Part shown: in pieces, positions 1 through 45,346 of the stretch
Layout: the number at the start of each line of letters is the position of its first letter
How positions within the stretch are numbered: position 1 is the first letter of the stretch
Origin: Burkholderiales bacterium
Lineage (GTDB): Bacteria; Patescibacteriota; Minisyncoccia; Phycocordibacterales; UBA9973
Direction: 5' to 3'
Assembly (NCBI GenBank): GCA_023701005.1
Contig: JAMPXW010000002.1
Coordinates: 1 to 45,346 of the forward strand
DNA: 45,346 nt
The notes under the pieces: model-generated
The model's input: the letters and a program-made list of their open reading frames with translations, nothing else
Database searches by the model: none
Told to the model about the DNA's origin: nothing
Program-made: the position numbers and the translations under genes

Positions 1-90
1 ACCTACTTCTTCTTTGCTGAAACCTCTTCTTACCATGTACACAGCATCTCTGCGTACCTTAGGCATGTGTGGATTTTTTGTATATGACAT
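1..90 (-). CDS. N-terminal fragment of an HTH protein, probably an IS-type transposase/integrase (runs off the window edge)
   Basis: Reverse strand reads MSYTKNPHMPKVRRDAVYMVRRGFSKEEVG, open to position 1; resembles the N-terminal HTH of CPR transposase-like proteins. TATCAT -10-like box lies 6 nt upstream of the ATG. Confidence 0.5.
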   Translation of the reverse strand, partial: MSYTKNPHMPKVRRDAVYMVRRGFSKEEVG

Positions 91-207
91 ATATTTATGA
101 TATTACCTTCAGTCCGTCCAAGCTATTGAACCATTACGAAAAATTTGACTATTGTTTGCATAAGTAGTAATTTAAAGAAAAAGTACATCACAAAAATAGA
201 GGAAAAA

Positions 208-717
208 ATGGAAGAGAAATTATTAGTTCCTGATCCGCCACAAGTAACTATTGTAGTGGAAGAGAAAGCAAAAGAAAATCTACAAAAATGGATATCTTTT
301 ATAAAGAATTTATCTCCTAGAATTTTAATAGAAGATAATATTTCTAGAGAAAGATTGTATTCTTTGTATAATGCTTCAAGAAAACTTTGTCATCTTGATG
401 AAGATGATCAAATTGTAGATTGGCCAGAACTTCAAGATGTTGCTTTCGTTGTTTTCATTAATTCTTCACATACCAAATCTGATAATTATCTTCTTCCAGA
501 TATTTATATTTTTTGTTATAGAAATTGGGCTTTTTCTTTAGATCATTTTCAACGTGATAGTAATGATGAAAAAGATGAGTATGTAGACTACAACACATAT
601 TCACTTAAAGACTTTCCAGAAGAAGCATTATCTTGGGAACATGTTTCTGGTACATTAATAGTTAGTGATTTAGAAAGAATTGAAAAAACTGTTCCAGATT
701 TAAAAACTAAATCTTGA
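208..717 (+). CDS. hypothetical protein
   Basis: ORF 145..717, but ATG at 208 has SD-like AGAGGA; the TTG at 145 is part of a TTGACT -35-like box (TTGACT-N17-TAATTT). Confidence 0.65.
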   Translation: MEEKLLVPDPPQVTIVVEEKAKENLQKWISFIKNLSPRILIEDNISRERLYSLYNASRKLCHLDEDDQIVDWPELQDVAFVVFINSSHTKSDNYLLPDIYIFCYRNWAFSLDHFQRDSNDEKDEYVDYNTYSLKDFPEEALSWEHVSGTLIVSDLERIEKTVPDLKTKS

Positions 718-730
718 TCCAAAAAGAGAA

Positions 731-756
731 AAGCCGTACATCTGTACGGCTTTTTT
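731..756. terminator. bidirectional intrinsic terminator
   Basis: AAGCCGTACA-tc-TGTACGGCTT followed by T-run, between convergent genes. Confidence 0.9.
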
Positions 757-757
757 G

Positions 758-1177
758 TTATGCTATCTTTGCTCCCAATTTTTCCAAAGGTTCAAATATT
801 GGATCTTTGTTGGTATTTTGTTGATTCCATGGATGAAGGAAGTGTCTTTTATTTAAACCGAAAGATCCAGGAATTCTTTTAGTAGCTACTTCATGCCAAG
901 AGCTAAGAAACCAAATTTGAGAATCATTATTTTTGCTTTTGGCTGCTTCTGCTATATGCCAACCAAGTCCATTTGGTGATATCATTATCAAGTAGTCATC
1001 GTTTATTGAATCGATGTCTACTTCTAAAGAAATAATACGAAACTGATCTTCCTCGATAAATTTCATAGCTTCATTAATTTTTGATGTCGCTATTATCTCA
1101 GCATCAGGAAAAAGTTCATTCCATTTTAAAACTAGTTTAGAGAGATATTTTTTTTCGTCTACTACTAGAATTTTCAT
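758..1177 (-). CDS. receiver-like / response-regulator-like small protein
   Basis: MKILVVDEKKYLSKLVLKW... receiver-like N-terminus; ATG at 1177 preceded by GGAGGG SD; the ORF track start (1237) is over-extended. Confidence 0.55.
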   Translation of the reverse strand: MKILVVDEKKYLSKLVLKWNELFPDAEIIATSKINEAMKFIEEDQFRIISLEVDIDSINDDYLIMISPNGLGWHIAEAAKSKNNDSQIWFLSSWHEVATKRIPGSFGLNKRHFLHPWNQQNTNKDPIFEPLEKLGAKIA

Positions 1178-1258
1178 CAGCCCTCCGATGATTAATAGTT
1201 TATTATTGAATGTACAATTTGTAGTAGGGTAACACAATTAACTTATATTGTCAAAATT

Positions 1259-3244
1259 TTACAACAAATCTTCTGGATCTACAAAGACCTCATAAGAAAA
1301 AGGTAAAGAGTATAAAAGGTTTGATAAATGTGAATCGAGTGAAGAATTAAGAGAAAATATTGGTAAAGACCATTTTTTAGGATCTAATTTTATTAATGCA
1401 TTCATGATATATTGGTTTTTATTTTTTGAAATAAATCCACCAAAGATGTCTGGCTCATAATCTTTGAATAATTCAGCTAATACTTTTTTAGCTTCAATAG
1501 ACCCTTCTTTGTCACCTAAATATGTTATTTTTATAAAACGTTTATATGGTGGATACTTTAGATTTTTTCTGTCTTGTAATTCTCCACGAACAAAAGAAAG
1601 TAGATTTTCTGATTTTACAGCAAGTAATGCTCCATCATTTTTGTTTTTAGTTTGTATTATTAATTTTCTTTCAGTATTAGAAAGGATAGAGATTAGAAGC
1701 TGAATAATTTTCTCGCTTATTTTATAATTTGGTATCGTCCAAAGTCCATCGAAAGAAGCCATGACAGATAAATTAACTTTTTCTTTTAAATAGAAAAATG
1801 CCATTTCAGTTCCTATTAAAATAGAACCGTGATTCTTTGTAAATTCTTTTATTACTTTTTCTGCTTCATTTGATGTTTTAACAGATTCTTTATCTAATTT
1901 AAAAATTTTATTGTTTGGAAAATGATTTTTTATTTCTTCAAAAATAGTATCTGTGCCTATACCAAGTGGCATAAGATTCCAGCTATTGCAATTAAGGCAT
2001 CTGGTTTCAGGGTCTTTTTCAGTATTACACTTATTACAAGCAAACATTCTTTTTTTACCATCACGAGAAAGATACAAAACAAGGGGAGCCAGACATTTAT
2101 CACAGTTTATTGTTTCATTACAATCTTTACATACTGTATACGTGGCCAAGCCTTTTCTTAAAGAGAATATAAAAACATTTTTCTTATTGTTCAAAGTATT
2201 TTCTATCTCTTCCAAAGATTCGTCACTAATTATTTTAAATTTTGTTGTTTTTTTATTTTGTTCTATCTCTGTTATGTGTTTTTTGTTTTTGTTTGTGTCT
2301 ATTATATCTATTTTTATTCTGTCAAAATTTGTTCTAAATGATATAGGATATACTTCACCAAGGCCTTCAGTGTTTAACCTTTCTATGGTTTCAAATCGCA
2401 ATAATGTATCAGCTAATATGAATTTGGCCCCTATTTTTGAAGCGAAAATTTCTGCGAAAGTTCTCATGTCTAAATGAGGTTTTGGAATCATTTTATAAGC
2501 ATTTGAACTTTCATGTTCTACGATTATTGTAGAGATATCCATACGAGGAATAGACAAAAATTGTGTAGTTCCCAATATCAATACTCCATGTTGAGAATTT
2601 ATTATTTTTTCATAATTTTCTAAAATCTTTTTTGTTTTTAAACCTCCATGCATAGAAAAAGTGAAATTCTCTATTCCTTTTGAGAGAGCTTGTTCGAAAA
2701 GTTCTATGTCGTACTGAGAAGGTAAAACTATAAAAACAGATTTTTTGAGTGCAAAATTTCCTCTTATTAAAGTTTTATAAAAAGACAACCTATCTTCTAA
2801 GCTTGCTTGAAATAATAATTTTTCAGTTAGGATGTTCTTTTCTAAGGACAGTCCTTGGGTAGGCTCTTTTAAGGACTGTCCTTTAGGAGAAAATTTTTCT
2901 ATTTCGTCGTACTTTTCTCTGAAGAGAGATGGAACTAAGGAAATTACAGCATTGTTTTTCTTTGCTACAAAATAAGAACTTAAAAGAAAAGTTGATTCTA
3001 AAAATTCATCTCGAAAGATTGAATGTTTTTTTACTTCAACAATTTTTTTTAATTTGAAAGACATATCTTTGATTCCAGATTTTATATCTTCTACATCTTG
3101 AGAAGAGATTACCAATCCTAAGATATTTTTGTTACGTACCGGCACGTTTACGATACTGCCATTTTTGACGTCTTTCGAAGTAAAATAAGTCAAATCTGTC
3201 TTAAAAACTCCTTTTTGTAACGGGATAACGGTCACAATTTTCAT
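1259..3244 (-). CDS. priA: PriA-like primosomal protein N' with degenerate helicase motifs
   Basis: Four CxxC pairs (CKDC, CDKC, CNKC, CLNC) in the PriA zinc region and PriA-like C-terminus (YPPYKRFIKITYLG); Walker A/B and motifs V/VI not recognisable. Confidence 0.8.
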   Translation of the reverse strand: MKIVTVIPLQKGVFKTDLTYFTSKDVKNGSIVNVPVRNKNILGLVISSQDVEDIKSGIKDMSFKLKKIVEVKKHSIFRDEFLESTFLLSSYFVAKKNNAVISLVPSLFREKYDEIEKFSPKGQSLKEPTQGLSLEKNILTEKLLFQASLEDRLSFYKTLIRGNFALKKSVFIVLPSQYDIELFEQALSKGIENFTFSMHGGLKTKKILENYEKIINSQHGVLILGTTQFLSIPRMDISTIIVEHESSNAYKMIPKPHLDMRTFAEIFASKIGAKFILADTLLRFETIERLNTEGLGEVYPISFRTNFDRIKIDIIDTNKNKKHITEIEQNKKTTKFKIISDESLEEIENTLNNKKNVFIFSLRKGLATYTVCKDCNETINCDKCLAPLVLYLSRDGKKRMFACNKCNTEKDPETRCLNCNSWNLMPLGIGTDTIFEEIKNHFPNNKIFKLDKESVKTSNEAEKVIKEFTKNHGSILIGTEMAFFYLKEKVNLSVMASFDGLWTIPNYKISEKIIQLLISILSNTERKLIIQTKNKNDGALLAVKSENLLSFVRGELQDRKNLKYPPYKRFIKITYLGDKEGSIEAKKVLAELFKDYEPDIFGGFISKNKNQYIMNALIKLDPKKWSLPIFSLNSSLDSHLSNLLYSLPFSYEVFVDPEDLL

Positions 3245-3281
3245 ATTTCTATTCTAACATAACTTGTGATATATTTACTTT
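3245..3281. promoter_or_regulatory. divergent promoters for priA (-) and mreB (+), both -10 boxes 6 nt from ATG
   Basis: TATATT 3270-3275 with TGA extension, 6 nt, ATG 3282; reverse strand TAGAAT 3256-3251, 6 nt, ATG 3244. Confidence 0.7.
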
Positions 3282-4295
3282 ATGGGATTTTTTTCAAGGA
3301 AATTGGGTATAGATTTAGGTACAGCTAATACGTTGGTTTTTCTTCCTGGCCGAGGTATCGTTTTAAACGAGCCTTCTGTCGTTGCTGTTTCTGAACAAGA
3401 TAATAAAATATTAGCTATAGGTTTTGAAGCTAAAGACATGATAGGAAAAACTCCAGAGTCTATAATTACTTACTGCCCAATGAAAGATGGAGTTATTGCA
3501 GATTATAGAGTCACAGAAGCAATGCTTCATTATTTTATTAATAAAGCCTTAGGTAAATTTAATTTATTCAAACCAGACGTGATGGTCTCTGTTCCTGCTG
3601 GAGTCACAAGCACTGAAAGACGAGCTGTGGTGGAAGCCGCTATTCGTGCAGGGGCTAGAAATGCTTATGTCGTTAAAGAACCAATACTCGCAGCTATAGG
3701 AGCAGGTATTCCTATTTATGAATCTAAAGGATACATGGTAGTAGACATAGGAGGAGGCACCACAGATGTAGCTGTGATATCTTTAGGAGGAATTGTAGCT
3801 TCTACTTCAGTAAAATGTGCTGGAAATAAAATTGATCAAGCCATCGCAGATTATATAAAGAAAACTTTTAATCTTGCTATTGGAGACAGGACAGCAGAAG
3901 AAGTAAAGATAAAGATAGGCGCAGCTGTTCCATTGGAAGAAGAATTAAGAGTCACAATAAAAGGACGAGATTTTATTCAAGGTTTGCCAAGATCAGCACA
4001 AGTCGGGACGAATGAGATAGTGAAAGCAATCGATGCAGAATTAAAACAAATCGTTAAAGCTATAAAAGATGTATTACAAGAAACCCCTCCAGAGCTTGCT
4101 TCAGACATAATGGATTATGGCATCATAATGACAGGTGGTTCTTCTCAGTTACGAAATCTTACGGATTTGGTTTATAGGAAAACAGGTGTTAAAGCTGCTC
4201 TCGCAGAAGATGCTTTGTTTTGTGTGGTAAAAGGTACAGGCATAGCTTTAGAACATTTAGATGTTTATAAAAAAACAGTTTTAAGTAAGAAATAA
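3282..4295 (+). CDS. mreB: rod shape-determining protein MreB
   Basis: MGFFSRKLGIDLGTANTLVF..., VVDIGGGTTDVAVIS, GGSSQLRNL. Confidence 0.97.
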   Translation: MGFFSRKLGIDLGTANTLVFLPGRGIVLNEPSVVAVSEQDNKILAIGFEAKDMIGKTPESIITYCPMKDGVIADYRVTEAMLHYFINKALGKFNLFKPDVMVSVPAGVTSTERRAVVEAAIRAGARNAYVVKEPILAAIGAGIPIYESKGYMVVDIGGGTTDVAVISLGGIVASTSVKCAGNKIDQAIADYIKKTFNLAIGDRTAEEVKIKIGAAVPLEEELRVTIKGRDFIQGLPRSAQVGTNEIVKAIDAELKQIVKAIKDVLQETPPELASDIMDYGIIMTGGSSQLRNLTDLVYRKTGVKAALAEDALFCVVKGTGIALEHLDVYKKTVLSKK

Positions 4296-5023
4296 TGGAT
4301 ATTTTTAAACATTTAGATAAAAATAATTTACATCATGCTTATTTAATAGAAGGCGCATATGAAGAAGTCGTGCCCGAGATTTTTTCTTTTATAGAAAGTT
4401 TAGGAATAGCAACTAATCAAAATCCTGATTTTTCTCACATAATATTAGATTCTTTTAAAATAGAAGATGCTCGTAATTTAAAAACTGTAGAGTATGAAAA
4501 AGGATTTTCTGGAAATAAAAAAATATTTTTAATTACAGCTAATAATTTTTTATTAGAAGCTCAAAATACTTTATTAAAAATATTTGAAGAGCCGATAGAA
4601 GATACTCATTTTTTCTTAGTTGTTCCTAATAAGAATATTTTATTGAAAACATTGCTTTCTAGATTTTATGTTATTTCTACTAAAAAGGATCAGACAGAAG
4701 AAATAAAAAAAGCAGAGCAATTCATTAAGATGAATAAAAAAGAAAGAATTGAGTTTATAAAAGAATTATTAACGGATGCAGAAGAAGACGAAGAGGATGA
4801 TTTATCAATTAGAGAAGAGAGTCCTAGGTCAAAATGTATTAATTTATTAAATGCTGTAGAATTTTTATTGCAAAATAAATTTATTACAAAAGATGAACTT
4901 ATTAAAAAGTCATTACAAATTTGTTTTGCTCACATATTGAAAGTTCGTCAATTTTTAAATCAACCAGGTTCTGCCATGAAGACTTTGATGGAAAGTGTGG
5001 CCTTAATTATTCCCAATTTTTAA
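4295..5023 (+). CDS. holB: DNA polymerase III delta' subunit-like protein
   Basis: HAYLIEG..., LLEAQNTLLKIFEEPIEDTHFFLVVPNKNILLKTLLSRFYVIS; start overlaps the mreB stop. Confidence 0.75.
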   Translation: MDIFKHLDKNNLHHAYLIEGAYEEVVPEIFSFIESLGIATNQNPDFSHIILDSFKIEDARNLKTVEYEKGFSGNKKIFLITANNFLLEAQNTLLKIFEEPIEDTHFFLVVPNKNILLKTLLSRFYVISTKKDQTEEIKKAEQFIKMNKKERIEFIKELLTDAEEDEEDDLSIREESPRSKCINLLNAVEFLLQNKFITKDELIKKSLQICFAHILKVRQFLNQPGSAMKTLMESVALIIPNF

Positions 5024-5052
5024 TTGTTTTTATTAAATGATATACTAAATAT

Positions 5053-5604
5053 ATGCAATACAATTTTTCAAATTTTAAATTAGAGATTAACAAGATAGCG
5101 GAGTTTTTAGGTAAAGAATACAGTCAATTAAACATAGGTCGTGCTTCTCCGATGATACTCGACAGTGTGTCTGTAGATTCTTATGGGTCTAGAATGCCTT
5201 TAAAAAACGTCGCTTCTGTGTCTATTGAAGATCCTAAGACCTTGCGTGTAATTCCTTGGGATAAAAATCAAATAAAAGAAATAGAAAAAGCTATTTTGGC
5301 TGCAAATCTTGGATTGTCAGTGGCCGTAGATGGTTCTGGTATTAGGGCAATATTTCCACAATTAACTACCGAAACGAGACAAACTTTGGTAAAAGTTCTA
5401 AAAGAAAAGTTGGAAGACAGCAGAATAACTGTTCGCAAAGAAAGAGAAAGGATCTGGGATGATATACAAAAATTAGAAAAAGAAGGGAAGATGACAGAAG
5501 ATGAAAAGTTTAGAGCTAAGGATGATTTACAAAAAGTTATTGACGAAATTAATCAAAAATTAGAAGAAGTTTTTGCAACAAAAGAAAAGGAAGTTTTAGG
5601 ATAA
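5053..5604 (+). CDS. frr: ribosome recycling factor
   Basis: GRASPMILDSVSVDSYGSRMPLKNVASVSIEDPKTLRVIPWDK; TGATATACT promoter 6 nt upstream of ATG. Confidence 0.97.
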   Translation: MQYNFSNFKLEINKIAEFLGKEYSQLNIGRASPMILDSVSVDSYGSRMPLKNVASVSIEDPKTLRVIPWDKNQIKEIEKAILAANLGLSVAVDGSGIRAIFPQLTTETRQTLVKVLKEKLEDSRITVRKERERIWDDIQKLEKEGKMTEDEKFRAKDDLQKVIDEINQKLEEVFATKEKEVLG

Positions 5605-5611
5605 TTGGGAA

Positions 5612-6712
5612 ATGAATATATTTATTTTTATTATAATTTTATTAGTTTTAGTTTTAGTTCATGAATTTGGACATTTTTTTACTGCTAAAAAATTTGGTAT
5701 AAGAGTAGATGAGTTTGGTTTTGGTTTTCCCCCAAAATTATTTTCTAAAAAATATGGAGAGACAGAATACAGTTTTAATCTTTTACCTATTGGGGGTTTT
5801 GTAAAAATATTTGGAGAGAATATAACAGAAGAAAGTATTTCGGGAGTAGATTCTTCAAGGAGTTTTGTAAACAAACCAAGATGGCAACAAGCCATAGTAC
5901 TTTTAGCTGGAGTCATGGCTAATTTTTTATTGGCGTGGTTTTTGTTTTCTTTTAGTTTTATGTCCGGGTTGCCTACTTCGGCTGGCAATGAAGTTAAGGG
6001 ATATGAATTGGAAAATGTTAATTTAGTTGTCGTTTCTGTTATTTCAGATTCTCCTGCAGAAAAGGCAGGTTTGAAATCTGGAGATAAAATAGTTTCAGTG
6101 AAAAATGAAAACGATGTTTTAAATGATATTAATCCAGATTCTTTAAGATCTTTTGTTATAACGCATTCTGGTAAGGAAGTAGAGTTTGGTTATTTGAGAG
6201 GCAAAAGTGACATTATAAATAATATTAAAGTAATTCCGGTTGTTAATGCTAAAAATGACAATCCTAGTATAGGGATAGCAATGGATATGATAGGTACAGC
6301 CAAATTGCCATTTTTTAGGGCTTTTTGGGAGGGTTTGAAGCTTGACATAGAAGTCACAAAAAGTACTGTTTTGGGGCTTTATACGCTTATAAAAGAGGGT
6401 TTGATGGGTAAAGGGAGCTTTTCTTCTGTCACTGGTCCTGTGGGCATGGTGGGGATAGTAGGAGATGCTTATGAATTTGGTTTTGTTTATTTGATGTCTT
6501 TTGCAGCCCTCATCTCTGTAAATTTGGCAATTATAAATCTTGTTCCTTTCCCAGCCTTAGATGGAGGGAGGTTACTTTTTTTGCTTATAGAAAAAATAAA
6601 AGGTTCTAGTATAAATCCTAAGTTTGCAAATACTGCAAACATGGTTGGTTTTGCTATCTTGATAATTCTTATGCTTTTTGTTACTTATCATGATGTTGTT
6701 AAATTGTTTTAA
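5612..6712 (+). CDS. rseP: RIP (site-2) zinc metalloprotease RseP
   Basis: HEFGHFFTAKKFGIRVDEFGFGFPPKL, PDZ segment, PFPALDGGRLLF. Confidence 0.93.
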   Translation: MNIFIFIIILLVLVLVHEFGHFFTAKKFGIRVDEFGFGFPPKLFSKKYGETEYSFNLLPIGGFVKIFGENITEESISGVDSSRSFVNKPRWQQAIVLLAGVMANFLLAWFLFSFSFMSGLPTSAGNEVKGYELENVNLVVVSVISDSPAEKAGLKSGDKIVSVKNENDVLNDINPDSLRSFVITHSGKEVEFGYLRGKSDIINNIKVIPVVNAKNDNPSIGIAMDMIGTAKLPFFRAFWEGLKLDIEVTKSTVLGLYTLIKEGLMGKGSFSSVTGPVGMVGIVGDAYEFGFVYLMSFAALISVNLAIINLVPFPALDGGRLLFLLIEKIKGSSINPKFANTANMVGFAILIILMLFVTYHDVVKLF

Positions 6713-6726
6713 TCTCGGATAAAGAA

Positions 6727-8445
6727 ATGGAAGCACAAATTAAAATTTGTCAGAATTGTAAAAAAGACTTTATTATAGAGTCAGAAGATTTTAATTTTTA
6801 TGAGAAAATAAAAGTTCCTCCACCTACTTTTTGTCACATTTGTAGATTCCAAAGAAGATTAGTTTGGAGAAATGAAAGATCTTTATATAGACGTACGTGT
6901 GATCTTTGTAAAAAAAATATTATTGCAGCATATCATTCTTCCGCTCCTTTCCCTGTATATTGTCGTGAGTGTTGGTATGGAGACAATTGGGATGCATTTT
7001 CTTATGGTGTAGAATATGATTTTTCTCGCAATTTCTTTGAACAATATAAAGAACTTTCTAATAAAGTTCCCAGATTAGCGCTTTTTCAAAGAAATGTTAT
7101 TAATTCTGATTATTCAAATATGTGTGGAGAAAGTAAAAATATTTATTTATCTGCTTCCGTTGTGAAAGGATCAGAAAATGTTTTTTATTCAAAATCAGTA
7201 GATAAATCTAAAGATATTGTAGATTGTTTAAATATCATAAATGGGTCAGAGGGTTTATATGAAAACGTAGAAGCACAAAATAATTATTATTCTCAATTTT
7301 TATTACTTTGTAGGAGTTGCATTGACTCTTTTTATTCTGTTGATTGTATAAATTGTAGTAATTGTTTTCTTTGTTTTAACTTACGCAATAAACAATATTT
7401 TATACGCAATAAACAATATTCAAAAGATGATTATTTTAAAGAGATAGAAAAATTTAATTTAAAAAGTAGAATCTCACGTTATATTTTATTAAAAGAGTTT
7501 ACAGAAATTAAGAAACAAGCTATTTATCGTTTTGCAAATATAAACAAATGTGTCGATGTGACTGGTAATAATCTTTTAAATGTAAAAAATGCTAAAGATT
7601 CTTTTGAAATTTACAACGTTGAAAATGTTAAATTTTCTTATAGAGGTTTTGATTTTAAAGATAGTATGGATCTAGAATATCTTGGTTGGTCTGAATTGTT
7701 ATATGAATATACTACGGGAGCTTTGAATGACTATAATGTTAAATTTAGTTTTTGCGCCATGGATTCTGTAAGAAATGCCGATTATACAGAATTTTGTAGA
7801 ACAAGTGACGGCTTGTTTGGATGTATTTCTCTTCGAAATACGAAAAATGCGATTTTTAATAAAGTTTACAAAGAAGAAGAATTTTTAAAACTCAAAGAAA
7901 AAATAATAAAACAAATGAGTGATATGCCTTATGTAGATAAAAAAGGAAATATTTATAAGTATGGAGAATTTTTTCCCATAGAAATTTCTACTTTATTATA
8001 CAACGAGAGTCAGGCTCAAGAGTTTTTTCCGCTTTCTAAAGAAGAGATTTTACAAAGAGGGTATGGTTGGAGAGAAAAAGATTTGAAAAATTTTGAAATA
8101 ACTATTGATTCAAAAAATATACCGGATTGTATAGATGATGTTGATGAAAACATGTTGAAAGAAGTTTTAGCATGTGAGCATGGTGGAAAATGTGAACATC
8201 AATGTAGCTCTGCTTTTAGATTGACTGATTATGAATTGAAGTTTTATAAAAAACACAATATTCCACTGCCTGTTTTGTGTTCTAATTGTCGTTATTATGA
8301 AAGAGTAAAGGTGATGCCTTCTTTAGTGCTCTATCACAGAATGTGCATGAAAGAAGGTTGTGAAAATGAGTTTGAGACACCGTATGCTCCAGATAGACCA
8401 GAGAAAATATATTGTGAGAAGTGCTATCAACAAGAGGTTTATTAA
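6727..8445 (+). CDS. uncharacterised protein with N- and C-terminal zinc-ribbon-like regions and a Cys/Asn-rich repeat middle
   Basis: CQNCKKDF, CHICRFQRR, CDLCKKN, YCRECWYGDNWD at the N-terminus; CSNCRYYERV, CMKEGCENEFETPY, IYCEKCY at the C-terminus; short-period repeats between. Confidence 0.8.
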   Translation: MEAQIKICQNCKKDFIIESEDFNFYEKIKVPPPTFCHICRFQRRLVWRNERSLYRRTCDLCKKNIIAAYHSSAPFPVYCRECWYGDNWDAFSYGVEYDFSRNFFEQYKELSNKVPRLALFQRNVINSDYSNMCGESKNIYLSASVVKGSENVFYSKSVDKSKDIVDCLNIINGSEGLYENVEAQNNYYSQFLLLCRSCIDSFYSVDCINCSNCFLCFNLRNKQYFIRNKQYSKDDYFKEIEKFNLKSRISRYILLKEFTEIKKQAIYRFANINKCVDVTGNNLLNVKNAKDSFEIYNVENVKFSYRGFDFKDSMDLEYLGWSELLYEYTTGALNDYNVKFSFCAMDSVRNADYTEFCRTSDGLFGCISLRNTKNAIFNKVYKEEEFLKLKEKIIKQMSDMPYVDKKGNIYKYGEFFPIEISTLLYNESQAQEFFPLSKEEILQRGYGWREKDLKNFEITIDSKNIPDCIDDVDENMLKEVLACEHGGKCEHQCSSAFRLTDYELKFYKKHNIPLPVLCSNCRYYERVKVMPSLVLYHRMCMKEGCENEFETPYAPDRPEKIYCEKCYQQEVY

Positions 8446-8471
8446 ATAAATAAAAGTGGTATACTCTTAAA

Positions 8472-9440
8472 ATGGTAAAAAATAAATTAAAAATTGGTGT
8501 ACTTTTTGGGGGTAAATCAGCCGAACATGATGTGTCTTTAGTATCAGCAAAAAATGTGATAGGAGCTTTAGATAAAAATAAATATCAGATTTTTCCTATA
8601 AAAATAGGCAAGAAGGGTAAATTTGATTTGAATAAAGTTAAGAAGATGGATGTCATATTTCCTGTTCTTCATGGACCGTACGGTGAAGATGGAAGCATGC
8701 AAGGTTTGTTGAAAATTTTTGAACTTCCTTTTGTTGGCCCTGGTGTTTTAGGTTCTGCTGTCGGAATGGACAAAGATGTAATGAAAAGACTTTTCAGAGA
8801 AGCAGGTATCCCTATTGGTAAATTTGTCACCCTTTATAAAGATGAAGAAATATCTTTCAATAAGATAAAAAAGACTTTAGGGTTACCAATGTTTATAAAA
8901 CCTGCAAATATGGGTTCTTCTGTGGGTATTCATAAAGTCAAAAATGAAAAAGAATTTAATTCTGGAATAAAAGATGCTTTCCAATATGATTCAAAAATAG
9001 TAATAGAAGAAAATATAGATGGAAGGGAAATAGAATGTTCTGTTTTGGGTAATGAGGTGCCCATGGCGTCTATTCCTGGAGAGATAATTCCAAATGCTGA
9101 ATTTTATTCTTATGATTCAAAATATGTAGATGATAAATCTGTTTGTGAAATTCCAGCAAAACTTTCAAAGAAAACAACTTTAAAAATCCAAGATCTTTCA
9201 ATAAAAGTTTTTAAAGTTTTAAATTGTGAGGGGATGGGAAGGATTGATTTTTTTGTTGGGAAAAATGAAGAAATTTTAGTAAATGAGATAAATACACTTC
9301 CAGGATTTACTGCTATAAGCATGTATCCTAAATTATGGGAAGCTAGTGGCATATCTTTACCGAAATTATTAGATAAATTGATAGTGCTTGCAATAGAACG
9401 TTTTGAAAGAGAACAGAGTTTAAAAACTACTGCTAAATAA
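8472..9440 (+). CDS. ddl: D-alanine--D-alanine ligase
   Basis: GVLFGGKSAEHDVSLVSA, HGPYGEDGSMQGLLKI, KPANMGSSVGI, EINTLPGFT. Confidence 0.97.
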   Translation: MVKNKLKIGVLFGGKSAEHDVSLVSAKNVIGALDKNKYQIFPIKIGKKGKFDLNKVKKMDVIFPVLHGPYGEDGSMQGLLKIFELPFVGPGVLGSAVGMDKDVMKRLFREAGIPIGKFVTLYKDEEISFNKIKKTLGLPMFIKPANMGSSVGIHKVKNEKEFNSGIKDAFQYDSKIVIEENIDGREIECSVLGNEVPMASIPGEIIPNAEFYSYDSKYVDDKSVCEIPAKLSKKTTLKIQDLSIKVFKVLNCEGMGRIDFFVGKNEEILVNEINTLPGFTAISMYPKLWEASGISLPKLLDKLIVLAIERFEREQSLKTTAK

Positions 9441-9446
9441 AATAAT

Positions 9447-10577
9447 ATGGAAAATTCCCCGCTTTCTCGTATAGAATTATCTAAAAACAATTTAATTCAT
9501 AATTTTAAAGCATTAAAAAGTATTACAAAAAATACTAAGATTATAGTTGCGATAAAAGGCAATGCTTATGGTCATGGACAAAATGAGGTAGCTTCTATTT
9601 TAGAAAAATATGTAGATGCTTTTCAAGTAAATAGTTTTTCGGAACTTAAACTTTTAAGAAAAATAAGTAAAAAGAAAACATTTGTCTTGGGGTATATACA
9701 AAAAGACAATTTAAAAGAAACCATGAAGCTTGATTGTGTGTTATCTTTATTTTCTTTAGAAAATTTAGAAGAGATAAATAAAATAGCGAAATTATTAAAA
9801 ATAAAACAAGAGATACATATACCAATAGATGCTTATTTAGGGAGAGAAGGATTTTTGAAAGAAGGATTAATAGAATTTTTGAAAAAGATAAAAGATTATA
9901 AAAATATAAAATTAACAGGTATTTATGCTCATTTTGCAAACATAGAAGATACTAATAATTTTACTCACGCGAGAAAACAGATCAAAAAATATGAAGAGGC
10001 TGTAAAAATAACAAAAAAAGCTGGTTTTAAAAATATACAAACACATATCTCTGCAACTTCTGGACTTTTGGTGTATGAAAAAAACAAAGCTATCAATTCT
10101 TTCGTACGTTTAGGTATAGGCATATATGGTTTATGGCCTTCAGAACATATTAAATTTCTATATAAAAATAAATTAGAATTAAAACCAGTTCTTTCATGGA
10201 AAACTAAAATAGCTCAAATAAAAAATGTTCCTGCTGGATATACTATAGGTTATGGATTAACTTATATGACGTACGCACCAAAGAAAATAGCAGTGATTCC
10301 ACTTGGGTATGCTGATGGTATAAGTAGGAATTTTTCTAATAAAGGTGAAGTTTTAATAAAAGGAGAAAAATGTAAAATTTTAGGACGCTTAGCTATGAAT
10401 ATGTTTGTTGTGGATGTCACACACATCAAAGATATAAAAAATGAAGAAGAAGTTGTGATTTTAGGCAAACAGGGAAGTGAACATATCACAGCTGACGAAA
10501 TGGCAAATAAAATAGGCTCTATCAATTATGAAATTGTCACAAACATAAGCCCACTTTTACCTAGGGTTATTGTTTAA
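9447..10577 (+). CDS. alr: alanine racemase
   Basis: IVAIKGNAYGHGQNEVA, FVRLGIGIYGLWPS, VIPLGYADGISR, GRLAMNMFVVDVT. Confidence 0.96.
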   Translation: MENSPLSRIELSKNNLIHNFKALKSITKNTKIIVAIKGNAYGHGQNEVASILEKYVDAFQVNSFSELKLLRKISKKKTFVLGYIQKDNLKETMKLDCVLSLFSLENLEEINKIAKLLKIKQEIHIPIDAYLGREGFLKEGLIEFLKKIKDYKNIKLTGIYAHFANIEDTNNFTHARKQIKKYEEAVKITKKAGFKNIQTHISATSGLLVYEKNKAINSFVRLGIGIYGLWPSEHIKFLYKNKLELKPVLSWKTKIAQIKNVPAGYTIGYGLTYMTYAPKKIAVIPLGYADGISRNFSNKGEVLIKGEKCKILGRLAMNMFVVDVTHIKDIKNEEEVVILGKQGSEHITADEMANKIGSINYEIVTNISPLLPRVIV

Positions 10578-10595
10578 ATAGAAATTATATTAATA

Positions 10596-10635
10596 TTGAT
10601 TTTTGTAAACTTTGTGCTATAATCATAAATTATAG
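10596..10635 (+). promoter_or_regulatory. promoter (TTGATT-N16-TGC-TATAAT) with overlapping inverted repeat
   Basis: TTGATT 10596-10601, TATAAT 10618-10623; CTATAAT-cataa-ATTATAG at 10617-10635. Confidence 0.6.
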
Positions 10636-10679
10636 TTTTTTGAAAACACTAATTAAATAAAACAAAAAAGAGGTGTATT

Positions 10680-11492
10680 TTGGAAAAAGAATCAAAAAAC
10701 CCTTTGTCTGAGGATATGAAAAAGTTGTTATGTAGAGTAAACACCTTAATTCCTCAAAAGAAAAATCTTAAAAAAGTTGCCCTTTTATTAGATGACTTTA
10801 ATACTAGTCCACATACTCTATCAAAAGAAATAAGTAAAAATTTAAGTCTTTTAGCGAAAGTTTTTGCTATTGCGAATTCCCCATTCTTTGGTTTAGTTAA
10901 AAGAGTCTCAGCTATAGAATTTGCAATAATGACTATTGGTTTTGAGGAGATACGTAATGTTACTGCAGCTTTACTTGCCTGGGAAAGCTTAGATTTAAAT
11001 GATAGACAAAAAAGTATAATAAAATATTCGGTTTTGTCTTCGCGTATAGCGAGAAAGATTGCCATGGATTATGGATTAGCAAAATCTGCGGAGGCTGGTC
11101 TTATTGCTTTATTTGCCAACTCAATTTTCATTTCTTCTCAAAAAATTACCGAAGAAATTGAAAATAATAATTTTTCTCATTACGAAGCTTCTGCTTTTGT
11201 TCTCGAAAAATGGAATTTCCCTCAAATTATTACTAATGGGATTAAAAACTTCGAAAAACCAGAACTTGCAGAGGGTTCATACACGATAACTTCTGTAGCT
11301 AATCTGGCTTCTTATATTGCGGCAGATTTGCTCGGTCTAAAAGAGAATTGGAGGATTGAGGATCCTTCTTTGTATGTATTAGAAAAATTAGGCTTAGAAG
11401 AAGAAAAAAAATTAAAGGAATTTAGGGATACATATGAAGAATCTTTTTTGGTCATGAAAAAATCTTTAGATTCAGATGAAGATTTATTTTAA
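10680..11492 (+). CDS. HDOD domain protein
   Basis: TTG start with SD-like GAGGTG; VFAIANSPFFGLVKRVSAIEFAIMTIGFEEIRNV, HYEASAFVLEKWNFP pattern. Confidence 0.8.
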   Translation: MEKESKNPLSEDMKKLLCRVNTLIPQKKNLKKVALLLDDFNTSPHTLSKEISKNLSLLAKVFAIANSPFFGLVKRVSAIEFAIMTIGFEEIRNVTAALLAWESLDLNDRQKSIIKYSVLSSRIARKIAMDYGLAKSAEAGLIALFANSIFISSQKITEEIENNNFSHYEASAFVLEKWNFPQIITNGIKNFEKPELAEGSYTITSVANLASYIAADLLGLKENWRIEDPSLYVLEKLGLEEEKKLKEFRDTYEESFLVMKKSLDSDEDLF

Positions 11493-11494
11493 AA

Positions 11495-11535
11495 CGAGCC
11501 CTTTACTTACAAAAGTAGGGGGCTTTCTGCTTTTT
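11495..11535 (+). terminator. intrinsic terminator
   Basis: AGCCCTTTAC-ttacaaaa-GTAGGGGGCT followed by T-rich tract. Confidence 0.75.
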
Positions 11536-11580
11536 ATATAATATATTGCTATTTTTGTTATTTTATATTAATCTATATGT

Positions 11581-11739
11581 ATGTCACAAGAAAGACTTAT
11601 AAAACTTGCATGTACTACCTGTAAGCGCATAAATTACTGGTCTAGTAAGAATAAAAAACTCGTCACTAAAAAGATTGAGCTCAGAAAGTATTGCAAATGG
11701 TGTAAAAAGCAAGTAAAGCATAAAGAAATTAAGAAATAA
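11581..11739 (+). CDS. rpmG: 50S ribosomal protein L33 (absent from the supplied ORF track)
   Basis: MSQERLIKLACTTCKRINYWSSKNKKLVTKKIELRKYCKWCKKQVKHKEIKK, 52 aa, two CxxC pairs. Confidence 0.92.
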   Translation: MSQERLIKLACTTCKRINYWSSKNKKLVTKKIELRKYCKWCKKQVKHKEIKK

Positions 11740-11760
11740 TTTTTTATATTTTCCTAGTTA

Positions 11761-11890
11761 TGGTACAATTCATTTGCAGTAAAAGTTTACTGCAAGTTCT
11801 TTTTATTGGAGTTTTTCTCTCGAGGAAGACTCTGGGAATACTTTATTTTTAATTTTGTATTTCCATACCCTGGCTTTTGTCGGGGTATGG
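11761..11890 (+). promoter_or_regulatory. structured leader with four consecutive hairpins upstream of tRNA-Trp
   Basis: TGG-TACAAT (11764-11769); hairpins 11776-11793, 11808-11833, 11834-11864, 11863-11890. Confidence 0.6.
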
Positions 11891-11959
11891 GCGATTAGTT
11901 TAGTGGTAGAACGAAGGTCTCCAAAACCTTTGGCGGGAGTTCGATTCTCTCATCGCCCG
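11889..11959 (+). tRNA. trnW: tRNA-Trp (CCA)
   Basis: Acceptor GGGCGAT/ATCGCCC, anticodon loop ctCCAaa (CCA at 11921-11923), T-arm GGGAGTTCGATTCTCTC, discriminator G; 3' CCA not encoded. Confidence 0.93.
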
Positions 11960-11961
11960 CA

Positions 11962-12633
11962 GTGAATAAAAACTATAAATATTTGAATAGTATTGGAGTA
12001 TTTTTTGTTTCAGTTTTATTGATTTCTAATGTAGCTTCAACAAAAATATTAAATTTAGGGTGGTTTACTTTTGACGGAGGAACATTGCTTTTTCCTCTTT
12101 CTTATATTTTCGGAGATATTTTGACGGAAGTTTATGGTTATAAAAAATCTAGAAACGTTATTTGGCTTGGATTTTTTATGGCACTTATTATGTCTATTGT
12201 TTTCATCATAGTTGGCAAGCTTCCAGCTGCACCAGATTGGAATAATCAAAATGCTTATGATCTTATTTTGGGCTTAACACCTAGAATTGTTTTTGCTAGT
12301 TTGGTTGCGTATTTTTTTGGAGAATTTTCTAATTCTTTTATTTTAGCTAAAATGAAGATATGGACAAAAGGTAAAATGTTATGGTTAAGAACGATAGGTT
12401 CTACGATAGTTGGAGAATTTATTGATAGTACTTTATTTATTGTAATAGCTTTCTTCGGAATTTTGCCAAACTCACTACTTTTGACTTTAATCATTTCAAA
12501 TTATTTATTTAAGACGGGCATAGAGATATTGTTTACACCCTTAACTTACAAGATAGTTAGATTTTTAAAGAAAGAAGAGGCAGAAGATTATTATGACACA
12601 GACACAAACTTCAACCCTTTTGTGAAAAACTAA
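11962..12633 (+). CDS. VUT/YhhQ-family queuosine precursor transporter
   Basis: LISNVASTKILNLGWFTFDGGTLLFPLSYIFGDILTEVYGYKKSRNVIWLGF; GTG start 2 nt after the tRNA-Trp discriminator base. Confidence 0.9.
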   Translation: MNKNYKYLNSIGVFFVSVLLISNVASTKILNLGWFTFDGGTLLFPLSYIFGDILTEVYGYKKSRNVIWLGFFMALIMSIVFIIVGKLPAAPDWNNQNAYDLILGLTPRIVFASLVAYFFGEFSNSFILAKMKIWTKGKMLWLRTIGSTIVGEFIDSTLFIVIAFFGILPNSLLLTLIISNYLFKTGIEILFTPLTYKIVRFLKKEEAEDYYDTDTNFNPFVKN

Positions 12634-12769
12634 GCATTATGTAACTATTGACTTTTAGTATAAATAATGCTATCATATATAGTATATTAAGTTCGTTGAT
12701 AATACCATCAAGTTATATTTATTAAGTTATTTTTGCTTCTTTAAATGGAGGTAAAGATAACTTAATAAA
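12633..12769 (+). promoter_or_regulatory. sigma70-type promoter plus 23-bp leader hairpin for the TPM-domain gene
   Basis: TTGACT 12648-12653, N17, TATCAT 12671-12676; inverted repeat AGCATTAT/ATAATGCT; hairpin 12718-12740/12747-12769. Confidence 0.7.
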
Positions 12770-12805
12770 AATAACTAAATAAAAAACCACACAGGGAGTG
12801 TTAGT

Positions 12806-13615
12806 ATGAAAAAGCTAGTTTTACTTTTAGTTTTTCTTTCTTCATTTTTAGTAGCACAAGTTCCTAAATTTGAAAATTACATCAATGATTTAGGAAACAT
12901 GCTTTCCACAGAAGAAGAAAATCAGTTGAATCAATTTTTGAAAAGTTACCAAGATTCAACTAGCAATCAGATCGCCATACTTACTTTGTTGAATTACGAC
13001 GATCGCAACGAAGGACCTTTGTTTGATTTTACTATGAAAGTTTTTCAAAATTGGAAAATTGGGCAAAAATCAAAAAATAATGGAGTCCTTCTAATAATTG
13101 TAAAAAATCTTGCTACGAAAAATGCGGCAGGGCTTAGGATTGCTGTTGGTTATGGGCTCGAAGGAGCTCTTCCAGATGCAAGATGTAGTCAAATCATTGA
13201 AAATATTCGTCCCCTAATAAATGAAGGTAAATATTTTCAAGGGATTAGTACGGGTATTTTTAGTATAATTTCTTCCATAAAAGGAGAATTTGTAAATGAA
13301 GAGATAAAAACAAAACCTTCTTTGTCTTCTCATCAAAAAAGAATTATTATTGTGGTGAGTATCACTTCTGTAGTAGTAATACTATTTTTAATAGTATTAC
13401 TGAATAATAAAAAATCTAAAAGACGAAATTATTATGATAGAAATGATAGTAATGATCAAAATGAAAATTCTTTTAATACATTTTTTTCTTCCCATTCTTC
13501 TGGTTCTTCATATTCTTCTGATTCTTTTAGTAGTTTTAGCGGGGGAGGAGACTCTAGTGGTGGATTTGATGGTGGTGGTGGAGGAGATTGCGGCGGCGGT
13601 GGTGCAGGTGATTAG
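12806..13615 (+). CDS. secreted/membrane TPM-domain (YgcG-like) protein with Gly/Ser-rich tail
   Basis: Signal peptide, YINDLGNMLSTEEENQLNQFL, NNGVLLIIV, IAVGYGLEGALPDA, TM segment, GGGGDCGGGGAGD tail; SD GGGAG. Confidence 0.9.
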   Translation: MKKLVLLLVFLSSFLVAQVPKFENYINDLGNMLSTEEENQLNQFLKSYQDSTSNQIAILTLLNYDDRNEGPLFDFTMKVFQNWKIGQKSKNNGVLLIIVKNLATKNAAGLRIAVGYGLEGALPDARCSQIIENIRPLINEGKYFQGISTGIFSIISSIKGEFVNEEIKTKPSLSSHQKRIIIVVSITSVVVILFLIVLLNNKKSKRRNYYDRNDSNDQNENSFNTFFSSHSSGSSYSSDSFSSFSGGGDSSGGFDGGGGGDCGGGGAGD

Positions 13616-13625
13616 TGTTTATTCT

Positions 13626-13660
13626 AGAGTGGTTGTCTTATGGACGACCACTCTTTTTGT
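13626..13660. terminator. intrinsic terminator
   Basis: AGAGTGGTTGTC-ttatg-GACGACCACTCT followed by TTTTTG. Confidence 0.85.
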
Positions 13661-13662
13661 TT

Positions 13663-14517
13663 TTATAAGATATTTTTTAGATCTATTGGCTTAGAAGCAT
13701 CAATCCATTTGATATCTTTATCTCTTTTAAACCATGTTATTTGGCGTTTGGTATATTTAATAGTTTCTTTTACTACTTTTTCATAAGTTGGATCATCATA
13801 TTCAAAACCAAATTCTTTTAATCTTTTTTCTGATACTCCAGATTTTTTGAGTTTTTTTATTTCATTAAGCAGACCATCTTTAAACATCTCTTTGACTCTT
13901 TTTTCTATTTTCTTTTTTGACTCTTCGGGGGTTAAATACAATCCGATTTTTACAAAATTATAAGCAGGGGAGTTTTGTTTAATTTTTGGGACTTTGCCTA
14001 AAGATTTCGCAATTTCAATCGCTCTTATCAAACGTACTTTATTATTTAACTCATTTTTATTTTTAATATCTTTTGCCCGTCTAGTATCAAGTTTATTTAA
14101 TATTCTGAAAAGTTCTGTTGCAGATTTTTTTTCTAATATTTTTCGAAGTTTTATATTTGGTGGAACTTCTGGAAAAGCGACACCTTTTGTAATTGCATCA
14201 ATATAAAATCCAGTTCCTCCACAAATAATTGGTATTTTGCCTCTTTTTTGTATGTCAGTGATAGCTGATATTGCTAATTTTTGATATTCTACAACTGTAA
14301 ATTTCTTTTTTGGATTCATAACATCAAGCAAATGATGAGGAATACCCTTCATTTCTTTTTGTGTAATTTTGCCTGTACCTATATCAAGCTTTTTGTATAC
14401 TTGTCTAGAATCAGCTGAAATAACTTCGCCATTCAAGATTTTAGCTGTTTTAACGGCCAAATTGCTCTTTCCTGTAGCCGTGGGGCCTAATATTATTATG
14501 ATTTTTGTTTTCTTCAT
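13663..14517 (-). CDS. miaA: tRNA dimethylallyltransferase
   Basis: ILGPTATGKSNLAVKTAKILNGEVISADSRQVYKKLDIGTGKIT, GGTGFYIDAIT. Confidence 0.96.
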   Translation of the reverse strand: MKKTKIIIILGPTATGKSNLAVKTAKILNGEVISADSRQVYKKLDIGTGKITQKEMKGIPHHLLDVMNPKKKFTVVEYQKLAISAITDIQKRGKIPIICGGTGFYIDAITKGVAFPEVPPNIKLRKILEKKSATELFRILNKLDTRRAKDIKNKNELNNKVRLIRAIEIAKSLGKVPKIKQNSPAYNFVKIGLYLTPEESKKKIEKRVKEMFKDGLLNEIKKLKKSGVSEKRLKEFGFEYDDPTYEKVVKETIKYTKRQITWFKRDKDIKWIDASKPIDLKNIL

Positions 14518-14565
14518 TATCTATATGCTAGCATATTTATTTATAATATATATAATAGATTTATC

Positions 14566-15171
14566 ATGGATATTTATAATGAAAGTTATGGTAACTTTGT
14601 TGGTTCCGAAAATGGATATAGCGCCATCAGAAATAAATTACGTACAAACAAATTTGCCAAAATAGTTAACCCTCAAAAAGATGAATCTATTTTAGATATT
14701 GGATGCAATAAAGGTTTGTTATTATATCGCTTAATTCCCCATGCAAAAGAAGTTATCGGTATTGATATAAATGAAAAGCTAGTTTCATCTTTGAAGGATG
14801 AAAAAATAAAGTTTATGTCCGCAACCAATTTAAAATTTGCTGAAAATTCCTTTGACAAGGTTTGTGCTTTTGAAGTCATCGAACATATAGAAGAAATAGA
14901 TAAAGTTTTTTCTGAAGCTTCTAGGGTTTTGAAAAATGGAGGTAAATTTATTGTTTCTTTTCCTTTTGAGATGGTGAGAGGACAGTCTGCTATTTTGGAT
15001 GCTCTTTTTGTCTATAAAGATATATCCTATGCACGCAAATTACATGTACATAAACTCACACCAAATAAGATAAAAAAGATAGTTAAGAATTTACCTTTAC
15101 GCACAACAAAAACTCAAATAGTATTGATACCTTTCCCATCTTTTTTGATGATTTTAGAAAAAACAGATTAA
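14566..15171 (+). CDS. class I SAM-dependent methyltransferase
   Basis: ILDIGCNKGLLLYRLIPHAKEVIGIDINEKLV, FDKVCAFEVIEHIEEIDKVFSEASRVLKNGG. Confidence 0.9.
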   Translation: MDIYNESYGNFVGSENGYSAIRNKLRTNKFAKIVNPQKDESILDIGCNKGLLLYRLIPHAKEVIGIDINEKLVSSLKDEKIKFMSATNLKFAENSFDKVCAFEVIEHIEEIDKVFSEASRVLKNGGKFIVSFPFEMVRGQSAILDALFVYKDISYARKLHVHKLTPNKIKKIVKNLPLRTTKTQIVLIPFPSFLMILEKTD

Positions 15172-16706
15172 TTCTTTTTATATAATAATAAAGAAGAATT
15201 TGATATTTGCTCTGCACTAAGATCTTCCACCCAGGAAGGTTTTTTTTCTAAGACATAACCTCCGACGAGATGATAATTTTTATTTAATAATTCGTATATA
15301 AAATCTTTAAAATTTGTTGGATTTTCTTCATTTACAAAACCACTTTCTTCTCTTTGTGATACGACGATAGCCTTAGGATCATTTCGCAATATTTCATTCA
15401 TGGCTTCCTCTTTATAATCCATTTGTACTGGACTTTTAATCAAAAAAGGATAAGTGATTACAAATCTAGAACTACTTTTTCTATTTGCATAGAAAAGAAT
15501 TTGTGGTTCTGATCCAGCAATGAATATTGTGTCATTTTCCTTTGTAATTTCTTTTATTTTTTGAGCGATTATTTTTGATTCTATAAAAGGGTTGCCCATG
15601 CCATATATCCAAGTAGATATTTCGTTTGGATTTTTAAAGAATTGTGTTTGTATTGGTATGAGTATAGATATTACCAAAATAGATGAGATTATTGGGAGTG
15701 AATTATTTATATTATATTTTTTATTTAAATATGAAGATATGTATTCTATAGATCCGACTATCAATATGGCCCAAAAGGGAATTAGAATAATATAATAATG
15801 ATAAAGATTTGATTTAAAAATCATCAAGAAAGAAGTTAAAAATAAACCCAAATAAATAAAATAATTTTTAGGTTTTATGAATAAATATGATATGAGTAAT
15901 ATACATAGAAGTGGCCATTTGCTCCAAAATATATTTATTTGTCTAAAAAGAGTAGAGAAATTATTACTGACAGCGTCTAAATAATAAAAATTGTAAGTGA
16001 TAACATTTTCAAAAAAAGATTTACCCCCATCTTTCAATAAGAAATAACCTAAAAATAATAGAAGAGAAGTTGCAATACCTAAAAATATGAAAAATTTGCT
16101 TAATAAAATATTTTTGATACTTTTGTTGTTTTGCCAAATTTTAAAAAGCCAAATACAGAAAATAAATATTAAAGGTAAGAGAGAAATAGGCTTGTACAAT
16201 AAAGCTGTAATTCCTAAAAATCCAGCTGAAAATAAAACTAGAAAAGAAGATTTTTCTTTTTCATAATTAAATATAAATAGAGCCACCACACCTGTTAGTG
16301 GTAATAACATAAAAATTTCAGTATTTGCAGCTAGGCTCGTGAGATATGGGAAAGAAAGCATTGGGGCTAATATATACATGTTGGCGATGTCTGCATTTTC
16401 TCCATATTCTTTTTTGACGATTAACCCGACAAGAAAGACTATTCCAAATATAGTAATTATTTTTAACACTCTAGGAGGCCATATAGCGTTAGGATCTATT
16501 ATTTGTCCTAATGCATATGTGTAAATTATCATAGGGGGTTTCAATAAGAATGTATCTTTATATGGTAGACCTCCATTGAGTAAAATTTTAGCCGAATAAG
16601 CATATTCACCCTCATCTCTTTCAAAAGGAGTATTTATGCTGTTCCAATTTAAAATAACTATAAAAAATATTATTCCTAATATAGCTATTATTTTTTTATA
16701 TTTCAT
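15168..16706 (-). CDS. multi-pass membrane glycosyltransferase (GT-C / PMT-like)
   Basis: TPFERDEGEYAYSAKILLNGGLPYKDTFLLKPPMIIYTYALGQ, multiple TM segments. Confidence 0.8.
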   Translation of the reverse strand: MKYKKIIAILGIIFFIVILNWNSINTPFERDEGEYAYSAKILLNGGLPYKDTFLLKPPMIIYTYALGQIIDPNAIWPPRVLKIITIFGIVFLVGLIVKKEYGENADIANMYILAPMLSFPYLTSLAANTEIFMLLPLTGVVALFIFNYEKEKSSFLVLFSAGFLGITALLYKPISLLPLIFIFCIWLFKIWQNNKSIKNILLSKFFIFLGIATSLLLFLGYFLLKDGGKSFFENVITYNFYYLDAVSNNFSTLFRQINIFWSKWPLLCILLISYLFIKPKNYFIYLGLFLTSFLMIFKSNLYHYYIILIPFWAILIVGSIEYISSYLNKKYNINNSLPIISSILVISILIPIQTQFFKNPNEISTWIYGMGNPFIESKIIAQKIKEITKENDTIFIAGSEPQILFYANRKSSSRFVITYPFLIKSPVQMDYKEEAMNEILRNDPKAIVVSQREESGFVNEENPTNFKDFIYELLNKNYHLVGGYVLEKKPSWVEDLSAEQISNSSLLLYKKN

Positions 16707-16718
16707 TTTATTGAAATT

Positions 16719-18062
16719 TTATTTCAAGATTTTAATATTTGCACCAATAGAATTTAATCGTTTTGCTATCTCTTCATATCCACGATTTATCATATATACA
16801 TTTCTTAATATAGAAGTTCCAGAAGCAGCAAGCATGGATATAAGGATGACCATGGAAGGACGTAGAGCAGGAGGACAAACGACTTGAGCTGGTTTTAATT
16901 TAGTTCCGCCGTTTATATAAACTCTATGCGGGTCAGCCAAAGTGATGTTTGCTCCAAGGCGATTTAATTCTGTGAAATATATTGCTCTATTTTCATAAAC
17001 CCAGTCGTGTATCATTGTTTGCCCTTTAGCTTTTATTGCTATTGGTACAAAAAAAGGAAGATTGTCTATATTTATTCCAGGATAAGGATTGGAATGAATT
17101 TTGTCAGCGAGGGCTTTTAAATTACTTGGGAAAATCTCTATGTCTGCTAGTTTTGTTCTTTTGTTATGAGAATAATATTTTTTAAGAATTTTAAATTTTA
17201 AATTCATTCTTTTTAATTTTTCAAGTTCGAGAGAAAGAAAATCAATAGGAGAGCGAGTGATGGTCAATCTGGAATCAGTGACGATGGCAGCAGAAATAAA
17301 CATCATAGATTCTATTGGGTCCTCACTATTCCAATATTCTATATTCTTATTTATTTCTTTTATCCCGTGTACTGTCAAAGTAGAAGTTCCTATGCCTTCT
17401 ATTTTTACGCCTAAAGTTTCCAAAAAGAAACATATTTCTTGAACCATATAATTTGCACTAGCAAAAGATATGATAGTTTTTCCAGGAATGAGAGCTGAGG
17501 CTGTCAAAACATTTTCACAAGCTGTGTCTCCAGATTCGTACATGACTATTTCAGCAGGTTTTAACTTCTTGTAACTAACATCATAACTACAATTTGTGGT
17601 TTTAATTTTAAAACCTAATTTTTCTAAAGCATAAGTGTGAGCTGAGATTGTACGTTTACCTAAGTTGCATCCTTGCGCATGAGGCAATGAAAAAGATTTC
17701 AAGAAATGAGCGATAGGTCCCATAAGCATTATTATGGATCTAGTTTTTATTGCAGATTCTACATTTATTTTTTTTAATTCATATTTTTTAGGAGGAGTTA
17801 TTTTAACAGAATTTTGATTTATCCATTCTATTTTTACACCGATACTTTCTAAGATTTCTATTACTCTATAAACTTCTTCTATGCGGGCGATACCGTGAAG
17901 AGTCGTTATTCCTTTATTTAAAAGTGAAGCACAAAGAAGACCAACGGATCCATTTTTAGAAAAATTAGTAGTGATTGTTCCTGAAAGTTTATTTCCTCCT
18001 TTTACTTCAAAATCGATTAAAGAATTGTCAGATTTTTTATTTTTCATAAGTTTTTTGGTCAC
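16719..18062 (-). CDS. murA: UDP-N-acetylglucosamine 1-carboxyvinyltransferase (MurA-like, divergent)
   Basis: FEVKGGNKLSGTI..SKNGSVGLL; AQGCNLGKRTISAHTYALEKLGF; PYPGINIDNLPFFVPIA; LRPSMVILISMLAASGTSILRNVYMINRGYEEIAKRLNSIGANI. ATG at 18047 is an alternative start. Confidence 0.88.
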   Translation of the reverse strand: MTKKLMKNKKSDNSLIDFEVKGGNKLSGTITTNFSKNGSVGLLCASLLNKGITTLHGIARIEEVYRVIEILESIGVKIEWINQNSVKITPPKKYELKKINVESAIKTRSIIMLMGPIAHFLKSFSLPHAQGCNLGKRTISAHTYALEKLGFKIKTTNCSYDVSYKKLKPAEIVMYESGDTACENVLTASALIPGKTIISFASANYMVQEICFFLETLGVKIEGIGTSTLTVHGIKEINKNIEYWNSEDPIESMMFISAAIVTDSRLTITRSPIDFLSLELEKLKRMNLKFKILKKYYSHNKRTKLADIEIFPSNLKALADKIHSNPYPGINIDNLPFFVPIAIKAKGQTMIHDWVYENRAIYFTELNRLGANITLADPHRVYINGGTKLKPAQVVCPPALRPSMVILISMLAASGTSILRNVYMINRGYEEIAKRLNSIGANIKILK

Positions 18063-18140
18063 AAATAATTTTTTGCTAAAAATTTTCGCGACCCGCTCCT
18101 CGCGCCGACACGCTGCGGACTCACAAAACTTTCAGTTTTG

Positions 18141-18224
18141 TGCCCAGGGAGAGAATCGAACTCTCATGATGTTGCCATCAATGGATTTTGAGTCCATCGC
18201 GTCTACCAATTCCGCCACCTGGGC
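18141..18224 (-). tRNA. trnL: tRNA-Leu (CAA)
   Basis: Reverse strand GCCCAGGTGGCGGAATTGGTAGACGCGATGGACTCAAAATCCATTGATGGCAACATCATGAGAGTTCGATTCTCTCCCTGGGCA; long variable arm; loop ctCAAaa; no encoded CCA. Confidence 0.94.
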
Positions 18225-18319
18225 TTTTTACTAATCAATATTAGCAATTAACACATTTTACACAAAAAAGACTTTAAAATCAATTATTATAAAAATGAAA
18301 TTTATGTTAATATAGATTC

Positions 18320-19327
18320 ATGTCTAATTTATATTCTAATTCAATTTTTTGGATTGATACAGATAAAATCAAACCAAATCCATATCAGCCAAGAAGAGAT
18401 TTTGATGAAACACATCTACAGAATTTAGCTGATTCTATAAAACAATACGGAGTACTCCAACCTCTCACTGTGTCTAGGGTAGAAATAGAAAAAGAAGATG
18501 GAGGGCTTTCTACTGAATATGAATTGATAGCAGGAGAGCGTAGATTGCGCGCAGCCATACTAGCTAGAGTATCTCAAGTGCCAGTGATCATTCGTGAAGG
18601 GGATTCTTCAATGATGAAACTTGAATTAGCTATTATTGAAAATTTACAAAGAGAAGATTTGAATGTTGTAGACAGAGCTCGTGCTTTCGCTAGACTTGCT
18701 ACAGAATTTAATTTTAAACATGCAGAAATAGCAAAGAAAATGGGTAGAAGTAGGGAGTATGTTTCAAACACATTACGTATTTTGTCTCTACCAGAAGAAA
18801 TATTACAAGGATTGTCTGAAGGTAAAATATCAGAAGGGCACACAAGACCACTCTTAATGTTGGTAGATCATCCAGAACAACAAAATGTTTTATTTAAAGA
18901 AATAGTTTATAAGAAAATAACAGTACGAGAGGCTGAAAGTTTGGCAAGAAAGATCGCGACTGATCGTGTGCGAAAAAAGGAATATGCTCCAGACCCAGAG
19001 ATAATGGAACTTGAAGGAGAATTTCAAGATAAGTTAGGCACTCGTGTACATATAGATAGGAGTGATTTGGGTGGTCAAATAAAGATAGATTTTTTCTCGG
19101 TAGAAGATTTACGTACCATTTTAGATTCTATAAACAAGAGTGCCGTAGATAAGAAGCCGGGTGAAATGTTGGATAATTATATTGCAAAAAATGCTATCAC
19201 GGAGAGTGAAAATGTTGTAGCAATAGATGACAGATCAAAAGATGAAATAAAAGAATCAGCCTCGACTGACGCGAGTCTAGGCGGGGACGACTCTAGCCTT
19301 TACGATATTTCTAATTTTAGTGTTTAA
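18320..19327 (+). CDS. parB: ParB/RepB/Spo0J partition protein
   Basis: IKPNPYQPRRDFDETHLQNLADSIKQYGVLQPLTV, ELIAGERRLRAA, IENLQREDLNVVDRARAFARL. Confidence 0.97.
   Translation: MSNLYSNSIFWIDTDKIKPNPYQPRRDFDETHLQNLADSIKQYGVLQPLTVSRVEIEKEDGGLSTEYELIAGERRLRAAILARVSQVPVIIREGDSSMMKLELAIIENLQREDLNVVDRARAFARLATEFNFKHAEIAKKMGRSREYVSNTLRILSLPEEILQGLSEGKISEGHTRPLLMLVDHPEQQNVLFKEIVYKKITVREAESLARKIATDRVRKKEYAPDPEIMELEGEFQDKLGTRVHIDRSDLGGQIKIDFFSVEDLRTILDSINKSAVDKKPGEMLDNYIAKNAITESENVVAIDDRSKDEIKESASTDASLGGDDSSLYDISNFSV
19259..19298. repeat. GC-rich element inside parB
   Basis: GCCTCGACTGACGCGAGTCTAGGCGGGGACGACTCTAGCC; encodes ASTDASLGGDDSS. Confidence 0.65.
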
Positions 19328-20796
19328 GAACGTCCAAAAGATTTGAGCTTAGAAATCAAACTATTTTTTTCTAAATAAGAACGAATGTTCTTTTTTGCCA
19401 TGTTTGTCTTTACATGTTCTAACCATTTTGAAGATGGATGAGAGTCTTTTTTGGTAACTATTTCTACGATATCTCCATTTTTTAGAGTTGAAAGTATTGG
19501 AGCTATTTTATTGTTTACTTTTACTCCAGATATGTGATTACCAAGGTCTGAGTGTATAGAATAAGCGAAATCAATAGGAGAAGAACCTTCTGGTAAATCT
19601 ACAACATCTCCTTTTGGTGTAAAAATGAATATTCGATCATTGAAAAAATCAGTTTTTAGATGTTCAAGATATTTTTTAGGATCATCTAATTCATAATTAA
19701 AATTTTTTAGTTCTTCTATCCATTTAAATTTTTCACTTTCACTTTGACTGTTTTTCTTTCCTGTGCCTTCTTTGTAAGCGAAATGAGCAGCGATACCATA
19801 AGCTGCTTCATTATGCATTTCTTGAGTTCTTATTTGTATTTCAGCTGTTCCTCCTAGTCCTGTAAATATTGTAGTATGTATGGAACGATATCCGTTTGGC
19901 TTAGGTACAGCGATATAATCTTTAATTCTTCCCGGCAAAGGTCTCCAGATAGAATGAATGATTCCTAATACTCTATAACATTCTTCTATGTTTTCTACTA
20001 TCACTCTGAGAGCAACTATATCATCTATCTTTTCTAGATCCATGTCATGCCTTAAGAGTTTTTTCCATAAACTGTATTTATGTTTTGTTCTATAATTTAT
20101 TTCAACAAATTTAACTTTATTTTTCTTTAATTCTTTTATTAATTCTTCATGAACTTCTTTCAAGTATTCTTGATACATATCTTTACTGTCTTTCAACATA
20201 TCTTCTACTTCTTTATATTCCTTGGGATATGCAAAAGGGAAGGCAGCATCTTCTATTTCTCCTTTTAATTTACCCATACCGAGTCTGTTTGCTAGAGGTG
20301 CATACACTTCTATAGATTCCATTGCTATTCTTTTTCTTTTTTCCTCTTTTAGAGATTGAAGAGTTCTCAAATTATGTAATCTATCAGCAAATTTGATGAT
20401 GACAACTCTTAAATCGTTCGTCATAGCAACAAAGAATTTTCTTAAACTCTCAACATGTCTTTCATGACCCCTATATTTTAGGGTTCCCAATTTGGTGACA
20501 CCATTTACGAGAAATACAATATCATCACCAAATTCTTTGCGCATTTCTTCTTCAGTTATTTGAGTATCTTCTAAAACATCATGCAAAAGACCAGCGATTA
20601 TCGTTGGTGTATCCATACCTAATTTAGCTAAGATTTTTGCTGTTTCTAGTACGTGAGTAAAATAAGGACTTCCATCCATCCTTTTTTGATCTTTATGAGC
20701 ATTCTCTGCGAATTTATACGCTTTGTCTAAAAGCTCTTCCTCTTTCTTAGATACTTTACCAGTTATAAGATCGATTATTTCTTTTAGATTTGACAT
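19324..20796 (-). CDS. relA: RelA/SpoT-family (p)ppGpp synthetase/hydrolase
   Basis: HD domain (AGLLHDVLEDT, HRLHN-type ADRLHNLRTL), synthetase (DIVALRVIV, KPNGYRSIHTT), TGS (FIFTPKGDVVDLPEGSSPIDFAYSIHSDLG). Confidence 0.95.
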   Translation of the reverse strand: MSNLKEIIDLITGKVSKKEEELLDKAYKFAENAHKDQKRMDGSPYFTHVLETAKILAKLGMDTPTIIAGLLHDVLEDTQITEEEMRKEFGDDIVFLVNGVTKLGTLKYRGHERHVESLRKFFVAMTNDLRVVIIKFADRLHNLRTLQSLKEEKRKRIAMESIEVYAPLANRLGMGKLKGEIEDAAFPFAYPKEYKEVEDMLKDSKDMYQEYLKEVHEELIKELKKNKVKFVEINYRTKHKYSLWKKLLRHDMDLEKIDDIVALRVIVENIEECYRVLGIIHSIWRPLPGRIKDYIAVPKPNGYRSIHTTIFTGLGGTAEIQIRTQEMHNEAAYGIAAHFAYKEGTGKKNSQSESEKFKWIEELKNFNYELDDPKKYLEHLKTDFFNDRIFIFTPKGDVVDLPEGSSPIDFAYSIHSDLGNHISGVKVNNKIAPILSTLKNGDIVEIVTKKDSHPSSKWLEHVKTNMAKKNIRSYLEKNSLISKLKSFGRS

Positions 20797-20844
20797 TTGG
20801 GAATTATAACATTCCTTTATTTTTTGGTCAATTTTAAATAAAAA

Positions 20845-23106
20845 TTAAGATTTTAGTATTTTGTGAGGGTTATGGTTTGGGCAAGATTTATTACTACATC
20901 TTTCAGGTATTGTTTTTGTGCCTTCCATCATTAAAGATCCGCATTCTTTACATATTTTACCTGTTGGTTTTGCTTTTATTGCAAATTTACAATCTGGATA
21001 ATTTGAACAAGAATAAAATATTCCAAATCGGCCGCGTCTTTCGCTGATGTCTCCTTTCTTACAAGTAGGGCAGATGACTCCTGTCCTTTTTCTTTTTTCT
21101 TCGGCTTCGTCTTTCTTTATAAATTTACATTTTGGATATCTAGAACAAGAAATAAATGTTCCTGTGCCATCTCTTCTTTCTTTTATTATTAGTTTACCTC
21201 CACCTTGTTTGCCTTTCTTTTCTCCACAATCGGGGCACATCTCTCCAGTTTCTTTTGGACCTTCCAGTTGTGTTCCATCGAGTCTTAAGGCGCCATCACA
21301 ATCTGGATAATCTGAACAAGAATAGAATTTACCACCGCGAGAAAGCTTGATGATCATTTTCTTTCCACATTTTGGACATTTTATATTTTCTGGAGCTTCA
21401 CCTAGGTTTGTAGCTTTCTCTAATTTTTCTTTTATTTTAATATCTTTTAGAAATGGAGTATAAAAATCTTTTAAAGTTTTTTCGTATTCTCTTTCACCTC
21501 TAGATATCTCGTCTAATTCATCTTCCATTTCTGCAGTAAATGTATCTGAAATATAATTTGCAAAATTATTTTCTAAAAAGTCAGATACGACTTCTCCGAC
21601 GTCAGTAGGGAAAAGAGTTTTATTTTCTTTTCGGACATATTCTCTATCTTCCAGTGTCTTCATTATAGAAGCATAAGTAGAAGGTCTACCTATGTCTCTT
21701 TGTTCTAATTCTTTGATGAGCCCTGCTTCGCTGTATCTGTTTGGGGGTTCTGTAAATTTTTCTTCTTTTACCAAATTTAACAAATTTAATTTTTCTCCTA
21801 TTTTTACTTCTCCTAATTCCAAATCATCACTTCCACTTTGTGTGTCTGCCTTTAGCCAACCCAAGAACAAGACCCTTGATCCTGTGGCAGAAAAATCAGG
21901 AAATTCAAAATCTAATTTTGGAGCTTCTTTGATGTTTGCTGTTATTTTTGTTTTTAACAATTTAGCATCAGACATTTGAGAAGATATAGTTCTTTCCCAT
22001 ATCAATCTGTAAAGCTTTTGTTGTTCTTCTGTTCCAGCACTCATATTTTCTATGTGAGTAGGACGAATAGCTTCATGAGCTTCTTGAGCATTTTTTGATT
22101 TAGTTTTATAAACTCTTGCTTGGGCATATTCTTTGCCGTATTTTTTCTCCACAAGTGAGATTATTTGTACTTGGGCTACAGATGAAAGATTTGTACTATC
22201 TGTTCTCATGTATGTAATATGTCCAGCTTCATAAAGTTTTTGGGCTATTTGCATTGTCCTAGAAGGAGAATATCCAAGCCTAGAGCTGGCTGTCTGTTGT
22301 AATGTGGAAGTAGTGAAAGGTGCACGAGGAGATCTTTTTTGTTCTGATTCTTTTACATCTTTTACAAACCAAGTTCCTTTTTCCCCTTCGTCAAAAATAT
22401 TTTCAACCAATTTTTCATCTCTTGGTTCTTCAGTACAATTCAAGGTTAGTTTATTCCCGCCTCGCGTCGACGAGTCGCCACGAGTCGAGGCGGGCTTCTT
22501 TTCAGTTTCAAATAAACCAAATATTTTCCAATATTTTTCTGGTACGAATGCACGAATTTCTCTTTCACGTTCCATTATAATACGAAGAGCAGGAGATTGG
22601 ACTCTTCCTGCAGATAAGCCATAACGTACTTTCTTCCAAATGATTCCTGACAAATCATAACCCACGAGTCTATCGAGGACTCTCCTAGCTTCTTGTGCTT
22701 TTCTAAGATTGGTATCTATATCTCTAGGATTTTTCAAAGCTTCTTTTATTGCTTCTTCTGTGATTTCATGAAAAGTGACACGCCTTGTTGGTGCTTTTAT
22801 TTTTTTGTCTTTTTTCAATAATTCTTGTATATGCCAAGCGATAGCTTCTCCTTCACGGTCAGGGTCTGTCGCTAAAAGTATCTCAGAAGCTTTCTCTCCC
22901 AATGATTGAAGTTCATGTACGACTTTTTCTTTACCTTTTGATATTTCATAATGAGGTACAAAACCAGCTTCTATGTCGATAGCTATTTTGTTTGATTTAG
23001 GCAAATCACGTATATGTCCAATAGAAGCACGCACTGTGTATGCGCCTTCTAAATACTTTTCTATTGTCTTTGCTTTTGATGGTGACTCGACAATTAATAA
23101 TTTCAT
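20845..23106 (-). CDS. topA: DNA topoisomerase I
   Basis: LLIVESPSKAKTIEKYL, DPDREGEAIAWHI, ITYMRTDST, C-terminal zinc fingers. Confidence 0.98.
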   Translation of the reverse strand: MKLLIVESPSKAKTIEKYLEGAYTVRASIGHIRDLPKSNKIAIDIEAGFVPHYEISKGKEKVVHELQSLGEKASEILLATDPDREGEAIAWHIQELLKKDKKIKAPTRRVTFHEITEEAIKEALKNPRDIDTNLRKAQEARRVLDRLVGYDLSGIIWKKVRYGLSAGRVQSPALRIIMEREREIRAFVPEKYWKIFGLFETEKKPASTRGDSSTRGGNKLTLNCTEEPRDEKLVENIFDEGEKGTWFVKDVKESEQKRSPRAPFTTSTLQQTASSRLGYSPSRTMQIAQKLYEAGHITYMRTDSTNLSSVAQVQIISLVEKKYGKEYAQARVYKTKSKNAQEAHEAIRPTHIENMSAGTEEQQKLYRLIWERTISSQMSDAKLLKTKITANIKEAPKLDFEFPDFSATGSRVLFLGWLKADTQSGSDDLELGEVKIGEKLNLLNLVKEEKFTEPPNRYSEAGLIKELEQRDIGRPSTYASIMKTLEDREYVRKENKTLFPTDVGEVVSDFLENNFANYISDTFTAEMEDELDEISRGEREYEKTLKDFYTPFLKDIKIKEKLEKATNLGEAPENIKCPKCGKKMIIKLSRGGKFYSCSDYPDCDGALRLDGTQLEGPKETGEMCPDCGEKKGKQGGGKLIIKERRDGTGTFISCSRYPKCKFIKKDEAEEKRKRTGVICPTCKKGDISERRGRFGIFYSCSNYPDCKFAIKAKPTGKICKECGSLMMEGTKTIPERCSNKSCPNHNPHKILKS
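22456..22494. repeat. GC-rich palindromic element inside topA (39 nt, in frame)
   Basis: CCCGCCTCG...CGAGGCGGG arms; encodes PASTRGDSSTRGG. Confidence 0.75.
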
Positions 23107-23172
23107 ACTTGCTAAGTATTACACGAAAATCATTTTTTTGGCAAACTTATCTTAATATAAACAAAAATTAAA

Positions 23173-24042
23173 TTAATTTAAATAAAGTTTTATCTCACCC
23201 ATTTCTTCTTTTATTATTTCTTTTATTTCCATTATTGAAAGTATCGCATTTGCATTAGGAATAGGTATTTTCATTGCTCTTATTAAATCATCTCTGGGGA
23301 TAGGTTCACGAAGTAATTCAATGACCTTTTTCTCTTCTGGTGATAGATCTAAAAATAGACTTTTTTGTTTTTCTTTATCATTTTTTCTTTCGAAACCCAA
23401 TGCTTCTAAAACATCATCAGCGCATGTTATGGGCGTAGCACCTTGTCTTATTAATCTATTAGTTCCATTTGAACTTGAAGAAAATATAGATCCAGGAATA
23501 GCGAGTACGTCTCTGTTGTATTCTGTTGCTAGCCTAGCTGTGATGAGTGTGCCTGATCTTTCTTCTGCTTCTATGATGAGAACTGCTTTTGATATTCCAG
23601 CCATCAATCTATTTCTCATAGGGAAGCTCCATTGTGTAGCTTTAAAGTTTGGTTCAAATTCAGAAATTAGACATCCACCACTTTCTACTACTTCTCTCAT
23701 TAGCCGCACATTTGTTTTGGGATATATTGCTTCATCACCCAAGCCTGAGCCAGGGAAAACTATTGTTTTGAGACCGACTTGCATAGCTTTCTTGTGAGAT
23801 ATCGTGTCTATGCCAATAGCAAAACCAGAAACAATGACTATGGGGTATCCTTGTAAGCCAGCTATTATCTTTTCGCAAGATTCTTTTCCATATGAAGTAA
23901 ATTTGCGAGATCCTACGATAGATAAAAAAATCAAATTTTCATCTTTTGGTAATTCTCCGATAATCCATAAATCTTCAGGAGGTTGAGGAATCTCTAGTAA
24001 AGATTTTGGAAATTCTTTTTTGGATAATTTTTTTATTTTCAT
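23173..24042 (-). CDS. dprA: DNA processing protein DprA
   Basis: LSIVGSRKFTSYGKE, VSGFAIGIDTISHKKAM, NRLMAGISKAVLIIEAEERSGTLITARLATEYNRDVLAIPGS. Confidence 0.95.
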   Translation of the reverse strand: MKIKKLSKKEFPKSLLEIPQPPEDLWIIGELPKDENLIFLSIVGSRKFTSYGKESCEKIIAGLQGYPIVIVSGFAIGIDTISHKKAMQVGLKTIVFPGSGLGDEAIYPKTNVRLMREVVESGGCLISEFEPNFKATQWSFPMRNRLMAGISKAVLIIEAEERSGTLITARLATEYNRDVLAIPGSIFSSSSNGTNRLIRQGATPITCADDVLEALGFERKNDKEKQKSLFLDLSPEEKKVIELLREPIPRDDLIRAMKIPIPNANAILSIMEIKEIIKEEMGEIKLYLN

Positions 24043-24047
24043 GAATT

Positions 24048-24149
24048 TTAAAAATTAATAAAATCAAAAGATTTCTGAGCCTTCGCCCTCGGAGTCCATG
24101 AGGACAGGGAACCCACGACTCTTAAAATCTTTTATTTTTTAATTTTTAA
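24048..24149. repeat. intergenic imperfect inverted repeat with GC-rich core between divergent dprA and serS
   Basis: Left TTAAAAATTAATAAAATCAAAAGATTTCTGAG (24048-24079), right CTCTTAAAATCTTTTATTTTTTAATTTTTAA (24119-24149), about 40-nt GC-rich core. Confidence 0.6.
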
Positions 24150-24189
24150 CTACTTTGTAATTATAACAGCATTGATATATAATAGATAT

Positions 24190-25503
24190 ATGTTAGATAT
24201 TAAATTTATACGTGAAAATAAAGACATTGTGCAAGTTGGTGCAAAGAAAAAGCTTATTGATGTAGACATAGAAAAGCTTATTTCTCTCGACGATGAACGT
24301 CTAAAACAATTGAAAGAAGTTGAAGATTTGAGAAGCGAGATCAACAAAGTTTCAAATGATATTGGTATTGAAAAAGATCAGGCAAGGAGAATGCAATTGA
24401 TCGAAGAAATGCGTCTTGTAAAAGAAGATATCAAGCAAAAAGAAGAAAAATTAAAATCAATTACAGAAGAGTGGCAGAAGATAATGCTAAAGATACCAAA
24501 TATTCCATCTGTCGATACTCCAGAAGGCCCAGATGATTCGGGGAATGTAGTTTTGAGAAGTTGGGGAGAAAAACCACAATTTTCTTTCGCACCTAAAGAA
24601 CATTTTGAATTAGGAAAATCGTTGGGGATCATAGACACAGAAACAGCAGCAGATGTTTCTGGTGCAAGATTTTCTTATTTAAAGGGAGATTTAGTTTTTA
24701 TGCAATTTGGGTTAATCCAGATGTGTTTAGATATTTTAAATAATGAAGAAATATTAAAAAATATAGCAGAAGAATCAAACATTTCTGTTAATCCAACTAA
24801 ATTTTTACCTATAATACCACCAGTATTTATAAAACCAATCGTTCAGACTAAAATGGCTCGATATATGACACCTGAAGAGCATTATATGTTTCCGAATGAT
24901 AATCTGATGCTCATAGGAAGCGCAGAACACACATTAGGTTCAATGCATATGGGTAAAATTTTTGAAGAAAAAGATTTACCTATTAGATATGCTGGATATT
25001 CTACAGCTTTCAGGAGAGAAGCAGGTGCTGCAGGGAAAGACACAAATGGAATTTTACGTCAACATCAATTTGATAAATTAGAAATGGAAGTTTTTTCTTT
25101 GCCAGAAAATGGAATTCAAGAACAAAATTTTCTTGTTGCAATTCAAGAATATATATTAAAAAGTTTGAAATTATCTTTCCAAACAGTCGCTATTTGTACT
25201 GGAGACATGGGTTTTCCAGACACTAGACAAATAGATATTGAAATTTGGATGCCAGGTCAAAATAAATATAGAGAAACTCATAGCGCAGATTACACTGGGG
25301 GGTTTCAGTCACGTCGTTTGAATACTAGAGTCAGAAGAAGTGATGGAAAGATAGAACCAGTGCATATGAATGATGCCACTGTCGTCGCTATAGGACGAAT
25401 GCTTATAGCTATCTTGGAAAACTACCAACAAGAAGATGGCTCTATTAAGATACCAGAAGTATTAAGAAAATATATGGGGAATAAAGAATTTATAACAAAG
25501 TAG
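24190..25503 (+). CDS. serS: seryl-tRNA synthetase
   Basis: MLDIKFIREN start; FRREAGAAGKDTNGILRQHQFDKLE; TATAAT at 24178-24183 lies inside the ORF-track extension, so ATG 24190 is the likely start. Confidence 0.97.
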   Translation: MLDIKFIRENKDIVQVGAKKKLIDVDIEKLISLDDERLKQLKEVEDLRSEINKVSNDIGIEKDQARRMQLIEEMRLVKEDIKQKEEKLKSITEEWQKIMLKIPNIPSVDTPEGPDDSGNVVLRSWGEKPQFSFAPKEHFELGKSLGIIDTETAADVSGARFSYLKGDLVFMQFGLIQMCLDILNNEEILKNIAEESNISVNPTKFLPIIPPVFIKPIVQTKMARYMTPEEHYMFPNDNLMLIGSAEHTLGSMHMGKIFEEKDLPIRYAGYSTAFRREAGAAGKDTNGILRQHQFDKLEMEVFSLPENGIQEQNFLVAIQEYILKSLKLSFQTVAICTGDMGFPDTRQIDIEIWMPGQNKYRETHSADYTGGFQSRRLNTRVRRSDGKIEPVHMNDATVVAIGRMLIAILENYQQEDGSIKIPEVLRKYMGNKEFITK

Positions 25504-25528
25504 TTTTAGTTATTAGAGAAATATAAAA

Positions 25529-26398
25529 ATGCGAAGAAAAATTATTTTAAATTCTCCTCGAATTCAAGAATTAAAAAGAAGAAAACGACAAACTGTTTTA
25601 AAAAAATTATCTTGGGTAGTTTTTTTCTTTTTGTTGGTGTTGGTAGGTTTATCTTTTTTATCTAGATGGAGCAAATTAAATATAGATAAAATAGAAGTCA
25701 CAGGAAATAAAATAGTAGAAACAAAAATAATAGAAGATTTTATCCAACAAGAATTGGCTGGTAATTATTTTTGGATTTTTCCAAAGACGAATTTTATTCT
25801 TTTTCCTCAAAATAGAATAGAGAATGAGTTGAAAAATAAATTTAAAAGGATTGAAACGATTTCAGTTAATGATAAAAATATCAAAACTTTAGAAGTCTCT
25901 ATTTCTGAGAGAAATGCTTTATATACTTGGTGTGGAGTAGAGCCATTGATAGTAGAAGATTCTGATCAGAAATGTTATTTCTTAGATAAAGAAGGATATC
26001 TTTTTGATGAGGCGCCTTATTTTTCAGGTGATGTTTATTTTAGATTTTATGGAGTTAATGACATTGATACAGAAAATCCTTTAGGAAATTATTTCTTTAA
26101 GCAACATTTTAATAGATTGATTCATTTAAAAGATTTGTTAGAAAAAACTGAATTGAGAGCGATAGCTTTTTATGTAATGGAAAATGGAGATATAAAGATT
26201 TTACTAAAAAAACAAGGAGAAATGACAGAAAATCCAAATGTGATTCTCAAAACAGAATCAGATTTCGATAAAATAATAGAAAACTTACAATCGGTTTTGA
26301 ATACTGAACCATTACAAAGTGATTTTAAAAATAAATATAGCTCACTTATGTATATTGACCTACGCTTTGGCAATAAGGTTTACTATAAGTTTAAATAA
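25529..26398 (+). CDS. ftsQ: FtsQ/DivIB-like cell division protein (POTRA)
   Basis: Basic N-terminus, single TM, LNIDKIEVTGNKIVETKIIEDFIQQELAGNYFWIFPKTN. Confidence 0.75.
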   Translation: MRRKIILNSPRIQELKRRKRQTVLKKLSWVVFFFLLVLVGLSFLSRWSKLNIDKIEVTGNKIVETKIIEDFIQQELAGNYFWIFPKTNFILFPQNRIENELKNKFKRIETISVNDKNIKTLEVSISERNALYTWCGVEPLIVEDSDQKCYFLDKEGYLFDEAPYFSGDVYFRFYGVNDIDTENPLGNYFFKQHFNRLIHLKDLLEKTELRAIAFYVMENGDIKILLKKQGEMTENPNVILKTESDFDKIIENLQSVLNTEPLQSDFKNKYSSLMYIDLRFGNKVYYKFK

Positions 26399-26401
26399 AG
26401 G

Positions 26402-26553
26402 TAATATACATAAAAGTATATTTTATAAAACACACATATTTGCAAGCTTGCAAATTGCTATGCTCGTCGTTCAAGAAAAAAATAGTCGGAATACCTCCTT
26501 ATTTTTCTAAACTCCTGTGCAATGTTTTCTAAAACATACTTTTATATATATTA
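26402..26553. repeat. MITE-like inverted-repeat element
   Basis: 26402-26432 pairs with 26523-26553 (28 of 31 positions); internal perfect 18-bp palindrome ATTTGCAAGCTTGCAAAT at 26438-26455. Confidence 0.65.
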
Positions 26554-27590
26554 TGAATTTTTGGAAAAAATTGAATAAACCATTTTTTTGCTTAGCGCCT
26601 ATGTCTGATGTCACAGATATAGCTTTTCGTCGTATGCTTGCTAAATATGGCAAGAACAGAGAAAACAAAGATAGTGTTGTTTTCTGGACAGAATTCGTTG
26701 CGGCTGATGGATTGGCAAATAAACTTGCTAAAAAGAAATTGTCTCATATTTTAAAATATTCTGAAGCCGAGAGGCCCATTTTGGCTCAAGTATTTGGTGC
26801 GAATGAAGAGAATATGGAGACAGCTTGTAGATATATAGCGAGCCTTGGTTTCGATGGAATAGATATAAATATGGGTTGTCCAGATAAATCTGTCATAGCG
26901 CAAGGAGCAGGTTCAGCTTTAATAAAGACACCAGAACTCGCAAAGAAAATAATAAATGCAGCAAAAAGAGGTATAAAATCCGCAGGGGTTGATATTCCTT
27001 TGTCTGTAAAAACTAGAATTGGTTTCAACAAAGAAGACATAGACAATTGGATACCTATTTTGCTTAAAGAAAATATTTCAGCTTTGACCGTACATTTGCG
27101 TACCACTAAAGAATTGTCTTTAGTTCCTGCACATTGGATTTTGATGAAAAAAGTTATTGAGTTAAGAGATAAAATAAATCCTGATACTTTAATAATTGGA
27201 AATGGGGATGTTGTAGATTTAAATGATGCAGAAAATAAAATAAAAGAATTTGGTTGTGATGGTGTGATGATAGGTAGGGGGGTTTTTGGTAATCCATGGT
27301 TTTTTAAAAGGTGGGCCCTTAAATCTTCAGAAAGGGCCGACCTTGAAGTTTCTCTTGAAGAAAGACTCTTGGCATTAATAGAACATACTCAAATTTTTGA
27401 TAAAGAACTTTTAAAACCTAAGCATAAAAATTTTGCTGTCATGAAAAAACATTTTAAAGCTTATGTAAAAGATCCTGCCTCGACGCAAGGCGGGTTTCCG
27501 GGTGCAAAAGAACTCCGTATGAAATTAATGGAGACAAATAACGCCAAAGAAGTAGAAAAAATAATTAAAGATTTTTTAAAGACAAAATAA
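26553..27590 (+). CDS. dus: tRNA-dihydrouridine synthase
   Basis: FFCLAPMSDVTDIAFRRM, QVFGANEENMETACRYIASLGFDGIDINMGCPD, VMIGRGVFGNPWFF; ATG 26553 gives the canonical N-terminus. Confidence 0.95.
   Translation: MNFWKKLNKPFFCLAPMSDVTDIAFRRMLAKYGKNRENKDSVVFWTEFVAADGLANKLAKKKLSHILKYSEAERPILAQVFGANEENMETACRYIASLGFDGIDINMGCPDKSVIAQGAGSALIKTPELAKKIINAAKRGIKSAGVDIPLSVKTRIGFNKEDIDNWIPILLKENISALTVHLRTTKELSLVPAHWILMKKVIELRDKINPDTLIIGNGDVVDLNDAENKIKEFGCDGVMIGRGVFGNPWFFKRWALKSSERADLEVSLEERLLALIEHTQIFDKELLKPKHKNFAVMKKHFKAYVKDPASTQGGFPGAKELRMKLMETNNAKEVEKIIKDFLKTK
27474..27494. repeat. GC-rich palindromic element inside dus (21 nt, in frame)
   Basis: CCTGCCTCGACGCAAGGCGGG; encodes PASTQGG inside the otherwise conserved Y-K-G-F-P-G-A stretch. 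Confidence 0.75.
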
Positions 27591-27617
27591 AAAACTCGGA
27601 GATAACTCCGAGTTTTT
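27590..27617. terminator. bidirectional intrinsic terminator
   Basis: AAAAACTCGGA-gataac-TCCGAGTTTTT between convergent genes. Confidence 0.92.
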
Positions 27618-27627
27618 GTTAAAAACA

Positions 27628-28191
27628 CTATTTTAAACCATTATCTGCAAAAAATTTCTTTTTCATAGAAGAAGCAATTTCTAGAATTAAATCATTTTTA
27701 GAATTATTTTCTTTCATGTACTGATCAGAAAATATTTCCAAAGAAATAAAAAATTCACCCGGACTGATTGATTTATTTTTGTAATAAATTTCCTTTGCAG
27801 CAAGAAACAAAGCAGAAATTGTTTCATTAATGGGGTAGCCATGTCCCGAAGCTACTGCAGAAGAAAATTTTACGGTCTTTTTTTTGTACTTTCTTTCTAC
27901 AGAGAAAAAACCAGCACCATGGAAATAAAAATGTTCCCGATCTTCTTTTAGTATCATGTTTTTTGAAAAAAGTAGTTCCGAAATTTGCATAATAACTTTC
28001 AAATGATTATTGCGTGTTTCAAAAAAATTTATTTCTCCTATTTTTTCTATTTTTATAGATTCTTTTTTGGGATTTATGTAACCCAAAAAGATGCCTTCTT
28101 TACCACATCCTTTGTCTATCAGGATAAGTTGAAGGTATTTAAAAAAAAGATTTAAATAGGGAAATTCTCTAGAGAATAAAATATTTTCCAT
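27628..28191 (-). CDS. hypothetical protein
   Basis: MENILFSREFPYLNLFF...; SD GGAGG-aacag-ATG; the ORF-track start at 28203 translates through the SD. Confidence 0.65.
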   Translation of the reverse strand: MENILFSREFPYLNLFFKYLQLILIDKGCGKEGIFLGYINPKKESIKIEKIGEINFFETRNNHLKVIMQISELLFSKNMILKEDREHFYFHGAGFFSVERKYKKKTVKFSSAVASGHGYPINETISALFLAAKEIYYKNKSISPGEFFISLEIFSDQYMKENNSKNDLILEIASSMKKKFFADNGLK

Positions 28192-28317
28192 CTGTTCCTC
28201 CAAATGATATAAGTTGTTTTTTGTTTGTTATGACGAAGAATTATTTCCAATACAATACTACTTAAACAGCTAAAAGTCAAGTATTTTTAATCAATAAAAT
28301 TATAGTATAATCAATAC

Positions 28318-29433
28318 ATGCATGATTTGGCATTATATAGAAAATACAGGCCTCAGAGCTTTAAAGAAGTCGTAGGGCAAGATCATATTGTAAAAGTTTT
28401 AGAAAGCTCTGTAGAGACAAATAAAGTTTCTCATGCGTATCTTTTTGTTGGTTCACGTGGTATCGGTAAGACATCCGTCGCAAGAATTTTTGCTAAAGAG
28501 ATAGGCGTATCAGTAAATGATTTATATGAAATAGATGCTGCTTCAAACAGAGGCATTGAAGACATTAGAGAGCTTCGTGATGGAGCTAGAGTTCTTCCGT
28601 TTGATTCTAAATATAAAGTTTACATAATAGACGAGGTGCACATGCTTTCCAAGGATGCATGGGGAGCGTTATTGAAAACTTTGGAAGAACCACCAAAACA
28701 TGTCATTTTTATTTTAGCTACGACAGAAGTTCATAAAGTTCCAGAGACTATCGTGTCTCGTTGCCAAGTTTTTACATTTAGAAAAGCTTCAGAATTAATT
28801 TCTAAAAAAATGATTTTAGAAATTTCAGAAAAAGAAGGTTTTGTTTTAGATTCTAGTGGTGCAGAATTGATAGCCATTTTAGGAGATGGATCTTTCCGTG
28901 ATGCGTTAGGCATACTTCAAAAAGTTTTAAATTTCTCTGTTGATGCTAAAGGTAAAAAAGTTAAAAAGATAAATAGGGAAGACATAGAAAAGATAACAGG
29001 AGCTCCAAAAACTATTCTAGTAAATGATTTCATCACATCTATAGCAAAGAAAGATTTAGAAAATGGAATTTTAACAATTAAAAAAGCTGCTTCAGAAAAT
29101 TTAGATATGAAACTTTATTTGAAACTTATAATAGAAAAATTTCGCATGGCTATAATATTGCGTTATGCACCTAAATTATTAAAAGACCTGTCTGCCGGCA
29201 GGGCAGGAATGGCAGGGGATTTAGGAGAAGAAGATTTAGAATTTTTGAAAAATTTAGTGAAAGAAGACCCCGAACAAAAGCCTTCGGCTTCGGACGGGGC
29301 AGGCAAGAAAGCTCATATGTTTACATCTTCTTCTTTGGGTGTGTTATTAGAGGCTTACAGCGACATAGATAAGGCTTTTATTAGTGAATTACCCCTAGAA
29401 CTCGCTTTAGTAAAAATCTTGTCAAAAGATTAA
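28318..29433 (+). CDS. dnaX: DNA polymerase III gamma/tau-like subunit lacking the zinc module
   Basis: LYRKYRPQSFKEVVGQDHIVKVL, GSRGIGKTSVARIFAKE, YEIDAASNRGIEDIRELRD, IIDEVHMLSKDAWGALLKTLEEPP. Confidence 0.94.
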   Translation: MHDLALYRKYRPQSFKEVVGQDHIVKVLESSVETNKVSHAYLFVGSRGIGKTSVARIFAKEIGVSVNDLYEIDAASNRGIEDIRELRDGARVLPFDSKYKVYIIDEVHMLSKDAWGALLKTLEEPPKHVIFILATTEVHKVPETIVSRCQVFTFRKASELISKKMILEISEKEGFVLDSSGAELIAILGDGSFRDALGILQKVLNFSVDAKGKKVKKINREDIEKITGAPKTILVNDFITSIAKKDLENGILTIKKAASENLDMKLYLKLIIEKFRMAIILRYAPKLLKDLSAGRAGMAGDLGEEDLEFLKNLVKEDPEQKPSASDGAGKKAHMFTSSSLGVLLEAYSDIDKAFISELPLELALVKILSKD

Positions 29434-29479
29434 AATTAATTAATAGTCGTTATTAAAAAATAATTATATTAATAAACAT

Positions 29480-29662
29480 ATGATCTCACATAGTTCAAAA
29501 ATTAAAGAAAGAGCAGTAATGCTTAGGAAGAAAGGCAAAAGTTTTAGCCAGATTGCAGAGACTCTTAAAATAGGCAAAAGCACGGTTGGTTTTTGGTTTA
29601 AAAATGGTGTTGTTAAATCTAAAGCATTAAAAAAATCAACCAAAACAAAAAAGAGAAAATAA
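29480..29662 (+). CDS. small HTH DNA-binding protein
   Basis: RAVMLRKKGKSFSQIAETLKIGKSTVGFWFKNG, 60 aa, Lys-rich tail. Confidence 0.65.
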   Translation: MISHSSKIKERAVMLRKKGKSFSQIAETLKIGKSTVGFWFKNGVVKSKALKKSTKTKKRK

Positions 29663-29742
29663 GTTTGATTTTTATTAAATAAATACAATTACTATTTGTT
29701 TTTTTGTCCTTTTTAGTGTATTTTATATAAGTGTATTCTCAT

Positions 29743-29813
29743 TGGGAGATCGTCTAACGGTAGGACAGAGGCCTTTGAAGCCTTTAATCTAGGTTCGATT
29801 CCTAGTCTCCCAG
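29743..29813 (+). tRNA. trnQ: tRNA-Gln (TTG)
   Basis: Acceptor TGGGAGA/TCTCCCA, anticodon loop ctTTGaa, T-arm AGGTTCGATTCCT, discriminator G; no encoded CCA. Confidence 0.93.
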
Positions 29814-29859
29814 CAGGGTTAAGTTAACTTAAAAAATTAAATATTGTGGATAACTTTTC

Positions 29860-29899
29860 TTGACTATCTATACCATATACCCTATAGTATAGGGTATAT
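29860..29899 (+). promoter_or_regulatory. copper operon promoter and CsoR-type operator
   Basis: TTGACT 29860-29865, N17, TATAGT 29883-29888; perfect palindrome ATATACCCTATA-G-TATAGGGTATAT at 29875-29899 over the -10 and start codon. Confidence 0.82.
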
Positions 29900-30185
29900 G
29901 AAAAAAGAAACACATACTCATGTTCACAAACATGGTGAGCCCAATACAAAAGCTCGTAAAGTTATCAATATGGCGATAGGAAGTGTCGCAAGGATTCCAG
30001 CTATGGTCGATGATGGACGATACTGTCCTGAAATTATTCAACAGATCGACAGTGTCATCGGTCTTTTACATAGTGCAAGGAAAGAATTATTAAAAGGCCA
30101 CTTGGAATCTTGTCTCGTAGAAAGATTAAAAACAGATAAAGAAGGTTCAATAAAAGAATTACTAAAAATCTACAACATGCAATAG
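29898..30185 (+). CDS. csoR: CsoR-family copper-sensing repressor
   Basis: GRYCPEIIQQIDSVIGLLHSARKELLKGHLESCL retains the Cys-His-Cys ligand pattern; His-rich N-terminus. ATG 29898 preferred over the ORF-track start 29844. Confidence 0.92.
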   Translation: MKKETHTHVHKHGEPNTKARKVINMAIGSVARIPAMVDDGRYCPEIIQQIDSVIGLLHSARKELLKGHLESCLVERLKTDKEGSIKELLKIYNMQ

Positions 30186-30223
30186 ATTCTTTAGGAATTT
30201 ATTATTAAATTTAAATAAAAATT

Positions 30224-30790
30224 ATGTCTAAAATTTCAACAATGTTAGCATTTTCTCTTATTATAGTAACAGGTGTTTTAGGGTGGGTTCTTGGGTATTA
30301 CAATACTTCTGATTATAAAATAAATATGTATGACAAAACTGCTATGGATTTTGGTCGTGCAGATAAAACATTGGACCTTCGTTATATAAATGCGATGATA
30401 GCTCACCATAGAGGAGCTATGCTTTTAGCTGAACAAGTAAATAAAGAAACAAAAAGACAAGAAATGAAAGATTTGTCCATAATGATTTTAAATGATGAAC
30501 CAAAAGCAATTGATGAACTTTATAATTGGAAAAAAGATTGGTATGAAGATACTAAAATAGTCAAAGATCCTTTAGTCGCTAATCTAGGAGCTTATGATGA
30601 AAAATTTGATTTACGTTTCTTGAATGCACTTATCGCACACCATAAAGAAGGGTTGCTCATGACAGAAGAAATAAAAACTAAATCAAGTAGAAATGAAATT
30701 CTAAATAATGCAGATGCAGTAGATACTTTTTTGACAACAACATTAAAACTCTTCAAAGATTGGAGAATAGAATGGTATAACATTAATTAA
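30224..30790 (+). CDS. DUF305 family protein
   Basis: Two His-His motifs: RYINAMIAHHRGAMLLAEQ and RFLNALIAHHKEGLLMTEE; N-terminal TM. Confidence 0.9.
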   Translation: MSKISTMLAFSLIIVTGVLGWVLGYYNTSDYKINMYDKTAMDFGRADKTLDLRYINAMIAHHRGAMLLAEQVNKETKRQEMKDLSIMILNDEPKAIDELYNWKKDWYEDTKIVKDPLVANLGAYDEKFDLRFLNALIAHHKEGLLMTEEIKTKSSRNEILNNADAVDTFLTTTLKLFKDWRIEWYNIN

Positions 30791-30798
30791 ATTTCTAT

Positions 30799-33018
30799 AT
30801 GATAAAAAAAACATTACAAATTAAAGGAATGCATTGTGCTAGTTGTGCAAGTATTATTACTAACAAAGTTTCTACTTTGAGGGGTGTAAACACTATTAAT
30901 GTTAATTTTGCGACAGAAAAAGCAAATATTTCTTTTGATGATGCTGTTGTTTCTATAGATCAAATGAATAATGGGATCGAAAAATTAGGATATACATTTA
31001 TTGATGAAATAAAAGAAGATAAAGTAAAAGATCTGCTCGCAATAAAATCAAAAATGCAATTTGTCTTACCAATCTCACTTTTAGTTTTTTTTCTTATGCT
31101 CTGGGATATCGGTGCAAAATTGTTTTATTTAATTCCAAATCTTCCTTTACCAATGTCTACACTCAATATCATTTCTATGATATTCGCAAGTATTATACTT
31201 TTTTGGATTGGACAGCCATTTTTACAAGGTGTAGTAAGATTTGTTAAATATCGTGTTGCCAATATGGACACGCTTATCGGTATTGGTACTCTTGTTGCAT
31301 ATCTTTACAGCATGAGCATCACATTATTTCCTACAATAAGAACAATATTAAAACTTCCTGAAACTACTTATTTTGATGTCACGATAGTAGTAATAGGTTT
31401 TGTAATATTAGGAAAATATCTCGAAGCTCGTTCAAAACTTCGTACAGGAGAAGCGATAGAAAAACTTCTAGACCTTCAAGCAAAAACTGCTTTACTTTGG
31501 CGGAATGACAGAGAAGTGGAAATCCCTATAAATGAAGTAAAAATAGGCGACATTCTTATTGTAAAACCAGGATCAAAAATTCCAGTTGATGGAATAATAA
31601 TTGAAGGATTTTCTTCTATTGATGAATCGATGATCACAGGAGAGTCTATCCCTGTAGATAAAAAAATTGGAAATTTTGTTATTGGTGCAACAATAAACAA
31701 ACAAGGTAATTTTAAATTTAAAGCAACAAAAATCGGATCTGATACAATGCTCGCTCAGATCATTAAAATGGTTGAAGATGCACAAGGATCAAAAGCACCG
31801 ATACAAGCTGTAGCTGATAAAATTTCAAGTGTTTTTGTCCCTACAGTTCTTCTCATAGCTTTATCTTCATTAATCTTATGGCTTAGTGTGGGTGTGTATG
31901 CATTAGGTTTTTCAAATGCACTTTCGTATGGAATAATTTCTTTTGTTGGTGTTCTCATCATCGCATGTCCTTGCGCATTGGGTTTGGCTACTCCAACTGC
32001 GATAATAGTCGGCGTGGGTAAAGGAGCAGAAAATGGTATTCTCATAAGAGATGCTGAAGCATTAGAGAAACTTAGTCACATAGATACTGTAGTCTTCGAC
32101 AAAACAGGCACAATAACAAAAGGAGAACCAGAAGTTACTGATATTATTTCTTTAGATAATTCATTTATAGAAGTAGACATACTTCGCATGAGTGCAAGCA
32201 TCGAAAAACTTTCAGAACATCCTTTAGCAAATGCTATCGTAATAAAAGCCGAGGAACAAAAAATAAATTTAGAAAAAGTTGAAAACTTTCAAAGCCTAGA
32301 GGGTATCGGCGTAGAAGGCACAATCAATAATAAATATATAACAATCCATAAGCCATTACATGATGATTTAAAAATAAATAAAATTAAAGAATTACAAGAA
32401 CAAGGGAAGACCGTCGTTATAGTTGAAATTGATAAAAAACAAATTGGTATCATTGCACTTTCAGATACAATAAAAGAAGAATCGAAAGATGCTATTGCAA
32501 AGTTACACGAAAGAAACATTAAAGTGATAATGCTCACAGGCGACAATCATCTAGCAGCAAATTATATATCTAAACTTACAGGTATAGATGTCGTCATAGC
32601 AGAAGTATTACCTCAAGAAAAAGCGCTTAAAATTAAAGAATTGCAAGATAGTGGAGCTGTCGTCCTAATGGTTGGAGATGGAATCAATGATGCTCCTTCT
32701 TTAGTGCAAGCTGATGTCGGCATAGCTATGAGCACAGGGACGGATGTGGCTATAGAATCAGCAGGCATGACTCTTTTGGGTGGAGATATTTCAAAAATTA
32801 CGAAAGCAATAAAATTATCAAAGATGACAATGAAGGGGATAAAGCAAAATCTTTTCTGGGCTTTTATTTTTAACATCATTGGCATACCTCTTGCAGCTGG
32901 ATTATTTTTCCCATTATTTGGTTGGTCTTTAAATCCTGTTTTTGCAGGACTCGCTATGGCATTCTCAAGTGTTTTTGTAGTGTCGAACTCATTACGAATT
33001 AAAACTAAAAAATTATAA
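30799..33018 (+). CDS. copA: copper-translocating P-type ATPase
   Basis: HMA GMHCASCASII, ACPCALGLATP, DKTGTITKGEP, GDGINDAPSL. Confidence 0.97.
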   Translation: MIKKTLQIKGMHCASCASIITNKVSTLRGVNTINVNFATEKANISFDDAVVSIDQMNNGIEKLGYTFIDEIKEDKVKDLLAIKSKMQFVLPISLLVFFLMLWDIGAKLFYLIPNLPLPMSTLNIISMIFASIILFWIGQPFLQGVVRFVKYRVANMDTLIGIGTLVAYLYSMSITLFPTIRTILKLPETTYFDVTIVVIGFVILGKYLEARSKLRTGEAIEKLLDLQAKTALLWRNDREVEIPINEVKIGDILIVKPGSKIPVDGIIIEGFSSIDESMITGESIPVDKKIGNFVIGATINKQGNFKFKATKIGSDTMLAQIIKMVEDAQGSKAPIQAVADKISSVFVPTVLLIALSSLILWLSVGVYALGFSNALSYGIISFVGVLIIACPCALGLATPTAIIVGVGKGAENGILIRDAEALEKLSHIDTVVFDKTGTITKGEPEVTDIISLDNSFIEVDILRMSASIEKLSEHPLANAIVIKAEEQKINLEKVENFQSLEGIGVEGTINNKYITIHKPLHDDLKINKIKELQEQGKTVVIVEIDKKQIGIIALSDTIKEESKDAIAKLHERNIKVIMLTGDNHLAANYISKLTGIDVVIAEVLPQEKALKIKELQDSGAVVLMVGDGINDAPSLVQADVGIAMSTGTDVAIESAGMTLLGGDISKITKAIKLSKMTMKGIKQNLFWAFIFNIIGIPLAAGLFFPLFGWSLNPVFAGLAMAFSSVFVVSNSLRIKTKKL

Positions 33019-33022
33019 TTGT

Positions 33023-34033
33023 ATGAAAAATTATACCTTTCATGTTTCTGGTACTCATTGCGCTTCATGTAAAATATTGATTGAAGATATTCTTAAAAAA
33101 GAAGATTGTATAAAAAATGCTCAAGTCGACTTAAAAAAAGAAATTATTCACATTAACACAAATAGTAATAATAGCCAAGAAGAATTAGCAGAAATACTCA
33201 CTGATAAAATTAAAACACACGGATATACTCTTTCTCTAGAAAAAATTATAAAAAAAGAAGAAACTGATAATACTATTTGGAAAGCAATACCAATAGGTAT
33301 CATGTTTTTAATATTATTTTTTTTACTTCAAAAATCAGGCATTCTAAATTTTGGTATTGGCGGAAAGATCACACCCATAACAAGTTTTATCATTGGTTTG
33401 ATAGCTTCTGTTTCTAGTTGTCTCGCTATTGTTGGAGGCCTTGTACTTTCATTGTCGGCTAAGGTTATACAAGATGACAATAAATCTACTAAAAAACCAT
33501 TTATTTTGTTTCATTTAGGAAGAATATTTGGGTTTGCTTTGCTTGGGGGTATACTTGGTTTTATCGGTAAAACTATCGGCATTAACTTTATATTTTCAGC
33601 AATTTTAGGATTACTTACTTCAATAGTAATGATTTTCCTTGGACTTAATCTTTTAGGAATTTTAAGAAAAAATAAATTTACACTATCAAGTAATTTATTT
33701 GCTTACTTTAGAAAAGTAGAACATACGACAATAGCCCCTATCCTTGTCGGCATAGGAACATTCTTTTTACCTTGTGGGTTTACTCAATCTATGCAGGTCG
33801 CAGCACTTTCAAGTGGATCCTTTGTTTCTGGAATGGGGTTAATGTTTACATTTGCTCTTGGTACACTTCCAGTGCTCGCTCTTCTGTCTTTCAGTTCTGT
33901 TTCATTTGCTCATTCAAATTATGCTCCACTCTTTTTCAAATCAGCAGGAATAGTAGTCATTGGTCTTGGAATTTTCTCATTTCTTTCTTTACTTGCAGGT
34001 ATAGGTATTATTAATCCTTTATTTAATATATAA
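33023..34033 (+). CDS. HMA domain fused to DsbD/UreH-like membrane domain
   Basis: GTHCASCKILIEDIL HMA motif; six-TM region with SSCLAIVGGLVLSL and LPCGFTQSMQVAAL. Confidence 0.85.
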   Translation: MKNYTFHVSGTHCASCKILIEDILKKEDCIKNAQVDLKKEIIHINTNSNNSQEELAEILTDKIKTHGYTLSLEKIIKKEETDNTIWKAIPIGIMFLILFFLLQKSGILNFGIGGKITPITSFIIGLIASVSSCLAIVGGLVLSLSAKVIQDDNKSTKKPFILFHLGRIFGFALLGGILGFIGKTIGINFIFSAILGLLTSIVMIFLGLNLLGILRKNKFTLSSNLFAYFRKVEHTTIAPILVGIGTFFLPCGFTQSMQVAALSSGSFVSGMGLMFTFALGTLPVLALLSFSSVSFAHSNYAPLFFKSAGIVVIGLGIFSFLSLLAGIGIINPLFNI

Positions 34034-34040
34034 TAATTTT

Positions 34041-34427
34041 ATGGATAAAAAAGTTTCAATAATAATCATAAGTGCAATTATTCTAAGTATTGGAATAATT
34101 ATATTTAGTGGATCTATATTTAAGAATGTCACTGATACACAAAATAGCGTCATTAAAGATGGTATTCAATATATAACCATAGAAGCAAAGGGAGGATATT
34201 CTCCTAGGAAATCTACTGCGAAAGCAGGCATTCCAACAAAACTCATTATAAAAACAAATGATACTTATGATTGTTCACTTGCTCTTGCTATTAAATCTTT
34301 AAATTATCAAAAAATTCTTTCTCAAAATGGGGAAGAAATTATTGATATTGGAACACCTGTAGCAGGAAGCCCCCTAAGAGGAGTGTGCAGTATGGGAATG
34401 TATAATTTCGTTGTTAATTTTAATTAA
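34041..34427 (+). CDS. membrane-anchored cupredoxin-like protein
   Basis: N-terminal TM; EAKGGYSPRKSTAKAGIPTKLIIKTNDTYDCSLAL ... GVCSMGMYNFVV with Cys/Met ligands. Confidence 0.8.
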   Translation: MDKKVSIIIISAIILSIGIIIFSGSIFKNVTDTQNSVIKDGIQYITIEAKGGYSPRKSTAKAGIPTKLIIKTNDTYDCSLALAIKSLNYQKILSQNGEEIIDIGTPVAGSPLRGVCSMGMYNFVVNFN

Positions 34428-34439
34428 AAAATGAGAGTA

Positions 34440-34475
34440 TCAAAAATACCCCTATTGTGGGGTATTTTTGATTTT
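34440..34475. terminator. intrinsic terminator ending the copper operon
   Basis: TCAAAAATACCCC-tattgt-GGGGTATTTTTGA followed by TTTT; 13-bp perfect arms. Confidence 0.85.
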
Positions 34476-34502
34476 AAGTGATATAATTATATTAATAATT
34501 TT

Positions 34503-34634
34503 ATGAAAAAGATTAAAATTAGTTTTAAATTTTTGTGGTATGATTTTTGGATAGGAGCTTTTTATGATAGAAATTTAAAGGTACTTTATATATGCCCATT
34601 ACCAATGTGCGTGATAAGAATTTGGAAAGATTAA
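34503..34634 (+). CDS. 43-aa small protein (absent from ORF track)
   Basis: MKKIKISFKFLWYDFWIGAFYDRNLKVLYICPLPMCVIRIWKD; TGATATAAT box upstream; stop 3 nt before the next ATG. Confidence 0.6.
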   Translation: MKKIKISFKFLWYDFWIGAFYDRNLKVLYICPLPMCVIRIWKD

Positions 34635-34637
34635 AAT

Positions 34638-35168
34638 ATGGATTCATATAAATTTAGTCCAATAGAAAATGAAGAGCAGCTTATGAAAGCTATAAAATAC
34701 ACTCATATTGAGTGTTCCAGATTGTGTTATGAAGCTTTTAATAAATATCTTCCAGTCGCAGGTAATATTGGAATATTTTGTCATTATGATACTGAATATG
34801 AAGTTCTTACAAAATTAAGAAAAGGTCTCACTGAAGAATCAGACAATTGGAATCAAAAGTATTTTCGTTTATATAAACCAATTGTTATTCCTGAAGGAAA
34901 TGGAGTTCCGGGAGCAGTTTATACTTATCTTTATATCCGCCACCCAGACAAGGAAAAACCTCAAGTTGGTGATGTTGATTTTGTTTTAGGAAAAGATGAA
35001 TTCGATGAATTAAAAAATTTGTCATTAAATGGTAGTAATATTAATAATATTGATATTTTTTATCGTCCAGATCTAGATATGGTAAGATTATCTAAGATAA
35101 ATGTTGATGTTTTACCTTATATAACTACAAAAACAATAAAGGAAGTTTTAAAAAAATTATCAATTTAA
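34638..35168 (+). CDS. hypothetical protein
   Basis: Uninterrupted 176-aa ORF downstream of the 43-aa ORF. Confidence 0.65.
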   Translation: MDSYKFSPIENEEQLMKAIKYTHIECSRLCYEAFNKYLPVAGNIGIFCHYDTEYEVLTKLRKGLTEESDNWNQKYFRLYKPIVIPEGNGVPGAVYTYLYIRHPDKEKPQVGDVDFVLGKDEFDELKNLSLNGSNINNIDIFYRPDLDMVRLSKINVDVLPYITTKTIKEVLKKLSI

Positions 35169-35178
35169 CAATAAAAAC

Positions 35179-35481
35179 ATGAAAGGATTCATAAATTTTA
35201 TTAGAGAACAAGGTGTTATAGGATTGGCAATTGGTTTTATTTTAGGAGGAGCTGTGTCGAAAGTAGTCACAGCACTCGTCACGGATATCATAAATCCATT
35301 ACTTAGTGTCGTTTTAGGAGCCACAGAAGGCCTAAAAACAGCTTCTTTTGGCATAGGGAGTGCTCAGATACTATATGGAGATTTGATAAGCGTAATAATC
35401 GATTTTCTTATAATAGCTTTGGTCGTTTATTTTGGATTTAAAATGTTAGGTATTGAAAAATTAGATAAACCTAAAGCATAA
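35179..35481 (+). CDS. mscL: large-conductance mechanosensitive channel
   Basis: FINFIREQGVIGLAIGFILGGAVSKVVTALVTDIINPLLSVVLG. Confidence 0.9.
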   Translation: MKGFINFIREQGVIGLAIGFILGGAVSKVVTALVTDIINPLLSVVLGATEGLKTASFGIGSAQILYGDLISVIIDFLIIALVVYFGFKMLGIEKLDKPKA

Positions 35482-35486
35482 TATAC

Positions 35487-35849
35487 ATGACAACAAGAAA
35501 TGTAAACCAAGAACACAAAGAGAAATTAACTTTTTTTGATAAAGTAGCTTTATCTATCACAAAGATGGTTGGTACTATGTGGTGTGCAATAATTTTTACC
35601 ATCATCGCACTCATAGGCTTGCCGTATGCTTTGAATAACGGGACAGCTGAGACGATAACTTGGCTAGTTCAAACATTCTTGCAACTCGTATTATTGGCTG
35701 TGGTTTTGGCAGGACAAAATCTTCAAAATAGACATTCAGAGATAAGGGCAGACGCAGATTATGAAAATAATGTGAATGTCAGAAAAGATGCAGAGATTAT
35801 TATGAAAAGATTAGACGAAATAGAAAAGAAAATTGATTCATTAAAATAA
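35487..35849 (+). CDS. DUF1003-like membrane protein
   Basis: FFDKVALSITKMVGTMWCAIIFTIIALIGLP, QNRHSEIRADADYENNVNVRKDAEI. Confidence 0.7.
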   Translation: MTTRNVNQEHKEKLTFFDKVALSITKMVGTMWCAIIFTIIALIGLPYALNNGTAETITWLVQTFLQLVLLAVVLAGQNLQNRHSEIRADADYENNVNVRKDAEIIMKRLDEIEKKIDSLK

Positions 35850-35850
35850 A

Positions 35851-36501
35851 ATGAAAACTGTTGAACAAATATATTCCGAATATAAAATAAATTCTGGCTT
35901 GCAATTACATCAGTTAAGAACTGGTGCAGTTGCTAAAATTATTTGTGATAATTTCAAAGGAGATTTAGATAAAAAATCAATAATTTTAGCCTGTCTTTTC
36001 CACGATATGGGCAACATAATTAAATTTGACTTAAATTTTTCTCCAGAATTATTAGAACCAGAAGGAGTAGAATATTGGCAAAAAATTAGAGGAGAATTTA
36101 TAGAAAAATATGGGGAAAGTGAACATGTTGCTACAGAAATTATAGCCGAGGAGATTGGTTTGCCAAAAGAAGTTATTGATCATATAAAAAGTATCGGATT
36201 TTCTAATGCTATTAAAAATAATTTAAGTAGTTCATACGAAAATAAGATATGTAATTATTCCGATATGAGAGTTAGCCCGCTAGGAGTACTTCCTTTTAGG
36301 GAACGCGCCTTAGAAGGGAGAAAAAGATATTTAGCAAGAAAAGATAATCATGCGATAGCATCTGATAATTTTGAAGAACTTTTTAGTTCTATGGAAAACA
36401 TTGAAAAACAAATTTTTGTTAAAACTAAAATAAAACCAGAAGAAATAACAGAAGAAAGCATACAAGAAATAATGAAAGAATTAAGAAATTTAACCATATG
36501 A
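35851..36501 (+). CDS. HD domain-containing hydrolase
   Basis: LQLHQLRTGAVAKIICDNF, IILACLFHDMGNIIKFDL. Confidence 0.8.
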   Translation: MKTVEQIYSEYKINSGLQLHQLRTGAVAKIICDNFKGDLDKKSIILACLFHDMGNIIKFDLNFSPELLEPEGVEYWQKIRGEFIEKYGESEHVATEIIAEEIGLPKEVIDHIKSIGFSNAIKNNLSSSYENKICNYSDMRVSPLGVLPFRERALEGRKRYLARKDNHAIASDNFEELFSSMENIEKQIFVKTKIKPEEITEESIQEIMKELRNLTI

Positions 36502-36513
36502 TATAATAAATTT

Positions 36514-36969
36514 ATGTTATCAAAAAATGGGAAAAAGATTTGTGTATATTGTTCAAAGCCCGAAATCAAAGAACGCATGATTATAAAAAATAATCTTGCT
36601 TGGGCATTTCCTACAAATATTCCAATTGTTCCAGGGCATATTTTAATATGCCCAATAAGATGTGCTGCTAATTTTAATGATTTAACAAAAAAAGAAATTA
36701 CAGCAATATTTGATTTACAAAAAATACTAAAAAAATCTTTACAAAAAACATTCAAAGCAAGGGGGTTTAATTATGCTTGGAATGAAGAAGAAGTAGGAGG
36801 CCAAGCTGTGCCTCATTTTCATTTACATATGTTGCCAAGAAAAAAGGGAGATAATGGAATTACAAAATATGATCCGAGAAAATTTCTTTATAGACCGGGA
36901 AGCAGAGAACCCTCAAAAGAAAAGGAGTTAATTTCTGTTGTAAAAATGGTAAAGAAAAATTTAAAATAG
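36514..36969 (+). CDS. HIT family hydrolase
   Basis: NLAWAFPTNIPIVPGHILICPIR, GQAVPHFHLHMLPR. Confidence 0.9.
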   Translation: MLSKNGKKICVYCSKPEIKERMIIKNNLAWAFPTNIPIVPGHILICPIRCAANFNDLTKKEITAIFDLQKILKKSLQKTFKARGFNYAWNEEEVGGQAVPHFHLHMLPRKKGDNGITKYDPRKFLYRPGSREPSKEKELISVVKMVKKNLK

Positions 36970-36988
36970 AGTAATTCAAATAAATAAA

Positions 36989-37537
36989 ATGTCACACGAA
37001 ATTGAGACAAAAATTCTAGATGTTGATAAAGAAATTATAAAAGAAAAAATGATTTATTTGGGTGCAGAAAAAATAAAAGAAACTAGATTATTTGTAGATT
37101 GGTTTGGTTTAAAAAGTTTTTCTCACAAGAGTGAAGAAGATCCTTGGTTTTTGAGAATTAGAACTGATAGTGAAGGAAATAGTGAAGTAACTTGGAAAAA
37201 AGCTCGAAATTTTTTAGGAGCATCCAGCTCGCACAAAGAGATCAATTTTAAAATTTCAAACAAAGATGCCATGGCAGATTTATTTATTGAATTAGGTATG
37301 GAGCTTTATGCTCATCAAGAAAAAGATAGAATTTCTTGGATTTACAAAGATTGGTCTTTTGATTTAGATCAATATCCAGAAATGCCAGCATATTTTGAAA
37401 TTGAAGGTAAGAGCGAGGAAAGTATACAAGAAGCAATCAAACTACTTGAATTAGAAAATAAAGTAGCTACTCCAAAAGGAGAAACAGATATTATAGTAAA
37501 TAATTACGGTTTAAATTGGTATAACATGAGATTTTAA
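36989..37537 (+). CDS. CYTH domain protein (class IV adenylate cyclase/triphosphatase-like)
   Basis: HEIETKILDVDKEIIKEKMIYLGAEKIKETRLFVDWFGL, LRIRTDSEG, FDLDQYPEMPAYFEIEGKSEE. Confidence 0.85.
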   Translation: MSHEIETKILDVDKEIIKEKMIYLGAEKIKETRLFVDWFGLKSFSHKSEEDPWFLRIRTDSEGNSEVTWKKARNFLGASSSHKEINFKISNKDAMADLFIELGMELYAHQEKDRISWIYKDWSFDLDQYPEMPAYFEIEGKSEESIQEAIKLLELENKVATPKGETDIIVNNYGLNWYNMRF

Positions 37538-37593
37538 TTATGAAAAAATTATTAATTGATTTTTAGACGTTGGACGTCTATAGTTATCCACAT

Positions 37594-38109
37594 ATGAGTG
37601 AAATATTGGAATTTGGAATTAAAAGAGAAAATGAAGAGAGAAGAGACGGTGGCTGTGCCGTCGTATTTGACCCTAAAAGTCAAAAATATGCAGTAAATAG
37701 AATAATCGACAACAATTGGTTGGGATTTTTTTCTGGGGGAGTTGAAGATGGTGAAGATATGCAAGAAGGAATATTGAGAGAAGTTACAGAAGAAGGCGGT
37801 TTATATGATTTTTTATATGTTGAAAAAATTGCAGAAGCGGAATGTCATTTTTATGCTAGTTTAAAAAAATTAAATCGTGTCGCTCATGCCACTTGTCTTT
37901 TAGTTATACTTAAAAGTACGGATTTAAAACCTACTAAGCTGGAAGAACATGAAAAATTTGAATTAACTTGGGTGACTACAGAAGAAATGTTTTTAGATTT
38001 AAATAAAAATAATAAAGATAAAAATAGAGATCATTGGATTTACTTTTTTAAAAAAGCTGTAAACAGGGCAATTGAATTAGGGTACGACAAAACTAGCAAA
38101 AAAATATAA
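37594..38109 (+). CDS. NUDIX hydrolase
   Basis: Nudix box GGVEDGEDMQEGILREVTEEGG; ATG 37594 preferred over TTG 37570. Confidence 0.85.
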   Translation: MSEILEFGIKRENEERRDGGCAVVFDPKSQKYAVNRIIDNNWLGFFSGGVEDGEDMQEGILREVTEEGGLYDFLYVEKIAEAECHFYASLKKLNRVAHATCLLVILKSTDLKPTKLEEHEKFELTWVTTEEMFLDLNKNNKDKNRDHWIYFFKKAVNRAIELGYDKTSKKI

Positions 38110-38180
38110 TATATTTAATTTTCAAATTATGATACAATGTATTTGGTCGTATTTTGTCAGCCTAATTTCTATATATTTCT

Positions 38181-38300
38181 ATGGACAACACAAATACACA
38201 AGGTACTGATGTTCCTGCAACAGAAGTTCCTACAACTGAAGAAGTTCAAACTCCAGCTGAAGAGACTACAACTCCAGCCGAAGAAACTACAACTGAATAA
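38181..38300 (+). CDS. 39-aa Thr/Glu/Pro-rich micro-ORF with tandem heptapeptide (absent from ORF track)
   Basis: MDNTNTQGTDVPATEVPTTEEVQTPAEETTTPAEETTTE; followed by a terminator. Confidence 0.55.
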   Translation: MDNTNTQGTDVPATEVPTTEEVQTPAEETTTPAEETTTE

Positions 38301-38330
38301 AGTAGTGACTTTTAAATCAAAATGATTTAA

Positions 38331-38372
38331 CTAAAAAACCTAGCAAAATAGCTGGGTTTTTTAGTTTTTTTA
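38331..38372 (+). terminator. intrinsic terminator
   Basis: CTAAAAAACCTAGC-aaaata-GCTGGGTTTTTTAG followed by TTTTTTT. Confidence 0.88.
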
Positions 38373-38403
38373 TTAGTAATTATATGTTATAATGTCTCGT
38401 AAT

Positions 38404-39957
38404 ATGCAAAAAATAAAAAATATGTTTGAAAAAACAAGAAATTGGTCACTTAAAAAGAAAATTATTTATGGAATAATTGTTCTTATTTTAATATTAATTG
38501 GTTTTATGGTATTTAAACCTAAAGATAATAGTGCAAATATCACGACAGATACAGTCAAATTAATGAATTTAAAACAAACAGTTTTGGCTACAGGACAAGT
38601 GACATCAAATACTGATTTAAATTTATCCTTTTTTTCTAGTGGTATAGTCCGTTCTCTCAAGGTTAAAGTCGGAGATGAAGTTAAAGAAGGTCAAATATTG
38701 GCTACTTTAGATCAAGGCAATGAATTAGCAGCTTTAACTCAAGCTCGTGGTGCAGTGGCAGCTGCAGAAGCTAGATACAAACGCACATTAGATGGTGCTT
38801 CAAACGAAGAAATTAAACTTTCAGAACTTGCTTTAGAAAATGCAAAACGTGATTATGAAAGAGTAAAATCTCAACAAGAAACTCTCGTTAAAAGTGCTTA
38901 CAAGAATTTATTAAATTCAACCCCCGAAGCTTTGCCTTCTACTGGCGGAAGTGATTATACAGCACCGACAATAAGTGGTAATTATAATCTAGAGAAAGAA
39001 GGTAAGATAATTATTTCTATTTATTATAGTGGTAATGGTACCAATTTCAACGTGAATGGAATAGTAAATGGTAGTGGACAAGTAACAACGACAACTCCTC
39101 AACCAATAGGAGATTCTGGTTTGTATATCAAATTCCCAACTTCTAGTTCAATGAACATTTCAGAATGGATAATAGACATTCCTAATAAAAAAGCTTCAAA
39201 CTATACTACAAACTTAAACGCTTATGAATCTGCTCTAAAAACACAAGTATCTGCTTTAGGCTCTGCGCAGGCATTGACAGATCAAAGAGAAGCTGAGCTT
39301 TCAATTAAAAAAGCAGCAGCTCGTCCCGCAGACATAGAATTAGCAAAAGCTGATATTTTGACTGCCCAAGGTAGCTTGCAATCTGCAAGTGCAAATTTTG
39401 AACACACGATATTGCGTGCTCCAAGCAAAGGAACAATAACAAAAGTAGATATTAAAATAGGGGAACTTGCTCAAGCACTAAAAAATGTTATGACCTTGCA
39501 AGACGTAGGAAGTGTCTATTTGGAAGCAAATATAAATGAAGCAAATATTACAAGTATAAAAGTCGGAGCCCCAATAGATATTACTTTCGATGCTTTCGGA
39601 ACAGAACAAATTTTTAAAGGTAGTATTTTGAATATAGATCCTGCCTCTACTGTTATTTCTGGAGTAGTAAATTATAAAATCACAGCAAATATCTTTAATT
39701 CTCCAGAACTTCGTCCTGGAATGACAGCCAATATGACTATATTAGTAGAAGAAAAAGATAATATTCTCACAGTTCCTTCTCGCGCTGTCATTAAAGATAA
39801 AACTGGATTGCAAACTATAAGAGTCGTCACCAATCCAAAAACTAAAACATATAAAGATGTAGAAATAAAAACAGGCATGGAAGGAGATGGCGGACTCGTT
39901 GAAGTTGTGTCTGGTTTAAGCAAAGACGAAGAAGTTGTAGTACTAATAAAAAAATAA
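38404..39957 (+). CDS. HlyD/MacA-family efflux adaptor
   Basis: FSSGIVRSLKVKVGDEVKEGQILATLDQ, ILRAPSKGTITKVDIKIGE; ATG 38392 lies inside the TATAAT box so ATG 38404 is preferred. Confidence 0.9.
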   Translation: MQKIKNMFEKTRNWSLKKKIIYGIIVLILILIGFMVFKPKDNSANITTDTVKLMNLKQTVLATGQVTSNTDLNLSFFSSGIVRSLKVKVGDEVKEGQILATLDQGNELAALTQARGAVAAAEARYKRTLDGASNEEIKLSELALENAKRDYERVKSQQETLVKSAYKNLLNSTPEALPSTGGSDYTAPTISGNYNLEKEGKIIISIYYSGNGTNFNVNGIVNGSGQVTTTTPQPIGDSGLYIKFPTSSSMNISEWIIDIPNKKASNYTTNLNAYESALKTQVSALGSAQALTDQREAELSIKKAAARPADIELAKADILTAQGSLQSASANFEHTILRAPSKGTITKVDIKIGELAQALKNVMTLQDVGSVYLEANINEANITSIKVGAPIDITFDAFGTEQIFKGSILNIDPASTVISGVVNYKITANIFNSPELRPGMTANMTILVEEKDNILTVPSRAVIKDKTGLQTIRVVTNPKTKTYKDVEIKTGMEGDGGLVEVVSGLSKDEEVVVLIKK

Positions 39958-39961
39958 TTAA

Positions 39962-40684
39962 ATGCTAATAGAATTAAAAAATATTACAAAAGAATACGAC
40001 AATAGTGGCGTAGTCACAAAAGTATTAAGAGGAGTGAGTCTTAGCGTCAAAGAAGGAGAATTTCTATCTATTATGGGACCTTCTGGTTCTGGAAAATCTA
40101 CATTAATGCATATAATAGGATTTTTAGATAGAGCTACAGATGGTACATATCTTTTTGATGGTGAAAACATAAAAGATTTCTCTGATGATGAATTGGCATA
40201 TATTCGTAATGAAAGAATCGGTTTCGTTTTCCAATCTTTCAATCTACTTGCACGTACAAGCGTGCTAGACAACGTCATCTTGCCATTAACATATAGTAAA
40301 AAGAAAAATCATCAAGAATTAGCAACGAAGGCTTTAGAGGCTGTTGGTCTCGGCAACAGATTAAATTTTCTCTCAAATCAAATTTCAGGAGGACAAAAAC
40401 AACGCGTAGCTATTGCTCGAGCACTCGTATGTGATCCAAAAGTCATTTTTGCCGATGAACCTACGGGTAATCTAGACTCTAAAAGCGGAACTACTGTAAT
40501 GAGTATTTTAGGTAAATTAAACGAAGAAGGACGTACTATTATATTAGTCACTCATGATAGAACAGTGGCTGAACATGCAAATAGAATAATAACTATCAAA
40601 GATGGAGAAATAATTTCTGATGAACATAATCCAAATCCAAGAAGAAGTAAAATCATAGAAGATCCGACAGATGATATAGCATAA
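39962..40684 (+). CDS. ABC transporter ATP-binding protein (MacB/LolD type)
   Basis: [56 protein letters not shown]. Confidence 0.97.
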
Positions 40685-40686
40685 AA

Positions 40687-41952
40687 ATGAGAACTTTATT
40701 AAAAAATGCCCATGGAGTAATAAAAAATCTTGCATCTCGTAAAGCGAGAAGTTTTTTGACTATACTAGGTATAGTTATTGGTGTGGCTGGAGTCATCATC
40801 ATTATATCTTTAGGTGCTGGTGCTCAAGCTTTAGTGTTAGGACAAATCACAAAGTTAGGTACCAATATTATTGGTATTTTGCCAGGTAAAAGTAATGAGA
40901 AAGGTCCACCGGCTGCTGTTTTTGGTATACAAATAAAGACCCTTAAAACAAACGATCTCGAAATGATAAAAGATAAAGACAGAGTTCCTCATGCAGAAGA
41001 AATCGTCGGAGTAGTGAAAGGAGATGTGACTATTATTTCTGGAAAAGAATCTGTCGACACGACTTTCACTGCGACAGATGGAAGTTATCCAAGAGTTCAA
41101 AATGTAAAATATGAAAGTGGATCATTCTTTACTGATGAAGAAGCTAGATCAGGCGCAAATGTAATTGTTTTAGGTTATGACGTGAGAGAGCAATTATTTC
41201 CAAATGGAGGAGAATTAGGATCTATTGTCACTTTAAAAAGTTCAGGAGAAAATAAAACTAGTATTCCTTTTAGGATTATAGGAGTACAAGAAAAACTAGG
41301 AACAGTCGCTTTTCAAAATCAAGATGATCAAGTCTTCATACCTTTTACTATAGGACAAAGACAAATTTTAGGAATAGATTATCTACAATTTATAAGAATA
41401 AAAGTAGACAATGCAGATAACATAAAAGAGACAATTACTGACGTAGAACAAGTTTTAAGAGATCAGCATAGAATAAAAAATCCAGATAACGATGATTTCT
41501 CTGTAAGAGACTTAGCTGACGCTATCAAAATATTAACAAGCATTACTGATGCTTTGAGAATGTTTTTGAGCTTAATGGCTGGAATATCACTCATAGTTGG
41601 AGGTATAGGTATTATGAATATAATGCTTGTGACAGTATCAGAACGTACAAGAGAAATAGGCTTAAGAAAAGCTTTAGGTGCAACTTCACACCAAATTCGA
41701 AATCAGTTTTTAGTAGAAGCTGTAGTTTTGACAGGGCTAGGAGGATTGATAGGAATAATAGTAGGAGTACTTATCTCTTATCTTATCGCTCTTGGAGCAC
41801 GTTATGCTGGGTATGATTGGTCTTTTGTCATATCGCCCACAGCTATTTTTCTAGCTGTATTTGTATCGACAATGACTGGTATAATATTTGGACTTTTCCC
41901 AGCGATGAAAGCTTCCAAGCTCGATCCAATTAATGCATTACGTTATGAATAA
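40687..41952 (+). CDS. MacB-like ABC transporter permease 1
   Basis: KARSFLTILGIVIGVAGVIIIISLGAGAQ, GGIGIMNIMLVTVSERTREIGLRKALGA. Confidence 0.95.
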   Translation: MRTLLKNAHGVIKNLASRKARSFLTILGIVIGVAGVIIIISLGAGAQALVLGQITKLGTNIIGILPGKSNEKGPPAAVFGIQIKTLKTNDLEMIKDKDRVPHAEEIVGVVKGDVTIISGKESVDTTFTATDGSYPRVQNVKYESGSFFTDEEARSGANVIVLGYDVREQLFPNGGELGSIVTLKSSGENKTSIPFRIIGVQEKLGTVAFQNQDDQVFIPFTIGQRQILGIDYLQFIRIKVDNADNIKETITDVEQVLRDQHRIKNPDNDDFSVRDLADAIKILTSITDALRMFLSLMAGISLIVGGIGIMNIMLVTVSERTREIGLRKALGATSHQIRNQFLVEAVVLTGLGGLIGIIVGVLISYLIALGARYAGYDWSFVISPTAIFLAVFVSTMTGIIFGLFPAMKASKLDPINALRYE

Positions 41953-41962
41953 ATAAAATAAA

Positions 41963-43228
41963 ATGAAATCATATTTTTTACAAGCAATAAGAGGAATCAC
42001 ACATAACAAAAGCCGTACTTTTTTAACGACTTTGGGTATCATGATAGGTATAGGAACAGTGATCATGGTTTTTTCTACTGGGGAAGGTTTTAAAAGTTAT
42101 ATCAATTCTCAAATTGAAATGTTTGGTACCAACACCATCACGATAGAGACAGTCGTTCCTGCTTCTACAAAAACAAGAGATGCTGGCGATAAAGCAGACA
42201 ATGCAAACATGGACAACAATGTTGCAAACAGAGCTATCCCTATAAAAACTTTTAAAAATAAAGATATACAAGATATAAAAAATGTAGCAAATGTAAAAAA
42301 TGCTTATGGTTCTGCTTTCGGACAAGAAGTCGTCACTTATAAAGACAATTCAAAAACTACTTTGATTTTAGGGGCAGATGCATCACGTTTTGAAATAGAT
42401 AAAGGGGTAATAGAATTTGGACGTCCATACACAAATGAAGAGAATAGCAGTTTGGCGCAAGTAGCCATATTGGGACACACATTAGCTGAAGATCTTTTTG
42501 GAGATAGTGATCCTTTAGGAGAACTCGTGCGTGTTGGAAATTATAATTTTGAAGTTATTGGTGTATATGAACCGAGAGGAGGCCTAGGATCTTTTGATGA
42601 TGAGCAAATTTTTATACCTATCACCACCTTACAGAAAAAAATATTAGGAACAGATTATCTTGGTTATGGAATAGTAGAGTTAATAGACGGCGATAAAGCT
42701 GACTCGACTTCTCTAGATATACAAGATGTCTTAAGAAGAAATCATGATATTGATGATCCATTAAAAGATGACTTTAGCATAAAAACTCAAGAACAAAATA
42801 TGGAGACTTTCAATGTTATTTTAAGTGCTACAACATTTCTTTTGATAGCTATCGCCCTCATATCTCTCGTTGTGGGAGGAGTAGGAGTAATGAATATAAT
42901 GTACGTCGTTGTGACCGAAAGAATAGGGGAAATAGGCCTTAAAAAGGCCCTAGGAGCTCGGAATAAAGACATTTTGTATGAATTCCTCATAGAAGCAATT
43001 TTGCTTACATTGTTAGGTGGAATTGTCGGAATCATTTCTGGTTCAATGCTTTCTTTTGGAGTAGCTAAACTTGCCCAAAATTTTGGTTTTGCTTGGAAGT
43101 TTTCAGTACCTATTTACGGCATAATTTTATCCATTTCCATTTCTACAATGATAGGTATTGTCTTCGGAGTTTTCCCTGCAAAAAATGCTTCTAAATTAAA
43201 TCCGATCGAAGCTCTGAATAAAGAATAA
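41963..43228 (+). CDS. MacB-like ABC transporter permease 2
   Basis: KSRTFLTTLGIMIGIGTVIMVFSTGEG, GGVGVMNIMYVVVTERIGEIGLKKALGA. Confidence 0.95.
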   Translation: MKSYFLQAIRGITHNKSRTFLTTLGIMIGIGTVIMVFSTGEGFKSYINSQIEMFGTNTITIETVVPASTKTRDAGDKADNANMDNNVANRAIPIKTFKNKDIQDIKNVANVKNAYGSAFGQEVVTYKDNSKTTLILGADASRFEIDKGVIEFGRPYTNEENSSLAQVAILGHTLAEDLFGDSDPLGELVRVGNYNFEVIGVYEPRGGLGSFDDEQIFIPITTLQKKILGTDYLGYGIVELIDGDKADSTSLDIQDVLRRNHDIDDPLKDDFSIKTQEQNMETFNVILSATTFLLIAIALISLVVGGVGVMNIMYVVVTERIGEIGLKKALGARNKDILYEFLIEAILLTLLGGIVGIISGSMLSFGVAKLAQNFGFAWKFSVPIYGIILSISISTMIGIVFGVFPAKNASKLNPIEALNKE

Positions 43229-43249
43229 AATTTGTTATAATAAAGTTAT

Positions 43250-44071
43250 ATGATTTTAAAAAAATTTAGTTTAATTTTATTTTTAATTTTATCTCTTTTC
43301 CCATTTACAAAAATAAATGCTCAATCTTCTGAAGTGGGTTTTGTGCCTGGTAATATTTGGTATTCAAAAGATCCATTTGAAGAAGGCGATAAAATCAAGA
43401 TTTACACTTTTATTTATAATTCTGATTCAAAAGAATTGTCCGGTACGGTAGTGTTTTTTGATAAAACTACTTTATTAGGCAAGAAAAATTTTACCCTAGC
43501 AGGGAAGACAGCAAATGAAATTTCTATCGATTGGACAGTCTCTGCAGGAGACCATAAGATTTTTGCAAAAATAGAAAATGCAAAATTTTTAATTTCAAAA
43601 GATAAATATGAAGAAATTTATATAGCTGATAATAAAACAGAAGAAAGTTCTCGTACTGTTAACAAAAAAATAACTTCAAAAGAAAATAATTCGACAAGTA
43701 CCGAAAATAACATAGTAGACACTATTCTAAATACAAAAAATAATATACAAGATAGTATCCCCGACAATATCTCAAAACCCGTAACCTCCACCATAAATAA
43801 ATTGGATAATTTAAGAGAAAATATCAGAAATGTTTCTGATAATAAAAAAGAGGAAATCCAAAAAGAAATTGACACATTAAATAAAATAAATACAACAAAA
43901 AATTCTTCCAAGGGGACTAATAATAATCCATTATTAAAACCATTCAAATATGTGGAACTATTTCTTTTAGCAGTCTCTTCTATGATTTTAAATAACAAGA
44001 TATTGTTTTATGGAATAATCATTCTCATAGTATTTTTCTCTCTAAGATTCATTTGGAAAAGATTTTTTTAA
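43250..44071 (+). CDS. secreted/membrane-anchored hypothetical protein
   Basis: N-terminal signal peptide, beta-rich domain, Asn/Ser/Lys-rich linker, C-terminal TM; TGTTATAAT 8 nt upstream of ATG. Confidence 0.7.
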   Translation: MILKKFSLILFLILSLFPFTKINAQSSEVGFVPGNIWYSKDPFEEGDKIKIYTFIYNSDSKELSGTVVFFDKTTLLGKKNFTLAGKTANEISIDWTVSAGDHKIFAKIENAKFLISKDKYEEIYIADNKTEESSRTVNKKITSKENNSTSTENNIVDTILNTKNNIQDSIPDNISKPVTSTINKLDNLRENIRNVSDNKKEEIQKEIDTLNKINTTKNSSKGTNNNPLLKPFKYVELFLLAVSSMILNNKILFYGIIILIVFFSLRFIWKRFF

Positions 44072-44109
44072 AATTTGTATTTTACTCTGCAAGCGTGTAA
44101 AATACATTT

Positions 44110-44373
44110 ATGCTGGCAAGAATAATCACATCTTTCATCTTATTATTATCTATACTGTATATGCCGTTTTGGGTGTCTGTGATATTAGCTCTTTTTGGAA
44201 TTATTTATTTTAAATATTACTGGGAAAGTACAGTTTTGCTTTTTATTTCTGATTTGTTATATGGCATAAAAGGAGACAGATTTTGGGGTATATATTTCGT
44301 TTCTTTTTTTATTTCCTTAATTGTTTTAATATTAGCCGAATTCTTAAAGAAGAAAATCAGATTATCAAAATAA
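44110..44373 (+). CDS. small multi-TM hypothetical protein directly upstream of PBP2
   Basis: Several TM segments; TTGTAT-N17-TAAAAT with 6 nt to ATG. Confidence 0.65.
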   Translation: MLARIITSFILLLSILYMPFWVSVILALFGIIYFKYYWESTVLLFISDLLYGIKGDRFWGIYFVSFFISLIVLILAEFLKKKIRLSK

Positions 44374-44449
44374 ATAAATTTATCCCGTACTAAATTTTTG
44401 ATTACGGGATATAATAATAAAAATTATTAATTAAAATTTTAGTACTGGG

Positions 44450-45346
44450 ATGATTAGAAGAATTTTTAGAAAACAAAAAATAAGAAATGCAAATTCTTTC
44501 GTTGAACCAGACGAGATTTTTCTTGATTCTCAAAATTTACAAAATTTCGATCGTCAACAATTCGAAGGAAGAATAGAAAAACCAATATCTAAAAAAAATA
44601 TTATCGCTGTGGGTTTGCTTTTTGTGTTATTCTTGGGAATCTTTTATTCAAGATTAGGTTATTTACAAATTAAAAAAGGAGAAGCTTATCTCGAAAGAAG
44701 TCAAAATAACACCTTGGAGAAACAAATTATTTTTAGTGATAGAGGAATAATTTATGATAGAAACAAGGTTGAATTAGCTTGGAATAAAAAAGAAACAAAT
44801 CTCCCAACAACAATCCGTACATATTTATCTCCTGGTTTTTCTCATATTTTGGGCTATGTTAGTTATCCAATGAAAGACAAAACTGGTAATTATTGGCAAA
44901 GTGTATTTATTGGTAAAGACGGATTAGAAAAACAATATAATGATAAATTAAAAGGAGAAAATGGCTCAAAAATAGTTGAAATAGATGTACACAACAAAAT
45001 TCATTCAGAAAATATCGTAAATGCGCCCAAGCGTGGAGCTGATCTCGTAACAACAATAGATTCTCGTATTCAAAAAGAACTTTATACTCTAATCAAAAAT
45101 TTGTCACAAAGTAATTCTTTTTCTGGTGGATCAGGTGTTTTAATTGATATAAATAATGGCGAAATTATATCTTCAGTAAGTTATCCTGAATACGATTCCG
45201 AAGTCCTTTCTTTGGGTAAAGATGTAAAAAAAATACAAGGCTATTTTAATGACAAAAGAAAAGTATTTTTAGATAAAACTATCTCTGGTCTTTATACTCC
45301 AGGTTCTATCGTCAAACCTTTTTTTGCTGTAGGCGCATTAACAGAA
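44450..45346 (+). CDS. mrdA: penicillin-binding protein 2-like transpeptidase (partial, runs off window)
   Basis: TM then LGYLQIKKGEAYLERSQNNTLEKQIIFSDRGIIYDRN, GKDGLEKQYNDKL, VTTIDSRIQKEL, SGLYTPGSIVKPFFAVGAL (SxxK). Confidence 0.92.
   Translation, partial: MIRRIFRKQKIRNANSFVEPDEIFLDSQNLQNFDRQQFEGRIEKPISKKNIIAVGLLFVLFLGIFYSRLGYLQIKKGEAYLERSQNNTLEKQIIFSDRGIIYDRNKVELAWNKKETNLPTTIRTYLSPGFSHILGYVSYPMKDKTGNYWQSVFIGKDGLEKQYNDKLKGENGSKIVEIDVHNKIHSENIVNAPKRGADLVTTIDSRIQKELYTLIKNLSQSNSFSGGSGVLIDINNGEIISSVSYPEYDSEVLSLGKDVKKIQGYFNDKRKVFLDKTISGLYTPGSIVKPFFAVGALTE

Follow-up and report, generated by a model that had tools for sequence, protein, structure and literature searches.

The priA gene in the window (the whole stretch of 45,346 nucleotides that was analysed) encodes a PriA homologue that is not a PriA helicase. 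At all five former helicase/ATPase motifs it carries other residues, which are lineage-specific and in part invariant, and the protein is under purifying selection. We consider it likely that this is a catalytically dead PriA, maintained by selection, which attaches to forks and brings in DnaB independently of ATP. A pseudohelicase PriA is already known from D. radiodurans, and E. coli PriA deprived of its ATPase can still reload DnaB. What is new here is the depth, breadth and probable recurrence of the loss, together with the finding that priA is undetectable in 25 of 68 congeners, with a conserved orphan ORF in its place at the 14 such loci examined. As the helicase activity of E. coli PriA is dispensable, its retention by most bacteria is a puzzle, and the phylum studied here amounts to a large natural experiment in which the motor was probably lost repeatedly, the body of the protein was kept and the gene is often gone. 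Comparing related species in which PriA is intact, dead or missing would directly test the purpose of the motor and the way in which DnaB reloading proceeds when the known loaders are absent.

PriA identity and the former helicase motifs

The frame of the gene is uninterrupted, with no internal stops or frameshifts (Table 1). Its 661-aa product matched the NCBIfam profile TIGR00595 (2.6e-57 over profile positions 15-439, under the curated cut-off of the model) and, above the gathering score, the Pfam family of the 3'-DNA-binding domain (3'BD), while none of the helicase-domain Pfam families was matched. PriA proteins were the only significant solved relatives in a PDB sequence search (E. coli PriA 6dcr, 2.1e-19). 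An AlphaFold model built with 17 relatives (mean pLDDT 82.5, pTM 0.81) was compared to the PDB with Foldseek, and the top nine matches were PriA (best 1.8e-37), first among them 8fak and 6dcr, the latter with the winged helix deleted. The assignment to PriA made in the preliminary description was thus confirmed by family profile, PDB sequence and fold. A search of the host genome (692 kb in five contigs, 99.4% complete; closest named relatives Candidatus Nomurabacteria) with the TIGR00595 profile found no second PriA, the remaining matches being UvrB, a DEAD-box helicase, an HsdR-like protein and RecG, as named by sequence inspection. Two ORFs downstream of priA, at 145-717 (+) and 758-1237 (-), had no NCBIfam match and no Pfam match worth naming, and counterparts were absent from the priA loci of relatives that were searched.

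Table 1. Features of the priA locus, with one example of the orphan ORF found at priA-lacking loci. Residue numbers are those of the 661-aa protein.
Feature	Coordinates	Strand	Basis or E. coli counterpart
Predicted pseudohelicase PriA	1259..3244	(-)	661 aa + stop, single open frame
3'-DNA-binding domain, residues 1-105	2930..3244	(-)	PF17764 5.8e-6; aligned to E. coli PriA 1-104
Short linker, residues 106-140, replacing the E. coli winged-helix domain	2825..2929	(-)	Alignment
Former motif I / Walker A, QASLEDRL (146-153)	2786..2809	(-)	E. coli GVTGSGKT
Former motif II / Walker B, EHESS (243-247)	2504..2518	(-)	E. coli DEEHD
Former motif III, ADTLL (278-282)	2399..2413	(-)	E. coli GSATP
Former motif V, AFFYLKE-like (482-488)	1781..1801	(-)	E. 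coli AKGHHFP
Former motif VI, SILSNTER (519-526), with deletion	1667..1690	(-)	E. coli QVAGRAGR
Cysteine-rich region, 4 x CxxC (372-419)	1988..2131	(-)	Eight Cys present
C-terminal domain, about 573-661	1262..1528	(-)	AlphaFold model and alignment
mreB, divergent neighbour	3282..4295	(+)	Pfam MreB_Mbl 2.7e-131; synteny
Orphan ORF, example	L311:1501-1851	(+)	Also upstream of mreB in L296-L309

The motif sites were located by alignment to E. coli PriA, and motifs I, II, III, V and VI were each found to be replaced. The replacement strings given in the preliminary description proved correct within about one residue, and the same alignment bore out its claim that the motifs are replaced with the zinc cysteines intact, all eight being retained (at 372, 375, 381, 384, 403, 406, 416 and 419). 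Its further statement that the 4 x CxxC region and the C-terminal domain (CTD) remain agrees with both the alignment and the AlphaFold model. No intact Walker A or Walker B was found elsewhere in the 661-aa protein.

Overall, the window PriA has the 3'BD, the two RecA-like lobes, the 4 x CxxC region and the CTD in common with canonical E. coli PriA (8fak, 6dcr), but it lacks both the helicase motifs and the winged-helix domain. Intact Patescibacteria PriA, represented by L037-L044 within the class and by L227-L256 among others outside it, shares this arrangement of domains and likewise has no winged helix but, unlike the window PriA, has the motifs. The linker that stands in place of this domain has a median length of 21 aa in the pseudo forms and 28 aa in intact Patescibacteria PriA, compared to 101 aa in E. 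coli. Loss of the winged helix was rejected as a marker of dead PriA because intact Patescibacteria PriA is also without it, and loss of Asp17 in the 3'BD was rejected likewise, this position being mostly Ser/Thr in both forms. Positions Y18 and K61 (K/R) of the 3'BD are the same as in intact Patescibacteria PriA.

Constraint at the former motor sites and spread of the loss

Residues at the old sites were compared across an order-level set of 80 homologues, roughly 35-75% identical to the window PriA. The position of the catalytic Lys230 is Arg in all 80 (Arg152 in the window protein), that of Gly224 is Gln in 79 (Q146) and that of Glu322 is Glu in all 80, while the catalytic Glu321 position holds Glu in only two. 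D279, at the position of E. coli S356, was present in 77 of the 80, the position of R587 (the last arginine of motif VI) is a gap in every one, and the eight cysteines are retained throughout. This pattern is not a product of chance, since it is shared by all 80 homologues. The preliminary description had called the motifs erased; the loss stands, but "rewritten" is the better word because invariant new residues occupy the old sites. Nei-Gojobori dN/dS was 0.11 in the single pair with a clearly unsaturated dS (0.16) and ranged from 0.03 to 0.13 in other pairs, in which dS was near or at saturation. By this measure, the dead helicase core was under constraint equal to that on the rest of the protein. 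The invariant residues and the low dN/dS therefore argue that the gene is not a pseudogene, and no sign of decay was found in the intact frame, the dN/dS of about 0.1 that includes the dead core, or the invariant cysteines.

PriA was sampled across the class and the phylum by match strength and from part of the matches only, so that the numbers that follow are counts and not frequencies. Proteins were scored as intact on the basis of the Walker A GK, the motif II DE and the first motif VI Arg. By this scoring, intact proteins numbered 8 among the 87 from other parts of the class and 41 among the 65 from outside the class, and there were none among the 38 classifiable proteins of the order. Walker A was missing from 38/38 classifiable proteins in the order and from 79/87 of those sampled elsewhere in the class, and 17 proteins overall retained the motif II D-E with Walker A missing. 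Loss of the motor is thus common to most PriA sampled in the class. The loss of the ATP motifs noted beforehand for this one gene holds, but the survey of Patescibacteria/CPR PriA indicates a state that belongs to most of the class, in which Walker A is lacking, and that is not specific to the gene. No relevant report on PriA in Patescibacteria, CPR or Parcubacteria was found in the open-licence literature, mainly at the level of titles and abstracts. The few intact PriA of the class (L037-L044) all read DEEQD for DEEHD, and several of them have an altered motif VI (QVGGRSNR, QLAGRVRR, QLIGRTGR).

A PMSF tree was calculated with the motif columns removed and eleven long or doubtful rows left out, and dead PriA fell into four groups on it. 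The first comprised 44 rows, made up of most of the class and four others (SH-aLRT 99), and the second two rows of family f66 (L059, L171), placed beside intact class members; the third and fourth consisted of four rows outside the class and one single row. Intact Patescibacteria PriA was largely separate from the pseudo clades. A single origin of all dead PriA was rejected by an AU test (p = 0.003), a result to be read with the long branches and with a grouping defined after the first tree. Repeated loss is probable because regain of five motifs is unlikely. The motor of PriA was therefore probably lost more than once within the phylum, the exact number being unsure given the long branches, and family f66 apparently represents a separate loss.

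The mreB locus and genomes without priA

In the genus of the window, priA was divergent beside mreB-holB at all 19 loci with full flanks; beyond the family, the mreB link was present in only a few order-level loci, within flanks of about 1-1.5 kb. PriA at about 1e-20 or better was counted by hand in 126 of 237 class genomes among the matches listed, and about 55 of the other class genomes, searched again with a profile of 36 class rows, yielded no full-length PriA. In one genome (G115) a PriA C-terminus directly adjoins a masked stretch, and the absence there is thus not real, and in another (G114) a PriA fragment lies at a contig end. A genome of the same order (G219) has a 280-aa frame, at L321:1099-1941 (-), of which only the N-terminus corresponds to PriA, as the 3'BD, followed by an unrelated tail; this is possibly a further-reduced PriA.

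Within the genus, priA was found in 43 of the 68 genomes. A conserved orphan ORF of about 110 aa occupied the place of priA beside mreB at all priA-lacking loci examined (14/14), and it occurred in 22 of the 25 priA-lacking genomes compared to none of the 43 priA-bearing ones (22/68 in total), so that both an exchange of the two genes and their mutual exclusivity were seen in the genus. The mreB tree was weakly resolved, and its starred branches force only two priA/orphan changes. Comparison of the orphan ORF with Pfam, PHROG and PDB sequences gave no match, its model, which was poor (pLDDT 65), gave no convincing one by fold, and no homologue was matched in 197 order genomes. The idea that it is DnaD-like or another of the known restart proteins was rejected for want of a family, sequence or fold match.

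A putative role in replication restart and its alternatives

DnaB, DnaA and RecG are present in the host genome. DciA was not found in it, nor was a DnaC/DnaI-type loader, the sole IstB-family match being DnaA by sequence. In E. coli, the hand-off from PriA to DnaB proceeds via PriB and DnaT. In the proposed mechanism, PriA would bind abandoned forks through its 3'BD, its zinc region and the pair of dead RecA-like lobes. DnaB would be recruited or positioned from the fork-bound PriA, which would allow the replisome to be rebuilt with no ATP hydrolysis. Lagging-strand unwinding would be performed not by PriA but by another enzyme, for which RecG is one candidate, and the old nucleotide site is probably fixed in one shape by Arg152 together with the Glu that is invariant at the E322 position. 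This scaffold function, which the preliminary description had suggested and which the analysis supports, fits the biochemistry of D. radiodurans PriA, which has no ATPase and does not unwind yet binds forks and DnaB (PMC4504706), and that of the E. coli K230A variant, which has been employed in in vitro DnaB-reloading assays (PMC10175261). The ATPase/helicase activity of PriA is also stated to be dispensable for PriA-PriB restart in vivo in E. coli (PMC10175261). For the lineage studied here, we infer both the ATP independence and the role in restart. A point against a scaffold is that priA is not universally needed, being undetectable in 25/68 congeners. It is doubtful that PriA is an ATP-free DnaB-loading platform which replaces the missing DciA/DnaC and was later displaced, in part of the genus, by the protein of about 110 aa taking over its function; such a takeover of restart by the orphan ORF is speculation.

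PriA could instead have been repurposed beyond replication restart, for example to a fork-independent DNA-binding role tied to mreB, as its divergent linkage to mreB throughout the genus, its distance from canonical PriA and its absence from many relatives might suggest. We regard this as unlikely, because the link, being scarce beyond the family, looks like gene order rather than function, and because the 3'BD (with Y18 and K61 as in intact PriA), the cysteine-rich region and the CTD are all retained. The protein might also still bind ATP as a structural ligand or switch and hydrolyse it weakly or not at all, similar to some pseudoenzymes that retain ligand binding, and the conserved polar or charged residues at the old site (Q146, E/D 151, R152, E/D 243, E245) are in keeping with this. 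It is, however, rather improbable, since the P-loop has lost its glycines, lysine and threonine, motif II its catalytic Glu and motif VI its Arg, motifs III and V are gone, and K230R alone abolishes the ATPase of E. coli PriA (PMC4504706). That the gene is functionless and decaying toward loss would agree with its absence from 25 of 68 congeners and from much of the class, but this is highly improbable given that almost all copies found have a long, intact frame, and given the low dN/dS, also in the dead core, and eight invariant cysteines and new invariant residues that persist down to roughly 35% identity.

The fork-binding scaffold preferred here has its closest counterpart in D. radiodurans PriA, likewise a PriA homologue with lost ATPase and helicase activities, a loss that in the window protein is predicted from sequence. 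A DnaB-recruiting role is presumed in both. The Walker A Lys is changed to Arg in D. radiodurans PriA (PMC4504706) as in all 80 order-level proteins, and a PriA with a non-functional Walker A/B, which is what defines the pseudohelicase, is what the window protein appears to be at the sequence level, placing it putatively with the D. radiodurans kind. In Deinococcus-Thermus PriA, the match to motifs I and II is poor (PMC4504706), whereas the replacement in the window PriA extends to all of motifs I, II, III, V and VI. The two lineages also differ in that the one studied here belongs to another phylum, has fixed new invariant residues and comes from a phylum for which a single origin of the dead form was rejected. 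Actinobacterial PriA, that of a second bacterial group, is annotated as without detectable helicase domains and is regarded as degenerate. Some of the PRK14873 NCBIfam models, which represent this Actinobacterial PriA, were weakly matched by the window PriA.
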